This document shows, piece by piece, positions 1 through 64,000 of a DNA stretch of 64,000 nt. Numbering within the stretch: the stretch's first letter is position 1; each line of letters begins with the position of its first letter. This stretch comes from Rheinheimera sp. D18 (GTDB lineage: Bacteria > Pseudomonadota > Gammaproteobacteria > Enterobacterales > Alteromonadaceae), in contig NZ_CP037745.1 in NCBI RefSeq assembly GCF_004345025.1, positions 620,001 to 684,000 on the forward strand, read 5' to 3'. A program made the translations under genes and the position numbers. The notes under the pieces were generated by a model that ran no database searches, was not told the DNA's origin, and saw only the letters and a list, made by a program, of their open reading frames with translations.

Positions 1-2
1 AC

Positions 3-347
3 TTACTGTGGACAGTGGCGTATGATACCTATTACGCGTTAGTTGACCTGCCGGACGATGTTAAAGTAGGTATTAAATCTACGGCCATTTTATTTGGCCG
101 TTATGTGTTACCTATTATTGCGTTACTGCAATTCAGTAGTTTGTTGTTATTGCTTGCTGCAGGTTATTTGGCACAGTTGCATTGGCTATATTATTTAAGC
201 CTAGTTGCGGCGCTGGGCTGTTTTGTTTATCAGCATCGCTTAGCCAAAAAAAGCCGGCAGGGCGCCTTTGCTGCCTTTTTACATAACCACTATGTGGGTA
301 TGCTAATTTTTGCTGGCATAGCGCTAAGCTATCTCGTTCAAGGATAA
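3..347 (+). CDS. ubiA: 4-hydroxybenzoate polyprenyltransferase, C-terminal part (cut by window start)
   Basis: UbiA attaches a polyprenyl tail to 4-hydroxybenzoate in the membrane, an early committed step of ubiquinone synthesis. Only the last ~115 codons are present; the frame is open to the window edge, so the GTG at 15 is an internal Val and not a start. The YDTYYALVDLPDDVKVGIKS stretch is the second Asp-rich motif of UbiA prenyltransferases (YDTxYAxxDxxDDxxxGxKS), which binds the Mg-diphosphate of the prenyl donor. Hydrophobic segments follow, as expected for the last membrane helices. The DUF192 gene begins 6 bp after the stop and is probably co-transcribed. The family call is firm. Confidence 0.93.
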   Translation, partial: LLWTVAYDTYYALVDLPDDVKVGIKSTAILFGRYVLPIIALLQFSSLLLLLAAGYLAQLHWLYYLSLVAALGCFVYQHRLAKKSRQGAFAAFLHNHYVGMLIFAGIALSYLVQG

Positions 348-353
348 GTAAAG

Positions 354-794
354 ATGACGCGATTTTTAACCAGTTTAGTTTTATTGCTGCCATTGTTTGC
401 CTGTGCCGTAAGTGAACAGCAATTAGCCGAATTTAGCGTAGTGCCGCTACAAATAGGCACACAACATATACAGGTACAGCTGGCCGATACTGATGAAAAA
501 CGTGCTCAAGGCCTTATGTTTCAACAAACTGCTGAACCGGGCATGTTTTTGTTATATCCAAAGCCAAGAGCTATTTCGTTGTGGATGGCTAATACGGCGC
601 TAGCACTAGATGTAGCTTACATTGGCCCAGACTGGAGTATTGTGCAGCTCGTGCAACTGGACCCCTATGATGAAACACCAGTGCCATCGCCTGGCGCCAT
701 TATTGCTGCATTAGAAATGCCGCGTGGCTGGTTTGCCAAACACGGGGTAATGCTGGGACACAAAGTACGTTTTAATCCTAATCCTAATCCTTAG
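354..794 (+). CDS. DUF192 family exported protein
   Basis: A 146-residue protein with an N-terminal hydrophobic segment (about residues 4-17). It is a signal peptide, or possibly a lipoprotein signal ending LPLFAC, although Phe before Ala is unusual for a lipobox. The body carries typical DUF192 motifs: a DTDEKRAQGLMFQ stretch (the xxRxxGLMxR type), GMFLLYP, ISLWMANT and LEMPRGWFAKHG. The family is a small beta-rich extracytoplasmic domain of unknown biochemical function. It lies 6 bp after ubiA, so it is probably an operon partner, which says little about its role. A strong bidirectional hairpin follows. Confidence 0.85.
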   Translation: MTRFLTSLVLLLPLFACAVSEQQLAEFSVVPLQIGTQHIQVQLADTDEKRAQGLMFQQTAEPGMFLLYPKPRAISLWMANTALALDVAYIGPDWSIVQLVQLDPYDETPVPSPGAIIAALEMPRGWFAKHGVMLGHKVRFNPNPNP

Positions 795-812
795 CGTGGC
801 GTTTTACGCTTA

Positions 813-852
813 AGCCTTGACCCGAGTTACAATTCTAGCTCGGGTCAAGGCT
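813..852. terminator. Bidirectional terminator between DUF192 gene and cusA-like gene
   Basis: A perfect 14-bp inverted repeat (AGCCTTGACCCGAG at 813-826, its complement at 839-852) with a 12-nt loop, sitting between convergent genes. T-rich tracts lie beyond both sides, so it can serve both strands. Confidence 0.8.
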
Positions 853-858
853 ATAATT

Positions 859-3800
859 TTACTTTGTTAATTTGCGTTGTAACAGCAGATAATACAACAC
901 CGGCATTAATAACATTGAGACTAAAGGTGCGGCTAACATCCCGCCGAGCATAGGCGCGGCAATTCGCTGCATAACCTCATTACCGGCGCCACTACCAAAC
1001 ATGATGGGTAATAGGCTGACTATTATCGTTAATACGGTCATGGCTTTTGGCCTTACCCGCTGCACGGCTCCTTGCATAATCGCCTGCCAGAGTTGCTGCC
1101 TATTTTGTGGCTTAAGCTCTTCTACCGCGCGTTTTAAGTACAGTAGCATAACGACGGCAAATTCAGCAGCCACGCCGCCTAGAGCAATTAACCCTACCGC
1201 TACCGCTACCGAGAGTTGATAATCGAGCAAATAGAGTAACCATAGGCTGCCACTTAGCGCGAAGGGTAGTGAAATAAGCACCAGTATCACGTCGCTAAAA
1301 CGGCGAAAGGTGAGGTAAAGCAAAAATACGATAAGGAGTAAGGCAAATGGCACTAAATGTTGCAAACGCGCTGTAACTCGCTGCATGTATTCATATTGAC
1401 CACCTAAGCTAACACTGACTTGGGTTGGAAACTGCTGTTGTGCCAACAGAGTTTCAAGTTCGTTAAGGTAGTGGCCAAGTTCGGTATCAGGCAGTAAATC
1501 AATATATAGCCAAGTGGTTAAACGTGCATTTTCAGAGCGGATCATTACTGGGCCAGTTTCCACTTTAACCGTAGCAACCTGCTCGAGTAAGATATAGGCC
1601 CCATCAGAGGTTTGCAGCGGCAACTTTGCGATGTCATCCGGATGGCTGCGGCTATCACGAGGAAAGCGCAGGCTAATGTCATAACGTTCACGGCCTTGAA
1701 TACTTTGCGCAACGGGTGCGCCACCAATAGCAAAGGCAACATATTGTTGTAGCTCGGTTAGGGTTAAATTATAGCGCCCTAGCTGATCGAGTTTTGGTGT
1801 GATGGTTAAATACAAACCAGCATCAGGGCGTTCGGCAAACACTGAACGGCTGCCTGCAAGAGGCTTTATTGCGGCTTCTAACTGTTGAGCAACAGCAGAA
1901 ATTGTCGTTAAATCTGGGCCACTAACTCTTACCCCCACGGGTGTACGAATGCCGGTAGATAGCATATCAATACGGGTTTTTATCGGCGGAAGCCAAGCGT
2001 TGGTCAGCCCAGGTATTTGCACGGCGTGATCGAGGTCGGCAATAATATCGTTTAGGCTGTAACCCTCACGCCATTCGCTTTGTGGTTTTAGCTTAATACT
2101 GGTTTCAAACATAGTAAGCGGCGCCGGATCGGTCGCGGTGTCGGCGCGGCCGCTTTTGCCCAATACTGCCGCGACTTCTGGCACGGTTTTAATTAGTCTA
2201 TCGGTTTGTTGTAGTAAGCGCGCAGCCGTTGCTGGGCTTAATCCCGGTAACGTTGTTGGCATATAGAGTAAATCGCCCTCAGCAAAGGCTGGCATAAATT
2301 CGCTAGACAAGCGCTGCCAAGGTAGCGCGCTTGACGCAAGTGCAATAAGCGATAATAAAATAAGTAGCTTAGGAAAGCGTAGGCTTATACTTAGCAACGG
2401 GCGGTATAGCGCAATTAAGCTGCGGCTTAGCGGGTTACTGCGCTCGGACGGTATCTTGCCGCGTAATAGATACAACATTAACACCGGAATTAAGGTTATA
2501 GCTAACACGGCTGCGGCGGCCATGGCAAAGGTTTTAGTATAAGCCAATGGCGCAAATAATCGGCCTTCTTGCGCCTCTAGCAAAAATACTGGCATAAAAC
2601 TAACGGTAATAATTAACAGCGAAAAGAACAGCGCTGGGCCTACATCAGTGCAAGCGCTAGTAATGGTTTGCCGAAACTGTAGCTTGGTTAGCGTTTGGCC
2701 TTGCTCTCTAGCTTGCTCGAGCTTTTTATGGCCATGTTCAACCATAACAATAGCGGCATCGACTAAAGCGCCAATAGCAATAGCAATGCCGCCTAAGCTC
2801 ATTACGTTGGCGCTAACGCCTAATAACTGCATTAACAAAATGCTGGCTAACAATGCCAATGGTAGGCTAATTACGGCAACTAGCGCTGAGCGCGCATGTA
2901 GTAAAAATACCAAGCAAATAAGTGCAACGACCGCCATTTCTTCTAGCAGCTTAGAGCTCAGATTATCTACGGTATGATGAATAAGCTCAGAGCGGTCATA
3001 CACCACAACAAACTCAACGCCCTGCGGTAAGCCGGCTTGCAGCTGAGTTATTTTGTCCTTTACTGCATTAATCGTGGTTAGCGCATTTTCGCCATGACGC
3101 ATCACAATAACGCCGCCAATAACTTCACCTTCACCGTTAAGCTCAGCAATGCCGCGCCGTGCTGCCGGCACGCTTTGTACTGTACCTACATCGGCTAGTG
3201 TTAATGGGTAATCTGCACTATTTCGCACGCCCAGAGGCACGGCTGCCAGATCCGCTAACGTCTGAATATAGCCACCGGCCTGCACTAAAATTTCGGTTTC
3301 GGCCACTTCAATAATGCCACCGCCCTGTTGCTGGTTGTGTTGACTGATGGCATTAATAATTTGCGCTAAGGTGACATTAAACGCACGCATTAAACGAGGC
3401 TCTAATTGCAACTGATAGGTTTTTTTCATGCCACCAATACTGGCCACTTCGGCCACACCGGCAACACTTTGTAGTTCAGGTTGTAAATAAAACTGCTGCA
3501 AACTAGTAAGTTGTTCTAGCGATTGTTTGCCAGTTTTATCTTGTAATGCATATTGAAAAATCCAGCCTACACCGCTGGCATCTGGGCCAAGTGATACCTT
3601 AGCACCGCTGGGTAAATTAACGGTTTGTAGATATTCTAGCACCCGAGATCTTGCCCAGTATGGGTCGGTGCCATCTTCAAAAATAACGTAGAGATAGCTA
3701 TCGTTTGGCATAGAAAAGCTGCGTACCGCTTTGGCTTTCGGTACGGCTAACAGTGCACTAGATAGTGGGTAACTTAGTTGTTGCTCAATCGTTTCTGGCG

Positions 3801-3969
3801 TTTGCCCAGGATAACTGGCTTTTATAATTACCTGTACATCAGATAAATCGGGTAGGGCATCAAGCTTTATTTGCTGGCTGGCTTGGTAACCGAACAGCGC
3901 CAAAGCGAGGGTAGAAAGTAGCACTAATAACGGGTTTTGCACCGACCAACGAATAATAGCCTTTATCAT
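859..3969 (-). CDS. cusA: CusA/CzcA-type heavy-metal RND efflux permease (Cu(I)/Ag(I) type)
   Basis: An inner-membrane proton-driven RND pump of 1036 residues, the usual length for the HME-RND family. The GALVDAAIVMVEHGHKKLE region matches the conserved fourth-helix motif of CusA-like pumps. The three Met positions that bind Cu(I)/Ag(I) in E. coli CusA all have counterparts here: in GDLLYMPTTLPG, in ATDPAPLTMFET and in IDMLSTGIRTP. This supports monovalent copper/silver over divalent zinc/cobalt. It is the last gene of a minus-strand block, 10 bp after the adaptor gene. No outer-membrane CusC/TolC-type gene is nearby, so the channel must be encoded elsewhere. Substrate is inferred from the Met triad and the neighbours. 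Confidence 0.92.
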   Translation of the reverse strand: MIKAIIRWSVQNPLLVLLSTLALALFGYQASQQIKLDALPDLSDVQVIIKASYPGQTPETIEQQLSYPLSSALLAVPKAKAVRSFSMPNDSYLYVIFEDGTDPYWARSRVLEYLQTVNLPSGAKVSLGPDASGVGWIFQYALQDKTGKQSLEQLTSLQQFYLQPELQSVAGVAEVASIGGMKKTYQLQLEPRLMRAFNVTLAQIINAISQHNQQQGGGIIEVAETEILVQAGGYIQTLADLAAVPLGVRNSADYPLTLADVGTVQSVPAARRGIAELNGEGEVIGGVIVMRHGENALTTINAVKDKITQLQAGLPQGVEFVVVYDRSELIHHTVDNLSSKLLEEMAVVALICLVFLLHARSALVAVISLPLALLASILLMQLLGVSANVMSLGGIAIAIGALVDAAIVMVEHGHKKLEQAREQGQTLTKLQFRQTITSACTDVGPALFFSLLIITVSFMPVFLLEAQEGRLFAPLAYTKTFAMAAAAVLAITLIPVLMLYLLRGKIPSERSNPLSRSLIALYRPLLSISLRFPKLLILLSLIALASSALPWQRLSSEFMPAFAEGDLLYMPTTLPGLSPATAARLLQQTDRLIKTVPEVAAVLGKSGRADTATDPAPLTMFETSIKLKPQSEWREGYSLNDIIADLDHAVQIPGLTNAWLPPIKTRIDMLSTGIRTPVGVRVSGPDLTTISAVAQQLEAAIKPLAGSRSVFAERPDAGLYLTITPKLDQLGRYNLTLTELQQYVAFAIGGAPVAQSIQGRERYDISLRFPRDSRSHPDDIAKLPLQTSDGAYILLEQVATVKVETGPVMIRSENARLTTWLYIDLLPDTELGHYLNELETLLAQQQFPTQVSVSLGGQYEYMQRVTARLQHLVPFALLLIVFLLYLTFRRFSDVILVLISLPFALSGSLWLLYLLDYQLSVAVAVGLIALGGVAAEFAVVMLLYLKRAVEELKPQNRQQLWQAIMQGAVQRVRPKAMTVLTIIVSLLPIMFGSGAGNEVMQRIAAPMLGGMLAAPLVSMLLMPVLYYLLLQRKLTK

Positions 3970-3979
3970 TTAAGCGCTC

Positions 3980-5365
3980 CTAATGCTGATGCGCGCTGGC
4001 GCTGCTAACAGGTAACTGGCTTAAGCTGGCTTCTGCATCGAGTAAGAATTGGCCTGATACCACAATTTGCTCATCGGGCATTAAACCAGACAATACCTCA
4101 ACGTAATCTTGGGCATGATAGCCGGTGGTAATGGTGCGTACGCTAAAGTTGTCGTCGTGCTTAATAATAACGCGACTTGCTTTGTCTGATAACAACACCG
4201 CTTCGCGCGGTACGGTTAATACGTCGGTTAAGGGCGTACCGTATAGCCTTACTGGCAACAGCATATTGGGTTGAAATAGTTTGGCGCGGTTATTTGCGCT
4301 CATGCGTACTTTGCTACTGCGACTTTGTACATCGAGTGCAGGATAAATAAAATCTACCTTAGTTTTAATTGCGTTTTGGTGCTGCGCAGGTATATCGACT
4401 TCGGCCGCCATACCTGTTGCTAACATGCGTTGTTGTGCTTCTGGTACATCGGCAACAAGCCAAACTCGGTCGAGCTGAGTTATTTCCATTAGCGTGTCGC
4501 TGGGGCGAATAAACATGCCGTCACGCACGTTTAACATGGTAATTACGCCGTCTTGCTGTGCATAGGCTGTGATATGGTATTGGCTTTGTTTAGTTTGTTG
4601 TAATTGCTGAATATCTTTTTCGGCTAACCCCAGTAAACGCAAACGGGTTTGTGCACGTTTCACTAAACTAGCGCTACGCTCGCCATTTTGCGCGCTAACG
4701 GACAATGCTTGCAGGTAGTCATCTTGAGCAACCAAGAGATCGGGCGCGTAATAGCTAAATAACTTATCGCCCGCTTTAACTTGTTGGCCAAGTGTACGAA
4801 CATAAAGTTGCTCTATCCAACCTTCCGCACGTATATGGCTATGATAAATAGCATCTTCTGGATATTGTACCTGAGCAAAGCTATCAATAATGCGCTCCAA
4901 GGTGCGGGTTTTCACGGTTGCAACTCGTATCGCTAGTGCTTGTTGTATTGCGCCAGAGACATTAACACTCGGCTCACTTTGCCGTTGCTTTTCAACTAAG
5001 TGCATACCGCAAATCGGGCAGCTACCCGGTTTATCTTGTTGAATTTGCGGGTGCATAGGGCAAGCAAAAATAGTTTTTGCGTCGGTGGGAGTCGCTTCAT
5101 GTTTCGTATGACTAGCGTCATGCTCGGTATGACTGGTTTTTTCGACTAAGTGCATACCGCAAATCGGGCAGCTACCCGGCTTATCTTGTTGTACTTCTGG
5201 GTGCATAGGGCAGACATAAAGGCTTTGTGCCTTGCTGTGGTTAACCGCAGGCGCGGTTACTGCTGACGTATGACTTTGGTGTTGATGCTCGTGTTCATTA
5301 TGCTGTTGCGCGGATAACGAAAAAGCTACCTGTAATAACAGGCCCATCAAAAAATAGATGCGCAT
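3980..5365 (-). CDS. cusB: CusB-type periplasmic adaptor with two heavy-metal-binding repeats
   Basis: The membrane-fusion adaptor of the RND pump, linking CusA to an outer-membrane channel and passing metal to it. I place the start at 5365 (461 aa): this ATG has a GAGG ribosome site 6 bases upstream and begins a normal signal peptide, whereas the longer frame starting at 5410 has neither. After a His-rich stretch come two copies of the metal-binding motif CPMHP...KPGSCPICGMHLV, 50 residues apart, then the barrel-sandwich/beta-barrel body ending in a His-rich tail (SASAHQH). The two copies are almost identical at DNA level (about 4991-5073 and 5141-5223), pointing to a recent internal duplication. 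Cu(I)/Ag(I) specificity is inferred. Confidence 0.9.
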   Translation of the reverse strand: MRIYFLMGLLLQVAFSLSAQQHNEHEHQHQSHTSAVTAPAVNHSKAQSLYVCPMHPEVQQDKPGSCPICGMHLVEKTSHTEHDASHTKHEATPTDAKTIFACPMHPQIQQDKPGSCPICGMHLVEKQRQSEPSVNVSGAIQQALAIRVATVKTRTLERIIDSFAQVQYPEDAIYHSHIRAEGWIEQLYVRTLGQQVKAGDKLFSYYAPDLLVAQDDYLQALSVSAQNGERSASLVKRAQTRLRLLGLAEKDIQQLQQTKQSQYHITAYAQQDGVITMLNVRDGMFIRPSDTLMEITQLDRVWLVADVPEAQQRMLATGMAAEVDIPAQHQNAIKTKVDFIYPALDVQSRSSKVRMSANNRAKLFQPNMLLPVRLYGTPLTDVLTVPREAVLLSDKASRVIIKHDDNFSVRTITTGYHAQDYVEVLSGLMPDEQIVVSGQFLLDAEASLSQLPVSSASAHQH

Positions 5366-5430
5366 AAAATGCCTCAAATTAAATAAAAAAAACGCTGTGC
5401 TAAAGCACAAGTAACGTAAATTTAACTAAT

Positions 5431-5817
5431 TTAGACATTTATAGGTGGTGGCGGATCATCCGCAAATAGCATTAAGGGTAGGCTGGGTGAGTATTGCGTA
5501 ATAACATTGGTCGGGCGTAGATAACAAAAAAGCTCAGTACCAAGCAAAGCACCTGATGACGCACAATGCTTAGCGCAGCAATCACCCTTGCATTGATGCT
5601 GATCTTGATTGCAACAACTGTGGTCGGTGTCAGCAGTTACCACTACTGGGTCGTTATGACAATGCCCTGCACTGGCTACACTGATGGTGTGTGGTTGCTG
5701 TTCAAGTACCGTATTTACCGAGTTATGAGCATGGGCTAGTTGCGCCGTGCCGGTAAGACCGGATAGCGTTAAGGCAAATAGCAATACATAACTGAGTAGG
5801 GTGCGCATGCTGATCAT
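5431..5817 (-). CDS. Small exported Cys/His-rich protein, CopL-like
   Basis: A 128-residue protein with a signal peptide (ending near AQLAHAHN) followed by a Cys- and His-rich core: HCHND, DHSCCNQDQHQCKGDCCAKHC. This looks like a metal-binding sequence and resembles the small CopL-type proteins that precede copper-resistance genes in other proteobacteria. The tail ends in DDPPPPINV. It lies upstream of the CusB gene in the same orientation, so binding or sensing copper/silver in the periplasm is the natural guess. The family assignment is from memory and from residue pattern only. The start could also be the Met three residues in. Confidence 0.6.
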   Translation of the reverse strand: MISMRTLLSYVLLFALTLSGLTGTAQLAHAHNSVNTVLEQQPHTISVASAGHCHNDPVVVTADTDHSCCNQDQHQCKGDCCAKHCASSGALLGTELFCYLRPTNVITQYSPSLPLMLFADDPPPPINV

Positions 5818-5827
5818 AATAAACGCT

Positions 5828-6508
5828 TTAGCTTGCCGGATCTACTATGCCGTTAATACTCGTGTTTTTACGAAACCAACCGGCAATACTGTAGCGGGTG
5901 TCTATAGCTGGCAAAACTTCATGTGGAAAACGCTCGCTTTCAAATAACACTAGGCTGCCTGCGGTGGGTAATAACTTATCTATTAACACGTTATGTTCAT
6001 TGTATAGTGCCAGTTCACCACCTGCTGTCACCGAGTTTAGATAACTGACTGTAGTAAGCACTCGGTTAGAGCGACCGCTAAAGGCATCAATATGCTTTTG
6101 GTAATAATCGCCTTGACGATAACGAGCGAAATGACATTCAAAATCAAATAAGCCTAAAAAGCAGCGTCGATTAAATGCTTGTTGTAGTTGTGCCATTAAT
6201 TGCAAATAGGCTTGTTGTGCTGCGCTACGCCCATTAAACCACTGGGTTGCATCGCGGCGAATTTGCTTGTTAAGTTGATGGTCGTTTTTTCGGCCAATAC
6301 CCGCCGGCGTTAGCTCTGCATCAAATTGAGCTTCATGCAACAAGTCGGCATTTAATTGTGGCTGTAAAAAGTTAGGTAACCAAACCCAACCGTGCTGATA
6401 AAACGCGGCAATAATTGCATCGAAATTAAGCTGGTCGTTGAGTAAAACCGCAGAGTGCATAGCCGTGCTCAATAAAGTAAACAGCGCTATTGTCGCTGAA
6501 AAACTCAT
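5828..6508 (-). CDS. 2OG-Fe(II) oxygenase, prolyl-4-hydroxylase-like
   Basis: A 226-residue soluble oxygenase. The iron-binding triad fits: His and Asp in KHIDAFSG, and the distal His in RFPHEVLP, followed by an Arg (DTRYSIAGWF) that would hold 2-oxoglutarate. The YLN and GGELALY stretches are typical of the P4Hc fold. The first ~16 residues look like a weak signal or an over-long start; Met17 (6460) is an alternative and neither has a clear ribosome site. It sits 10 bp upstream of the Cys-rich gene on the same strand and could be the first gene of the metal operon, though no metal role is known for the family. Substrate unknown. Confidence 0.8.
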   Translation of the reverse strand: MSFSATIALFTLLSTAMHSAVLLNDQLNFDAIIAAFYQHGWVWLPNFLQPQLNADLLHEAQFDAELTPAGIGRKNDHQLNKQIRRDATQWFNGRSAAQQAYLQLMAQLQQAFNRRCFLGLFDFECHFARYRQGDYYQKHIDAFSGRSNRVLTTVSYLNSVTAGGELALYNEHNVLIDKLLPTAGSLVLFESERFPHEVLPAIDTRYSIAGWFRKNTSINGIVDPAS

Positions 6509-6611
6509 GGTAACAAAGCGGATTTTATTATGTTGTGATAATAGTTTATTTCGCTTACTTCTAGACTAAAGTTAGCGAAGTTACGTAATCCTATTTACTA
6601 ACGGAGGATTT

Positions 6612-7202
6612 ATGCAGCAAAAATATCTTTATACCACAATGTTATTAGCGCTACTGACCGGATGTAGTCAGTCAGTATCTGACTATAACAACGAAACGCC
6701 AGTATTGAAGTTAAGCGAATTTTTTCAAGGTGAAAGTAAAGCTTGGGGTGTATTACACAACTGGCAGGGCAAACAAAGCGTGCGATTTAGCGCGGAACTG
6801 TGCGGAAGCTGGCAAGAAAACAACGGCAACTTGTACGAGCTATTTCATTTTAGTGACGGGCGCGTTGAGCAACGACACTGGCAGTTGCAACAAGCCGCGG
6901 ATGGCACAGTAACGGGCACTGCTGGCGATGTTGTGGGTAAAGCGACTGGGCAACTAGCGGGTAACGCCTTGTATTGGCAATACACATTGCGCATTCCTTA
7001 TAACGGCGACACCTTAGATGTAAAGGTTAAAGACTGGATGTATCTTATTGATAATGAAAATTTAATTAACCGGAGTACCTTGCATAAGTTTGGTTTGAAT
7101 GTCGGTGAACTCACGTTATCTATTCAGCAGCAAAATAAAAACGCCGACTGTGCGGCGTTACAGGAAAAAATTGTTCAACTGGTACGTACTCAAGCCGAAT
7201 AA
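6612..7202 (+). CDS. DUF3833 family lipoprotein
   Basis: A 196-residue lipoprotein: the lipobox LLTGC lies at about residues 14-18 after a short hydrophobic segment. The ACGGAGG ribosome site just upstream makes the start secure. The body (FFQGESKAWGVLHNW near the N-terminus, later MYLIDNENLINRS and KFGLNVGELTL) matches the DUF3833 pattern, a lipocalin-like family common in marine gammaproteobacteria with no established function. It stands alone, convergent with the DUF4136 gene, and shares a hairpin terminator with it. Confidence 0.82.
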   Translation: MQQKYLYTTMLLALLTGCSQSVSDYNNETPVLKLSEFFQGESKAWGVLHNWQGKQSVRFSAELCGSWQENNGNLYELFHFSDGRVEQRHWQLQQAADGTVTGTAGDVVGKATGQLAGNALYWQYTLRIPYNGDTLDVKVKDWMYLIDNENLINRSTLHKFGLNVGELTLSIQQQNKNADCAALQEKIVQLVRTQAE

Positions 7203-7216
7203 ATGGCTTGAGTTTT
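7189..7216. terminator. Hairpin terminator between DUF3833 and DUF4136 genes
   Basis: CTCAAGCC (7189-7196) pairs with GGCTTGAG (7205-7212) and is followed by TTTT on the plus strand. It overlaps the end of the DUF3833 reading frame. Confidence 0.65.
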
Positions 7217-7805
7217 ACGGCTTAGCCGTCGGTTGAGTAGGGTACTGTTGAAATATTAAACCGACTACTTTGGCAATAGCTTGTTTAGGCTGTTTTAAAT
7301 CAGAGTTTTTCAATGTGCCTTCTGAAATGCCTTCCCAAACGAGCTGCTTTTTCACCGAGTCTATAACATCAATATTTACCGTACCGTGCTTATAGTGAAT
7401 AGTGTCAACGTCGTTAGCAAAAATTGGAAAACCAGCATAGATACCGCGGCGATAATTATAATAGCCATAGTTAATGCTTGCCGATGGCGTAGAGCGCACC
7501 TCAGTACGGTTTTCGACATTGGAGTTAAAGTTAATGATCAAATCAGCGTTAGTTTCACTATATTTATAACCCAACGCTGTCATTTCGTTATTAATAGCAT
7601 CTTTAAAGTGCTGTGTTATCAAAGAGGTATAGCCAGCACTGTCGGTTGCCGGTTCAGCCATAAAACTAAAGGTTTTATAGCCGGAAAAATTAGTATTAGC
7701 GGCGGTATCTGTGCGTACACTTGGTCCACTTGCACAACTAGCAAGCAGCAAACTTGTTGCGGCAGTACATGCAATGAGTAGATATTTAATGTTTTTGCGT
7801 AGCAT
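7215..7805 (-). CDS. DUF4136 family lipoprotein
   Basis: A 196-residue lipoprotein: a hydrophobic N-terminus ending in the lipobox LLASC near residue 24. The body has the DUF4136 hallmarks: an early FSGYKTFSF block, a central ADLIINF strand, and a C-terminal block in which a basic VWEG segment precedes ISEGTL. The family is found in outer-membrane or periplasmic lipoproteins of unknown function. It is convergent with the DUF3833 gene and divergent from the coiled-coil gene, with a 461-bp gap upstream. Confidence 0.8.
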   Translation of the reverse strand: MLRKNIKYLLIACTAATSLLLASCASGPSVRTDTAANTNFSGYKTFSFMAEPATDSAGYTSLITQHFKDAINNEMTALGYKYSETNADLIINFNSNVENRTEVRSTPSASINYGYYNYRRGIYAGFPIFANDVDTIHYKHGTVNIDVIDSVKKQLVWEGISEGTLKNSDLKQPKQAIAKVVGLIFQQYPTQPTAKP

Positions 7806-8266
7806 ATAGATATTCCTATGCGTGATCTGGTAACGGCATCTTTGCCAATAAATAGTACAACCAGATGAGTTTAGCCATGTATTGCTTAAAGCCAGCTTAA
7901 CATTTGGACAGCTTATTTAGCTAATAAGTTCTCTAATGTTAAATATAACTAAGTTGCAATATAGATAATACAGAGTACGTTTTGCCTTGGCTAACGGCCC
8001 AGTTGAGACGATAAATTAGCTGACCCAAACCGTGCTAAATAAATTAAGCTTATGATTTAAATTGAAAATTAACTATATAAGCCTAACCCCTATCTTGATA
8101 TAAATAGCGTTAGCTATAGCTTGCAACTCATATTAAACTAGATAACAGCATAGTATGCGACAACCTGAAATACTGCTAAGGTAAAGGCTGTTGATATACC
8201 AAACTGATGATGTTGTGTTTGTTGATTAAAAATACAAATACTACTGGAGTATAGCGAGAGCTGATA
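7806..8266. other. 461-bp AT-rich intergenic region with nested inverted repeat
   Basis: It separates the divergent DUF4136 gene and the coiled-coil gene and must hold both promoters. No convincing coding region is present: the short minus-strand frame at 8138-8329 overlaps the next gene and has no coding character. The visible structure is a nested inverted repeat: TTAACATT (7897-7904) with AATGTTAA (7935-7942), enclosing CTTATT (7912-7917) with AATAAG (7923-7928). Confidence 0.5.
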
Positions 8267-9562
8267 ATGAATGCAGTGAACCAAAACAACAATAAAAATG
8301 AACAACAGGTTATTGCCGACTTGACGCAAACTGCACAGCAGCAGTTAGAGGCCAGTTTAGTCGATTTTTCTAGCCAGCTATTAAATGCGCAGCAACAACA
8401 GTTGCAACATTTTGCTACTACGGTAATTGCTGATAGCCAAAAGCAGTGGCAACAGCGCTTGCTTGAACAAGAGCAGGCCTATCAAAAATTATTTAAAGAT
8501 TGGCAGCAAACTAAGCTGCAGCTAGATTCGACAGCATCTGTTAATGGCGTCGATAATCAAGAGCTAATCAAGTTACGTCAGCAATATCAAAGCGCTAGCG
8601 AAGAGTTAGAAACCGTCAAACAAAAATTGACAGATTCACTACAAGACCGTTCTGAACACGCTATGCAGCTTGAACATTTGCAGCAACATTTAAAGCAAGT
8701 GCAACAGTCTGGAAGTAGTAATGCTGATACAGAACACAAACTGCAACAAGCTGAGCAGCGTGTTAGCCAACTTCAGCAGCAAATAGCTGGCGCCGAGGCC
8801 GACGCCGAGCAAGCTAAAGCTGCCCTGCATGAAATGAAACTGGTGGTGCAACAAAGTAAAACAGAGCTTAAGCTTGCCGTTGAGCAGCAACAAAGCCAAG
8901 TACAGCAAATTAATGCTCTACAAGCCAAATATGAACAACAGCTTGAGCACCTGCAACAGCAATTAGTAGAACAAACCAAAGCTTTTGCTGAAGAGCAGCA
9001 GCATTTTGCACAAGTAGAGCTTGCACAGCAGGAACGGCAGCAGGCGATGGTGCAGTTGCAGCAAGAAGTGTATGACCGTAAAAAAACGCATGAACTACAG
9101 CAACAAAAAATTCAGCAATTACAGCAACAGGTTGCGTCGGTATCTGAGCAGCATCAAGCACAAGTCGAGCAGTTACAGCAGCAAGTTGCAGAAGCGCAGC
9201 AGCAACTTGATGCAGCGGATCAGCAATTAGCGCTAACGCAAAATGAGGCAAGTAATTTAGGCTCTGAGCTTACTCGTCTGCAAGCTGACTATGTTAATTT
9301 AACTGAACAAAGCCAAAATAGTCAGAATAAACAGCAAAAACTAGAAGGCCAACTTGAACATGCGCAGAACCGTCAATATGCCGCTGAGCAAAAGCAACAA
9401 CAAGAAGCCGATAGTAGCCGCGAGCTGATCCGTACCCTGCGTATTGAACTACAACAGCAGCAGGAAGCGCATCAGTTGCAAATTCAAGATATGGAAGAGC
9501 GCTTGATGGAATTCAAACTTAAGTTTGAATATGCGCAAAAACAGCTGAAAGTAATCAGCTAA
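8267..9562 (+). CDS. Gln-rich coiled-coil protein of unknown function
   Basis: A 431-residue protein that I do not recognise. From about residue 45 to the end it is almost continuous heptad-like coiled coil, very rich in Gln with Glu, Ala and Leu (many LQQQ and EQLQQQ runs). There is no signal peptide or membrane segment, so it should be cytoplasmic. It ends with a more charged, less Gln-rich block (MEERLMEFKLKFEYAQKQLK) that might be a partner-binding part. The ribosome site is weak (GAGAG 8 bases upstream). It is transcribed alone. A structural, scaffold or KfrA-like DNA-binding role can be imagined, but nothing in the sequence proves one. Confidence 0.75.
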   Translation: MNAVNQNNNKNEQQVIADLTQTAQQQLEASLVDFSSQLLNAQQQQLQHFATTVIADSQKQWQQRLLEQEQAYQKLFKDWQQTKLQLDSTASVNGVDNQELIKLRQQYQSASEELETVKQKLTDSLQDRSEHAMQLEHLQQHLKQVQQSGSSNADTEHKLQQAEQRVSQLQQQIAGAEADAEQAKAALHEMKLVVQQSKTELKLAVEQQQSQVQQINALQAKYEQQLEHLQQQLVEQTKAFAEEQQHFAQVELAQQERQQAMVQLQQEVYDRKKTHELQQQKIQQLQQQVASVSEQHQAQVEQLQQQVAEAQQQLDAADQQLALTQNEASNLGSELTRLQADYVNLTEQSQNSQNKQQKLEGQLEHAQNRQYAAEQKQQQEADSSRELIRTLRIELQQQQEAHQLQIQDMEERLMEFKLKFEYAQKQLKVIS

Positions 9563-9596
9563 ATTTAATAGGTACTTGCTACCCATTCGTAATAAT

Positions 9597-9670
9597 TACA
9601 GCCTTAGTGCACGCAGCAGTATTACTACTGTAGCGCATTAAGGCTGTAACTGTTTTCATCGTTACAGCCT
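9597..9670 (+). promoter_or_regulatory. Leader with two mutually exclusive hairpins upstream of DUF416 gene
   Basis: Segment TTACAGCCTTA (9597-9607) pairs with TAAGGCTGTAA (9639-9649), with inner pairing CAGTA/TACTG. The same right arm (AGGCTGTAAC, 9641-9650) also pairs perfectly with GTTACAGCCT at 9661-9670. One arm can pair with only one of the two, as in attenuators. The first hairpin may also end the upstream coiled-coil gene. Confidence 0.5.
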
Positions 9671-9687
9671 ATGCCTTCAGGACAAAA

Positions 9688-10299
9688 ATGAAACAAAAAG
9701 CCAATAATTTTCAAGTAATGCGCGAACTGAGTTTTTATCAGCAAGCCGCTATCGCTGCAACCTTGCTAGAGCGGATGTTGCCAAATTACGAGTTGTTTGC
9801 CGAAGTAACGCAAACGGGTGATGCCCAATTAACGCGCCATATTCTTACCTTGGTATGGGAGTGGCTAACGGTAAAAAAAGTTAAAATTAACTTTGAAAAA
9901 TTATCTGATGAGTTGGATCAAGTAACACCAGAAGTAACTAATTTTGATATCTTTGGTGTGTACCCCGCAGTTGACTGTGCTACAGCATTGGACATGATGT
10001 TAAGTGGTATAGCGCAGCAAGACGCCAGTGAATTTATTAATGTGGCGAAAATTTCTCAAGCAACAGTCGCGCGTTTAATAGAGCACGAGAGTATTGATGA
10101 TGATATTACTACTGAAGCTGAGTTGAAAAAAATTGTGCGCGATCATCCATTAATGCAATATGAAATGGACTGTTTTGCTGAGTTAATTGCGCTGGTAACA
10201 CCGTTAAAGCAATTTGGTCGTGAAGAACGTCAGCAGTTGCAAAACTGGGTAAAAGAGCAAGGACTAACCAATTTAGGTATGGAACTTAGCTCTAGTTAA
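9688..10299 (+). CDS. DUF416 family protein, YjaG-like
   Basis: A 203-residue cytoplasmic protein matching the YjaG/DUF416 family in length (E. coli YjaG is about 196 residues) and in motifs. These are a helical N-terminus with LLERMLPNYELF, a WEWL block, then DIFGVYPAVDCATALDMMLSG, which is typical of the family. The C-terminal half is predicted helical. Function is unknown; the family is widespread in gammaproteobacteria. It lies between the coiled-coil gene and the convergent rsmD, and its upstream leader has a switch-like pair of hairpins. Confidence 0.85.
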   Translation: MKQKANNFQVMRELSFYQQAAIAATLLERMLPNYELFAEVTQTGDAQLTRHILTLVWEWLTVKKVKINFEKLSDELDQVTPEVTNFDIFGVYPAVDCATALDMMLSGIAQQDASEFINVAKISQATVARLIEHESIDDDITTEAELKKIVRDHPLMQYEMDCFAELIALVTPLKQFGREERQQLQNWVKEQGLTNLGMELSSS

Positions 10300-10347
10300 T
10301 AAGTGCGGATTAGAACCTAGGCTAACCTATCAATTTACGCATGATGG

Positions 10348-10971
10348 TTAGCTGCGCTGGTACAGGCGATACGCTAGTTGACCAGCAATTTTTTCTTTTA
10401 GTAAACGCCAGTTTACCGGCAGTTCTGCTACTTTAAGCTCTTTCTCGGTTTCTAAATAAATTAGCGCGTTTTCTGTTAACCAATGATTTTTTTCTAATGC
10501 TTGGCAGCAGTTAATGGCTAGATCTTTGCGAAATGGCGGGTCAATAAACACTAGGTTGTATTGTTGGGTTGCTGTGCTTGCTAACCAGCTTAAGCAGTCT
10601 TTATTTACGACATGGGCGTTATCGCATTTTAGCAAGGTTAAGTTTTTAGTCAGGTTTTTCGCTAGCGGCAGCTCGCGCTCAATTAAGGTGGCGTGGCTGG
10701 CATAACGTGACAACGCTTCTATCGCTAAACTGCCGCTACCAGAAAAGCAATCAAGCACATTAGCACCGTCTATATCATGCATTAACCAGTTAAATAGCGT
10801 CTCTTTAACTCTATCGCTAGTGGGCCGTAAGCCGTCAGCATCTAAGACCGCTAATTTACGACCACGCCATTTACCGCTAATAACTCTTACTTCGCCAGGT
10901 GCACCGCTAACGGCAGCTAGTTTATTAGCTTTGTTGGGCGAGTTTTTTGCTCTGCTTTTTACCTGTTTCAT
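10348..10971 (-). CDS. rsmD: 16S rRNA (guanine966-N2)-methyltransferase
   Basis: RsmD methylates N2 of G966 in 16S rRNA during 30S assembly, using SAM. The protein is 207 residues, the usual length. The SAM-binding motif is VLDCFSGSGSLAIEALSR, followed by the acidic loop LIERE; the catalytic motif for N2-guanine methylation is DPPF in FIDPPFRKD. A basic N-terminal tail precedes the RVISGKWRGRKL block typical of the family. It is divergent from ftsY, the conserved rsmD/ftsYEX arrangement of gammaproteobacteria. Confidence 0.95.
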   Translation of the reverse strand: MKQVKSRAKNSPNKANKLAAVSGAPGEVRVISGKWRGRKLAVLDADGLRPTSDRVKETLFNWLMHDIDGANVLDCFSGSGSLAIEALSRYASHATLIERELPLAKNLTKNLTLLKCDNAHVVNKDCLSWLASTATQQYNLVFIDPPFRKDLAINCCQALEKNHWLTENALIYLETEKELKVAELPVNWRLLKEKIAGQLAYRLYQRS

Positions 10972-11053
10972 CTAATCCGTTTTGCCTTTAACACAAAGGT
11001 GTTAGTATATCTGTCAAGTTTACCTTAGTTTTTAACTGCATACACTTACGCTT

Positions 11054-12217
11054 ATGAGCAAAAAAAATAAACTCTTCTCTTGGCTGGGGTTTGGTAAAGA
11101 AGACCGTCAAGCAGAAACCACTACGTCACACACTGAACCATCAGACACGGCGGTGCATAGCACTGAGCCGGCTGAACCCATATTGCCTGAAACCACGCTG
11201 GTTAAAGCCATAGTTGGTCAGCCTGTTATTAGCGAAAAAGTTACTGAACCTGACGTGGCGACAGAGCCTAGCATTATAGTTGAGCCAACAAAAAAAGTAG
11301 GCTTTTTTGCCCGACTTAAACAGGGTTTATCTAAAACCAGCCAAAATTTAGGTTCAGGCTTAGCTGATTTATTTAGCGGGCGTAAGATCGACGAAGAGCT
11401 ATACGAAGAGCTAGAAACCCAGCTGTTAATGGCTGATGTAGGTGTAGACACCACGCAAAAGCTGATTAGTCAACTTGAGCAGCATGCTAGCCGTAAAGCA
11501 CTAAAAGACTCGACTCTGTTATTTGATAAGCTGCAATCAGATATGGCAGCTTTGTTACATGATGTGGAAAAACCACTGCAGCCAGTCAATGAAACTGGGC
11601 CGTTTGTTATTTTAATGGTTGGAGTTAATGGTGTCGGTAAAACCACCACCATTGGCAAGATGGCGCAGCAGTTTAGGCAACAGGGTAAAAGTGTGATGTT
11701 AGCTGCCGGTGATACCTTTCGTGCTGCTGCGGTCGAGCAGTTACAGGTGTGGGGTGAACGTAACCATATACCTGTTATCGCTCAGCATACCGGCGCCGAT
11801 AGCGCATCAGTCATTTTTGATGCGTATCAGGCAGCAAAAGCACGTAAAGTAGATGTGCTTATTGCCGACACCGCCGGTCGGTTGCAGAATAAAGCGCATT
11901 TAATGGAAGAGTTAAAGAAAATTGTCCGAGTACTGCAAAAAATAGACGTAGCTGCGCCACATGAGGTAATGCTGACGCTAGATGCGGGAACCGGACAGAA
12001 CGCACTGAACCAAGCTAAGGTATTTAATGAAGCCATACCGTTAACCGGTATCAGCTTAACTAAATTAGACGGTACGGCCAAAGGTGGAGTAATTTTTGCC
12101 ATTGCTGATCAGTTTAAAGTGCCACTGCGTTATATCGGTGTAGGTGAGGGCATTGACGACTTGCGGGTATTTAATAGCCAAGACTTTATTCGCGCCTTAT
12201 TCAACCGGGAAGTATAA
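11054..12217 (+). CDS. ftsY: Signal recognition particle receptor FtsY
   Basis: FtsY is the SRP receptor GTPase that docks ribosome-nascent chain complexes at the membrane. It has 387 residues: an acidic, low-complexity A domain (about 1-85) and then the NG domain, beginning with the amphipathic KKVGFFARLKQGLSKTS segment. GTPase motifs are GVNGVGKTTTIGKMA (G1), DTFRAAA, DTAGRLQNKAHLMEEL (G3) and TKLDGTAKGG (G4). It is first in ftsY-ftsE-ftsX, with 2 bp to ftsE. Confidence 0.97.
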   Translation: MSKKNKLFSWLGFGKEDRQAETTTSHTEPSDTAVHSTEPAEPILPETTLVKAIVGQPVISEKVTEPDVATEPSIIVEPTKKVGFFARLKQGLSKTSQNLGSGLADLFSGRKIDEELYEELETQLLMADVGVDTTQKLISQLEQHASRKALKDSTLLFDKLQSDMAALLHDVEKPLQPVNETGPFVILMVGVNGVGKTTTIGKMAQQFRQQGKSVMLAAGDTFRAAAVEQLQVWGERNHIPVIAQHTGADSASVIFDAYQAAKARKVDVLIADTAGRLQNKAHLMEELKKIVRVLQKIDVAAPHEVMLTLDAGTGQNALNQAKVFNEAIPLTGISLTKLDGTAKGGVIFAIADQFKVPLRYIGVGEGIDDLRVFNSQDFIRALFNREV

Positions 12218-12219
12218 CC

Positions 12220-12906
12220 ATGCTGGAGTTTGATCAAGTTAGTAAAAGTTACGCCGGCGGTTTTGTTGCGTTAGACCGGGTGAGCTTTAAACTAGAAAAA
12301 GGTGAAATGGCATTTTTGACTGGGCATTCAGGCGCTGGCAAAAGTACGCTATTAAAACTTATTAGCTTGATTGAACGTCCGAGTGTTGGCCGCGTGCTAA
12401 TTAACGATGTTGATTTAAGCCGGATTCGCCGGCCACTTATTCCATACGTGCGTCGTGATATCGGTATTATTTTTCAAAACCATCGCTTACTGATGAACCA
12501 TACCGTATTTGATAATGTTGCTCTGCCATTAGTGATAGAGGGCTTTAGTGGTAAAGACATGGTAAAGCGGGTACATGCTGCGCTAGATAAAGTCGGCTTG
12601 CTAGATAAAGTGCGTTGTTTGCCGCAAACGTTATCTGGCGGTGAACAGCAGCGCGTAGGTATTGCCCGTGCCGTGGTGAATAAACCACCACTATTACTAG
12701 CTGACGAACCTACCGGTAACCTTGACCCTGACTTATCAAAAGACATTATGCGGGTATTTGAAGCCTTTAATCAGGTTGGAGTGTCAGTGTTGGTTGCTAC
12801 GCACGACTTAGGTTTAGTCGCGCGTATGAAATATCGCACGCTAACCTTGAAACAAGGCAAGATGATTAATGACGGCTTGCTGCAATATCAAGAGGACCCA
12901 CTATGA
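12220..12906 (+). CDS. ftsE: Cell division ABC ATPase FtsE
   Basis: FtsE is the ATPase of the FtsEX complex, which couples the divisome to periplasmic cell-wall hydrolases. The 228 residues include Walker [13 protein letters not shown], signature LSGGEQQR, Walker [13 protein letters not shown] and the switch His in VLVATHD. The stop overlaps the ftsX start by 4 bases (ATGA), so the two are translationally coupled. Confidence 0.97.
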
Positions 12907-13886
12907 GTATTTTATTTTCGGGTCGAGTAAGTAGTGGCGCAACAACCCGCAAAGTCGGTGTTGGTCGGCGTTTTTTCATGTTTTGGGTTAACCATGTGCG
13001 CCAAGCATTATTTAGCCTTGGTGAGCTGTGGCGTACGCCCTCGGCGTCTATTCTTACCATTGGTGTACTTGGCGTTAGCCTTACTTTACCGGCAACACTG
13101 CATCTGCTGGTTAAAAACGTACAACAGGTCAGTGACAGCTTTACTCAAGCGGCTGAAATAAGTTTATTTATTCGAGAGGGGGTTAGCGACACACAAATCA
13201 GTAGCCTGCATAAAATCCTGCAGGCAGATCAAGATATTGCTCGGGTTACACACATTAGTAAACAACAGGCCTTAGCTGAATTTGCTCAAGTAAGCGGTTT
13301 TGGCTCGGCGTTAAATTACCTAACCGATAACCCGCTGCCTGATGTGCTGCTAATACTACCAAAAAACACCAGTGCCGATAGTGCTCGGCAGTTGATGGCG
13401 CGATTGTCTAAAGAACGTATTGTCGAATTTGGCAAGCTGGACATTGATTGGCTAACTCGGCTTGATGCTATTGTTAGCCTATTGCGCCAAGCTGTACTTA
13501 TTATTGCGGTGTTATTGCTCGGTGCAGTATTGCTGATTATAGGTAATACCATCCGTCTGTCTATTATGAGTAAAAAAGACGAAATTGAAGTAATGAAGCT
13601 GGTTGGCGCAACCGACGCCTTTATTCAGCGGCCATTCTTGTATAGCGGCATATGGTATGGCGTATTTGGCGGTTTATTAGCTTTTTTAATCGTCGAAACC
13701 ATGTTGTGGTGGCTGCAAGGTGCTATTGTTAGTGTTACGTCGTTATATGAAAGTGAATTTCACTTAATGGCGCTGAGTATGGCTGAATTTTTAAGTCTGA
13801 TGTTACTTGCAATACTGCTTGGCCTAAGTGGCTCTTATTTATCGGTGCGCCGTCATATAAGCGCTATTGAACCTACCGGCCCTTAA
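12903..13886 (+). CDS. ftsX: Cell division ABC permease FtsX
   Basis: The membrane partner of FtsE. It has 327 residues, with a cytoplasmic N-terminal stretch, a first membrane helix (ASILTIGVLGVSLTLPATL), a large periplasmic loop to about residue 185, and three C-terminal helices; NTIRLSIMSKKDEIEVMKLVGA is the conserved FtsX cytoplasmic loop. The periplasmic loop would recruit the hydrolase activator EnvC. It is last in the operon; rpoH follows after a gap with its own operator. Confidence 0.96.
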   Translation: MSILFSGRVSSGATTRKVGVGRRFFMFWVNHVRQALFSLGELWRTPSASILTIGVLGVSLTLPATLHLLVKNVQQVSDSFTQAAEISLFIREGVSDTQISSLHKILQADQDIARVTHISKQQALAEFAQVSGFGSALNYLTDNPLPDVLLILPKNTSADSARQLMARLSKERIVEFGKLDIDWLTRLDAIVSLLRQAVLIIAVLLLGAVLLIIGNTIRLSIMSKKDEIEVMKLVGATDAFIQRPFLYSGIWYGVFGGLLAFLIVETMLWWLQGAIVSVTSLYESEFHLMALSMAEFLSLMLLAILLGLSGSYLSVRRHISAIEPTGP

Positions 13887-13950
13887 TAGCATTTCATTAT
13901 TACATTCTATTTTTTAGATTAAGCAGTTCTAAAGTTTGATGAAACTTAAA

Positions 13951-13977
13951 TTAGCACTCTATGTCAAAGAGTGCTAA
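13951..13977. promoter_or_regulatory. CIRCE operator (HrcA binding site) upstream of rpoH
   Basis: TTAGCACTC (13951-13959), nine spacer bases, GAGTGCTAA (13969-13977): a letter-perfect match to the CIRCE consensus bound by the HrcA heat-shock repressor. It lies 34 bases before the rpoH start chosen here. HrcA itself is encoded at 28291. I found no second CIRCE in the window, including in front of dnaK or hrcA. Confidence 0.93.
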
Positions 13978-14011
13978 TATCGATGCAATTAGTTTAGGAC
14001 AGGACGCAAAA

Positions 14012-14863
14012 ATGAGCGATACAGCAGAAATGATCTCCTTACCCGTAGCAACCAGCAGCAGCTTGGAAGCGTACACTCATGCTGTCAGTTCCATTGCCAT
14101 GTTAACTGCAGATGCAGAGCGCAGCTTGGCTGAACGCTTACACCAAAACGGTGATTTAGAAGCTGCACGTCAGCTAATTATGTCGCACTTGCGCTTTGTA
14201 GTGCATATTGCTCGCAGCTATTCAGGTTATGGTTTACCGGTAAGTGATTTAATTCAAGAAGGTAATATTGGTCTGATGAAAGCGGTAAAACGCTTTGATC
14301 CAAATGTTGGCGTGCGCTTAGTATCATTTGCTGTGCACTGGATAAAAGCCGAGATCCATGAGTACGTGCTGAAAAACTGGCGCATAGTTAAAATTGCGAC
14401 CACTAAAGCGCAACGCAAATTGTTTTTTAACCTGCGTAAAGCGAAAAAGCATTTAGGCTGGTTTAATCAAGAAGAAGTGAAAAACGTTGCTGAGTCGTTA
14501 GGTGTTGCGGAGCATGAAGTGCGTGAGATGGAAGCACGTATGAGCAACTACGACATGCCGTTTGATGCTCCAGATGAAAACGAAGAAGCGGCTTACACTG
14601 CGCCAGTGTATTATTTGGAAGATAAAGCATCAGACTTAGCAAACCGTATTGAAGAAGACCAGTGGGATACCGCAGCAGTTGACCGTCTGCAAGCCGCAAT
14701 GCGCACGCTTGATGAGCGTAGTCAGGATATTGTGCGAGCGCGTTGGTTAGACAATAACAAGTTAACCCTGCAAGAGTTGGCTGACCGTTATAGTGTTTCT
14801 GCGGAACGCGTGCGTCAGTTAGAAAAAAATGCGATGAAAAAATTACAGGCTGTACTGAGTTAG
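14012..14863 (+). CDS. rpoH: RNA polymerase heat-shock sigma factor (sigma-32)
   Basis: RpoH directs RNA polymerase to heat-shock promoters. I start it at 14012 (283 aa; the E. coli protein has 284). This ATG has an AGGAC-type ribosome site and the family's normal N-terminus, while the upstream ATG at 13961 lies inside the CIRCE spacer. Landmarks: [33 protein letters not shown] (region 2), the RpoH box stretch [10 protein letters not shown], and the region 4 helix-turn-helix near [21 protein letters not shown]. It is monocistronic with a strong terminator. Control by HrcA is inferred from the operator. Confidence 0.97.
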
Positions 14864-14890
14864 TAACGCAAACAATTTTCGGTTTGGTTA

Positions 14891-14922
14891 ATGCCGGTCA
14901 GTTAAGCTGACCGGCATTTTTA
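14891..14922 (+). terminator. Rho-independent terminator of rpoH
   Basis: ATGCCGGTCAG (14891-14901), a 5-nt loop, CTGACCGGCAT (14907-14917), then TTTT. Confidence 0.9.
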
Positions 14923-14957
14923 TTTCTACTGGCGTAAGTAAGAACATGTTCTCTGTG

Positions 14958-15506
14958 CTAGTACGAATACTCTTCTATGCTATCAACTTTTAAGCTATAG
15001 GCTGCTTGGCCTAAATCATGCGACATCACTTCCGTTGTTAGCGTACCGGTGATCCAAAACGGCGAATAAATCATGTCGGCATTTAATTTTTTTGCTCCGC
15101 TGACAAAAATCATTTGGTTTGGCGGCGGCGGCGGCACGTGAATACAAGCACCGAAATAGGGCACTAAAAAGAAGCTGGTAACGTTTTGCGCGTTATCGAA
15201 CTCTAGCGGCACCACAAAGCCCGGGATCCGTACCTTAGTGTTGTTATATTTTTCTACAACCTTGGCCGAGCTAAGTATTTGCTGCCACTGTTTTGCTGCA
15301 GGGTCATCGCCTTGATAGTTCTCATCAAACGGCGATGGCTTAGTATAATCGTGTTCTACTTCTGGTAATTGTTGTAATGCTTTTAAGTCTTCTTCAGGCA
15401 TTAAATCTGTCCACTCAAGCGTGGTAACATCATTAGCGCTGGCCGTGACACAAAGCAGACATGCGACCAGTGTCAAATATAACGCAATAGATAACGTTCG
15501 TAGCAT
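14958..15506 (-). CDS. DUF3299 family exported protein
   Basis: A 182-residue secreted protein with a signal peptide ending around TASAND. Family motifs are LEWTDLMPEEDL near the N-terminus, then KVRIPGFVVPLE and FFLVPYFGACIHVPPPPPNQ, whose Cys/His pair and poly-Pro loop suggest metal binding. It is divergent from an ABC ATPase/permease pair. The combination is recurrent in gammaproteobacteria and, as I recall, is linked to Zur-regulated zinc uptake in vibrios (Zrg-type cluster). The His-rich DUF2796 partner of that system is not seen here. A zinc role is therefore only a hypothesis. Confidence 0.82.
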   Translation of the reverse strand: MLRTLSIALYLTLVACLLCVTASANDVTTLEWTDLMPEEDLKALQQLPEVEHDYTKPSPFDENYQGDDPAAKQWQQILSSAKVVEKYNNTKVRIPGFVVPLEFDNAQNVTSFFLVPYFGACIHVPPPPPNQMIFVSGAKKLNADMIYSPFWITGTLTTEVMSHDLGQAAYSLKVDSIEEYSY

Positions 15507-15524
15507 TGGAGCTCGCCCCTCTAA

Positions 15525-15550
15525 GTTGGCATAATGGTAAAAACGCCAAC
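15525..15550. promoter_or_regulatory. Inverted repeat in the DUF3299/ABC divergent promoter region
   Basis: GTTGGC (15525-15530) and GCCAAC (15545-15550), 14 bases apart, in the 52-bp gap that must contain both divergent promoters. It is not a convincing Zur box. Confidence 0.35.
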
Positions 15551-15558
15551 ATCATAAC

Positions 15559-16269
15559 ATGACACTAAGGGCGCCTGTGACCGACAAGCCGAAAATTCCC
15601 GCGATTGAACTCAAACAATTACAATTTTATTACCTTGCTAACGGCTGGCAACTTAACGTACCAGAGCTTAGCTTGCGTGTAGGCCAGCACTTATTTGTTC
15701 GTGGTGCGTCTGGTAGTGGTAAAACCACATTATTAAACTTACTTTGTGGTATTACAAAACCTGTTAGCGGCGAACTTTATGTCAGTGGCCAAGCCTTGCA
15801 TAGGTTGTCAAGCAGTGCGCGAGATAGCTTAAGAGCAAAGCATATTGGTGTAGTATTTCAGCAACTAAACCTGATCCCCTATTTATCGGTACTGGACAAC
15901 ACCTTATTAAGCAGTCATTTTGCCGGCCAGAATAAAGCTGATGCCACGGTGCGGGCAAAAGTACTACTGCAGCGGCTTGGCTTAGAGTCAACGATATGGC
16001 ATCAAAAAGCCGCAGCTATTAGCGTTGGCCAACAGCAACGTGTGGCTATTGCTCGGGCGTTGCTACCAAAGCCTACTTTATTAATTGCCGATGAACCTAC
16101 ATCGGCGTTGGATAGCGACAACCGTGATGCGTTTATGAAGGTAATGCTAGCAGAAGCGGATAGCAATGGCTGCACGGTGATATTTGTTAGCCATGATCAA
16201 AGCTTAGCTCAGTACTTTGCTTACCAATTAACGATGCAGAATTTGGCGCTTGGGGTGCAACCATGTTAA
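15559..16269 (+). CDS. ABC transporter ATPase, MacB/LolD type
   Basis: A 236-residue nucleotide-binding subunit of the MacB/LolD/FtsE branch. Walker A is RGASGSGKTTLLN, the signature is degenerate (ISVGQQQRVAIARAL), Walker B is LLIADEPTSALD and the switch is VIFVSHD. The start at 15559 lacks a clear ribosome site; the GTG at 15577 is an alternative. The stop overlaps the permease gene by 7 bases, so the two form one transporter. This branch usually works by mechanotransmission or extraction of membrane-associated substrates, and the substrate here is unknown. Confidence 0.9.
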   Translation: MTLRAPVTDKPKIPAIELKQLQFYYLANGWQLNVPELSLRVGQHLFVRGASGSGKTTLLNLLCGITKPVSGELYVSGQALHRLSSSARDSLRAKHIGVVFQQLNLIPYLSVLDNTLLSSHFAGQNKADATVRAKVLLQRLGLESTIWHQKAAAISVGQQQRVAIARALLPKPTLLIADEPTSALDSDNRDAFMKVMLAEADSNGCTVIFVSHDQSLAQYFAYQLTMQNLALGVQPC

Positions 16270-17516
16270 TGAAGCTAGCAAGGTTAAGTTTATGGAACCG
16301 TCGTGGCACTGTGCTAATGACCTGGTTATCGTTAACTATTAGTATTGCATTGCTAATTGGTATTAATCATTTACGCATTGAAGCAAAAACCAGCTTTACC
16401 AGCACAGTGTCAGGTACCGACCTGATTGTTGGTGCGCGCTCTGGCCAACTTAATTTATTACTGTACTCGGTATTTCGCATTGGTAATGCCACCGCGAATA
16501 TTAGCTGGCCCAGCTATCAGCGCATTATTAAACATCCGCAAATTGCCTGGAGTATTCCTATTTCGTTGGGCGACTCGCATCGAGGCTATCGAGTAATGGG
16601 CACTAATAGTGATTATTTTACCTATTATCGTTATGCGAATAATCAGCCATTAGTGTTGCGTCAGGGCCAGCCATTCGCAAGTGTTTTCGATACGGTATTA
16701 GGCGCCGAAGTAGCGCAAAAGCTAGGCTATAAATTGGGGCAACAAATAGAGTTGTCACATGGCGTTGGTGCGGTAAGTTTTAGCCAGCATAAAAATAAGC
16801 CCTTTACTGTCGTTGGTATCTTGGCGCGCACCGGCACTCCGGTTGATCAAACGGTGCATGTTAATCTTGAAGCTATTGAGGCAATACATTTAGATTTGCA
16901 ACAAGGCGCACCCAAGCCAACGCAGGTAACCCGCGAGCAAGCGTTAGCACACGACTTAACCCCTAAAGCAATTACCGCTTTTATGCTGGGATTAACGTCA
17001 CGAATGGCAACCTTTACCGTGCAGCGACAAATTAATGAATTTAAAACCGAACCCTTAACCGCAATTTTACCCGGCGTTGCGTTAGCTGAACTGTGGCAAA
17101 TGTTAGGTATGGTTGAGGGCCTACTATTGTTGATTAGCTTATTAGTTTTGCTGGCGGCTCTGGTTGGTATGATTACAACACTACTGGCTTCAATGAAAGA
17201 ACGGCAGCGTGAAATGGCCATTTTACGTGCTGCAGGTGCGCATCCTTGGTATTTGTTTGTGCTAATTCAGCTTGAAGTATTATTAGTAACCCTAGCGTCG
17301 ATGCTATCGGCATGTGTATTACTATTTATGAGTTTGGTGTTGTTACAAGACAAATTAGCGGCTGATTTTGGCTTATTTATTAGCTTAAACATTCTTAACC
17401 AAGCTACGTTGTATTGGGCGGTCGGTATTCTGGCATTATCTAGTGTGTTAGCCACTATTCCTGGCATGTTAGCCTATCGAAATACCTTAGCCGACGGCCT
17501 TACGGTTCGTTTGTAG
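16263..17516 (+). CDS. ABC transporter permease, FtsX/MacB type
   Basis: A 417-residue membrane protein with one N-terminal helix (about 18-33), a large periplasmic domain (to about 275) and three C-terminal helices. The FtsX-type cytoplasmic loop SMKERQREMAILRAAGAHPW identifies the family. The periplasmic domain contains SGTDLIVGARSGQLNLLLYS, characteristic of the small-lipoprotein/zinc-linked subgroup that co-occurs with DUF3299. It pairs with the ATPase just upstream. The kinase gene on the other strand overlaps its last ~17 bases. Confidence 0.88.
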   Translation: MLMKLARLSLWNRRGTVLMTWLSLTISIALLIGINHLRIEAKTSFTSTVSGTDLIVGARSGQLNLLLYSVFRIGNATANISWPSYQRIIKHPQIAWSIPISLGDSHRGYRVMGTNSDYFTYYRYANNQPLVLRQGQPFASVFDTVLGAEVAQKLGYKLGQQIELSHGVGAVSFSQHKNKPFTVVGILARTGTPVDQTVHVNLEAIEAIHLDLQQGAPKPTQVTREQALAHDLTPKAITAFMLGLTSRMATFTVQRQINEFKTEPLTAILPGVALAELWQMLGMVEGLLLLISLLVLLAALVGMITTLLASMKERQREMAILRAAGAHPWYLFVLIQLEVLLVTLASMLSACVLLFMSLVLLQDKLAADFGLFISLNILNQATLYWAVGILALSSVLATIPGMLAYRNTLADGLTVRL

Positions 17517-18876
17517 TTAACTGCAATGGGCAGTTTAGCGTAACAACACAGCCTGTATCTGCGTTATGCAGGCTAATTTCACCTTGTAACAAGTGTGAAA
17601 CTAGGTTGAACACTAAGGTTAAACCTAGGCCTTTTGCGCCCGCGCTGCGTCGCGTGGTAAAAAAGGGCTCAAAGGCTCTGGCGAGTTCGTGCTTATCCAT
17701 ACCTCGACCATTATCTCTAACCTCAAGCTGCCAACTGTGTTTATTCTGGCTAGTACGAATAATAACTTGCCGTTTTTGTTCGGTATTAAAAGCATGAACG
17801 CAGGCGTTTTCAATTAGGCGCGTTAAAATGAGCGCCAGAGGGCTGGCAAAGCTTTGCACTTGCATACGCTCTGGAATATGTATTTGCACTTCAACATGGT
17901 GCTGTTTTAGTATCGATTCGATGCTAGATAATACGTCGGGAATAAATCGATTTAACTGTAAGTTTTCTGCTTTTTTCTGCTCTGAACTTGCAGCAGCCGT
18001 TTGTTTAAAGCTATTAACTAAATCGACGCTGCGCTGCAGGTTGGCATTTACCATTGCTATGCAGTTTTTAATGGCATTACCGTTATGGGCAAAACGCTGG
18101 CGCGTAAGTTGGTTGGCGTGAAACAATTGTTCTAACTCTAGCAAGGTAGCTTCCGCGTGGCTATTAGCGGTTACGGCAATACCTAATGGCGTATTAATTT
18201 CGTGAGCAATACCCGCCACTAAACGGCCCAAACTGGCCATTTTTTCTACTTCAATTAAACGATGTTGAGTCTGCTGTAGTTGCTCTAAAGACTGAGTTAA
18301 CTGCTGAGTACGTTGGCTAACTATTTGCTCTAGCCCGCTATTTAGTTGCTCTAATTCGTTTTGGTAGCGAACGCGCTCCGATGCACTAAGCGCGCGGCCA
18401 TAAATATCCGCGAGAAAACTGGCGAAGGTAATTTCATCGTTATTCCATAATTTCGCTTGGCGATGTTCAAGGCAAATAATGCCAACCATAGCACCATGAT
18501 GATGTATTGGAGTATCTAGCATTGAACAAATCTGTAACGGCGTAAGGTAACAAGCCGAAAACTCGCTGGTTTGTGGATGCTGGTGTGCATCACTCGCCAC
18601 GATATTTCGTTCGCCATCTAAAGCCGCAAAGTAACGTGGGAAATCAGCGCGTGCTAACGCCATATTAGGTTCAGGATGGTGTTCGGCGCAATCAAGCAAG
18701 TAAATACAGCGCATTTGCATCCGATCGTCTGATAACAACCAAACGCTCGCACGATCAATTTCTAGCCCTTGCGCAATACTACTTAACAGCAAGCGGCTAC
18801 TTGCCGTTAAATCGCCTTTATCGACATCCGGGTTACGGCTAATGTTAAATAAAATATCGTGTAAATTAGTTAGCAT
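17500..18876 (-). CDS. Soluble GAF-domain sensor histidine kinase
   Basis: A 458-residue kinase without membrane helices. I start it at Met 18876, where homology to GAF proteins begins; the longer frame from 18951 has no better ribosome site. Layout: GAF domain (about 1-165; its SMLDTPIHHHGAMVGIICLEH core is typical), a Gln-rich coiled coil, HisKA with the phosphoacceptor in GIAHEINTP near residue 230, and HATPase (N box LIENACVHAFN, G1 DNGRGM, F box FEPFFTT, G2 GLGLTLV). No receiver or separate regulator is adjacent. The PEP-CTERM-associated acyltransferase gene lies upstream on the same strand, 174 bp away. Confidence 0.85.
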   Translation of the reverse strand: MLTNLHDILFNISRNPDVDKGDLTASSRLLLSSIAQGLEIDRASVWLLSDDRMQMRCIYLLDCAEHHPEPNMALARADFPRYFAALDGERNIVASDAHQHPQTSEFSACYLTPLQICSMLDTPIHHHGAMVGIICLEHRQAKLWNNDEITFASFLADIYGRALSASERVRYQNELEQLNSGLEQIVSQRTQQLTQSLEQLQQTQHRLIEVEKMASLGRLVAGIAHEINTPLGIAVTANSHAEATLLELEQLFHANQLTRQRFAHNGNAIKNCIAMVNANLQRSVDLVNSFKQTAAASSEQKKAENLQLNRFIPDVLSSIESILKQHHVEVQIHIPERMQVQSFASPLALILTRLIENACVHAFNTEQKRQVIIRTSQNKHSWQLEVRDNGRGMDKHELARAFEPFFTTRRSAGAKGLGLTLVFNLVSHLLQGEISLHNADTGCVVTLNCPLQLTTNEP

Positions 18877-18930
18877 AACGACAATTAATACTCCGCATAA
18901 TCGTATTTTACAGAGAGAACCCATTGTTTG

Positions 18931-18947
18931 TATACCAACAAGGTATA
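18931..18947. promoter_or_regulatory. Inverted repeat upstream of the GAF kinase gene
   Basis: TATACC (18931-18936), AACAA, GGTATA (18942-18947), 55 bases before the kinase start. It could be an operator; the regulator is unknown. Confidence 0.3.
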
Positions 18948-19050
18948 GCATTTACATTAGGTGAATACGAAACTTTTCTGAGTATTTTCATTGTCTTGGT
19001 AACATAGCGTTTTACACAAACTGCCTAGCGTGCAAACCGCGACCAGCTAT

Positions 19051-19851
19051 TCACACTTGTGATGCGCTATAGCACAGCGCCAGTTGCGGCCTTGCATTAG
19101 ATAAGGTGTCAGATAGCTGAGCTTCTAGCATAGTATGCAATTGCAGATAATCCGCATTTAACGTAGATGAAATAGTACGCGCATCTAAATAGTAGGGCGC
19201 TCGAATACCATTAAAAGCGATGGGTTTGCCTATTTGTATAAAGTGAATACCAACGCGACGCAGTGCTCTGGCCAGTGCGGGCTCTATCATAACGTAAGCA
19301 TGCACACGACCTGCGCGTAAACACGTTATTTGGGCAATTAAATATAATGAAATAGCCACTAATTTACTGCAGCTACGCTCAGCACTTAGCGCGTTTGGCG
19401 TTAACGATGTTGCGCAACGAATTTCTGCTGGCACCGCAAGCCGAGAAATCTCACAAATATGTTGACGGTCAAAGTTTTGCGGCGCAAATGAGGTATCAAT
19501 CCATTCATTGTCAAAATGCTGCTCTATTGGCAATAATTCGTGGTTGTCGCTGCTAGTAACGATACGTACCGTACCGGCAATAGTGTTACTTGCTAAATGA
19601 TTTACCGCAATGTGTACCGATCTCTGATCAAAATTGTCTTGCTCTAGCCGGCCAACTCGGGTTGGCTCAAACTGTAACTCTTCACAGTACACTTTGTGGC
19701 GTAAGCGATAAACGCGCTTTTTTTGCTGCGCTGAGTTCGCTTGCGTTGCCTGAAAGTAGTGTAGAAAATGGTGCCACGGCTTATTTACATCAACAGCCTG
19801 TTCTTGCTCTGTTAGCACCGCAGCATTATTGGCTGCAAACCCTAAGCTCAT
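19051..19851 (-). CDS. PEP-CTERM/exosortase system-associated acyltransferase (FeeM-like)
   Basis: A 266-residue GNAT-fold acyltransferase related to N-acyl amino acid synthases and autoinducer synthases. The start at 19851 is preceded by TTGGGG at 6 bases; the TTG four codons earlier is an unlikely start. Telling segments are RVYRLRHKVYCEELQFEP (the RxxRxxVYxxExxF N-terminal motif), a GTVRIV strand and EISRLAV. The family accompanies PEP-CTERM/exosortase loci and is thought to make long-chain N-acyl products, but its function there is unproved. A PEP-CTERM protein is encoded 26 kb away at 45447. It is followed by the GAF kinase on the same strand. Confidence 0.85.
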   Translation of the reverse strand: MSLGFAANNAAVLTEQEQAVDVNKPWHHFLHYFQATQANSAQQKKRVYRLRHKVYCEELQFEPTRVGRLEQDNFDQRSVHIAVNHLASNTIAGTVRIVTSSDNHELLPIEQHFDNEWIDTSFAPQNFDRQHICEISRLAVPAEIRCATSLTPNALSAERSCSKLVAISLYLIAQITCLRAGRVHAYVMIEPALARALRRVGIHFIQIGKPIAFNGIRAPYYLDARTISSTLNADYLQLHTMLEAQLSDTLSNARPQLALCYSASQV

Positions 19852-20154
19852 TTTTTGCCCCAAAGATACGCGCTATGGTTTAATTGCACGTTATTATTTT
19901 TTAAGATCTAAGTTAAACCTGACAAAACCAATCCTTGGGTAGGCTGCCTAGTATTCACAAGTGAATTTTGGGCGAAAAGCACTATGCTGCTGAAAATGAC
20001 GCAGGTCAAACCCTGCAGAAGAAATAATGTGTAAAAAACAGCAGTTTTTTACTAAAGCTTTGATTTTAACAAAGTTAAAAAATTAACCTTTTAATGATAA
20101 TTAGTGTGTTTTATTCAGTTTAAATTCACGAAAACACTAATTTTTAACCTTAAG
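19852..20154. other. 303-bp gap between ohrR and acyltransferase genes
   Basis: No coding region is visible. It holds an AT-rich hairpin (GTAAAAAAC at 20031-20039, GTTTTTTAC at 20044-20052) that could end ohrR transcription, and TTCACAAGTGAA at 19954-19965, a short near-palindrome. I checked the minus strand for sigma-54 elements and found none. Confidence 0.4.
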
Positions 20155-20610
20155 CTATTTACGTCGGCCTTGTTCAAGGTTCTGAATTGTTAATTGCACT
20201 TGACGCGCCAAGGTGCGTAGCATGACTAAGCGGTCGTCATCCAGCGAAATTTGACAACGTAATGCTGGCATCACCCCGGCAATGTGCTGCTCTAATGCTC
20301 TGCCAGCGTCGGTTAGCACGACTTGCTTTACTCGTTCATCGTGCGTGGCACTCTCGCGCTTTAACCAACCTTTTTGCTCTAGCTTTTTAACTAACGGCGT
20401 TAAGGTTCCAGAGTCAAACAGGGTTTGGCTACCTAAATCACCTAAACTGATGTTGTCTTGCTGCCATAAAGCCAGCATCACCACATACTGCGGGTAGGTA
20501 AGATCGAAGGGCTGCAATAATGGCCGATATAGCCTGATAACGGCATTAGACGCGCTATATAACGCAAAGCAGATTTGTTGCTCTAAAGGCACGGTTTTAG
20601 TCATTGGCAA
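20155..20610 (-). CDS. ohrR: Organic hydroperoxide-sensing MarR repressor OhrR
   Basis: A 151-residue MarR-family regulator that represses ohr until its reactive N-terminal Cys is oxidised by organic hydroperoxides. That Cys is present in QQICFALYSA (about residue 13), in the family's normal position. The winged helix spans DLGSQTLFDSGTLTPLVKKLEQKGW and the wing LKRESATHDERVKQ. It is divergent from ohr, with a 26-bp palindrome between them. The gene pair and the Cys make the call firm. Confidence 0.93.
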   Translation of the reverse strand: MPMTKTVPLEQQICFALYSASNAVIRLYRPLLQPFDLTYPQYVVMLALWQQDNISLGDLGSQTLFDSGTLTPLVKKLEQKGWLKRESATHDERVKQVVLTDAGRALEQHIAGVMPALRCQISLDDDRLVMLRTLARQVQLTIQNLEQGRRK

Positions 20611-20685
20611 TTATCCAGAAAATTTACGCTAGTGTAGCAAAAATACCCGATGTCGCGAATATAACTACGGAATATACCTTTCGCA

Positions 20686-20711
20686 AAATAATCTTGCGCG
20701 CAAGATTATTT
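20686..20711. promoter_or_regulatory. 26-bp perfect palindrome, presumed OhrR operator
   Basis: The left half is AAATAATCTTGCG and the right half is its exact complement, with no spacer. It lies in the ohrR/ohr divergent promoter region, 56 bases before the ohr start. Binding by OhrR is inferred from location and symmetry. Confidence 0.75.
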
Positions 20712-20766
20712 GTTGCTAGTATAACCAGGTTAGCAAATGGCAACTAAACGTATTTACGAGGTTATA

Positions 20767-21183
20767 ATGGATATTTTATATAAAGCTGTAGTGACATCAA
20801 CCGGTGGTCGTGATGGCAGTGCAAAATCGAACGATGGTTTACTTGATGTAAAACTTGCCCCACCAAAAGAACTTGGTGGTAACGGTGGCGCAACTAACCC
20901 AGAACAATTGTTCGCCGCGGGTTATTCAGCCTGCTTTATTGGCGCAATGAAGTTTGTCGCAACTCAGACTAAGCTGTCATTGCCTAATGATTTAAGCCTA
21001 CGTGCTGAAGTTGGTATTGGTAAAATTGAAGGCGGTTTTGGCCTAGATGTTGATTTATTTGTTAGCTTGCCAGGAATGGATAACGGCGCCGCTGAAGATT
21101 TAGTGAACCAAGCGCACCAAGTATGCCCATATTCAAATGCCACTCGCGGCAACATTGAAGTGCGTTTGCACGTTAGTGTTTAA
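20767..21183 (+). CDS. ohr: Organic hydroperoxide reductase Ohr
   Basis: Ohr is a thiol peroxidase that reduces organic and fatty-acid hydroperoxides, recycled by lipoylated proteins. The start at 20767 has GAGG five bases upstream and gives 138 residues, the normal length; the upstream in-frame ATG at 20737 lacks support. The peroxidatic Cys is in GYSACFIGAM and the resolving Cys in HQVCPYSNATRGN; the RDGSAKS segment near residue 14 is also typical. It is the OhrR target. Transcription probably ends at the hairpin 21199-21224, which is a copy of the ssrA terminator. Confidence 0.96.
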   Translation: MDILYKAVVTSTGGRDGSAKSNDGLLDVKLAPPKELGGNGGATNPEQLFAAGYSACFIGAMKFVATQTKLSLPNDLSLRAEVGIGKIEGGFGLDVDLFVSLPGMDNGAAEDLVNQAHQVCPYSNATRGNIEVRLHVSV

Positions 21184-21192
21184 ATGACAGAT

Positions 21193-21253
21193 AAAGAAAA
21201 AGGCCAGCATTTCTGCTGGCCTTTGTCATTTGGTGGAGCTGGCGGGAGTTGAA
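21193..21253. repeat. attL: Left attachment site: 61-bp copy of the ssrA 3' end and terminator
   Basis: A 61-base perfect direct repeat of 23138-23198, covering the tmRNA 3' terminus (CCA end and T-arm part) plus its terminator hairpin (stems 21199-21209 and 21214-21224). The copies start 1945 bp apart. It is the classic footprint of site-specific integration into ssrA. Confidence 0.9.
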
Positions 21254-21348
21254 TTATGTATAAAATCAAACATATTAGATACTTATAGTGAAAATGGCAT
21301 TGCCATGTTTATATCCCTTATAGAGTATTTTGGCAATCCTTTCAAAAT

Positions 21349-21888
21349 TTACCAGTTAGCTTCTTCTTTTGCACTTGCCATATATGACTTAAGATCAATT
21401 AAAGAGCGAGAGATCGAGTCTTCTGCTTGAGAAACGATTGATTTTTCGCTAATGCCAGAGTTATTAAACGCATCTAGAAAACTAATTCCATTATCAATTG
21501 GAGTATTAGTGTAACGAAAATTATTATATCGAATCTGATATCTCCCATCTTTTGTACGTATCTCAAGTGTGTGTGGTATCCAAATTTTACTAGTTATATA
21601 GCTTCCTGTGAAAGAGCCCTTTACAATTAACTGATTGTTCTCCCTATCGTTTAGTTGAATCACATCATTTGCAGAGACATAATTTCGAGTGACCCAAACT
21701 AAGGCACTGTCATACAATTCCTTTGCTGTACCAGTCTGATTAACAATCTCACTATATTGAAAGCCATCAGAATTTTTTTCCAAATTGATTCTTTGTCCAC
21801 TAGGAATAGGTGGTTGTGAAGTTGCAGCACAAGCTGACAAAATAAAAGCACAAAGGAAAACAATTGAAAATTTTAAGAAGTTTTGCAT
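21349..21888 (-). CDS. Lipoprotein, DUF4468/TBP-like-fold type (island cargo)
   Basis: A 179-residue lipoprotein: signal segment FSIVFLCAFILSAC with the lipobox LSAC ending at residue 20. The mature part includes ELYDSALVWVTRNYVSANDVIQ and NNQLIVKGSFTG, followed by LEIRTKDGRYQIRYNNF, the strand pattern of DUF4468 domains with a TBP-like fold. That family is common in Bacteroidetes and appears as cargo elsewhere; its function is unknown. Its AT-rich codons differ from the core genes and fit horizontal origin. The family call rests on pattern recognition. Confidence 0.7.
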   Translation of the reverse strand: MQNFLKFSIVFLCAFILSACAATSQPPIPSGQRINLEKNSDGFQYSEIVNQTGTAKELYDSALVWVTRNYVSANDVIQLNDRENNQLIVKGSFTGSYITSKIWIPHTLEIRTKDGRYQIRYNNFRYTNTPIDNGISFLDAFNNSGISEKSIVSQAEDSISRSLIDLKSYMASAKEEANW

Positions 21889-22042
21889 AATTTATAAATC
21901 CTTTTTTTAACAATTTTAATTACATATCTTGGAATAATTAGTTAGTAAGTTCAAGCATCAAGCCCTTAAATATTAGATAATATCAACTTAGTATAAAAAG
22001 AGATTGAAATACTTGGCTAAAGGTAATTTGTTTAAATTATTT

Positions 22043-22270
22043 TTAATCTATCCAGCGCCCGTAAATCAATCGAATCATACCCCAGTCTTTATGCCCCATT
22101 TGTTTGGCTAACCATGTTGGATCTTTCCCCGCGGTTAGCATGGTCGATGCGTAGGTATGGCGGCATTTATAGGGGCGGCGATATTTAACTTGTGCTTGTT
22201 TTAATGCAGGTGTCTAGAAGCGTTCACGTATCATTTTTTTTGCGCTACGAGGTGCGGGGAAGGCACAATC
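22043..22270 (-). pseudogene. Tyrosine recombinase (integrase) C-terminal remnant with in-frame amber codon
   Basis: Translating the minus strand gives FPAPRSAKKMIRERF, a TAG stop, then TPALKQA, YRRPYKCRHTYASTML, LAKQMGHKDWGMIRLIYGRW and a final stop. The catalytic residues of the C-terminal domain are still there: Arg-His in RHTYAS, the MGH His and the nucleophile Tyr in IYGRW. Related integrases usually have FW.PAL at the stop position, so TGG to TAG is the likely change. No continuation to a start is visible upstream, and vapC occupies that region. It is too short and broken to appear as an open frame. Confidence 0.85.
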
Positions 22271-22367
22271 TGCGCTTCTAACTTAAGTGTTAATATTTTG
22301 TACGATGAAGTACTTTTAACATCTGTTGGCTCATTTAGCGGGAAGTGGAATGAGCAGCGAGTTCTAT

Positions 22368-22769
22368 TTAACTTATCCAATTTTCTAATCGTAGACCTTG
22401 TACACGTTCAAACTCTTTCATGTTATTTGTAACTAAAGTCAAACTTTCGCTTCTAGCGTGCGCACTAATATGCAAGTCGTTAACACCAATCGGAGTGCCT
22501 GCTTTTTCTAGCTCAGCTCTGACTTCACCATAGTGCTGTGCTGCTTTTTCACCATATTGTAAAATAGTTAATCTAGAAACAAAATCTTCTACTGCTTGCC
22601 GGTTTTGTTCAGGCTTAGTACTTTTTTCTACACCATGACAAAGCTCTGCGTATGTTATTGAGCTAATGCACATTAACCCTGCGTACTTGTTAAAAGTTTC
22701 TAGTACTTCAATTGGGCGGCGTTTTATCACGTAAATGCATATATTGGTATCAAGCATGTATTTCAGCAT
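22368..22769 (-). CDS. vapC: VapC toxin, PIN-domain ribonuclease
   Basis: A 133-residue PIN-domain toxin that would cut RNA (often initiator tRNA in this family) when freed from VapB. The acidic metal-binding residues are Asp7 (MLDTNICIYVIK), Glu in TYAELCHGVE (about 42) and Asp in GVNDLHISAHARS (about 98), plus the late Asn/Glu block VTNNMKEFERVQGL. The start codon overlaps the vapB stop by one base (TAATG), the normal coupled order antitoxin-toxin. It is island cargo downstream of ssrA. Confidence 0.93.
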   Translation of the reverse strand: MLKYMLDTNICIYVIKRRPIEVLETFNKYAGLMCISSITYAELCHGVEKSTKPEQNRQAVEDFVSRLTILQYGEKAAQHYGEVRAELEKAGTPIGVNDLHISAHARSESLTLVTNNMKEFERVQGLRLENWIS

Positions 22770-23002
22770 TAAAAGGCTTCCCGTTCTTGCTGTTCTTGCG
22801 ATGCCCGTTCAGTCATAAAGTCATCAGTAACAGTTGTACCTTGCAAGAAAAACGAATCCCAGCTGTTAGTCACAGGGGTTAATATGCGGTCTTTACCGAC
22901 TATACGAACCGCGACCTTTTTAACATCATCAGGAAAGCGGGCGTCAATTGGCAAGCGAACTGCTTGAGTATTATTGTTTTTAAACACTGTACCTGTACTC
23001 AT
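22769..23002 (-). CDS. vapB: VapB antitoxin
   Basis: A 77-residue antitoxin. The start at 23002 has GGAGG five bases upstream; the longer frame from 23014 would bury that site. The N-terminus (MSTGTVFKNNNTQAVRLP) is the AbrB/MazE-type swapped-hairpin DNA-binding domain of VapB proteins. The C-terminus (DSFFLQGTTVTDDFMTERA) would wrap round VapC. It precedes and overlaps vapC and probably represses its own operon through the inverted repeat at 23047. Confidence 0.92.
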   Translation of the reverse strand: MSTGTVFKNNNTQAVRLPIDARFPDDVKKVAVRIVGKDRILTPVTNSWDSFFLQGTTVTDDFMTERASQEQQEREAF

Positions 23003-23046
23003 AATTACCTCCACTAACTAGATAGTAGAAGTATATACCTTGATTG

Positions 23047-23067
23047 GTAGATACTCAAAGTATCTAC
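23047..23067. promoter_or_regulatory. Presumed VapB(C) autoregulatory operator
   Basis: GTAGATACT, CAA, AGTATCTAC: a perfect 9-bp inverted repeat 45 bases upstream of vapB. Confidence 0.7.
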
Positions 23068-23137
23068 TTTTGTTTTGTTAAACTAATTTAGCATTAGAGC
23101 AGGCTAACTGCTGGATAATTGGCGTTTAAAAAAGAAC

Positions 23138-23198
23138 AAAGAAAAAGGCCAGCATTTCTGCTGGCCTTTGTCATTTGGTGGAGCTGGCGGGAGTTGAA
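23138..23198. repeat. attR: Right attachment site inside the ssrA 3' end
   Basis: The second copy of the 61-bp perfect direct repeat. It contains the intact tmRNA 3' end and its terminator (stems 23144-23154 and 23159-23169, read on the minus strand). Confidence 0.9.
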
Positions 23199-23536
23199 CC
23201 CGCGTCCGAAAAACCTAGATCGTCGGTACTACATGCTTAGCACATTCATTTAGTTAACCCTCTGAGCGCCGAATGGCAGGCTATCGTCGGGCGAGCCTGA
23301 TTGGTTTTAACGTTTTGTCTCCAGGCGAAGACGCGACGCGATCCTGTTAGGGGTGATCTTCCAGAGTCTCAGCTTACAGGCATGCGTGAGGGGAAGAGCT
23401 ATCTACTGCCTATTAAGCAGCGATTGCGTATGTTTCGTCGTTTGCGACTAGTTTTTTGCGGTTTTTTTACGAGGCCTACCGCACCTCGGCATGCACCTAA
23501 GAGTTCGTGAATCCCGTCGAATCCAGAATCAGCCCC
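23176..23536 (-). ncRNA. ssrA: Transfer-messenger RNA (tmRNA)
   Basis: The tmRNA rescues stalled ribosomes with SmpB and tags the nascent chain. The 5' end GGGGCTGATTCTGG (complement at 23523-23536) and 3' end CCACCA (at 23176) form the tRNA-Ala-like acceptor, with the T-arm GGTTCAACTCC near the 3' end. The tag frame starts at GCAAACGACG and encodes ANDETYAIAA followed by TAATAG, a normal gammaproteobacterial degron. Length is 361 nt. smpB lies just upstream on the same strand. The 3' end is an integration site for the adjacent island, and the gene remains intact. Confidence 0.97.
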
Positions 23537-23681
23537 GAATTCTGTGGTGTTACACTTACTACATCAGTGTTTGGCTATTGTACGCAGCTGCTAGATGTTA
23601 CACAAGTAGCTAATGTACCTTTACCGTTTTTCTACCTCAAACCTTAGATGGGGTTAACCAATAAAAGTTTCAAGGGCTGTA

Positions 23682-24164
23682 TTAACGTTTTGAATGTTTC
23701 ATCATACGTTCTTTTTCACGTGACCAATCTCGATCTTTTATATCGTCACGTTTATCAAACGTTTTCTTACCTTTCGCTAAATGAAACTCTAGTTTCACCC
23801 AGCACGCTTTCCAGTACATCGCGGTGGCAATTAGCGTAAAACCCTCACGATCTTTTAAACCAATCAGTTTATCGAGTTCGCGTTTGTGCAGTAACAGTTT
23901 ACGGTTACGTTCAGGGTCGCAAACAACGTGGCTTGAAGCACTATTTAGTGGCTGAATTTGCGCACCTAATAAGTAGGCTTCGCCCTGATGTAAAATAACG
24001 TAGGAATCGGATAGGTTAACTTTACCTTCACGAATGCTTTTTAATTCCCATCCTTGCAAGACCATACCGGCTTCATAGCGGTCTTCTAAAAAGTACTCGT
24101 GTCGCGCTTTTCTGTTTTGCGCGATAGTACCATTTTTATTTTTACTGGTTTTTTTAGTGCTCAT
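23682..24164 (-). CDS. smpB: tmRNA-binding protein SmpB
   Basis: SmpB binds the tRNA-like part of tmRNA and places it in the empty A site of stalled ribosomes. It has 160 residues, standard length. Motifs: [34 protein letters not shown], and the basic C-terminal tail [19 protein letters not shown], which enters the mRNA channel. It lies upstream of ssrA on the same strand and is divergent from ratA. Confidence 0.97.
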
Positions 24165-24269
24165 AATTTGTTATTTTCGCAGCTCTATTTTGGGTGTCGG
24201 CGATGGCTCAAGCCTTGTTGCAGCGCGTCAATCTGTTACAATCGGCGGCGAGTTTATAGGGGAGTGAGT

Positions 24270-24713
24270 ATGCCACAAATTGAGCGCAGTGCGCTGGTTT
24301 TTTATAGTGCACAGCAGATGTTTGATTTAGTCAATGCTGTACCTGACTATCCGCAGTTTCTGCCTGGCTGTACCTCTGCCCGTATTGTTAGTCGGTCTGA
24401 TACAGAGATGGTGGCGGCGCTTACTGTTTCCAAGGCCGGTATTGGTCATACTTTTACTACGCGTAATACGTTGTATCCCGCACAGCGCATTGCTATGCAA
24501 TTAGTTGATGGCCCGTTTAAACAATTACAGGGTGGTTGGGAGTTTCAGCCATTAAGCGCGACGGCGTGTAAGGTGATACTGAAACTAGAGTTTGAGTTTT
24601 CTAACAGATTAATTCAATTCGCCTTTGGTAAAATATTTACTGAGCTTACCGCGTCAATGATTAATGCATTTACACAACGGGCAAAACAGGTATACGGGGT
24701 GCAGCATGACTGA
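24270..24713 (+). CDS. ratA: RatA-family START-like protein (CoQ10-binding/ribosome association)
   Basis: A 147-residue START/SRPBCC-fold protein. The ATG at 24270 follows GGGGAG and yields the family's normal N-terminus ([21 protein letters not shown]); longer in-frame sequence upstream overlaps smpB on the other strand and is not coding. Other motifs are [11 protein letters not shown] and FTTRNTL. The family includes E. coli RatA (reported to block 70S formation) and COQ10-type quinone chaperones, so its real role in this organism is open. It overlaps rnfH by 8 bases. Confidence 0.9.
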
Positions 24714-25053
24714 GCAAATTACTGTAGAAGTAACGTACGCCTTACCTGAACGACAAAGCTTACTTACCTTAACTGTAGGGCGCTTATGTACAGTGCAGCA
24801 AGCAATTGAACAAAGTGGTATTTTGCAGCAATTTGTCGATATAGATTTAACCCGGCAAAAAGTAGGTATTTGGAGCCGTCCGGTTAAACTAGATGATGTG
24901 GTAAAAGCGGGTGACCGCGTAGAAATTTACCGAGCGTTAATTGCCGATCCAAAAGATTTACGTCGACGCAGAGCTGAAAAAGCTAAAGAAGAAGGGCGAG
25001 CAGATAAAACTACCGGCGGCCGAGTACATGATGCTAAACCAGTTAGCGAATAA
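24706..25053 (+). CDS. rnfH: RnfH family ubiquitin-like protein
   Basis: A 115-residue member of the RnfH/UPF0125 family with a beta-grasp fold ([15 protein letters not shown] at the start; [25 protein letters not shown] is the family signature). The ATG at 24706 lies inside the end of ratA, so the two are translationally coupled, the usual ratA-rnfH pair. No molecular function is established. A Lys/Arg-rich, probably disordered tail follows the domain. Confidence 0.92.
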
Positions 25054-25057
25054 AAAA

Positions 25058-25078
25058 CCAGCTTAACGCTGGCTTTTT
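25058..25078. terminator. Bidirectional terminator between rnfH and bamE
   Basis: CCAGC (25058-25062) pairs with GCTGG (25068-25072), flanked by A6 on one side and T5 on the other, between convergent genes. Confidence 0.7.
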
Positions 25079-25092
25079 ATGTTGCGGTTTTT

Positions 25093-25443
25093 TTAAATAT
25101 CGAGTGGCGTGTTAAAGTCTGCTGATTTTTCAAAATCACCTTTTAAATCAACTAGCTTGTCGTCTTTAAACTCAACAATAAGCTGTTTCTTAAACTGGCT
25201 GCCGTTACCGCCTTTTAATGCGTAAAAATAATGCCAGGTATCATTGTCAAAAGCATTACTGGCCACTGGCGTACCTAGTACATACTTTACTTGTTCTTTA
25301 GTCATGGCAATGCGCAGTTTATCGATATCTTTTTGCTCTAAAAAGTTACCCTGTGGTACATCAATGCGATATACCCAGCTACTACAGCCATTTAGGCTTA
25401 ATAAACCGATTACCAATACTAAGGTTGCTATTACTGCTTTCAT
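25093..25443 (-). CDS. bamE: Outer-membrane assembly lipoprotein BamE
   Basis: BamE is a small lipoprotein of the BAM complex that inserts beta-barrel proteins. 116 residues with the lipobox LLSLNGC; the mature part starts SSWVYRIDVPQGN, and the GNFLEQKDIDKLRIAMTKEQV region plus VLGTPVASNAF and WHYFYAL is the SmpA/OmlA signature. It follows recN on the same strand, as in many gammaproteobacteria. Confidence 0.96.
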   Translation of the reverse strand: MKAVIATLVLVIGLLSLNGCSSWVYRIDVPQGNFLEQKDIDKLRIAMTKEQVKYVLGTPVASNAFDNDTWHYFYALKGGNGSQFKKQLIVEFKDDKLVDLKGDFEKSADFNTPLDI

Positions 25444-25510
25444 TTGTCACATCTACTTTATCTGAATGGGCTTATCATACCTCATGACAAGCCCGCTGAA
25501 AAATCTTCTT

Positions 25511-27184
25511 TCAGACTACGGGGGCACATAAAAGTTCGCGTGCATTGGCAAGCGCACTGGCACTAATATTTTCACCGGCCAGTAAGCGGGCAATTTCACT
25601 GATCCTGTCTTCATCACTGAGTTGGCGCATACGGGTTTCTGTAGCTTGACCGTCGGTATATTTTTCGACAAATAATTGTTGATGCCCCTGACTTGCTACC
25701 TGTGGCAAGTGGGTAACACAAATAATTTGTGTTGATTCACCTAACTGGCGTAATAAACGGCCAACGCCGGCGGCTACAGGGCCACTGATGCCTACATCTA
25801 CTTCATCGAATATAAGTGTTGGTGTAGTAATTTTATCGGCCAAAATAACTTGTATGGCTAAGCTGATACGGGATAACTCACCGCCTGATGCCACCTTGTG
25901 TAGTGCTTGCAGTGGTTGCCCAGGGTTAGTTGAAACCTGAAACTCTATTGCATCTATACCGTTTGCGCTGGCTTGCTCTGGCGTTAACTTTTGCATTTCT
26001 ATGCTAAAACGTGCGTTAGCCATACTTAATTCGTGCATGCTACGGCTAATTTTTTCACTTAGCGTTGCGGCAGCTTGCTGACGTAAGTCGCTTAGCTGTT
26101 CGGCCTGCACCATATAGTGCTGTTGTGCTTGTATAATATCTTCGTTGAGTTGCTGTAGCCGTTGATCATTGCCAGTTAACGTGGCTAATTGTGCTGCTAG
26201 CTGCTGGTGTAGTATTGGTAGCTCTTCGTTAGCAACTTGATGTTTGCGCGCTAGGTTTAACCATTGACCAAGTCGCTCGTCAATTTGAGCTAAACGCTCA
26301 GGGTCTAACTCAACTTTATCGGCATAGCGGCGCAGTTCACGGCTGGCTTCTTCGGTTTGCAGTAGGGCATCATTGAGCATTTGGCTGATATTGTTTAACG
26401 CAGGGTCTAAACTACTGAGTTGCTCAAGCTGTGCGGTGGCGACGGATAACGCCTGATAAATATTTTGTTGTTCATCATCGTAGAGTAGCTGTAAACATTG
26501 TTGGCTTTGGCTTAGTAATGTATTGCCATGGCTTAACCGGCTATGTTCGGCTTCAAGTTCTGGGTATTCGCTTTCTAAGGCAGCAAAATTATCCAGTTCT
26601 GCAACTTGATATTCCAACAGCTGGCGTTGTGCGTCGCGTTGATGTTGTGATTGCTCTAATTCGCTATATTCGCGCTGCAGTTGTTGCCAGTGGCGCCAAG
26701 TATTGCGGGTTGCTTCACGTGCATTGCTGTTAGTGGCAAATGCATCAACTAATTGACGTTGGTAATCTTGTTTTAGCAGTTGCTGATGCGCATGCTGACC
26801 GTGAATGCTTAATAAATGCTGGCCCAAGGCTTTAAGCTGCTGTGCCGGCACTTGCACGCCATTTATATAACCACGTGAGCGGCCTTCACTGCTAACCACA
26901 CGGCGCACTATACATTCATTGCCCATAGCGAGGTCTTGTTCGGCTAACCACTGTTGTGCAGCACTAAGTTTACTAATATCAAAACTGGCAACAATGTCGG
27001 CTTTGTCCGCACCTGGGCGAACTACACCGGCATCGGCGCGTTCACCTAAACATAATGATAGGGCGTCAATGGCAATTGATTTACCAGCACCGGTTTCACC
27101 AGTAATGGTAGACATACCGCTGGCCCAATCTATTTCTAGCGCACGGACAATGGCAAAATTACTGATATGCAGATGACATAGCAT
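25511..27184 (-). CDS. recN: DNA repair ATPase RecN
   Basis: RecN is an SMC-like protein of double-strand break repair. It has 557 residues: Walker A GETGAGKSIAIDAL near residue 30, coiled coil with a Gln-rich middle (about 160-370), and a C-terminal head with signature SGGELSRISLAIQVI and Walker B TLIFDEVDVGISG. A clear LexA box lies 26 bases upstream, matching SOS control of recN elsewhere. It sits between nadK and bamE, all on the minus strand. Confidence 0.97.
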   Translation of the reverse strand: MLCHLHISNFAIVRALEIDWASGMSTITGETGAGKSIAIDALSLCLGERADAGVVRPGADKADIVASFDISKLSAAQQWLAEQDLAMGNECIVRRVVSSEGRSRGYINGVQVPAQQLKALGQHLLSIHGQHAHQQLLKQDYQRQLVDAFATNSNAREATRNTWRHWQQLQREYSELEQSQHQRDAQRQLLEYQVAELDNFAALESEYPELEAEHSRLSHGNTLLSQSQQCLQLLYDDEQQNIYQALSVATAQLEQLSSLDPALNNISQMLNDALLQTEEASRELRRYADKVELDPERLAQIDERLGQWLNLARKHQVANEELPILHQQLAAQLATLTGNDQRLQQLNEDIIQAQQHYMVQAEQLSDLRQQAAATLSEKISRSMHELSMANARFSIEMQKLTPEQASANGIDAIEFQVSTNPGQPLQALHKVASGGELSRISLAIQVILADKITTPTLIFDEVDVGISGPVAAGVGRLLRQLGESTQIICVTHLPQVASQGHQQLFVEKYTDGQATETRMRQLSDEDRISEIARLLAGENISASALANARELLCAPVV

Positions 27185-27209
27185 AGGATGCTCCGGTTCT
27201 GGAAATTGT

Positions 27210-27229
27210 TACTGTGAAAAATAACAGTG
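27210..27229. promoter_or_regulatory. LexA (SOS) box upstream of recN
   Basis: Core CTGT-N8-ACAG at 27212-27227, extended to TACTGT...ACAGTG, with an AT-rich centre, as in the gammaproteobacterial LexA consensus. Extra CTGTATA half-sites lie a few bases further upstream. Confidence 0.85.
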
Positions 27230-27281
27230 GTTATTTATACAGTAACTTTATACAGTAATTTACGCGCTGGCAAGTGGGGAG

Positions 27282-28163
27282 TTAATAAAGTTTGCTGCCC
27301 CAACCGAGTTTGTTACGTAGCACGTGAAAATAGCTGTAACCCGGCGGGTGCACTAGCCTAAGTGGCGTGGGGTATTTGCGAATATAAATATCATCACCGG
27401 GCATAACGGCAAGAATAACGTGGCTGTCGCAGCTTATTTGTAAATGAGCATCATTGGTACTGGCAACCTTAAGCCGAATTTCACTGCTGCCTGATACCAC
27501 TAATGGCCTGCTGCTTAGTGTATGGGGGAACATTGGCACTAAGGTTACCGCGTCTAAATCCGGGGTAAGGATAGGGCCGCCACCAGATAAAGAATAAGCC
27601 GTAGAGCCGGTTGGTGTGCTAATAATTAAACCGTCAGAGCGCTGACTATAAACAAAGTCGTCGTTAATATAGGCTTCAAATTCAATCATGTGTGCCACCT
27701 TGTCGGCGTGCAACACTGCTTCGTTTACTGCGCTGTTACTGCTTTTGATTACGCCATGGCGATGCACTGATATTTCTAGCAGGTTACGCTTTTCGGTAAC
27801 AAAGTTACCTGCCAGCACTTCGCTTAGCGGTTGTTCAAAATTTTCGGGAGCGAGATCAGTTAAAAAGCCTAAATTACCTCGGTTAACACCCAGTACGGAT
27901 ACATCAAACCGCGCGAGCACTCTGGCTGCGCCTAGCATATTGCCGTCGCCACCGACCACGATTGCCAAATCACATTTTTCGCCAAGCGCCACTAAATCTA
28001 ATACATCGACATTGGGAATGGTTAGCGATTCTGCTACGCGCTCTTCAACATACACCTTTAAGCCTTGCTGCTGTAAAAAGGTATACAGTGCCATTAGGGT
28101 GTTGTTAGCACCCGCGTGGTGGGGTTTGCCAATTAGGCCGACGGTGTTAAAGGCGTGTTGCAT
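27282..28163 (-). CDS. nadK: NAD kinase
   Basis: NadK phosphorylates NAD to NADP. It has 293 residues; the diacylglycerol-kinase-like motif is [16 protein letters not shown], with later conserved [11 protein letters not shown] and [22 protein letters not shown], all typical. It is divergent from hrcA, and recN follows on the same strand. Confidence 0.97.
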
Positions 28164-28232
28164 AGTGGTGTCCTTTCAATGCGTTATCGCAGTATAACGG
28201 CAGCAAGCGTAACAGACTAGCGGTGAATGTCG

Positions 28233-28260
28233 CTTGAATTATAAGCCGATGCCCCCATAT
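28233..28260 (+). promoter_or_regulatory. Sigma-32 heat-shock promoter of hrcA-grpE
   Basis: -35 CTTGAAT (28233-28239), 13-bp spacer, -10 CCCCATAT (28253-28260). The -10 is a full match to CCCCATNT and the -35 differs from CTTGAAA by one base. It lies 30 bases before hrcA. Confidence 0.85.
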
Positions 28261-28290
28261 CAAAACTCAGTAAAGCAGTGAGAGCGGTAA

Positions 28291-29322
28291 ATGACGTTAA
28301 CCCTTAGTAGGCCTGAGCTAATTTTAAAGTTGATCGTAGAGCAGTATCTGTTAGACGGCCAGCCAGTGTCATCTAAGTTATTGGCAGATAATACTCAACT
28401 AGCAGTGAGCTCGGCTACGGTTCGAAATACTATGATGGCACTTGAGCAACAGGGCTTAATTCGCTCGCCACATACTTCGGCAGGGCGAATTCCTACCTCT
28501 GCCGGTATTCGATTATTTATCGACAAAATGTTGCAACTGCAACCTTTAACTAGCTTTTGGAACAATGAGCTTCAGCGCAAATTAGTGCCGCAGTTGCCGG
28601 TATCGTTGCTATGCCAACAGGCGGGGCAACTGTTAACTAACTTAACTGGGTTTGTCGCTATTGTTAGTGCACCAAAGGCCGATGGTCGTATTGTGCGGCA
28701 AATTGATTTAGTGCGTCTTGCAGCCGATAGATTATTATTAGTTGTAATAGATGAAGACGGTGATATTTTGCACCGTGTGTTGCACTGTGAAATGGCAATT
28801 GATAACAGTACATTAAGTAAAGTATTGTGTTTGCTTAATGCGGCATTAGGTGGTGGCGGCCAGTGGCAGGATGGCATTGAGCGGCTCGGCACTATAATGC
28901 GTAGCGAAACAGCGTTGTGTCAGCAGTTGTTACAAAAAGTGCTGGGGCAACTAAGTTTAGATGAGTTACAGCAACATCAGCCGTTAGTTTATGGCCAACA
29001 TCAGTTATTATTGACGCCAGAATACCAGCAAAATTCTGCTTTGCAGCAGGTTATGCAAATGCTAGAGCGGCCAGATGGTTTAATGCAGTTGTTAGATACC
29101 GTGACACATGATGACCAGCCCAAATTGTTGTTGGGTAAAGAGTCAGGTTTTGTTGAGCTAAGTAATGTTAGCGTTATTGTGCGGCGCTATCAAACTCAGC
29201 CAAAACGCTTGATTGCGTTATTAGGCCCAAGGCGAATGAATTACGCCCGTTTAATTCCATTAGTTGACGCTTGTGCTCGCCAGTTAAATTTAAACTTGAA
29301 TCGGCGCCAAGCATCCCCATAA
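28291..29322 (+). CDS. hrcA: Heat-inducible transcription repressor HrcA
   Basis: HrcA binds CIRCE operators and represses chaperone genes; in other bacteria its folding depends on GroEL. It has 343 residues: an N-terminal winged helix (LADNTQLAVSSATVRNTMMALEQ, then the SPHTSAGRIPTSAGIRLFID hallmark) and a GAF-like dimerisation domain. It is encoded directly upstream of grpE (30 bp) behind a sigma-32 promoter. The only CIRCE in the window is in front of rpoH. HrcA is patchy in gammaproteobacteria, so its presence together with sigma-32 is notable. Confidence 0.96.
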   Translation: MTLTLSRPELILKLIVEQYLLDGQPVSSKLLADNTQLAVSSATVRNTMMALEQQGLIRSPHTSAGRIPTSAGIRLFIDKMLQLQPLTSFWNNELQRKLVPQLPVSLLCQQAGQLLTNLTGFVAIVSAPKADGRIVRQIDLVRLAADRLLLVVIDEDGDILHRVLHCEMAIDNSTLSKVLCLLNAALGGGGQWQDGIERLGTIMRSETALCQQLLQKVLGQLSLDELQQHQPLVYGQHQLLLTPEYQQNSALQQVMQMLERPDGLMQLLDTVTHDDQPKLLLGKESGFVELSNVSVIVRRYQTQPKRLIALLGPRRMNYARLIPLVDACARQLNLNLNRRQASP

Positions 29323-29352
29323 TACATCTACTTAATTTGGGAGTAGTAATGC

Positions 29353-29916
29353 ATGACTGAGCAACAACAGCCAAACGAAAATACCACTGAGCAAGCAAAC
29401 GAGCACGCCGACACTGTAGAGTTATCAGGTGAGCAGGCTGTTATAGCCAAACTTGAAGCCGAGTTAGCCGATGCCAAAGCGCAGTTAACTGAGCAGCAAG
29501 ATCTGATGTTGCGTATTAAAGCTGAATCAGAAAACGTGCGTCGCCGCGCCAGTATGGACGTAGAAAAGGCGCATAAATTTGCGCTAGAAAAATTTGCCGG
29601 TGAGCTATTATCCGTAGCCGATAATTTAGAGCGGGCGTTAGAATTTATTAACCGTGAAGACGAAGCGGTAAGAGGTTTAGCTGAAGGTGTTGATTTAACA
29701 CTAAAAGGTTTCTTAGATACCATCGCTAAATTTGGTGTTAACCAAGTTAGCCCGTTAGGTCAGCCGTTTAACCCTGACTTACACGAAGCTATGAGTATTC
29801 AGCCATCGGCAGACGTGGCGCCAAATACCGTTACCTTTGTTATGCAAAAAGGCTATGAGTTAAATGGTCGCTTGTTACGTCCGGCTATGGTTGGTGTTTC
29901 TAAAGCTCCCGAATAG
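29353..29916 (+). CDS. grpE: Nucleotide exchange factor GrpE
   Basis: GrpE releases ADP from DnaK. 187 residues: an acidic Gln/Glu-rich N-terminus, a long helix ([20 protein letters not shown]) and the signature [13 protein letters not shown], then [14 protein letters not shown]. The GGGAG ribosome site precedes two near-adjacent ATGs (29349 and 29353); only the second is in frame. It is the second gene of hrcA-grpE and ends at a strong terminator. Confidence 0.97.
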
Positions 29917-29944
29917 GCTGCGGTGTCACCACTAATATTTTGAT

Positions 29945-29967
29945 AAAACCGGCATCTTGCCGGTTTT
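29945..29967 (+). terminator. Rho-independent terminator of hrcA-grpE
   Basis: AAAACCGGC (29945-29953), ATCTT, GCCGGTTTT (29959-29967), continuing into a T run to 29970. Confidence 0.9.
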
Positions 29968-30060
29968 TTTATGTTAAAACTAACGTATTACTATACCGTG
30001 TAAAAAGTGGCTGATAGCGTGCTTAAGCGACAATATATACAACAAATTCCAGAGGTTTGT

Positions 30061-32796
30061 ATGCCACCGCAGTTTATTCGGGCTGTAAAACAACTTATTC
30101 CAGCAGAACGCTACTTTGACGATCCGATCGCGACACTAGCCTTTGGTACTGATGCCAGTTTTTATCGTTTAATACCTAAATTAGTGCTACGCATTGAAAG
30201 CGAGTCTGAAGTTGTCGCGCTGTTAAAGCTTGCTAATCAATATCAGGTTGCTATTACTTTTCGTGCCGCAGGCACCAGCTTATCCGGCCAAGCGGTAACC
30301 GATTCGGTGTTGTTGGTGCTAGGTGAAAACTGGCAACAGCGCGAAGTGCGCGGTTTAGGTGAGCAAATTCGTTTACAACCCGGAGTTATAGGTGCGCAGG
30401 CCAATAGTGCGCTTAGCAAATTTCAGCGCAAAATTGGCCCAGATCCCGCATCAATCAACAGCTGTAAAGTTGGCGGTATTGTTGCTAATAATGCCAGCGG
30501 TATGTGCTGCGGCACGGCGCAAAATAGTTTTAATACTATCGCGGCAATGCGCATAGTGCTGTTTGACGGCACGGTTTTGGATACCGAAGATGCGCTCAGC
30601 GTGACTGCATTTAAGCAAAGCCATGCCCAGCTATTAAATGATTTGGCATTGCTAGGCGCACAAACTCGCGCTAACACAGTACTGCGTGAAAAAATTCAAC
30701 ATAAATATCGATTAAAAAACACCACGGGCTTTTCATTAAATGCGCTAACAGAGTTTAACGACCCGATAGATATTTTAATGCATTTAATGGTGGGTTCTGA
30801 GGGTTGCCTTGGTTTTATTAGTGCCGTTACCTATAACACCGTGCCGGATTATCCGCATAAAGCCAGCGCTTTACTGGTATTTGAGTCAGTAGAAAGTTGT
30901 TGTCAGGCGGTTAGGATCTTAAAAACGGCTAAGGTGTCAGCGGTTGAATTGCTAGATAGGCGCAGCCTACGCTCAGTTGAACACAAAGAGGGTATGCCAA
31001 GCTGGGTGAAAACCTTATCTGCGAATGCGTGCGCTTTGCTAATTGAAACCACCGCAGCTAGTGCTAGCTTATTGCAACAACAGTTAGCTCAATTAAATAT
31101 AGTAATTCAACAGTTTACACTAGAGCAGCAAGTAAGCTTTAGTACAGATCCGGCAGTATATAACCAGTTGTGGGCTATTCGTAAAGGTACCTTTCCTGCG
31201 GTTGGTGCGGTGCGCAAAACGGGCACTACGGTAATTATTGAAGATGTGACCTTTCCACTAGAAAAACTGGCCGAAGGCGTGTCTAGGCTGCAGCAATTAT
31301 TTGATAAATATTATTACACTGAAGCGATTATTTTTGGTCATGCTTTAGAAGGTAATTTGCATTTTGTTTTTACTCAGGGGTTTGACGACGGTACGCAGGT
31401 TGCGCGGTATGAAGCCTTTATGCAGGAAGTAACCAGTTTGGTAGCTACTGAGTTTGGCGGCTCGTTAAAAGCTGAGCATGGCACGGGTCGTAATATGGCG
31501 CCCTTTGTTGAACTAGAGTGGGGTAGTGACGCTTATCAGCTAATGTGGCAGATAAAGCATTTACTAGACCCGAAACATATTTTAAACCCTGAAGTGGTGT
31601 TAAGTCATAATCCTAGGTTGCATTTGCAAAACTTGAAGCCGCTCCCCCCGACGCATTTTTTAGTTGATAAGTGCATAGAGTGTGGTTTTTGTGAACCAGT
31701 GTGTCCATCGAAAAAACTTAGCTTAACGCCGCGCCAGCGCATCGTAACGCAGCGTGAAATATCACGTTTAAATCGCAGTGGTGATGACCCTAAACGTTTA
31801 GCTGCTTTGCAGCAGGCCTACCAATATCAAGGCAACGATACTTGTGCTGGCTGCGGTATGTGCAGTACTGCATGCCCTGTGGGTATTAATACCGGCGACT
31901 TAACCCGACAACTGCGCGCCGCCAATAATCGGCGCTGGCAGGGTACGGCCACTTTTTTAGCTCGGCATTTTGCTACTGTATCTAGGTTAGCTAAGTTGGG
32001 GCTAACGCTAGGTAAGCTATTTAGCCCACTACTGCCATTTTGGCACTCGGCTATGCCGCAGGCTAATTATGCTAAATTACGCACTCGCGATAATGGCTTA
32101 CAGCCCGTTATTTACCTTGCGGGTTGCTCTGGCCGGGTAATGGCGCCACAAGCAAACAGCAAAGATAGCCGCAGCTTATTGCAGGTTAGTACCGATTTAT
32201 TAGCTAAAGCCGGTTATCAGCTTATTGTACCTGAGGGCATTAATAGTCAGTGCTGTGGTATGCCGTTTCAGTCGAAAGGTCAGTTTGCTGCAGCTAGCCA
32301 AAAACAGCTGCAACTAGAGCAGTGGCTGTTGCAAGCAACCAATAACGGTGAGTTACTGGTGTTTTCGGATACCAGCCCATGCAGTTTAACGCTTAAAGGT
32401 AAGTTAGATGGTCGGTTACAAATTATTGATAGTGTTGATTTTTTATTAAGCAAGGTGTTACCTAAGCTTAATGTTACACCGCTTAACGACGCGGTTGCAC
32501 TGCATGTTAGCTGTAGTGCAAGCCAGTTGGGACAGCAGGATGCGCTGCAAGCGTTACTTAGTGCCTGTAGTAATAATATTGTCGTGCCAGAGGGTATTAG
32601 TTGTTGTGGCTTTGCGGGCGATAAAGGTTTTAACTTACCTAAGCTTAACGCATCGGCATTATCTGGCTTAAAAGCGCAAGTCCAACAATGCGCGCAAGGC
32701 GTATCAACTAGCCGTACCTGCGAAATTGGTTTATCACACCATAGCGGTGTCGAGTATCAGCATATTGTGTATTTGCTTGATAGATGCAGTAGTTAA
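30061..32796 (+). CDS. FAD/Fe-S D-lactate dehydrogenase-like enzyme (GlcD-GlcF type fusion)
   Basis: A 911-residue membrane-associated oxidoreductase. The ATG at 30061 follows AGAGG and begins at the conserved MPPQFIRAV; the GTG at 30007 has no ribosome site. Order of domains: FAD-binding PCMH domain (TFRAAGTSLSGQAV; IVANNASGMCCG), FAD oxidase C-terminal domain with EHGTGRNMAPFVELEWG, two 4Fe-4S motifs (CIECGFCEPVCP and CAGCGMCSTACP), and two CCG domains (CCGMPFQSKG, CCGFAGDKGF). This architecture is that of quinone-linked D-lactate (or 2-hydroxyacid) dehydrogenases feeding the respiratory chain. The substrate is not proved by sequence. It stands alone between terminator and kinase gene. Confidence 0.87.
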   Translation: MPPQFIRAVKQLIPAERYFDDPIATLAFGTDASFYRLIPKLVLRIESESEVVALLKLANQYQVAITFRAAGTSLSGQAVTDSVLLVLGENWQQREVRGLGEQIRLQPGVIGAQANSALSKFQRKIGPDPASINSCKVGGIVANNASGMCCGTAQNSFNTIAAMRIVLFDGTVLDTEDALSVTAFKQSHAQLLNDLALLGAQTRANTVLREKIQHKYRLKNTTGFSLNALTEFNDPIDILMHLMVGSEGCLGFISAVTYNTVPDYPHKASALLVFESVESCCQAVRILKTAKVSAVELLDRRSLRSVEHKEGMPSWVKTLSANACALLIETTAASASLLQQQLAQLNIVIQQFTLEQQVSFSTDPAVYNQLWAIRKGTFPAVGAVRKTGTTVIIEDVTFPLEKLAEGVSRLQQLFDKYYYTEAIIFGHALEGNLHFVFTQGFDDGTQVARYEAFMQEVTSLVATEFGGSLKAEHGTGRNMAPFVELEWGSDAYQLMWQIKHLLDPKHILNPEVVLSHNPRLHLQNLKPLPPTHFLVDKCIECGFCEPVCPSKKLSLTPRQRIVTQREISRLNRSGDDPKRLAALQQAYQYQGNDTCAGCGMCSTACPVGINTGDLTRQLRAANNRRWQGTATFLARHFATVSRLAKLGLTLGKLFSPLLPFWHSAMPQANYAKLRTRDNGLQPVIYLAGCSGRVMAPQANSKDSRSLLQVSTDLLAKAGYQLIVPEGINSQCCGMPFQSKGQFAAASQKQLQLEQWLLQATNNGELLVFSDTSPCSLTLKGKLDGRLQIIDSVDFLLSKVLPKLNVTPLNDAVALHVSCSASQLGQQDALQALLSACSNNIVVPEGISCCGFAGDKGFNLPKLNASALSGLKAQVQQCAQGVSTSRTCEIGLSHHSGVEYQHIVYLLDRCSS

Positions 32797-32907
32797 GTAT
32801 ATTTACTGCAATATTTTAGCTAAGGTTAAAGCTATATTGGGTTACTTGTCCCAGTATTGTTGATTGCAATTATTTATCGCAACTATTTAGTGCAACTTAG
32901 GAGTCGC

Positions 32908-35310
32908 ATGCAACCGCCGCTAACACCCATAAATGAAAGTGATCGCCTTGAGGCACTTTATGCGACAGGTTTGCTTGATACACCAAGTGAGTTACGTTTT
33001 GATCGCTTAACCCAACTGGTTCAGCTGTGTTTAGGCAGCGACATTGTTTTAGTGTCGTTAATAGATACAGCACGGCAATGGTTTAAATCAAAGCAGGGCG
33101 TAGCCGTTTGTGAAACGCATCGCGATATTTCTTTTTGCGGCCATGCGGTGCTTGCAGACGATATTTTTGAAGTTACTGATGCCAGTCTTGATCCGCGCTT
33201 TACCGACAATCCGCTAGTAACCGATGCGCCCTTTATCCGTTTTTATGCCGGTGCACCACTTACTGTGCAAGGTGAGCGTATTGGCACACTATGTATTATC
33301 GATGCTAAGCCACGTCAGCTAAATGCCAAAGAGCGCCAAATTTTACGTAAGTTTGCGGATGCGGTAGAGCAAGAAATTATCGACCGCCAACAAGAATATG
33401 CCGAAGTAGCGCTAAACGCCAGTCGCGATCAATTTGAAAGTTTAGTGGCTAACATACCCGGAATTACTTATCGCTGTGACGCCGATGAACATTGGACTAT
33501 GCGCTACATGAGTAGCAGCATTGACCCGTTATCGGGTTATCCAGCCAGTGACTTTATTGCTAACTCGGTGCGCAGCTATAGCAGTGTCATACACCCCGAT
33601 GACACGGCACGTGTAGAAACGGTAGTAGCCGACGCGGTGTTGCACCGGCACGGTTGGATACTTCAGTATCGAGTGATACACAAAGATGGCCGTGTGATAT
33701 GGGTAGAAGAGCGCGGTAAAGCTGGCTATGACAGCAATAACAACGTGCGCTATCTAGATGGTTTTATTCTGGATATCAGTGAAGAGAAAAAGCTAAAACA
33801 TCAACTTATTACGTTAACTTCACAGTTGCCGGGCGCGGTGTATCAGTACCAACAGTGGCCAGATGGTCGGGTCGCGTTTCCTTACGCTAGCGCGGCTATT
33901 AGGTCTATTTATGGCCTTACACCAGCGCAAGTTAAAGATGATGCCAGTGTTGTCTTTAGTAAAATTTGTAGCGAAGATTTGCCTGCATTAGCCCACAGTA
34001 TAGAACGGTCGCGCCAGCAGTTAACGGTTTGGCAGTGTGAATATCGGCTACGTCGCGACGATGGAGCAATAGCTTGGATACTAGGTAAGGCAAACCCAGA
34101 GCGAATGCTTGATGGCAGTACACTCTGGCACGGCTATATTCAGGATATCACAGAAACAAAACAGCACTATTTACAGTTAGAGCAAGTGAATCAGCAGCTA
34201 CACTTGGCGCAGCAGCGCTTAGATACCGCGAGTGAAAACGCGCTAATTGGCTTTTGGCAGGAGTCCTTAACTCACGATGAAGTGTGGTGGTCGCCGATTA
34301 TTTACCATATTTTAGGTTTTGAGCAGGCCAATACCGTACCTAGCGTGGCATTATTAAGAAGTGTAGTGCACCCGGATGATCGTCAGCTTGTAGCCGAAAG
34401 TGACAACGCAGCCTTAGAAACGGGTACGCAAGATGTAGTGCATCGTATTATTCGTTCTGATGGCAGTATTCGTTGGGTGCATGAATTAGCACGGGTGCTG
34501 ACGAATGCGGATAACGAAGAGCAGTTTCTAATTGGCTCAGTGCAAGACGTAACTGAGCGCATGCAGCTACAGCAGCTGAAGAATGAGTTTATTTCTACGG
34601 TAAGCCATGAGCTAAGAACACCTCTTACTTCGATTAAAGGGGCGCTAAGCCTGTTGAATTCAGGCACCCTTGGCCAGTTGCCAGAAACTATTAGCCGCTT
34701 AATTAATGTCGCCTACAGCAATAGTGATCGCTTATCTCAGCTTATTAACGATCTACTGGATATAGAAAAACTTGCAGCGGGTAAAATGAACTTTGAGCTG
34801 CAAACCGTCAGTCTTTTTGCTGAGCTAGAACATACGGTAATGAATTTACAGCCTTATGCTCATCAGTTTACTGTGCAGTTGCGTTTAGAGCCTATCGCGT
34901 CGGCAATACAAATTACGGTTGATACCTCACGCTTGCAGCAAATACTGACTAACCTGGTATCTAATGCTATAAAGTTTTCGGCTAAAGATGCAGTGGTAAC
35001 ATTAAACGCCACGCCGACAACAGACTCTGTGCGCATTGACATTACAGACACCGGGGTTGGTATTGCGCCAGAGTTTCATACTCGGGTGTTTGAGCGCTTT
35101 GCGCAAGCAGATAGCTCTAATAACCGCCAAACAGGTGGTACCGGTTTGGGTTTGGCCATTTGCAAAGAATTAGTCGAAAAAATGGGTGGGCAAATAGGTT
35201 TTGATTCGGTTTTTGGTGAAGGCTCAACCTTTTATATTATTTTGCCATTGAATAAGCAAAACAATACTAGCAACGTGCTAAGTCGTGTAAATAATGAAAA
35301 CATCAAATAG
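32908..35310 (+). CDS. Soluble GAF-PAS sensor histidine kinase
   Basis: An 800-residue kinase without membrane segments. The ATG at 32908 has AGGAG five bases upstream. Layout: GAF domain (about 10-165; FCGHAVLADDIFEV, APFIRFYAGAPL and GERIGTLCIID are typical), then three PAS/PAC domains (about 175-300, 305-420, 440-555), HisKA with FISTVSHELRTPLTSIKGAL, and HATPase with LVSNAIKFS, DTGVGI, FERFAQ and GTGLGLAICKELV. It has no receiver. The stop overlaps the next gene, an Hpt-REC-REC-GGDEF protein, by 17 bases, so the pair is a likely phosphorelay leading to cyclic di-GMP. Confidence 0.9.
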   Translation: MQPPLTPINESDRLEALYATGLLDTPSELRFDRLTQLVQLCLGSDIVLVSLIDTARQWFKSKQGVAVCETHRDISFCGHAVLADDIFEVTDASLDPRFTDNPLVTDAPFIRFYAGAPLTVQGERIGTLCIIDAKPRQLNAKERQILRKFADAVEQEIIDRQQEYAEVALNASRDQFESLVANIPGITYRCDADEHWTMRYMSSSIDPLSGYPASDFIANSVRSYSSVIHPDDTARVETVVADAVLHRHGWILQYRVIHKDGRVIWVEERGKAGYDSNNNVRYLDGFILDISEEKKLKHQLITLTSQLPGAVYQYQQWPDGRVAFPYASAAIRSIYGLTPAQVKDDASVVFSKICSEDLPALAHSIERSRQQLTVWQCEYRLRRDDGAIAWILGKANPERMLDGSTLWHGYIQDITETKQHYLQLEQVNQQLHLAQQRLDTASENALIGFWQESLTHDEVWWSPIIYHILGFEQANTVPSVALLRSVVHPDDRQLVAESDNAALETGTQDVVHRIIRSDGSIRWVHELARVLTNADNEEQFLIGSVQDVTERMQLQQLKNEFISTVSHELRTPLTSIKGALSLLNSGTLGQLPETISRLINVAYSNSDRLSQLINDLLDIEKLAAGKMNFELQTVSLFAELEHTVMNLQPYAHQFTVQLRLEPIASAIQITVDTSRLQQILTNLVSNAIKFSAKDAVVTLNATPTTDSVRIDITDTGVGIAPEFHTRVFERFAQADSSNNRQTGGTGLGLAICKELVEKMGGQIGFDSVFGEGSTFYIILPLNKQNNTSNVLSRVNNENIK

Positions 35311-36946
35311 CAATAAAGCGGATATCTCGCAGGCTTTTAATAGTGTAAGGCAACGCTTTGCCGAGGGTTTACCGCAACGAGCTGCAGCAATGTTGGCGAC
35401 CGTGCAGCAAAAATCTAGTGACGCAATGTTGCGTGAGATTATTGCTGAGTCGCATAAATTATCAGGTGCCTGTGGCACCTTTGGCTATGCTTTGCTTGGT
35501 GCCATGGCAAGGCAAATTGAACAGCTTGCCCAAGCAATAAAAGCAAAGGCTGAGCAAGAGCAGGAGCAAGCAATACCCGAGCTGATTCATTTAGTGCAAG
35601 AATTTGATATTGAAGCGGCACAAGTTACGGCTGCAATATTGCAGAACACCGCGTCGTCAGAACAGCTGTTGGTCACTAAAAATAGTATTTGGTTGTTATT
35701 AGATAACGTTGCACTAACTGATGAAATTACCGAGCAGTTACACGGGTTTGGTATGCAAGTTGAGTTTTTTACCAATTTTACCAGCTGTGTTAAACGTTTA
35801 ACTAAGGATACGCCACTTATTTTGTTTTCTGCGGTCACCTTAGCCAATGGCGAGTCATTGTTCGAGCAAAAGTTACTGTTAAATATGCTGGTAAAGCAAC
35901 AAGTTCGTTTAATGGTGCTCGCTAAGACTGATAGTTTTGCCACACGTATTCAAGCTGCACAATTACGAGCAGAAGCCTTCTTTTGCTTGCCTTTAGATGT
36001 ACCTGAAATAATTACGCAAATTAGTGAGTTACTCGATTACAGCATTACTAATGCTGGCCGAGTGTTTATTGTTGATGACGATAAATTGCTGGCCGAACAT
36101 CACGCTTTAGTATTGGCCGAAATAGGTATAGAAACGCGAATAAATGCCAATGTTGAGCACATTATTGAAGAGATTATGAGTTTTCAGCCTGACCTAATCT
36201 TGATGGATATGTACATGCCAGATTACTCCGGCGCAGAAATTGCTGGTTTGTTGCGGCAGTATCGTAGTTTAAAGCGTTTGCCGATTGTGTTTCTATCGTC
36301 AGAAATGAATAAGGCACTGCAAATTCGTGCTATGTCGCACGGCGCAGATGACTTTATTACCAAGCCAATTGACGATATTCAATTAGCGCAAGCTATTAAG
36401 GTGCGTTTAGCCCGCAGTTTACAGCTAAAAAACCTGATTGAAAAAGATGGCTTAACCTCGCTGGTAAGGCACGCGGCAATTAAAGATGCAGCAGAAATGG
36501 AGTTTTTGCGGGTTGAGCGTACCGGTAAGCCGTTGGGTATTGTCATGCTAGATATTGACCGTTTTAAAACCGTAAATGATACCTATGGCCATGCTACCGG
36601 CGATTTAGTTATTGCGTCTTTGGCGACGCTATTACGCAAACGTATTCGTAAAACTGATCGTGCAGGGCGTTACGGCGGTGAAGAGTTTCTATTAGTGTTA
36701 CCAGATTGCAATACCGAACAAGCAAAATTGCTAACTGAGCAAATTTTAGCAGCATTTAGTGGGCTCTATTTTAATGCCAAAGATCAGCAATTTAATTGCA
36801 CATTTTCTGCCGGTGTAGTGTCAAGTGGTGATGATAATTTTGCTAACGCCGCGCAAATGATCGCGGCTGCAGATAAGGCGATGTATCAGGCTAAAGAAAG
36901 TGGCCGCAACCGAGTGTTGCACTGGCAGCCGCCAGCAAGTAACTAA
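35294..36946 (+). CDS. Hpt - pseudo-receiver - receiver - GGDEF diguanylate cyclase
   Basis: A 550-residue multidomain regulator. The N-terminal Hpt domain (about 10-110) has the phospho-His in SHKLSGACGTFG. Residues about 125-245 fold like a receiver but lack the phospho-Asp (LILFSAVTL replaces the usual LxLLDxxMP). A full receiver follows (about 255-375: FIVDDD acid pair, LILMDMYMPDYSG phosphosite, LSS, TKP Lys). The GGDEF domain has an active GGEEF and an RKTD inhibitory site exactly five residues before it. It should make cyclic di-GMP under control of the overlapping upstream kinase gene. The signal sensed is unknown. Confidence 0.92.
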   Translation: MKTSNSNKADISQAFNSVRQRFAEGLPQRAAAMLATVQQKSSDAMLREIIAESHKLSGACGTFGYALLGAMARQIEQLAQAIKAKAEQEQEQAIPELIHLVQEFDIEAAQVTAAILQNTASSEQLLVTKNSIWLLLDNVALTDEITEQLHGFGMQVEFFTNFTSCVKRLTKDTPLILFSAVTLANGESLFEQKLLLNMLVKQQVRLMVLAKTDSFATRIQAAQLRAEAFFCLPLDVPEIITQISELLDYSITNAGRVFIVDDDKLLAEHHALVLAEIGIETRINANVEHIIEEIMSFQPDLILMDMYMPDYSGAEIAGLLRQYRSLKRLPIVFLSSEMNKALQIRAMSHGADDFITKPIDDIQLAQAIKVRLARSLQLKNLIEKDGLTSLVRHAAIKDAAEMEFLRVERTGKPLGIVMLDIDRFKTVNDTYGHATGDLVIASLATLLRKRIRKTDRAGRYGGEEFLLVLPDCNTEQAKLLTEQILAAFSGLYFNAKDQQFNCTFSAGVVSSGDDNFANAAQMIAAADKAMYQAKESGRNRVLHWQPPASN

Positions 36947-36965
36947 GGCGGCGCCACGATAGCAA

Positions 36966-37475
36966 TTAAAGCTTATTTAAAATTTCTGCTGGTAAAGCTA
37001 ACTCGTCGTTTTGATTAACACCAACACCGCGGTCTAAGATGTTTTTCGCAATTTGTTTGGCTTCATCTAATGAGTGCATTTGCGCCGTGCCGCACTGGTA
37101 AATGTTTAACTCGGGAATATCGTTCTGGTTGGCAACGTGCAATACGTCATCCATCGCCGCTTGCCATGCTTTGGCTACACGTTGCTCGTCTGGTGTGCCA
37201 ATTAAGCTCATATAAAAACCGGTACGACAGCCCATCGGCGAAATATCAATAATTTCAACATCATTACCGTTTAAATGGTCACGCATAAAGCCAGCAAATA
37301 AGTGCTCTAGTGTATGAATACCTTTCTCAGACAGTATTTCTTCATTTGGTACACAAAAGCGTAAATCGAATACGGTAATAGCATCACCTTTAGGCGTATT
37401 CATTTTCTTCGCCACTCGCACAGCCGGCGCTTTCATAATGGTATGGTCTACGGTAAAGCTGTCTAATAATGGCAT
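36966..37475 (-). CDS. luxS: S-ribosylhomocysteine lyase LuxS
   Basis: LuxS cleaves S-ribosylhomocysteine to homocysteine and DPD, the precursor of autoinducer-2. The ATG at 37475 follows AAGGA and gives 169 residues, the normal length; the longer frame to 37535 has no support. Metal ligands are in HTLEHLFAG and IYQCGT; the other active-site Cys is in GCRTGFY. It is divergent from dnaK, with 226 bp between. Confidence 0.97.
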
Positions 37476-37623
37476 GGTAACAATCCTTAATACGCTTACG
37501 TTAATGGCCGCTATTATAGGCAGTTCAAGCGGCATAAGTTAACTGCTTTTGTAATTTAACGCGTTAAACGCAAGCTAAGACCATAGAATTAGGTCTTAAA
37601 TGAAAAAATTTTATAATAATAAC

Positions 37624-37652
37624 CTTGAATGGATTAGGGCTAATCCCCATTA
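37624..37652 (+). promoter_or_regulatory. Sigma-32 heat-shock promoter of dnaK-dnaJ
   Basis: -35 CTTGAAT (37624-37630), 14-bp spacer, -10 CCCCATTA (37645-37652), 7 of 8 to the consensus. There is no CIRCE in this upstream region. Confidence 0.85.
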
Positions 37653-37701
37653 AGTCTTCAACACAATTTTTAATTGTTCAGATTATAAATGGAGAGCAGT
37701 T

Positions 37702-39609
37702 ATGGGCAGAATCATTGGTATTGACTTAGGTACAACTAACTCATGTGTGGCGGTATTAGACGGCGATAAACCTCGCGTATTAGAAAACGCGGAAGGTACT
37801 CGCACTACGCCATCTATTATTGCGTATGCTGAAGATGGCGAAGTATTAGTTGGCCAGCCAGCAAAACGTCAGGCAGTTACTAACCCTAAAAATACCTTAT
37901 TCGCAATTAAGCGTTTAATTGGTCGTCGTTTTGAAGACGAAGAAGTTCAGCGCGACATTAAAATTATGCCTTACGCAATTGTTAAGGCTGATAATGGTGA
38001 TGCGTGGGTTGAAGTTAAAGGTAAAAAATTAGCTGCACCACAAATTTCAGCTGAAATTTTGAAGAAAATGAAAAAAACCGCTGAAGACTTTTTAGGTGAA
38101 GCGGTAACGGCAGCAGTAATTACTGTTCCGGCCTATTTTAATGATGCACAGCGCCAAGCAACTAAAGACGCTGGCCGCATTGCAGGCTTAGACGTAAAAC
38201 GTATTATTAACGAACCAACAGCTGCAGCACTGGCTTATGGTATGGACAAAAAGAAAGGCGACACCAAGATTGCAGTGTATGACTTGGGTGGTGGTACTTT
38301 CGATATTTCTATCATTGAAATTGATGACGTAGATGGTGAACAAACGTTTGAAGTATTAGCAACCAACGGTGATACGCACTTAGGTGGTGAAGACTTCGAT
38401 AACCGTTTAATCAACTACTTAGTAGAAGAATTCAAAAAAGAGCAGGGCATAGACCTGCGCAATGATCCACTAGCAATGCAGCGTTTAAAAGAGTCTGCGG
38501 AAAAGGCAAAAATTGAATTGTCTTCAGCTTCGCAAACCGAAGTTAACCTGCCGTATATTACGGCCGATGCCTCAGGCCCTAAACACCTGAATATCAAGGT
38601 AACGCGCGCTAAGTTAGAGTCATTGGTTGAAGATTTAGTACAACGCACTATGGAACCGCTAAAACAAGCGTTAAAAGACGCCGGCTTAAGTGTTGGCGAA
38701 ATTAACGACATTATTTTGGTCGGTGGCCAAACACGTATGCCAAAAGTACAGGAAGCAGTAACTGCTTTCTTTGGCAAAGAGCCACGTAAAGACGTTAACG
38801 CCGATGAAGCGGTAGCCGTTGGTGCTGCGATCCAAGGTGCGGTGTTATCGGGTGATGTTAAAGACGTCTTGTTATTAGACGTTACACCATTGTCTTTAGG
38901 CATTGAAACCATGGGTAGCGTAATGACTGCGCTAATTGAGAAAAACACCACGATTCCTACCAAGAAATCGCAGGTATTCTCAACCGCGGAAGATAATCAG
39001 TCTGCCGTAACGATTCACGTGCTGCAGGGTGAGCGTAAGCGTGCGACGGATAACAAATCGTTAGGTCAGTTTAATTTGGAAGGTATTCGTGGTGGTCGTC
39101 GTGGCGAACCGCAAATTGAAGTCACCTTTGACTTAGACGCGGATGGTATTTTGCACGTATCAGCTAAAGATAAAGAAACTGGTAAAGAGCAAAAAATTAC
39201 CATCAAAGCCAACTCTGGTTTGAGCGATGAAGAAATTCAAGCCATGGTACGTGACGCCGAAGTTAACGCTGAAGAAGATAAGAAGTTTGAAGAGTTGGTG
39301 CAAACCCGTAACCAAGCTGATGCCATGGTGCATGCTACGCGTAAACAGTTGGACGAAGTGGGTGACAAGCTAGCCGCAAATGATAAAGCTGCAATTGAAT
39401 CGGCCATTAAAGAGTTAGAGGCCGTATTACAAGGTAGCGATAAGGCAGCAATTGATGAGAAATCTCAGGCGCTGATGCAGGCTGCACAAAAATTGATGGA
39501 AGCGTCTCAAGCAGGTGCACAACAAGGCGGTGACGAAGCAGGCCAACAGGCCGGCGACGATGACGTAGTTGATGCTGAGTTTGAAGAAGTTAAAGACGAC
39601 AAAAAGTAA
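37702..39609 (+). CDS. dnaK: Hsp70 chaperone DnaK
   Basis: The ATP-dependent chaperone that works with DnaJ and GrpE and, in E. coli, hands sigma-32 to FtsH. 635 residues: ATPase domain starting [17 protein letters not shown], phosphate-2 motif [14 protein letters not shown], the hydrophobic linker [15 protein letters not shown], the substrate domain, and a Gly/Gln-rich acidic tail ending EEVKDDKK. The ribosome site GGAGAG precedes the ATG. It is transcribed with dnaJ from a sigma-32 promoter; a palindrome sits between the two genes. Confidence 0.98.
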
Positions 39610-39624
39610 GTTAGATCTAAACTA

Positions 39625-39648
39625 GGCTGCAGTATACTGCAGCCTTTT
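39625..39648 (+). other. Perfect 20-bp palindrome between dnaK and dnaJ
   Basis: GGCTGCAGTA followed by its exact complement (39625-39644), then TTTTAAATT. As RNA it forms a hairpin with a short U tract: a partial terminator or processing site that could lower dnaJ relative to dnaK. Confidence 0.6.
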
Positions 39649-39674
39649 AAATTAAGAAGCACTGAGCGAGAAGT

Positions 39675-40817
39675 ATGTCCAAGCGTGACTATTATGAAGT
39701 ATTAGGTGTCGCTAAAGGCGCCGACGATAAAGACATCAAAAAGGCTTATAAACGCCTCGCCATGAAACTTCACCCCGATCGTACTCAGGGTGATAAAGCT
39801 CTGGAAGAGAAGTTTAAAGAAGTCCAAGAAGCCTATGAAGTATTATCGGACGAGCAAAAGCGCGCAGCCTATGACCGTCATGGCCATGCCGGTGTCGATC
39901 CGAACCGTGGTGCCGGAGGTTTCGGTGGTGGCGCCGGTGGTGGCGATTTCGGTGATATTTTCGGTGATGTGTTCGGCGATATTTTTGGTGGTGGTGGCCG
40001 TCGTGGTCAGTCCCGCGCTCAACGTGGGTCTGACTTACGCTACAACCTAGAGCTAAGCCTAGAAGAAGCTGTTCGTGGCAAATCGGTAGACATTAAAGTA
40101 CCTACCATGGTGGGTTGTGATAGTTGTGATGGTTCAGGTGCGAAAAAAGGCACTGCTGCTAAAAGCTGTCCAACATGTCATGGTGCCGGCCAGGTTACTA
40201 TGCGTCAGGGCTTTTTTGCCGTGCAGCAAACCTGCCCAACCTGTAGTGGCCGCGGTAAAATTATCCCAGAACCTTGTACTAAGTGTCATGGTGATGGTCG
40301 GATAGAAAAAACTAAAACGCTGTCAGTTAAAATTCCAGCTGGCGTTGATACCGGTGATCGCATTCGTTTAACCGGCGAAGGCGAAGCTGGTATGCATGGC
40401 GCGCCTGCGGGTGACTTGTATGTACAAGTGCATGTTAAAGAGCACCCAATCTTTGTGCGTGAAGGTAATAATTTATATTGTGATGTGCCGCTAAGTTTCA
40501 CTATTGCCGCATTGGGTGGTGAAATTGAAGTACCAACACTCGATGGCCGATTAAAACTGAAAATTCCTGCCGAAACGCAAACAGAAAAAATGTTCCGTTT
40601 ACGTGGTAAAGGTGTGCAGTCTGTACGCGGCGGTGGCGTTGGTGATTTAGTGTGTAAGGTGGTTATCGAAACACCGGTAAACCTAAGTGACAAACAAAAA
40701 GAGTTGTTACGACAGTTAGATGACAGCATGGCGGGTGATGGTGAGGCAAAACATCGTCCTAAATCGAAAGGTTTCTTTGATGGAGTGAAGAAATTTTTTG
40801 ATGATCTAACCAGCTAA
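39675..40817 (+). CDS. dnaJ: Hsp40 co-chaperone DnaJ
   Basis: 380 residues: J domain with the HPD motif (KLHPDRTQG), Gly/Phe-rich linker (about 75-115), four CxxCxGxG zinc repeats ([32 protein letters not shown]) and the C-terminal substrate domains. It stimulates DnaK's ATPase. The gene starts 66 bp after dnaK and ends at a strong terminator. Confidence 0.98.
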
Positions 40818-40829
40818 TCTTTGTTAAAG

Positions 40830-40850
40830 AACCACCTTCGGGTGGTTTTT
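40830..40850 (+). terminator. Rho-independent terminator of dnaK-dnaJ
   Basis: AACCACC (40830-40836), TTCG tetraloop, GGTGGTT (40841-40847) and a T run. Confidence 0.92.
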
Positions 40851-40920
40851 TACTATTTCATATATACAATAAACGTCAGTTCAGCTTACTAACGCTGTTG
40901 TCACAAATAAGGAAGTTTTT

Positions 40921-41721
40921 ATGTTTAAAAAGTTATTTATTACTGCAACCTGTGTTTTAGTCATCGCAGCTTGTGCCCAGTCACCCACTGGCCGTCGGCA
41001 AATCATGCTCTTTAATGACACCGAGCTTAGCAAAATGGGCGCGCAAACCTTTGACACTATGAAGGCCGAAACACCTATTGCGAAAGATGTAAAAGTTAAT
41101 AAGTATGTGCAATGCGTAGCTAATGCCTTGTTGGCGGTAACGCCAGAAAACTTACGGGCAAAAAGCTGGGAAATCGTGGTGTTTGACTCGGAGCAAGTGA
41201 ACGCCTTCGCCTTACCCGGTGGTAAAATTGGTGTCTACACCGGGCTGCTGAAAGTTGCAGAAAACAAAGATCAGCTAGCTGCTGTTATTGGCCACGAAAT
41301 AGGTCACGTTATTGCAGGTCATAGTAACGAACGCTTATCAACGAACCAAGCGGTGCAAACGGTACTGTCGTTAGGTGATGCCGGTATGAAAGCTTACGGC
41401 GTAAAGTATCAGCAAGAATTAATGACCGCATTTGGTTTAGGCGCACAACTTGGCGTAACGTTACCCTTTAGCCGTGCCCACGAATCGGAGTCAGATATTA
41501 TCGGCCTAGATTTAATGGCTAAAGCCGGTTTTGAACCACGCCAAGCCGTTAATTTATGGCAAAATATGGCTGCAGCAGGCAGTGGCGGTACGCCAGAGTT
41601 TATGTCAACTCACCCTGCACCAGAAACCAGAATTAAAGATTTACGCGACAAATTACCCGAAGCAATGAAAACCTATAACGAACGTAAAGCCGCTGCGTCT
41701 TTACCAAAATGTTCATTATAA
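40921..41721 (+). CDS. M48 family zinc metallopeptidase lipoprotein
   Basis: A 266-residue lipoprotein protease related to E. coli LoiP/YcaL. The signal ends in the lipobox VIAAC near residue 19. The zinc motif is HEIGHVIAGH, with the third ligand in HESESDIIGLDLMAKAG. The FALPGGKIGVYTGLL segment is typical of periplasmic M48C proteases involved in outer-membrane quality control. GGAAG precedes the start. It is monocistronic, convergent with the NhaC-type gene. The exact E. coli counterpart is uncertain, so no symbol is given. Confidence 0.92.
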   Translation: MFKKLFITATCVLVIAACAQSPTGRRQIMLFNDTELSKMGAQTFDTMKAETPIAKDVKVNKYVQCVANALLAVTPENLRAKSWEIVVFDSEQVNAFALPGGKIGVYTGLLKVAENKDQLAAVIGHEIGHVIAGHSNERLSTNQAVQTVLSLGDAGMKAYGVKYQQELMTAFGLGAQLGVTLPFSRAHESESDIIGLDLMAKAGFEPRQAVNLWQNMAAAGSGGTPEFMSTHPAPETRIKDLRDKLPEAMKTYNERKAAASLPKCSL

Positions 41722-41740
41722 TACTGAGCTAATTAGCGAA

Positions 41741-41774
41741 TATAATGCCCAACATACTCGCAGCGGGCATTATA
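41741..41774. terminator. Hairpin between convergent M48 and NhaC-type genes
   Basis: TATAATGCCC (41741-41750) pairs with GGGCATTATA (41765-41774), 14-nt loop. Both strands can form it; T tracts are weak. Confidence 0.55.
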
Positions 41775-41803
41775 TTGCTATGCAATTTTTCTATCTGCAC
41801 TAG

Positions 41804-43123
41804 TTAAGCCGCCGTACTTTTTCTCAATAGTATGGTAAACATGGCGACAACAAGTAGGATTAAACAGTAGTAACTTTGTGTCACCACTTGCCACGGCGAA
41901 ATACCAAAACTAGCCCCTAACAATAGCGCCTGTGCACCATAAGGCACCAAACCTTGACTAATACAGGCAAAAATATCCAATAAGCTGGCGCTGCGACGTG
42001 GCGATATCTGGTGTTGCTGCGCGAGTGTTTTAGCAACGTCACCGGTTAACACGATAGCTACCGTGTTATTGGCAATACACAGGTTACTAATAAAGACTAA
42101 TGCTGAGATCGCCAGTTGCTGCGCTTTATTACCAGAGAGTTTTAAGCCGTTTGCTGCGTGTTGAATTTTGCTAGCAATCCAGCTTAACCCGCCCTGTTGT
42201 TTAATAAATTCACTTAACGCACTGACCAGCATCGCTAAAATGAATATTTCTTGCATGCTGGCAAAGCCACTAGCAATATCTTTACCCAAGTTAGCCAACA
42301 TATAATCACCCAAAAACGCACCCTGCAACGCAGCCAGAACTATCCCTAGCAGCAATACGACAAATACGTTTAAGCCAAGTACAGCAAGCAACAAAATAGC
42401 CGCGTAAGGTAATACTGCACTCCAGTTAATATTCTCTGTTGTTATTACTACACCGTCACTGGCTAGTGCGATATATAGCAGCAGCGTAAGTAACGCCGCT
42501 GGCAGTGCTATTTTAATATTTTCGCGAAACTTGTCTGACATTTTTGCGCCCTGAGTGCGGGTGGCGGCAATGGTGGTGTCAGAAATGATAGATAAGTTGT
42601 CACCAAACATAGCGCCACTTAGCAATACGCCAGCGACTAAGGCTGGGGCCATATCGGCTTGGTTAGACAAGCCAGTAGCAACCGGCGCTAATGCACCAAT
42701 GGTACCCATCGATGTACCCATAGCAGTAGAAATAAGCGCAGCTATAACAAATAATCCTGGTAATAACCACGGTGCCGGTACCAAACTCAAGCCTGCATTT
42801 ACGGCCGCATCAACACCACCGGTGGCTGCGGCAACGCTAGCAAACGCGCCAGCCAGTAAATAAATAATACACATAGTGATGATATTGCTATTACCTGCGC
42901 CTTTAATCATCACATCAATAGATTGCTGCAGTGGTGCCTTATGTAACCAGACTGCCAATATTAATGCCGGAATAATGGCCACGTGGCCGGGTAATTGATA
43001 AAAAGCATACGCCACACCTTGGCTTTGCAAATATAAGCCAGTACCAAGAAAAAGTATGATAAAAAGCAGCAGTGGCAACAAAGAGCGTTTAGCCCCTAGT
43101 GTTGCAATAATATTTCGATTCAT
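41804..43123 (-). CDS. NhaC-superfamily transporter (Na+/H+ antiporter or MetT-like)
   Basis: A 439-residue inner-membrane protein with about 11 hydrophobic segments. Family motifs include STAMGTSMGTIGALAPVATG and SGAMFGDNLSIISDTTIAATRTQGA, the latter the conserved core of NhaC-type antiporters. AAGGT precedes the ATG. In Alteromonadales and vibrios some members (MetT) are methionine carriers under MetJ. Two adjacent 8-mers at 43178-43193 resemble met boxes, which is the only hint for that role here. Otherwise a Na+/H+ (or substrate/H+) exchange function should be assumed. Confidence 0.85.
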   Translation of the reverse strand: MNRNIIATLGAKRSLLPLLLFIILFLGTGLYLQSQGVAYAFYQLPGHVAIIPALILAVWLHKAPLQQSIDVMIKGAGNSNIITMCIIYLLAGAFASVAAATGGVDAAVNAGLSLVPAPWLLPGLFVIAALISTAMGTSMGTIGALAPVATGLSNQADMAPALVAGVLLSGAMFGDNLSIISDTTIAATRTQGAKMSDKFRENIKIALPAALLTLLLYIALASDGVVITTENINWSAVLPYAAILLLAVLGLNVFVVLLLGIVLAALQGAFLGDYMLANLGKDIASGFASMQEIFILAMLVSALSEFIKQQGGLSWIASKIQHAANGLKLSGNKAQQLAISALVFISNLCIANNTVAIVLTGDVAKTLAQQHQISPRRSASLLDIFACISQGLVPYGAQALLLGASFGISPWQVVTQSYYCLILLVVAMFTILLRKSTAA

Positions 43124-43177
43124 AGTGTTACCTTATAAAAAACCATCTGGTTCTGGCTGCAATGGCGTGCAATATAT

Positions 43178-43193
43178 AGATGGCTAGATGGCC
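43178..43193. promoter_or_regulatory. Possible MetJ-type tandem 8-mers upstream of NhaC-type gene
   Basis: AGATGGCT directly followed by AGATGGCC; these match the met box AGACGTCT at 6 and 5 of 8 positions. A near-palindrome AACCATCTGGTT (43141-43152) lies closer to the gene. Weak evidence alone. Confidence 0.3.
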
Positions 43194-43288
43194 TGTCAAT
43201 TGTGAAGGCATAATCAGCTACTGGTATAAATTACCTGAGTTGATTATGCTGGCAACTTATTTATTACATTGCTTTTATTGGAGCTCGG

Positions 43289-45160
43289 ATGTCAGCAGGT
43301 AAGCTAATTGTTTCTAAGCGTTTTTTGCCCTTTTTTCTTACTCAAGCTAGCGGCGCGTTTAACGACAATGTATTTAAAAATGCGTTAATGCTAATGCTTA
43401 CCTTTGCCGCAGCAAATGCCCTGCCATGGGACATTGATTTAACCATGAATTTGGCGGCCGGCTTGTTTATTTTGCCGTTTTTACTATTTTCAGCTACCGC
43501 AGGCGCTTTAGCTGATGCGGTGTGTAAAACTAGGTTAATTCGTGCATTAAAGTTGCTTGAAATCGGTTTAATGTTATTAGCCGGTGCTGCATTTTACTTT
43601 GAACAATATATGTTGTTGCTTGCGCTACTATTTTTAATGGGTAGCCAATCTGCATTTTTTGGCCCCGTTAAGTACGCTATTTTGCCGCAATTACTGACTG
43701 AGAAAGAATTATTAGCGGGTAATGCTTGGGTAGAAATGGGCACTTTTATCGCTATATTACTGGGCACTATTACCGGAGGTGTATTGGTTGGCTTGGCTGG
43801 TGCGCCAATATGGATCGCGTTAATTGTTATCGCATTTTCTGTGTTGGGTTATCTGATTAGTCGAAAAATACCCTTGGTAGATAAAATGGCTGGTGCTGAG
43901 CACTTTCGCTTTGCCCCTTGGCAGCAAACTAAAGCGGCAATTAGCATTAGTTACAGCAACAGAACGCTGTACTTAGCTATTATGGCGATTAGCTGGTTTT
44001 GGTTTTTAGGCGCTAGTTATCTAACCCAGTTTCCTAATTTTACTAAAACCATACTCGGTGGTGATAACACCGTTGTGACCGCGCTGCTAGTGGCATTTTC
44101 AGTGGGCGTTGGTATAGGGTCTATGCTTTGTGAGCGGCTATCTGGCGATAGAGTAGAGTTAGGTTTAGTGCCGATAGGCTCGGTAGGCTTAACGGTGTTT
44201 GGTGTTAGTTTATTTTTTAGTAGCCCAGCGCAATTATCCGTAGAGCTATTAAATTTGCAACAGTTTTTAGCAACCGGTTTTGGTTGGAAAGTACTGATCG
44301 ATCTTATTTTTATTGGTATATCGGGTGGTCTATTTATTGTGCCGCTATATGCATTATTACAGCAGCGCGCAGAACCGCAGCAGCGAGCGCGAGTGATCGC
44401 GGCTAATAATATTTTTAATGCCTTGTTTATGGTAGCCAGCGCAATTGCCGGTATTGTCTTTTTAACCGTGTTTAATTTAGCGATACCAGAATACTTTTTA
44501 ATACTGGCCGTAATGAATGCAGTTATTGCTATTTATGTTTATAGCCAAGTACCAGAGTTTGCCGTGCGCTTTGTTATTTATTTGCTCGGCCATACTATAT
44601 ACCGCGTGAAAAGTCACGGGCTTGAGCATATCCCAAACGACGGCGCCGCTATACTGGTGGCAAATCACGTAAGCTATGTAGATGCATTGCTGATTGGCGG
44701 TGCGGTGCGCCGTCCGGTAAGCTTTGTGATGGAAAAGGCAATTTATGATTTACCTGTTGCCAATTGGTTATTTAAAGCCGCTAGAACCATTCCAATTTGT
44801 GCCAAGCAAAAAGATGAAGCGGTGTATGAAGCTGCATTTGCCGCGATTAAACACGAATTAGCGCAAGGTAACTTAGTATGTATTTTTCCGGAAGGACGCT
44901 TAACTAAAACCGGAGAAATTGACAGCTTTCGTCCCGGTATCGAGCGTATTGTCGCCGAAACGCCAGTACCCGTTATCCCTATGGCGCTACAAGGCTTATG
45001 GGGCTCATTTTTTAGTCATCATGGTAATGGCGCATTTAAATTTAAAGGTCGATTTTGGTCAAAGGTTAATTTGATAGCTAGCGCTGAAATTCCAGCAGAA
45101 CAAGCATCGGCAGCAGAGCTGGAACAACAGGTCAAGCGCTTAAGAGGCGCGGGACGTTAA
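43289..45160 (+). CDS. MFS transporter fused to PlsC-type acyltransferase (lysophospholipid recycling)
   Basis: A 623-residue fusion. Residues 1-420 form an MFS transporter like LplT (early TQASGAFNDNVFKNALMLM is the LplT-type signature). Residues about 425-620 are a 1-acylglycerol-phosphate acyltransferase domain with NHVSYVDALL (the H(X4)D motif) and FPEGRLTKTG. In E. coli, LplT flips lysophosphatidylethanolamine inward and Aas re-acylates it; here the transporter and acyltransferase are joined and the AMP-binding acyl-ACP synthetase part of Aas is absent. GGAG precedes the ATG. The acyl donor must therefore come ready-made. Role inferred from domains. Confidence 0.87.
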   Translation: MSAGKLIVSKRFLPFFLTQASGAFNDNVFKNALMLMLTFAAANALPWDIDLTMNLAAGLFILPFLLFSATAGALADAVCKTRLIRALKLLEIGLMLLAGAAFYFEQYMLLLALLFLMGSQSAFFGPVKYAILPQLLTEKELLAGNAWVEMGTFIAILLGTITGGVLVGLAGAPIWIALIVIAFSVLGYLISRKIPLVDKMAGAEHFRFAPWQQTKAAISISYSNRTLYLAIMAISWFWFLGASYLTQFPNFTKTILGGDNTVVTALLVAFSVGVGIGSMLCERLSGDRVELGLVPIGSVGLTVFGVSLFFSSPAQLSVELLNLQQFLATGFGWKVLIDLIFIGISGGLFIVPLYALLQQRAEPQQRARVIAANNIFNALFMVASAIAGIVFLTVFNLAIPEYFLILAVMNAVIAIYVYSQVPEFAVRFVIYLLGHTIYRVKSHGLEHIPNDGAAILVANHVSYVDALLIGGAVRRPVSFVMEKAIYDLPVANWLFKAARTIPICAKQKDEAVYEAAFAAIKHELAQGNLVCIFPEGRLTKTGEIDSFRPGIERIVAETPVPVIPMALQGLWGSFFSHHGNGAFKFKGRFWSKVNLIASAEIPAEQASAAELEQQVKRLRGAGR

Positions 45161-45309
45161 GTGTAACTGTCAGGTTAATTGACATTATGGCTGTACCATC
45201 ATCTTGTATGTGGTATAGCTTTTAAACGGTCTATCGTGTTTATTTTAGATATAGCTGTTCATATATTATACAGTAGTTAAGTTTTACTGCGGTTATCGCT
45301 ATAGCGCTG

Positions 45310-45329
45310 TTGGTGTGTTAGCGCACCAA
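45310..45329. promoter_or_regulatory. Inverted repeat upstream of the sigma-54 promoter
   Basis: TTGGTG, 8 bases, CACCAA (45310-45329), about 50-70 bases before the -24 element: a possible enhancer-binding protein site. Confidence 0.35.
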
Positions 45330-45378
45330 GCTCAATGTTACCTCTTCTATTTACTATTAATTGTGGTTTTTCACTTGT

Positions 45379-45394
45379 AGGCATGTAAGTTGCT
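45379..45394 (+). promoter_or_regulatory. Sigma-54 promoter of the PEP-CTERM esterase gene
   Basis: AGGCATG-TAAG-TTGCT: GG at 45380-45381 and GC at 45392-45393 with exactly 10 bases between, matching the TGGCACG-N4-TTGCW consensus at all but two positions. It predicts a transcript start near 45405. A small hairpin (GGCCT/AGGCC, 45408-45421) would lie at the 5' end of the RNA. Confidence 0.75.
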
Positions 45395-45446
45395 GTAGCA
45401 ACGTGCAGGCCTGTCTAGGCCGCTAATAAAAATAAAGGGATAACGA

Positions 45447-46460
45447 ATGAAAACAATACCATCATTTCTTTGGTTGAAGTGTTTTGTGCTCAGTATCAGT
45501 TTAACTTTGCTCACTTTACCTGTATCTGCGTCGATAATTTTTTCTGACATTTATATTTTTGGTGATAGCTTGTCTGACACAGGTAACACCAAAGCTACTG
45601 TGCCTCTAGGTAGTCTTGGGCCTGTAGCTGCATTGGCTGGTTATGGTCCAAACGGCCGTTTCTCTAATGGTAATGTTTGGCATGAATACCTAGCGAGTGA
45701 TTTAGCGTTATCTACGACACGCTCTACCTCTGGCGGTAATAATTTCGCTTACGGTGGTGCTCGCATTGATAACACGTCAGGTGTGTCGACAGGCGTATTA
45801 AATCAGTATGACCAGTATTTAAACCGTTTGTCAGGTAGCGCTTTTGACGCTGATGCATTGTATATTGCTTGGGCTGGCGGCAATGATATGCGTGATTTAG
45901 TGGGTGTGACTAGCCCACTGATGATGGTGACGTCTATTATTGGTAACTTTCAAATGATGCTGACCGACATGATTGCACGAGGGGCAATGACATTGTTGGT
46001 GCCCAATTTGCCGGATCTTGGCAGTATTCCTGAGTTTGCTGCAACGGCAGAAAGCTTTTCCGGACATGAAGTAAGCATGTTATGGAATAGCATGCTGGAA
46101 GATATGCTAATTAATTTGGCAAAAAATTCCGATGCACAAATTTACATGTTAGATGTACGTAGTATATTTGACGGTATTTTAGCCGATCCTTTATCTGAAG
46201 GTTTTAGTAATACTACCGACCAATGTAGATCCGTTACTGGTGGGCTTTTCGCTAGTGAACGTACCTGTGCTAACGTTTCACAATATGTGTTTTGGGATGA
46301 AATTCATCCGACCAGCCGGGCTCATGGTATTTTAGGACGTGAAGCCTATGCTTTATTGGCAAGCGGTATTACCGTTTATCAGCAAGTTCCTGAGCCTGCA
46401 ACCTTAGTATTATTTCTTTTAGGCGTTGGCTACATCGCAAGACGCAAGCGTTTTCATTAA
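45447..46460 (+). CDS. GDSL/SGNH esterase with PEP-CTERM sorting signal
   Basis: A 337-residue secreted hydrolase: signal peptide (about 1-28), block I FGDSLSDTGN with the catalytic Ser, block II-like GGNNFAYGGARI, block III AGGNDMRD, and block V DEIHPTSRAHG with the catalytic Asp/His. It resembles the thermolabile-haemolysin/phospholipase branch. The C-terminus is a textbook PEP-CTERM signal: VPEPATL, a hydrophobic helix LVLFLLGVGYIA and a basic RRKRFH end, recognised by an exosortase (XrtA/EpsH type). The start follows AAAGGGA. No exosortase is in the window. Expression is probably sigma-54-dependent. Confidence 0.93.
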   Translation: MKTIPSFLWLKCFVLSISLTLLTLPVSASIIFSDIYIFGDSLSDTGNTKATVPLGSLGPVAALAGYGPNGRFSNGNVWHEYLASDLALSTTRSTSGGNNFAYGGARIDNTSGVSTGVLNQYDQYLNRLSGSAFDADALYIAWAGGNDMRDLVGVTSPLMMVTSIIGNFQMMLTDMIARGAMTLLVPNLPDLGSIPEFAATAESFSGHEVSMLWNSMLEDMLINLAKNSDAQIYMLDVRSIFDGILADPLSEGFSNTTDQCRSVTGGLFASERTCANVSQYVFWDEIHPTSRAHGILGREAYALLASGITVYQQVPEPATLVLFLLGVGYIARRKRFH

Positions 46461-46585
46461 ATAGAAAATAGCAAACAGCACGCAAAAATATGCGTGCTGT
46501 TTACTTAATTTGTTAACAGATACTTGTTCTAACACTGTGCTGCCCTCATTAACTAAGTTAATTATAAATGCGCACGGAGAGCTTT

Positions 46586-47740
46586 ATGCTCAATTTTTCA
46601 TTTCAAAACCCAACCCGTATTGTTTTTGGCCAAGCTCAGTTGGCAAAGCTAAGTACCTTAATTCCTACTGGTAGTAAGGTATTGCTGCTATATGGCGGTG
46701 GTTCAATTAAAAGTAATGGTGTTTACGATCAAGTAGTTAAAGCCTTATCAGGTTTTGATTGGCAAGAGTTTAGTGGTATAGAGCCTAACCCAAGCTTTGA
46801 AACACTAATGCGTGCGGCAGATATTGTGCGCCGTGAAAAAATTGATTTTTTGCTGCCAGTAGGTGGTGGTAGTGTAATTGATGGTAGTAAATTTATTGCC
46901 GCAGCGGCGATGTTTCACGGTGACGCTTGGGATATTCTAGCCAATGGTGCTCGCGTAACTTCTGCTGTGCCTTTAGGCTGTGTGCTAACACTACCAGCAA
47001 CCGGCTCAGAAAGTAACGGTAACTCGGTGGTTACTCGCTATGACACTCAACAGAAGTTGTCGTTTTCAAGCCCTTTAGTTTATCCAAAATTTGCGATTCT
47101 TGACCCAAGCGTAACCTTTAGCTTACCGCCTAAACAAGTAGCTAATGGTGTGGTTGATGCTTTTATACACGTGATAGAGCAATATTTAACCTATCCGGTT
47201 AATGCGCCAGTGCAAGACCGTTTTGCTGAAGGTTTACTGCAAACCCTTATTGAAGAGGGGCCTAAAGCATTACGCGATCCAGATAACTATGATGTGCGCG
47301 CCAATATTATGTGGGCAGCAACGATGGCACTTAATGGTTTGATTGGCCAGGGTGTGCCGCAAGATTGGGCAACGCATATGATAGGTCATGAAATTACTGC
47401 AGTGTATGGCTTAGATCATGCACAAACCTTAGCTATTGTGTTGCCAGCGTTACTGCAACAGCAACGGCAACAAAAACGCGAGAAACTGCTGCAATATGGT
47501 CGTCGCGTATGGCAACTGCAGCATAGCGATGAAGAGCGTTTAATTGATGAAGCCATTAACCACACTCGCGCTTTTTTCGAGCAAATGGGGGTGCCAACAC
47601 GCTTAGCTGACTACGGTATTACAGCCGATGCGGTGGATATCTTGGTAGCCAAATTAGAGGTTAATGGCATGGTTAAGTTAGGCGAGCATGGCGACATTAC
47701 GCCAGAGATCACCAAGCAAATTTTGCGCAGCGCAATATAA
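46586..47740 (+). CDS. Iron-containing alcohol dehydrogenase, YqhD/butanol dehydrogenase type
   Basis: A 384-residue NAD(P)H-dependent reductase of group III. The ATG at 46586 has GGAG six bases upstream, while the one at 46568 has none. Motifs: GGGSIKSNGVYDQV near residue 40, VGGGSVIDGSKFIA (nucleotide binding, 95-110) and the metal ligands Asp in NGVVDAFIHVIEQYL with its His, then GHEITAVYGLDHAQTLAI with two His. It probably reduces aldehydes. It is monocistronic and ends at a hairpin before dapB. Close to YqhD but I do not assign the symbol. Confidence 0.9.
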   Translation: MLNFSFQNPTRIVFGQAQLAKLSTLIPTGSKVLLLYGGGSIKSNGVYDQVVKALSGFDWQEFSGIEPNPSFETLMRAADIVRREKIDFLLPVGGGSVIDGSKFIAAAAMFHGDAWDILANGARVTSAVPLGCVLTLPATGSESNGNSVVTRYDTQQKLSFSSPLVYPKFAILDPSVTFSLPPKQVANGVVDAFIHVIEQYLTYPVNAPVQDRFAEGLLQTLIEEGPKALRDPDNYDVRANIMWAATMALNGLIGQGVPQDWATHMIGHEITAVYGLDHAQTLAIVLPALLQQQRQQKREKLLQYGRRVWQLQHSDEERLIDEAINHTRAFFEQMGVPTRLADYGITADAVDILVAKLEVNGMVKLGEHGDITPEITKQILRSAI

Positions 47741-47759
47741 CTACAGGTTAAAGCATTAA

Positions 47760-47785
47760 AAAATAGCCATTAAGATGGCTATTTT
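47760..47785 (+). terminator. Terminator of the Fe-alcohol dehydrogenase gene
   Basis: AAAATAGCCAT (47760-47770), TAAG, ATGGCTATTTT (47775-47785). Confidence 0.8.
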
Positions 47786-47847
47786 GCTTTCTACTATTGG
47801 TTGTTTTTGTTTTAATAGCCGCCTTAGTTATTGATGAACAGAGTTTT

Positions 47848-48660
47848 ATGATGCCAACTATCGGAATTTTTGGTGCTAATGGCCGGATGGGGCGCACGTT
47901 AATTAATGTTGCTCACGAGCAGCAGCTAAAACTTACCGGCGCAACGGTACGTCAAGATTCGCCATTTATTGGGCTTGATGCTGGCGAGCTAGCAGGTTGT
48001 GGCAAACTTGGGCTATTACTTAGTGCTGCTAATACTTGCAGCATTAACCAAGCGGATATTTGGCTTGATTTTACAATGCCAGAGCCAATGCTGCAGCATT
48101 TAACGTTAGCGGTAGCAGCGCAAAAAGCTATGGTCATCGGCGTGACAGGGTTAACGGATCAGCAATACCAGCAAGTGCAACAAGCCAGCCAGCATATTCC
48201 TATTATTTGGGCACCTAATATGAGTGTTGGTGTTAACTTGTTGCTACATTTGGTGCAAACCGCAGCCAAAGTGATGGGGCAAACTGCAGATATAGAAATT
48301 ATAGAGGCGCATCATCGCTATAAGAAAGATGCGCCCTCTGGTACGGCTATGGCAATAGGCAATAGTATTGCTAAGGTACTAGGACGTGATCTAAATGACG
48401 TTGCGGTATATGGGCGTGAAGGTATAACCGGTGAGCGTGAGCAACAAACTATAGGGTTTTCTACTATACGTGCGGGCGACGTTATTGGCGATCATACTGC
48501 ACTATTTGCAGATTTAGGCGAAAGACTCGAAATAACCCATAAAGCGTCTAGTCGAAACACCTTCGCACAAGGCGCACTGCGCGCTGCGCACTGGTTGCAA
48601 AATAAGCAGCCTGGGCTTTATACCATGCAACAAGTGCTAGGTTTAGCTAACTTAAGCTAG
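47848..48660 (+). CDS. dapB: 4-hydroxy-tetrahydrodipicolinate reductase
   Basis: DapB makes tetrahydrodipicolinate in the lysine/diaminopimelate pathway. The start is ATG 47848 or 47851 (about 270 residues, normal); longer readings begin with a TTG in the terminator region and are not credible. Motifs: IGIFGANGRMGRTL (NAD(P) binding), the catalytic EAHHRYKKDAPSGTA near residue 155. It precedes carAB as in many gammaproteobacteria. Confidence 0.96.
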   Translation: MMPTIGIFGANGRMGRTLINVAHEQQLKLTGATVRQDSPFIGLDAGELAGCGKLGLLLSAANTCSINQADIWLDFTMPEPMLQHLTLAVAAQKAMVIGVTGLTDQQYQQVQQASQHIPIIWAPNMSVGVNLLLHLVQTAAKVMGQTADIEIIEAHHRYKKDAPSGTAMAIGNSIAKVLGRDLNDVAVYGREGITGEREQQTIGFSTIRAGDVIGDHTALFADLGERLEITHKASSRNTFAQGALRAAHWLQNKQPGLYTMQQVLGLANLS

Positions 48661-48797
48661 TTTTATACCGAGCTTGGGCAACAAAGCAACGCAAGTCGAT
48701 ATTTATAATAAAACAGAAAAATTTATAGCTAATTATCCTGCAATCGCATAGAATAGTCAGGTTTGCCCAAGGCAAATTTGCTATCACATTTTGGGTC

Positions 48798-48839
48798 AAA
48801 ACGGGTTGTAAAACAGTTGCGGTTTTTGCCCGTTTTTTG
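48798..48839 (+). promoter_or_regulatory. Terminator-like hairpin in the carA leader (possible attenuator)
   Basis: AAAACGGG (48798-48805) pairs with CCCGTTTT (48829-48836), with an inner AAAAC/GTTTT stem (48810-48814/48822-48826), followed by a T run, only 20 bases before the carA start and overlapping the approach to its ribosome site. Confidence 0.6.
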
Positions 48840-48855
48840 CTGTTTGGAGGTTATT

Positions 48856-49986
48856 TTGTCTAAGTCCGCCCTGCTCGTACTGGAAGACGGCACCGTATTT
48901 CACGGTACAGCCATTGGCGCTAAAGGAGTTTCTGTAGGTGAAGTGGTGTTCAACACTTCGATGACCGGGTATCAAGAAATATTAACAGATCCCTCATACG
49001 CAGAACAAATCGTCACTCTTACTTATCCGCATATTGGTAACACCGGCACAAACGCTGAAGATGAAGAATCAAATCAGGTTTGGGCTAAAGGTTTAATAAT
49101 CAGAGATTTACCACTTCTTTCAAGTAACTTCCGTAATCAACAATCTTTAACCGACTACCTCTCTGCACACAATGTTGTGGGTATTGCTGATATTGACACC
49201 CGTAAGCTAACCCGAATTCTGCGCGAAAAAGGCACACAAAACGGCTGTATTATTGCCGGTGATAACCTTGATGCAGCTAAAGCCTTGCAGTTAGCCAAAG
49301 ATTTTCCTGGTTTGGCTGGTATGGATTTAGCAAAGCAGGTTACAACAAAGCAGCCGTATCCTTGGACTGAAGGGGTTTGGCGTCTGGGTGAAGGTTATAA
49401 CCAGAATACCTCAGGTGAGTTTCATGTGGTTGCCTACGATTTTGGTGTAAAGCGTAATATTTTACGTTCTTTGGCTGAGCGTGGTTGCCGCTTAACGGTA
49501 GTACCTGCGCAAACTTCTGCGGCTGAAGTGCTAGCGATGAAGCCCGATGGGATATTTTTATCAAACGGCCCTGGCGACCCAGCACCTTGCGATTACGCCA
49601 TTGAAGCGATTAAAACTTTTTTAACTACTGATATACCGCTGTTTGGTATCTGTTTAGGCCACCAGTTATTGGCTCTAGCTAGTGGTGCACGCACGCTGAA
49701 AATGAAATTTGGTCATCATGGTGCTAACCATCCGGTGCAAATTTTAACTACGAAGCGAGTGATGATTACGGCTCAGAATCACGGTTTTGCGGTAGATGAA
49801 ACCAGCTTGCCAGAAACCTTGCGCGCTACTCATAAATCGTTATTTGATGGTACTTTGCAAGGCTTAGAGCGCACAGATAAACCTGCGTTTAGTTTTCAAG
49901 GACACCCTGAGGCTAGCCCTGGACCGTTTGAAGCCGCTGAGCTATTCGACCATTTTATTGCGCTGATGCGTAAACATTCAGCCTAA
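48856..49986 (+). CDS. carA: Carbamoyl-phosphate synthase small (glutaminase) subunit
   Basis: CarA hydrolyses glutamine and channels ammonia to CarB for arginine and pyrimidine synthesis. The start is TTG 48856: GGAGG lies five bases upstream and the protein then begins [16 protein letters not shown], as in relatives (376 residues); the in-frame ATG at 48763 would run through a hairpin. The class I amidotransferase triad is Cys in [13 protein letters not shown] with His/Glu in [11 protein letters not shown]. carB follows 30 bp later. Confidence 0.97.
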
Positions 49987-50016
49987 GCAAACACGAATTA
50001 CGGAGACTCAGACGCA

Positions 50017-53000
50017 ATGCCAAAACGTACCGACTTAAAAAGTATTCTTATCTTAGGCGCTGGCCCTATCGTTATCGGTCAAGCTTGTGAGTTTGACTAT
50101 TCAGGCGCCCAAGCCTGTAAAGCGCTAAGAGAAGAGGGGTATCGAGTTATTTTAGTTAACTCAAACCCCGCTACTATTATGACTGATCCAGAGATGGCTG
50201 ATGCTACCTATATCGAGCCAATTCATTGGCAAGTAGTAGAGAAAATTATTGAAAAAGAGCGGCCATGTGCCGTATTGCCAACTATGGGCGGTCAAACCGC
50301 ACTTAACTGTGCGTTAGATTTAGAACGTCACGGTGTACTGGCTAAGTACAATGTTGAAATGATTGGCGCAACAGCTGATGCTATTGATAAAGCTGAAGAT
50401 CGTAACCGTTTTGATCAAGCGATGCGTTCTATTGGTTTAGCTTGCCCACGTGCCGGTTTTGCTCATTCAATGGAAGAAGCTTTTGCGGTACTAGAAGACA
50501 TTGGCTTTCCTTGTATTATTCGTCCGTCATTTACTATGGGTGGTTCAGGCGGTGGTATTGCTTATAACCGCGAAGAATTTGAAGAAATTTGTGCTAATGG
50601 TTTAGATTTATCGCCGACCAAAGAATTATTGATTGATGAATCATTAATTGGCTGGAAAGAATATGAGATGGAAGTAGTACGCGATAAAAACGATAACTGC
50701 ATTATCGTTTGTTCTATCGAAAACTTCGATCCAATGGGTGTGCATACGGGCGACTCAATTACCGTAGCGCCAGCACAAACCTTGAGCGACAAAGAATATC
50801 AAATTATGCGTAGCGCCTCGTTAGCGATACTGCGTGAAATAGGCGTTGAAACGGGTGGTTCAAACGTACAGTTTGGTATTGACCCTAAAGATGGCCGGAT
50901 GGTGGTTATTGAGATGAACCCGCGGGTATCTCGTTCATCTGCATTAGCGTCTAAAGCAACCGGCTTCCCGATTGCTAGAGTAGCGGCAAAGCTGGCGGTG
51001 GGTTACACGCTAGATGAACTGGCTAACGATATTACCGGTGGTAAAACCCCAGCGTCGTTTGAGCCAAGTATCGACTATGTAGTAACGAAAGTACCACGCT
51101 TTAACTTTGAAAAATTTGCTGGTGCTAATGACCGCTTAACCACACAGATGAAATCGGTTGGCGAAGTGATGGCAATTGGTCGCAACCAACAAGAATCATT
51201 ACAAAAAGCGTTACGTAGCTTAGAAACGGGCATGTCGGGCTTAGACCCTATTATTGACTTAACCAGAACCGATGCCAAAGACATTATTATTCGTGAACTA
51301 AAAGAACCGGGTGCCGATCGTATTTGGTACATCGGTGATGCATTCCGCTTTGGTATGTCAATTGACGATATTTTTGCCCTCACCAATATTGACCCTTGGT
51401 TTTTAATACAAATTGAAGATTTAATTAAAGAAGAAGCCACCTTGGCCGCGGCTGGTTTTGCTGGTTTAGATAAAGCCGCTATAGCTCGGGTAAAACGGAA
51501 AGGTTTCGCCGATAAACGTATTGCCGATGTATTAGGTGTTAGCGAAAACGAAGTGCGTAAAAAACGGCACAGTTTTGCTATTCACCCAGTATACAAACGG
51601 GTTGACACCTGTGCCGCTGAATTTGCTTCAGATACCGCTTATATGTACTCCACTTACGATGAAGAATGTGAAGCCGCAACCACTAATCGCGATAAAATCA
51701 TGATTATTGGCGGTGGACCAAACCGTATCGGTCAAGGTATCGAGTTTGATTACTGTTGTGTGCACGCGGCATTAGCGCTGCGTGAAGATGGTTATGAAAC
51801 CATTATGATCAACTGTAACCCAGAAACCGTATCAACCGATTATGACACCTCAGATCGCTTGTACTTCGAGCCAATTACTTTAGAAGACGTATTAGAAATA
51901 GTGCGTAAAGAGCAGCCCAAAGGTGTGATCGTGCAATACGGCGGCCAAACGCCACTAAAATTAGCCCGTGCCTTAGAAGCTAACGGCGTGCCAATTATTG
52001 GTACTTCGCCTGATGCGATAGACCGTGCTGAAGACCGCGAGCGTTTCCAGCAAGCGGTAGTGCGCTTAGGCTTAAAGCAGCCGAAAAACGCCACCGTTAC
52101 TAGTGTTGAAGAAGCCTTAAGTAAAGCGGCTGATATTGGTTTTCCAATGGTAGTGCGCCCGTCTTATGTACTAGGTGGTCGCGCCATGGAAATTGTCTAT
52201 GACGAACCAGATTTACGTCGTTATATGACTGAAGCCGTAAGTGTGTCGAATGACTCTCCGGTACTGTTAGATAACTTCTTAGACGATGCTATTGAAGTCG
52301 ATGTTGACGCTATTTGTGACGGCACAGAAGTGGTTATTGGCGGCATTATGGAGCATATCGAACAAGCCGGTGTGCATTCTGGCGACTCGGCCTGTTCGTT
52401 ACCACCGCATTCGTTATCAGCTGAAATACAAGACGTGATGCGCGACCAAGTGCGTAAATTAGCGTTAGAGCTGGGCGTTGTAGGCTTAATGAATACGCAG
52501 TTTGCGGTTAAAGATAACGAAGTGTATTTAATCGAAGTTAACCCACGCGCTGCACGTACTGTGCCCTTTGTGTCGAAAGCAACCGGTGTTGCCGTGGCGA
52601 AAATCGGTGCGCGTTGTATGGTTGGCCAGTCTTTAGCATCACAAGGTGTAACCAAAGAAGTGATCCCACCTTACTACTCAGTTAAAGAAGTGGTTATTCC
52701 GTTTAACAAGTTCCCAGGTGTTGACCCTATTCTTGGCCCTGAAATGCGTTCTACTGGCGAAGTAATGGGTGTGGGCGAAACCTTTAGCTCGGCGTTCTCA
52801 AAAGGCCAGCTAGGTGCAAGTACTTACATTCCTACTGGCGGTAGAGCCTTGCTTTCGGTACGAGACAGCGATAAAGTGCGCGTAGTTGAATTAGCTAAAT
52901 TAATGGTAAGCAAAGGTTTTGAGCTTGATGCTACCGGTGGTACAGCTAAAGCATTACAAGCTGCAGGTATCGAATGTCGTACGGTAAACAAAGTATTTGA

Positions 53001-53238
53001 AGGCCGGCCGCATATTCTCGATAGAATTAAAAACGGTGAATACAGCTATATTGTGAATACTACCGATGGTCGTAAAGCAATAGAAGACTCTAAAGTGATT
53101 CGCCGCGGTACGTTGCAGCATAAAGCCAATTACACCACAACCCTAAATGCCGCCTTTGCTACTGTAGAATCCAGTGCAGCCAGTGCATTTGAAAGTGTTG
53201 TTTCGGTGCAGGAACTACATAAGAGAGTAAACGGATGA
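50017..53238 (+). CDS. carB: Carbamoyl-phosphate synthase large subunit
   Basis: CarB has two homologous ATP-grasp halves that make carboxyphosphate and carbamoyl phosphate. 1073 residues, the standard length; the halves begin [20 protein letters not shown] and [19 protein letters not shown], with [13 protein letters not shown] and [13 protein letters not shown] as glycine-rich loops, and a C-terminal allosteric domain (about 930-1073). The stop overlaps the greA start (ATGA). Confidence 0.98.
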
Positions 53239-53711
53239 GTCAAATTCCGATGACAGTTCAAGGCGCAGAGCGATTGCGTGCTGAACTGCATGAACTTAAA
53301 TCGGTTAAACGGCCAATTATTATTCAGGCTATTGCTACCGCACGTGAGCACGGCGACTTAAAAGAGAACGCCGAGTATCACGCTGCGCGTGAGCAGCAAG
53401 GGTTTTGCGAAGGGCGGATCCAAGATATTGAAGCCAAGTTATCTAACGCGCAGATTATTGATATCAGTAAGTTAGCTAATACTGGCAAAGTTATTTTTGG
53501 CTCTACGGTAACTATTCTGAATCTTGATAGCGAAGAAGAAGTAACCTATCGCATTGTTGGCGACGATGAAGCCGATATTAAAAGCAACTTAATATCGATT
53601 AATTCACCAATAGCACGGGGCTTAATAGGTAAAATGGCTGACGATGTTGCAAACATTACCACACCAAAAGGTGTGGTAGAGTTTGAAATTGTCGCAGTGC
53701 AATATATCTAA
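53235..53711 (+). CDS. greA: Transcript cleavage factor GreA
   Basis: GreA rescues backtracked RNA polymerase by promoting transcript cleavage. 158 residues: N-terminal coiled coil with the acidic tip [20 protein letters not shown], then the FKBP-like C-terminal domain ([19 protein letters not shown]). It overlaps carB by 4 bases, so it is co-transcribed and translationally coupled. Confidence 0.97.
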
Positions 53712-53725
53712 CGAGCTCGGATATT

Positions 53726-53751
53726 AAAAAAGCGCCTTCAGGCGCTTTTTT
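53726..53751. terminator. Bidirectional terminator between greA and yhbY
   Basis: AAAAAAGCGCC (53726-53736), TTCA, GGCGCTTTTTT (53741-53751); symmetric, serving both convergent genes. Confidence 0.92.
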
Positions 53752-53766
53752 AATACTAAATACGGG

Positions 53767-54063
53767 TTAACCGCGTGGTATATGAATTTTCTTGTGTTCA
53801 GACGGGCGGAACAATACCAAGGTTTTACCGATAACTTGTACCTTGTGCGCTTTAGTTTCACGAATGATAGCGTCCATAATTAACACTTTTTCTTCGCGAT
53901 CTTCAGTAGGTACTTTAATTTTAATTAGCTCATGAAAATTAAGAGCAACTTCTATTTCGGCAATAACACCTTCCGTTAAACCGTTATTACCAAGTAGAAT
54001 AACTGGCTTAAGTTCGTGCGCTTTGGCTTTTAAAAACTGTTTTTGTTTATTGGTTAAGCTCAT
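53767..54063 (-). CDS. yhbY: Ribosome assembly RNA-binding protein YhbY (CRM domain)
   Basis: A 98-residue CRM-domain protein that associates with pre-50S particles. Signature: LTNKQKQFLKAKAHELKPVILLGNNGLTEGV, ending in GKTLVLFRPSE. It is divergent from rlmE, the conserved arrangement. Confidence 0.96.
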   Translation of the reverse strand: MSLTNKQKQFLKAKAHELKPVILLGNNGLTEGVIAEIEVALNFHELIKIKVPTEDREEKVLIMDAIIRETKAHKVQVIGKTLVLFRPSEHKKIHIPRG

Positions 54064-54088
54064 AAAATGACTATTTCCGCAGATAACG

Positions 54089-54117
54089 CTTGAATTTTCG
54101 TTATTGTAACGCCATCT
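54089..54117 (+). promoter_or_regulatory. Sigma-32 heat-shock promoter of rlmE-ftsH
   Basis: -35 CTTGAAT (54089-54095), 14-bp spacer, -10 CGCCATCT (54110-54117), 7 of 8 to CCCCATNT. The E. coli rlmE-ftsH operon is likewise sigma-32-driven. Confidence 0.75.
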
Positions 54118-54146
54118 AACCCATAAGACTAATTAAGAGTGATAGC

Positions 54147-54776
54147 ATGAGCAAGAAAAAACGCTCTGGTAGTTCAACCCGCTGGTTACAAGAGCATTTA
54201 AGTGACCACTTTGTGCACAAAGCACAAAAGCTAGGTTTAAGATCGCGTGCCGCTTTTAAGTTAGAAGAAATTAATCAGCAAGACAAGTTGATTAGAACGG
54301 GCATGACGGTAGTTGATTTAGGCTCTGCGCCGGGCAGTTGGTCAAAATTTTGTGTTGGCTTAGTGGGAGATAAAGGCACTATTATTGCTTGTGATATTTT
54401 GCCGATGGACCCGATAAACGGTGTGAGTTTTTTGCAGGGTGATTTTCGTGAAGGTGATGTATTAAATGCATTGCTAAACCGAATTAACGGCCAGAACGTA
54501 GATGTGGTATTGTCTGATATGGCACCCAATATGAGCGGAAATGACACTATAGATCAGGCTCGCTCATACTATCTGGTCGAGCTAGCTTTAGATATGTGTA
54601 GCAAAGTATTGAAGCAAAATGGTAGTTTTGTGGTCAAAGTATTTCATGGTGAAGGCTTCGAGCAATTTGTAAAAGATGTGCGCGCCGCTTTTACCACAGT
54701 AAAAATTCGTAAGCCCGATTCGTCCCGTGCGCGTTCACGTGAGACATATATCGTGGCGACCGGCTTTAAACTCTAG
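54147..54776 (+). CDS. rlmE: 23S rRNA (uridine2552-2'-O)-methyltransferase
   Basis: RlmE (FtsJ/RrmJ) is a heat-shock methyltransferase acting on U2552 in the 50S A loop. 209 residues; SAM motif [14 protein letters not shown], and the KDKE catalytic tetrad including Lys in [10 protein letters not shown], Asp in [11 protein letters not shown], Lys in [10 protein letters not shown] and Glu in SRARSRETY. It is upstream of ftsH. Confidence 0.97.
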
Positions 54777-54825
54777 TAAAGTAGCTGGGTAATTTTATGA
54801 TTTTCGTTAAGAAGAGGTTATAACC

Positions 54826-56757
54826 TTGAGTGACATGGCAAAGAATTTGATTGTCTGGTTAGTGATCGCCGTCGTACTAATGTCGGTATTCAATAGCTTT
54901 GGTCCTGGTGATAGCAGCGAGCGGCAAACCAGCTACACCCAGTTTATCAAAGAGGTAAACCAGGGGCAGATCCGCGAAGTCAAAGTAGACCGCACTGGTG
55001 TAATAACTGGTGTGAAACGCAGTGGCGAGCGCTTTGAAACCGTGATCCCAACCGGTTACGACGCTAAGTTAAACGACGACCTGATTAAAAACGGCGTTGA
55101 TTCTTTTGGTAGTAAGCCAGAAGAAAGTAGCTGGTTGGCAACTATCTTTATTTCTTGGTTCCCGATGTTACTGCTTATCGGCGTATGGATTTTCTTTATG
55201 CGTCAAATGCAAGGCGGTGGTGGTAAAGGCGCAATGTCGTTTGGTAAAAGTAAAGCGCGCTTAATGGGCGAAGACCAAATTAAAACGACTTTTGCTGATG
55301 TTGCCGGGTGCGACGAAGCCAAAGAAGAAGTGTCAGAGCTAGTGGATTACTTAAAAGATCCCTCTCGGTTTCAAAAGCTCGGTGGCCGTATTCCTAAAGG
55401 TATCTTATTGGTTGGTCCACCTGGTACGGGTAAAACTCTATTAGCTAAAGCCATTGCTGGTGAAGCTAAGGTGCCGTTTTTTACTATTTCAGGTTCAGAC
55501 TTCGTTGAAATGTTTGTTGGTGTTGGTGCTTCACGTGTACGTGACATGTTTGAACAGGCGAAAAAAGCCTCGCCTTGTATCATCTTTATCGACGAAATTG
55601 ACGCAGTAGGCCGTCAACGTGGTGCCGGTTTAGGTGGTGGTCATGATGAGCGTGAGCAAACATTAAACCAAATGCTAGTAGAAATGGATGGGTTTGATGG
55701 CAATGAAGGTATCATCATTATTGCTGCAACTAACCGTCCTGACGTATTAGACCCAGCATTGCTGCGTCCAGGTCGTTTTGACCGTCAAGTGGTAGTTGGT
55801 TTACCTGACGTTAAAGGCCGCGAACAAATTTTAAAAGTGCATATGCGTAAAGTACCATTAGCCGAAGGCGTTGAGCCATCGGTTATTGCCCGTGGTACAC
55901 CGGGTTTCTCAGGTGCCGACTTAGCTAACTTAGTTAACGAAGCCGCGTTATTTGCTGCTCGCACTAACCGTCGTGTGGTATCAATGGATGAGTTTGAAAA
56001 AGCCAAAGATAAAATTATGATGGGTTCAGAACGTCGCTCTATGGTGATGACTGAGAAAGAAAAAGAAATGACGGCGTACCATGAAGCTGGACACGCTATT
56101 GTTGGTCGTTTAGTGCCAGATCACGATCCGGTGTACAAGGTGAGTATTATTCCACGTGGCCGTGCGTTGGGTGTCACTATGTATTTACCTGAGCGTGATA
56201 GGGTATCGCACAGCAAGCGACATTTGGAAAGTATGATTAGCTCGTTGTTTGGCGGTCGTATTGCTGAAGAAGTGATCTATGGTTTTGAGCATGTTACTAC
56301 TGGCGCATCTAATGATATTGAACGCGCTACTGACTTAGCCCGTAAAATGGTAACGCAGTGGGGCTTCTCAGAGAAATTGGGTCCGTTACTGTACGCTGAT
56401 GAAGAAGGCGAAGTGTTTTTAGGTCGTTCAGTGTCAAAAAATAAGCATATGTCTGAAGACACCGTTAAAGCGATTGATGCAGAAATACGTGATTTCATTG
56501 ACCGTAACTACGATAGAGCAAAAGCGCTAATTGAAGAAAATATGGATGTATTGCATTCAATGAAAGATGCGCTAATGAAGTACGAAACTATTGATGCTAA
56601 ACAAATTGACGATTTGATGGCAAGACGCGAAGTGCGTCAACCAGAAAACTGGGAGCCGCGCGAAAAAAGCGGTTCTGACGATACGCCAGACACGAAAGCG
56701 AGTAGTGATGATGATACCGTCGTATCAGCGAAGCCTTCAGAGGGCAACCTGCACTAA
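54826..56757 (+). CDS. ftsH: Membrane AAA+ zinc protease FtsH
   Basis: FtsH degrades membrane proteins and, in E. coli, sigma-32 and LpxC. I use the TTG at 54826 (643 residues), since AAGAGG sits 8 bases upstream; the ATG at 54835 would be too far. Two membrane helices (about 7-25 and 105-125) flank a periplasmic domain. AAA motifs are [27 protein letters not shown] and the [23 protein letters not shown]; the zinc site is HEAGH. The tail is Ser/Asp-rich. It is part of the sigma-32 regulon here. Confidence 0.98.
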
Positions 56758-56844
56758 ATTGCTATCCTGCTAAGCATACAAGCCCCGGTTCTTCCGGGGT
56801 TTGCCTTTACTAGCAAACGGTTTTATTGAGTAGCTGGAGTATTT

Positions 56845-57678
56845 ATGTTGTTGTCTCTTCCGCGTCAGCGTCAACTTAATTTAACTCGCCCGGTCGTGAT
56901 GGGTATTTTAAATATTACGCCAGACTCTTTTTCTGACGGTGGTAAACACCAGCAATTAGATGCTGCGCTGCGCCAAGCGGAACAAATGCTTAACGACGGT
57001 GCACTAATTCTCGATATTGGCGGTGAGTCTACTCGCCCAGGCGCTAACGGTGTTAACGAGCAAGATGAGCTAGCGCGTGTGGTGCCAATCATCAGTGCTA
57101 TTCGTCAACGTTTTGATTGTGTAATTTCTATTGATACCAGTAAAGCGGCGGTAATGTCAGCGGCGATTCAGGCTGGCGCCGATATGATCAATGATGTTCG
57201 CGCTTTGCTTGAGCCTGGGGCATTGGATGTGGCAGTGACCAGCCAAGTGCCAGTGTGCTTAATGCATATGCAGGGCGCGCCACGCAGTATGCAGCACCAA
57301 CCGCAATACCATGATGTGGTAGCCGAAGTTAAGCAGTTTTTATTAACACGGGCCGCCAGCTGTGAACAAGCGGGTGTAAAAAAAGCGAATATTTTACTCG
57401 ACCCCGGTTTTGGTTTTGGTAAAAACCTAACGCATAACTATGCGTTGTTGCAGCAATTGTCACAATTTGTTGACACGGGATATCCAGTACTGGCTGGCAT
57501 GTCGCGTAAATCGATGATTGGCCAATTATTAAATATACCGATTAATGAGCGTTTGGCAGGCAGCCTTGCCTGCGCTACTATTGCAGCATTAAATGGTGCA
57601 CAGATAATTCGTGTACACGACGTAAAAGAAACCGTGCAAGTGGTCAGGGTTGTGACTGCAATGCAGTATGGAGCATAA
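56845..57678 (+). CDS. folP: Dihydropteroate synthase
   Basis: FolP joins p-aminobenzoate to the pterin diphosphate in folate synthesis and is the sulfonamide target. 277 residues; ILNITPDSFSDGG and GGESTRPGA are the signature loops, with DPGFGFGKN and a SRKS motif (MSRKSMIG). It follows ftsH after 87 bp and precedes glmM by 3 bp. Confidence 0.97.
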   Translation: MLLSLPRQRQLNLTRPVVMGILNITPDSFSDGGKHQQLDAALRQAEQMLNDGALILDIGGESTRPGANGVNEQDELARVVPIISAIRQRFDCVISIDTSKAAVMSAAIQAGADMINDVRALLEPGALDVAVTSQVPVCLMHMQGAPRSMQHQPQYHDVVAEVKQFLLTRAASCEQAGVKKANILLDPGFGFGKNLTHNYALLQQLSQFVDTGYPVLAGMSRKSMIGQLLNIPINERLAGSLACATIAALNGAQIIRVHDVKETVQVVRVVTAMQYGA

Positions 57679-57681
57679 AGG

Positions 57682-59016
57682 ATGAGCAGAAAATATTTTG
57701 GCACCGATGGTGTACGCGGCAAAGTGGGTGATTTTCCGATCACACCAGAATTTGCCATGAAATTAGGGTGGGCCGCAGGTCGGGTGCTATCGCAGCTGGG
57801 AACACGTAAAGTGTTGATCGGTAAAGATACGCGTATTTCTGGTTATTTGCTGGAAACCGCGCTAGAAGCCGGCCTAATTGCAGCAGGTATTAACGTGCGC
57901 TTGCTTGGCCCTATGCCAACGCCAGCCGTGGCTTATTTAACGCGCACCTTTCGCGCTGAAGCGGGTATCGTCATTAGTGCGTCGCATAATCCTTATTATG
58001 ACAACGGTATTAAGTTTTTCTCGGCTGACGGTACCAAATTACCGGACGAAGTTGAGTTGGCTATTGAATATGAGCTAGAGCAACCTATGGTGTGTGAGCC
58101 TTCAGAAAAGCTTGGTAAAGCTGAGCGTATTGAAGATGCCGCTGGCCGTTATATCGAGTTTTGTAAAAGCCACTTGCCAAACCATTTATCGTTAAGTGGT
58201 ATGAAAATTGTTATTGATTGTGCTCATGGCGCTACTTATCACATTGCACCTGCCGTATTTAGAGAGCTGGGCGCTGATGTTGTATTGATAGGCGCTAGCC
58301 CAAATGGCATTAATATTAATGCTGATTGTGGTGCTACTCATACCGCGTTACTAGAAAAAACCGTGGTTGAACAAGGTGCTAACTTAGGTATTGCTTACGA
58401 TGGTGATGGCGACCGAGTAATGATGGTTGATCATACAGGGCGACTTATTGATGGCGATGAAATTGTTTATATTATTGCCCGCGCAGCGCAAGCGCAAAAT
58501 AAGCTGCAGGGCGGCGTAGTCGGTACGCTAATGAGCAACCTTGGCTTAGAGGTTGCGCTTAAGCAGTTAGGCATTCCCTTTGCCCGCAGTGCCGTTGGCG
58601 ATCGCTATGTTATGGAATTGTTGCGTGAGAACAATTGGCGTATCGGCGGTGAAAATTCAGGGCACGTGTTGAATTTAGACCACACGTGCACCGGCGACGG
58701 TATTATTGCGTCATTGCAGGTACTAACTGCGATGATCGAAGCTAATATGTCGCTGGCCGAGTTTAGCCAAGGCATGCATAAAATGCCGCAGGTACTGGTA
58801 AACGTGAAGTTTGAAAAGGGCACCGCGCCCTTAGAGAAGCAGCATGTAAAACAGGTAATTGCTGATGTAGAAGCCAAGTTAAATGGCGGTGGCCGAGTAT
58901 TAATTCGTAAAAGCGGCACCGAACCACTGATCCGAGTTATGGTTGAAGGTGAGGACGCTGTGTTGGTGCGAGAGTATGCCGAGCAGATTGCTGCCGCGGT
59001 GAAAATAGCCAGTTAA
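57682..59016 (+). CDS. glmM: Phosphoglucosamine mutase
   Basis: GlmM converts glucosamine-6-P to glucosamine-1-P for peptidoglycan and LPS precursors. 444 residues; active-site Ser in [18 protein letters not shown], metal loop DGDGDRVM, sugar loop GGENSGHV and the phosphate loop [12 protein letters not shown]. Located 3 bp after folP, the standard pair. Confidence 0.97.
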
Positions 59017-59098
59017 ATGGCTAATTAAGCCAATAAGGCTTGTTTGACTTGGCGCGGTTCGTTACTATCGCGCCCGTTAAATAATGGGGATAGTTTTC

Positions 59099-59851
59099 AT
59101 GCAACGTACACCACTGATTGCTGCTAATTGGAAAATGCACGGTTCAACGGCGTTAGTTCAACAGATGAGCGCAGCACTGTCTGAACTGCCACCGACTAAT
59201 TTAACTATCGTTGTGTGCCCGCCGGCAACGCTGTTACCACGCTTTTCTCAAGTATCTTCTTTTGCCTTAGGTGGCCAAACATTAAGCCACGAAGTTAGTG
59301 GCGCATATACCGGTGAACTCAGCGCTGAATTGCTGCAAGAAGCCGGCGCACACTATGTTATTGTGGGTCACTCAGAACGCCGCACCCTGAACAACGAAGA
59401 TGACGCATTAGTTGCCGCGAAGCTAGAACGGGCGGTTGCGGCGGGCTTAATACCCATACTTTGTATCGGTGAAACCTTAGCGCAGCGCCAACAAGAAAAA
59501 ACTGAGCAGGTTCTTGCACAGCAATTAGATGCAGTGTATGCTTCGCAGCCCGAATTACTGGCAAAATCAGTGATTGCGTACGAGCCAGTATGGGCCATAG
59601 GCACAGGAGAGTCGGCCACGCCAGAACAGGCACAGGCTACCCACGCTTTTATTAGGCAACATCTGGCGCAATACGATACACAGTCTGCAGTAAGGGCTAA
59701 AATATTATACGGCGGTAGTGTTAATGCAGGAAACTGTGCAGCACTATTTCAGCAAGCCGACATAGACGGTGCTCTGGTTGGTGGCGCTAGCCTAAAACCG
59801 GCAGAATTTGCGCAAATTTGCCTTGCAGTTACACAAGGTGCAAAGGAATAA
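59099..59851 (+). CDS. tpiA: Triose-phosphate isomerase
   Basis: Glycolytic interconversion of DHAP and glyceraldehyde-3-P. The ATG at 59099 follows GGGGA by 8 bases; the ATG at 59084 overlaps that site. 250 residues; Lys in AANWKMHG, His in VGHSERR, Glu in AYEPVWAIGTG, and the phosphate loop YGGSVNAGN. secG follows immediately. Confidence 0.97.
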   Translation: MQRTPLIAANWKMHGSTALVQQMSAALSELPPTNLTIVVCPPATLLPRFSQVSSFALGGQTLSHEVSGAYTGELSAELLQEAGAHYVIVGHSERRTLNNEDDALVAAKLERAVAAGLIPILCIGETLAQRQQEKTEQVLAQQLDAVYASQPELLAKSVIAYEPVWAIGTGESATPEQAQATHAFIRQHLAQYDTQSAVRAKILYGGSVNAGNCAALFQQADIDGALVGGASLKPAEFAQICLAVTQGAKE

Positions 59852-59853
59852 GC

Positions 59854-60183
59854 ATGTACGAAATTTTTATAGTAGTTTATTTGTTAGTTGCAATGGCGTT
59901 AGTTGGCCTCATTTTAATTCAGCACGGTAAAGGTGCTGATATGGGTGCAGCTTTTGGTGCAGGTGCATCAGCTACCGTATTTGGCTCATCAGGTACTGGT
60001 AACTTTTTAACTAAAACCACTACTATTTTGGCCACTATTTTCTTTGTGTTAAGTATTGTGCTTGGCAACTACAGTACTAGCCATAGCAAAGGCGTTAGCA
60101 CATGGGATGATATGTCTGCACCGGTAACCGAGCAGATTGAGCAGAAGAAAGATGACGCTAGCGATATCCCTGTAGGAAACTAA
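59854..60183 (+). CDS. secG: Protein translocase subunit SecG
   Basis: Auxiliary subunit of the SecYEG channel. The ATG at 59854 follows AAAGGA and begins MYEIFIVVYLLVAMALVGLI. 109 residues with two membrane helices separated by the GKGADMGAAFGAGASATVFG loop, and an acidic tail. It lies 2 bp after tpiA and is followed by two tRNA genes, as in E. coli. Confidence 0.97.
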   Translation: MYEIFIVVYLLVAMALVGLILIQHGKGADMGAAFGAGASATVFGSSGTGNFLTKTTTILATIFFVLSIVLGNYSTSHSKGVSTWDDMSAPVTEQIEQKKDDASDIPVGN

Positions 60184-60197
60184 GTTAACTAAATTCA

Positions 60198-60282
60198 GCC
60201 GAGGTGGTGAAATTGGTAGACACGCTATCTTGAGGGGGTAGTGTCCTAGGACGTGCGGGTTCAAGTCCCGCTCTCGGCACCA
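60198..60282 (+). tRNA. leuU: tRNA-Leu (anticodon GAG)
   Basis: 85 bases from GCCGAGG to CGGCACCA with CCA encoded. The anticodon arm is CTATC-TTGAGGG-GGTAG (one T-G pair), giving GAG. A long variable arm and the T-loop GGTTCAAGTCC are present. Its position after secG matches leuU of E. coli. Confidence 0.96.
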
Positions 60283-60357
60283 AATATAATCAGCAGTTAG
60301 CTCCGGCAAAGCTTGCGATTAACCAGTCAGCGCTATATAATAAGCGCGAATTACGGA

Positions 60358-60434
<77 letters not shown>

Positions 60435-60510
60435 ATTTACTAGTAGTACCTTAGTAAGTATTAAGTTTTCAGCTAACATTGGCGATATGTTAACTGATTA
60501 GATGCCCATT

Positions 60511-60585
60511 CGCCCCGCTAGTTCGGGGCGTTTTCGTATCTGCAGACTCAGTTTTACGCAGTAATGGGCTACGGGCCCTTTTTTT
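60511..60585 (+). terminator. Two successive hairpins with T runs between tRNA-fMet and rimP
   Basis: CGCCCCG/CGGGGCG (60511-60517, 60524-60530) then TTTT; and GGGC/GCCC (60566-60569, 60575-60578) then T7. They may terminate the tRNA transcript or attenuate entry into rimP-nusA-infB. Confidence 0.65.
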
Positions 60586-60635
60586 ATTTGCTTTGCTGCA
60601 GCCAAAGTCTGAGTAAAGTAAATGTTTTGGAGGTC

Positions 60636-61094
60636 ATGTTGAACAAGCAAGAACAGAATTTGACAGAGCTATTGTTGCCAACAATTGAAGCGGTAGGCTT
60701 TGAGTTATTGGGGCTAGAGCTGGTTCAGGCTGGCCGTCATTCAACATTACGGCTGTACATTGATCATGCTGATGGCGTAAACGTGGATGATTGTGCACGG
60801 GTAAGCCGCGAAGTTAGCGCGATTTTAGATGTTGAAGATCCTATTACCAACGAATACCTGCTGGAAGTGTCATCACCAGGTTTGGATCGACCTTTGTTCA
60901 CTCCTGCACATTTTGTTGCAGTGGTAGGGCAGAAGATAGAAGTAAAACTGGCTATTCCGCAGGATGGTCGGCGCAAGTTTAAAGGTGTACTAACAGCTAT
61001 TGAAGACGATATGTTGATAGTGGAAGTAGATGGCAAACCCTATCGTTTGCTGATGGATAACGTAGACAAAGCAAACGTGGTACCCGTTTTTTAA
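60636..61094 (+). CDS. rimP: Ribosome maturation factor RimP
   Basis: RimP is needed for 30S maturation. About 152 residues. Start choice: ATG 60636 is only two bases from GGAGG, while the TTG at 60639 has better spacing, so either may be used. Motifs: [39 protein letters not shown] and [12 protein letters not shown]. First gene of rimP-nusA-infB. Confidence 0.96.
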
Positions 61095-61123
61095 GGTATC
61101 GGGGCAAAGCGAGGCAACACACA

Positions 61124-62623
61124 ATGGCAAAAGAAATATTATTAGTTGTTGATGCAGTTTCAAACGAAAAGTCAGTCCCTAGGGAGAAAATTTTTCAGGC
61201 TTTGGAATATGCATTAGCAGCGGCCACAAAGAAAAAAAATGAAGGCGACATTGAAGTCCGGGTTAACATTGATCGTAAAACTGGCTCTTATGAAACCTTC
61301 CGTCGTTGGCAGATTATTCCTGACGATCAGGTGCAAGAGCACCCATACCGCGAAATGACCTTATCGGCAGCGCAGTATGATGACCCTACAGTAAAAATTG
61401 GTGATTATTACGAAGAGCCAATTGACTCAATAGAGTTCGACCGTATTACTACGCAAATGGCAAAGCAAGTTATCGTACAAAAAGTACGTGAAGCCGAGCG
61501 TTCACAAGTAGTAGAAGCCTATATTGATCAAGTTGGTGAGCTCGTTATTGGCGTGGTTAAAAAAGTAAACCGGGACAGTATCATTGTCGATTTAGGCAAC
61601 AATGCTGAAGCGATGTTAGGCCGCGAAGAAATGTTACCGCGTGAAACGTACCGTCCAGGTGACCGTATTCGTGCGTTGTTGTACGAAGTAAAACCAGAAG
61701 CACGTGGTGCACAGCTATTTTTAAGCCGCTCACGCCCTGAAATGCTGCTTGAGTTATTTCGCATTGAAGTGCCAGAAATTGGCGAAGAAATGATCGAGTT
61801 GCGTGGCGCTGCACGTGATCCGGGTGCGCGGGCGAAAGTAGCGGTGAAAAGTAACGATCGTCGCATTGACCCAGTTGGTGCGTGTGTTGGTATGCGTGGC
61901 TCGCGGGTACAGGCTGTATCAAATGAGTTAGCCGGCGAACGTGTTGATATCGTGTTATACGACGATAACGATGCGCAATATGTAATAAACGCGATGGCCC
62001 CAGCTGAAGTCGCATCAATCATTGTTGATGAAGATGCGCATTCAATGGATATCGCAGTCGAAGACTCAAACCTTGCCATGGCAATTGGTCGTAATGGCCA
62101 AAACGTGCGTTTAGCTAGCCAGTTAACCGGCTGGGAACTTAACGTTATGTCGTTATCAGCCATGAAACAAAAACATCAGGAAGAATCAGATCGCGTTCGT
62201 CAGATCTTTATGGACGGCTTAGAAATTGATGAAGATTTTGCTGATGTATTAGTAGATGAAGGTTTCTCTTCGTTAGAAGAGGTTGCATATGTGCCGATTA
62301 GCGAGCTATTAAGCATCGACGGTCTGGACGAAGCAACCGTAGAGCTGTTGCGTAGTCGTGCCAAAGCGGTATTAACGACGCGTGCACTTGCCAGTGAAGA
62401 ATCATTAGGCAATGCGAAACCAAGTGAAGCGCTATTAGCGCTAGAAGAATTAGATACCCATATGGCCTATGTATTAGCCAGTAAAGGGGTAACAACGTTA
62501 GACGACCTAGCTGAGCTGGGTGTAGATGATTTACTGGAAATTGCCACTATGTCGGAACAACAAGCCGCCGACTTGATTATGGCTGCCCGTAACATTGTCT
62601 GGTTTAGCGAAGAAAATAAGTAG
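61124..62623 (+). CDS. nusA: Transcription elongation/termination factor NusA
   Basis: NusA controls pausing, termination and antitermination. 499 residues: N-terminal RNAP-binding domain (1-125), S1 domain (about 135-200), KH domains ([41 protein letters not shown]) and two acidic C-terminal repeats. Standard length and order between rimP and infB. Confidence 0.98.
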
Positions 62624-62644
62624 TCAACGGAGGTAACAACACAA

Positions 62645-64000
62645 ATGGCAGAAGTCACTATAGAAAAGCTAGCCAGTGATGTCGGTACTACTGTTGAACG
62701 GTTAGTACAGCAATTTGCTGATGCCGGTATCAGTAAAGCAGCCGGACAAATGGTCAGTGAAGGCGAGAAAAAATCGTTGCTTGAGCATTTAAGTGCGCAA
62801 CATGGCGGAACTACTGCAGAGCCAGCGCGTTTAACATTGCAGCGTAAAGAAAAAACCACGTTAAGTGTATCTAGCGGCGCAGGTCGTAATCGTGAAATTC
62901 AGGTAGAAGTGCGTAAGCAAAAAACTTACGTGAAAAAACCAATGGTTGATGAAGCTACGCTAAAAGCGCAAGAAGAAGCGCGTTTAGCCGAAGAAAAAGC
63001 GCAAGCTGAAGCTGATCATGCACGTCAAGAAACTGATCGTAAAGCTAAAGAAATTGCTGCAACAAAAGCCAAAGAAGAAGCTGAACGTAAAGCAGTTGAA
63101 GCGAAGCGTCGTGAAGAAGCAAAACAGGCTCAGTTGTTAAAAGACGATCCTGAAGAAGCAGCACGCCGTGCAGCGAAAGAAGAAGCACGTAAAGAAGCCG
63201 ATTACATTCGCCAACAGCAAGAAGCCGAAGCATTGCGTAAGCTAGAAGAAGAAGCAGCTAAGCAAGCTGAAGCAGCACGTAAATTAGCTGAAGAAAACGG
63301 TGAGCGTTGGGCGCAAGAAGAAAAAGCCAAACCTGCTGATACTGATGATTATCATTTAACCAGTAACGAATTTGCTAAACAGGCAGAAGACGAAGTTGAC
63401 GCCAAAGAAGAGCGTGCAGGTCGTCGTGGAGCAGGTAAAAAAGCCCCAGTTGTTAAAGGCAAAAAGAAAGATGATGCCAATGACAAAGAAGCCTTTAACC
63501 GCGCTAATCGTCATGTAAAGAAAAAGAAAACACCTACCAGTATGCAGCATGGCTTTAACAAGCCAGCGCAACCGGTTGAGCGCGAAGTGAAAATTGGTGA
63601 AACCATTACGGTTGCTGAGCTAGCGTCGAAAATGGCGGTTAAAGCGTCTGAAGTAATTAAAGTAATGATGAAAATGGGCGCCATGGCGACTATTAACCAA
63701 GTTATTGACCAAGAAACCGCGGCCATTGTTTGTGAAGAGATGGGCCATAAAGTTACGTTAACTAAAGAAAACGAGCTAGAAGAGGCAGTAATGTCAGCTC
63801 GTGAAGGTGAAGGCGCGTTAGAGCCACGTGCACCAGTAGTTACCGTAATGGGTCACGTTGACCATGGTAAAACCTCGTTACTTGACTACATTCGTAAAGC
63901 AAAAGTAGCCGCAGGCGAAGCCGGTGGTATTACCCAGCATATTGGTGCCTACCACGTAGAAACTGAACGCGGTATGGTTACCTTCCTTGATACACCAGGT
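62645..64000 (+). CDS. infB: Translation initiation factor IF-2, N-terminal part (cut by window end)
   Basis: IF-2 brings fMet-tRNA to the 30S subunit. The ATG at 62645 follows a GGAGG site; 452 codons are present without a stop. It starts with an IF2_N domain ([20 protein letters not shown]), has a long charged Lys/Glu/Ala helical linker (about 70-260), a second IF2_N domain (about 310-370), and enters the GTPase domain with G1 [14 protein letters not shown] and G2 [12 protein letters not shown]; the window ends at the G3 DTPG. Third gene of the operon. Confidence 0.98.

Follow-up and report, generated by a model that had tools for sequence, protein, structure and literature searches.

A predicted HrcA operator overlies promoter-like elements of the sigma-32 gene rpoH in Rheinheimera sp. 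D18

Accounts of bacterial heat shock usually present the repressor HrcA with its operator CIRCE, and the heat-shock sigma factor sigma-32, as circuits that are alternative or parallel, and treat groESL as the constant target of HrcA. In other Gammaproteobacteria the sigma-32 regulon includes dnaK, hrcA-grpE and groES. Sigma-32-type promoters lie at the same three places in the genome analyzed here; what differs is a predicted additional brake on transcription of the sigma-32 gene, rpoH, itself. In E. coli, rpoH has a sigma-E-dependent promoter, P3. A predicted sigma-E-type promoter also precedes rpoH here, in a genome that encodes rpoE-rseA-rseB, but E. coli has no HrcA (it was not among the control genomes with an HrcA match in a profile search), whereas here the predicted HrcA operator lies across the -10 element.

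The closest precedent is Geobacter sulfurreducens, for which a CIRCE at rpoH was predicted by Rodionov et al. 2004 (table 8, PMC545781). According to the accessible part of that paper, the site is a perfect CIRCE a short way upstream of rpoH (position -51) in a genome with HrcA, as in our case, but groESL and hrcA-grpE-dnaK-dnaJ carry CIRCE there too, whereas here rpoH alone does. The HrcA/CIRCE systems at groESL of Caulobacter and C. jejuni have in common with ours the repressor family, the kind of operator and the input from GroE: the accessible text of a review states that GroE keeps Caulobacter HrcA folded (PMC8119881), and that of a second paper that binding by C. jejuni HrcA is enhanced by GroE (PMC8533110). 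Their target is a chaperone operon; here it would be a sigma-factor gene. In the literature covered on HrcA, CIRCE and rpoH together, of which several papers were accessible in part, CIRCE at rpoH was reported in PMC545781 alone; it was not reported in the accessible parts of PMC3135505 and PMC3224663, and HrcA is absent from the text of PMC5343134. Thus HrcA, CIRCE, sigma-32 and sigma-E are each already known, and there is a published precedent for a CIRCE at rpoH. What would be new is an HrcA with rpoH as its single target, an operator placed on a sigma-E-type promoter, and hrcA itself under a sigma-32-type promoter. Because Permina and Gelfand 2003, which reportedly covers beta-, gamma- and epsilon-proteobacteria and is the likeliest place for an earlier report, lies outside the literature covered, a wider distribution of CIRCE at rpoH may already be in print.

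The window, by which we mean the whole 64-kb stretch of DNA analyzed, contains an exact match to the CIRCE pattern TTAGCACTC-N9-GAGTGCTAA at 13951-13977 (Table 1). The initial annotation had described an exact CIRCE 34 bases before rpoH as the only one in the 64 kb, with none at dnaK or hrcA, and all of this was borne out. The match holds over 27 of 27 nt, and 34 nt separate its end from the ATG. With up to three mismatches allowed, there were two CIRCE matches in the window, compared to 0.01 in shuffles; the second (6055-6081) has three mismatches and lies inside a minus-strand ORF. Over the whole genome (3,308,353 bases) the rpoH site was the sole match with fewer than three mismatches, and two more places with three, both within ORFs, were found outside the window. 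A chance origin of the rpoH site was ruled out by the shuffle and reversed-pattern controls. No CIRCE was found upstream of hrcA, dnaK or groES in this genome, where the best alignments had 7, 7 and 8 mismatches.

Table 1. Coordinates of the features discussed, as positions in the window.
Feature	Position	Strand	Description
Upstream block	13911..13934	+	TTTTTAGAATAAnCAGATCTnAAAA, imperfect inverted repeat; from genus alignment
Sigma-E-type -35	13941..13947	+	GAAACTT, 3 nt before CIRCE; consensus GGAACTT
CIRCE operator (predicted)	13951..13977	+	TTAGCACTC-TATGTCAAA-GAGTGCTAA, 9-9-9, 27 nt, 0 mismatches to consensus
Sigma-E-type -10	13964..13968	+	TCAAA, 3' half of CIRCE loop, 16 nt after -35
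Extended -10	13972..13980	+	TGCTAATAT, CIRCE right arm plus TAT
Likely ribosome-binding site of rpoH	14001..14004	+	AGGA, from sequence; conserved in genus alignment
rpoH	14012..14863	+	Sigma-32, 283 aa; TIGR02392 409.5 bits, cut-off 323.1
Sigma-32-type promoter of hrcA-grpE	28233..28258	+	CTTGAAT-N13-CCCCAT; 30/30 genus loci
hrcA	28291..29322	+	Repressor, 343 aa; TIGR00331 240.5 bits, cut-off 197.2
grpE	29353..29916	+	Starts 30 nt behind hrcA
Sigma-32-type promoter of dnaK	37624..37650	+	CTTGAAT-N14-CCCCAT; read in window genome alone
dnaK	37702..39609	+	CIRCE absent upstream

The start of rpoH is an annotation trap. The ORF list begins the gene at an in-frame ATG at 13961, inside the CIRCE loop, but the start is likely at 14012. 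Further upstream, the block at 13911-13934 is conserved across much of the genus and is partly common to neighboring genera; possibly another regulator binds there. We considered it as a sigma-E -10 and rejected this, as no GAACTT -35 was seen before it. A search of a plasmid collection recovered relatives of rpoH, with 60-80% identity, in 64 records.

We found exactly one perfect CIRCE in each of 31 genomes of the genus, all of which encode HrcA. It precedes rpoH in every one (30 fetched loci and genome G030), so that the scan of related rpoH upstream regions proposed with the initial annotation showed the repeat to be conserved. Neither arm departs from the HrcA consensus in any of the 31 genomes, while the loop varies and the flanks have diverged. 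The gap between CIRCE and rpoH was 33 to about 45 nt in the 30 loci, in six of which the rpoH start extrapolated from tblastn is an uncommon start codon. At groES, no CIRCE was found upstream in 30 of the 31 genomes (best 6-9 mismatches), and the same was true of hrcA (best 5-9 mismatches). By the criterion of an upstream CIRCE, then, groES is not in the HrcA regulon and hrcA is not autoregulated in these 30 loci, and hrcA has a sigma-32-type promoter instead.

These data bear on the possibility that weak sites give HrcA other important targets, with rpoH as one of several, which we consider unlikely. In its favor, 21 additional places with two or three mismatches were found in the 31 genomes (our own count). 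This number is close to the 14 obtained with the reversed-pattern control, and therefore no second HrcA target stands out. In the window genome, the one among the 31 in which weak places were looked at individually, all three of the places with three mismatches lie within ORFs. Upstream of 30 groES and 30 hrcA genes of the genus, there was no CIRCE even at four or fewer mismatches.

The product of hrcA is the single HrcA match in the genome (PF01628, 134.7 bits). TIGR00331 covers residues 7-333, and residues 7-157, the DNA-binding part, align with the solved HrcA structure 1stz; profile and alignment together give a winged-helix DNA-binding N-terminus followed by the HrcA C-terminal domain. 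All 30 genus loci have a sigma-32-type promoter before hrcA, ending 31-35 nt before the gene and scoring 11-13 of 13 against the sigma-32 consensus; mononucleotide shuffles of the hrcA upstream regions reached a score of 11 in 9 of 600 cases. Because only 30 nt separate grpE from hrcA, grpE has no upstream region of its own. At groES, the best sigma-32-type match was a CTTGG-type element with CCCCAT, 60-86 nt before the gene, in 28 of 30 genus loci. The window genome's own groES (L172) has a weaker motif, CTTGGTT-N14-CCCCAT (10 of 13, read by eye); there and in locus L168 the best-scoring sigma-32-type match sits further upstream. About 7.8 kb (29916-37702) part hrcA-grpE from dnaK-dnaJ, and this interval includes a gene for a GGDEF response regulator (35294-36946) and, on the minus strand, luxS (36966-37535).

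Beyond the genus, we surveyed 147 genomes of the family. HrcA scored above the cut-off in 25 of them, and CIRCE was present, with at most one mismatch, in 27. All 25 genomes with HrcA had such a CIRCE, compared to 2 of the 122 without (Fisher p 3e-26; G068, with a sub-threshold HrcA match and no CIRCE, was counted as HrcA-negative). In the 25 genomes with HrcA every CIRCE at this threshold adjoins rpoH, with one site per genome except for two in tandem in G140. Of the genomes with CIRCE and no detected HrcA, G137 (95% complete) has the site at rpoH, and G150 (locus L118) has a perfect CIRCE whose neighbors are unrelated hydrolase-like genes rather than heat-shock genes. Overall, rpoH was adjacent in 20 of 21 CIRCE loci fetched from the family outside the genus. 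Seen from rpoH, with one upstream region from each of 76 genomes (G150 not included), those with HrcA all had 0-1 mismatches (25 of 25), and those without had 5-9 (50 of 51, the exception being G137).

The association was also placed on a quick rpoH tree of the family, in which 33 of 88 inner branches are open. The HrcA state changes at least five times on this tree with G137 left out. An independent-pairs test on the tree, which took in G137, yielded three usable pairs on supported branches, two in agreement and one with no difference, and its result was not significant (p 0.5). Rows named Pseudoalteromonas, Idiomarina and Colwellia fall among the family rows on the same tree.

The initial annotation took HrcA/CIRCE and sigma-32 to be parallel systems as a rule, so that a CIRCE at rpoH would be exceptional. 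The Geobacter precedent in the accessible part of PMC545781 and the wider surveys both contradict this. Among 80 diverse rpoH loci, 32 had a CIRCE with up to three mismatches within 400 nt upstream, and 27 of these had 0-1. Of 185 genomes of the class, 131 had CIRCE and 130 HrcA; at one mismatch or fewer, 122 had both, 9 CIRCE only, 8 HrcA only and 46 neither (Fisher p 5e-26). Sites were assigned in 36 of the 131 CIRCE genomes, the window genome apart and among the matches listed, with sites of G190 incomplete and one site of G263 near a contig end left unassigned. Among these matches, the downstream gene was groES in 33 genomes, rpoH in 28 and hrcA in 12; 25 of the 28 genomes with CIRCE at rpoH had one at groES too, and rpoH was the sole target listed in 2 of the 36.

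In a sample of 60 genomes from the phylum, 27 had CIRCE, 23 of them outside the class. CIRCE was found at groES in all 16 of the out-of-class CIRCE genomes from various families. Family f172 contributed seven genomes: in six, CIRCE precedes a sigma-32-type gene, with a further one at groES in three of them, and in the seventh it is confined to groES. In these six (L289-L294) the site at the divergent sigma-32-type gene has 0-1 mismatches, and it is the sole CIRCE at that threshold in three; the one f172 sigma factor checked scored above the NF005143 cut-off and below that of TIGR02392. Given this distribution over class and phylum, a CIRCE in front of rpoH is a widespread and probably ancient arrangement, as judged from its occurrence in sequences. 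The unusual point in the window genome is the missing groES site, which leaves rpoH as the sole target. In this respect the lineage of the window genome is probably the derived one.

The rpoH operator lies on promoter-like elements. The sigma-E consensus is GGAACTT-N16-TCTRA/TCAAA, and GAAACTT-N16-TCAAA in the window scores 11 of 12 against it. In the genus, 21 of 31 sites score at least 10 in the same register as the window: the -35 stands 3 nt ahead of CIRCE, and the loop finishes with TCAAA. This register differs from that of the class; shuffled upstream regions reached the score in 5%. The other 10 sites score lower, and 8 of them have GTAAA in the loop. At other sites in the family the score was reached in 8 of 20 and missed in 12. 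The class was represented by 58 rpoH sites, drawn from the 80 diverse loci and the class survey. In 27 of these, a match of at least 6 of 7 to GGAACTT stops exactly 9 nt short of CIRCE. A score of at least 10 of 12 was reached in 44, and 34 of them have a -10 that begins at CIRCE position 8. The rate was 1.9% when CIRCE was kept and the upstream sequence alone was shuffled, and no such score occurred at 33 groES or 12 hrcA sites of the class. The second element is the extended -10, traced as TAANAT at the edge of the right arm. All 31 genus sites have it, as do 14 of the 23 sites elsewhere in the family and 42 of 58 class rpoH sites; it was seen in 1 of 33 groES and 2 of 12 hrcA sites of the class. 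A sigma-32-type promoter at rpoH, which would give autoregulation, was considered and rejected; the best match was 9 of 13, a score often reached by shuffled hrcA upstream regions.

Control of sigma-32 in E. coli is mostly post-transcriptional. The operator could thus be a relic that HrcA still binds without materially changing rpoH transcription, the main regulation being translational or through protein stability, and HrcA is missing from most of the family (present in 25 of 147 genomes). We regard this as very unlikely. The perfect CIRCE persists in 31 genus genomes despite diverged flanks and is found in every family genome with HrcA that was sampled, which argues for current selection, and the operator covers promoter-like elements. 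It is highly improbable that the repeat acts mainly as an HrcA-independent RNA hairpin in the leader (a thermometer, or for stability or attenuation): a 9-bp stem could form if transcription began upstream, and E. coli rpoH translation is governed by mRNA structure, but we reject this reading because the repeat is gone where hrcA is gone (missing from 50 of 51 HrcA-negative rpoH upstream regions of the family, with rpoH kept) and Rfam gave no match at E ≤1 in 13700-14400, while the arms follow the HrcA consensus throughout the genus as the loop varies, and the predicted promoters overlap the repeat, which therefore would not be transcribed whole from them.

We thus consider it highly likely that the site is a genuine HrcA operator that represses rpoH by covering its predicted promoters, within a feedback loop of GroE and sigma-32. 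Given that the genus keeps CIRCE and that operator and repressor occur together across the family, HrcA is almost certainly at work in this organism. Sigma-32 is the one target that can be recognized, and HrcA very probably controls the sigma-32 gene rather than a single chaperone gene. The initial annotation had placed HrcA upstream of sigma-32 and its whole regulon. Conservation in the genus and co-occurrence in the family support that placement. The promoter-like elements under the operator, together with the sigma-32-type promoter of hrcA, two features absent from that annotation, suggest a feedback loop rather than a one-way cascade.

In such a loop, HrcA on its operator would keep RNA polymerase from two predicted promoters, the sigma-E-type one with its -10 inside the CIRCE loop and the extended -10 promoter built from the right arm. 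Sigma-32 would transcribe hrcA-grpE, dnaK and groESL from their sigma-32-type promoters, and HrcA activated by GroE, an input taken over from other systems, would turn rpoH down and so close the negative feedback. Misfolded protein that titrates GroE, or heat that inactivates HrcA directly, would open rpoH. We hold the chances to be even that the account is right in full: a single-target HrcA occludes a sigma-E promoter at rpoH while sigma-32 drives hrcA and groESL, chaperonin availability in the cytoplasm can veto envelope stress (sigma-E) at the rpoH promoter, and the operator is an old and widespread element of heat-shock regulation in Gammaproteobacteria that outlived the groESL target.

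In this genus the sigma-factor gene alone is left, with no CIRCE at the chaperonin operon; if repression holds, the level of the entire sigma-32 regulon would therefore be set by HrcA. CIRCE at rpoH is common in the class survey and mostly overlies a predicted sigma-E-type promoter, an arrangement by which cytoplasmic and envelope stress are predicted to be integrated directly within a single short DNA segment. This prediction is cheap to test and would apply to the numerous Beta- and Gammaproteobacteria for which control of rpoH has been inferred from E. coli.

Several variants of the arrangement were seen in the family. Four genomes of genus g18, in a clade with Pseudoalteromonas, combine a very divergent HrcA (33-37 bits, compared to 122-185 in other genera) with a perfect CIRCE at rpoH. 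A second, more divergent RpoH-like gene was found in 6 of 59 family genomes (G062, G063, G067, G070, G075 and G078). Two tandem CIRCE-like repeats precede rpoH in L119, L120 and L122, which belong to genera g50 and g35 of one clade; the repeats are spaced about 31-33 nt from start to start, and the second copy has 1-3 mismatches. In the HrcA-negative loci L243, L242 and L253, a half-repeat resembling the CIRCE right arm (CAGTGCTAA, CAGTGCTAT and GAGTGATAG, respectively) lies 30-33 nt upstream of rpoH, as though the arm had survived as a -10 element.
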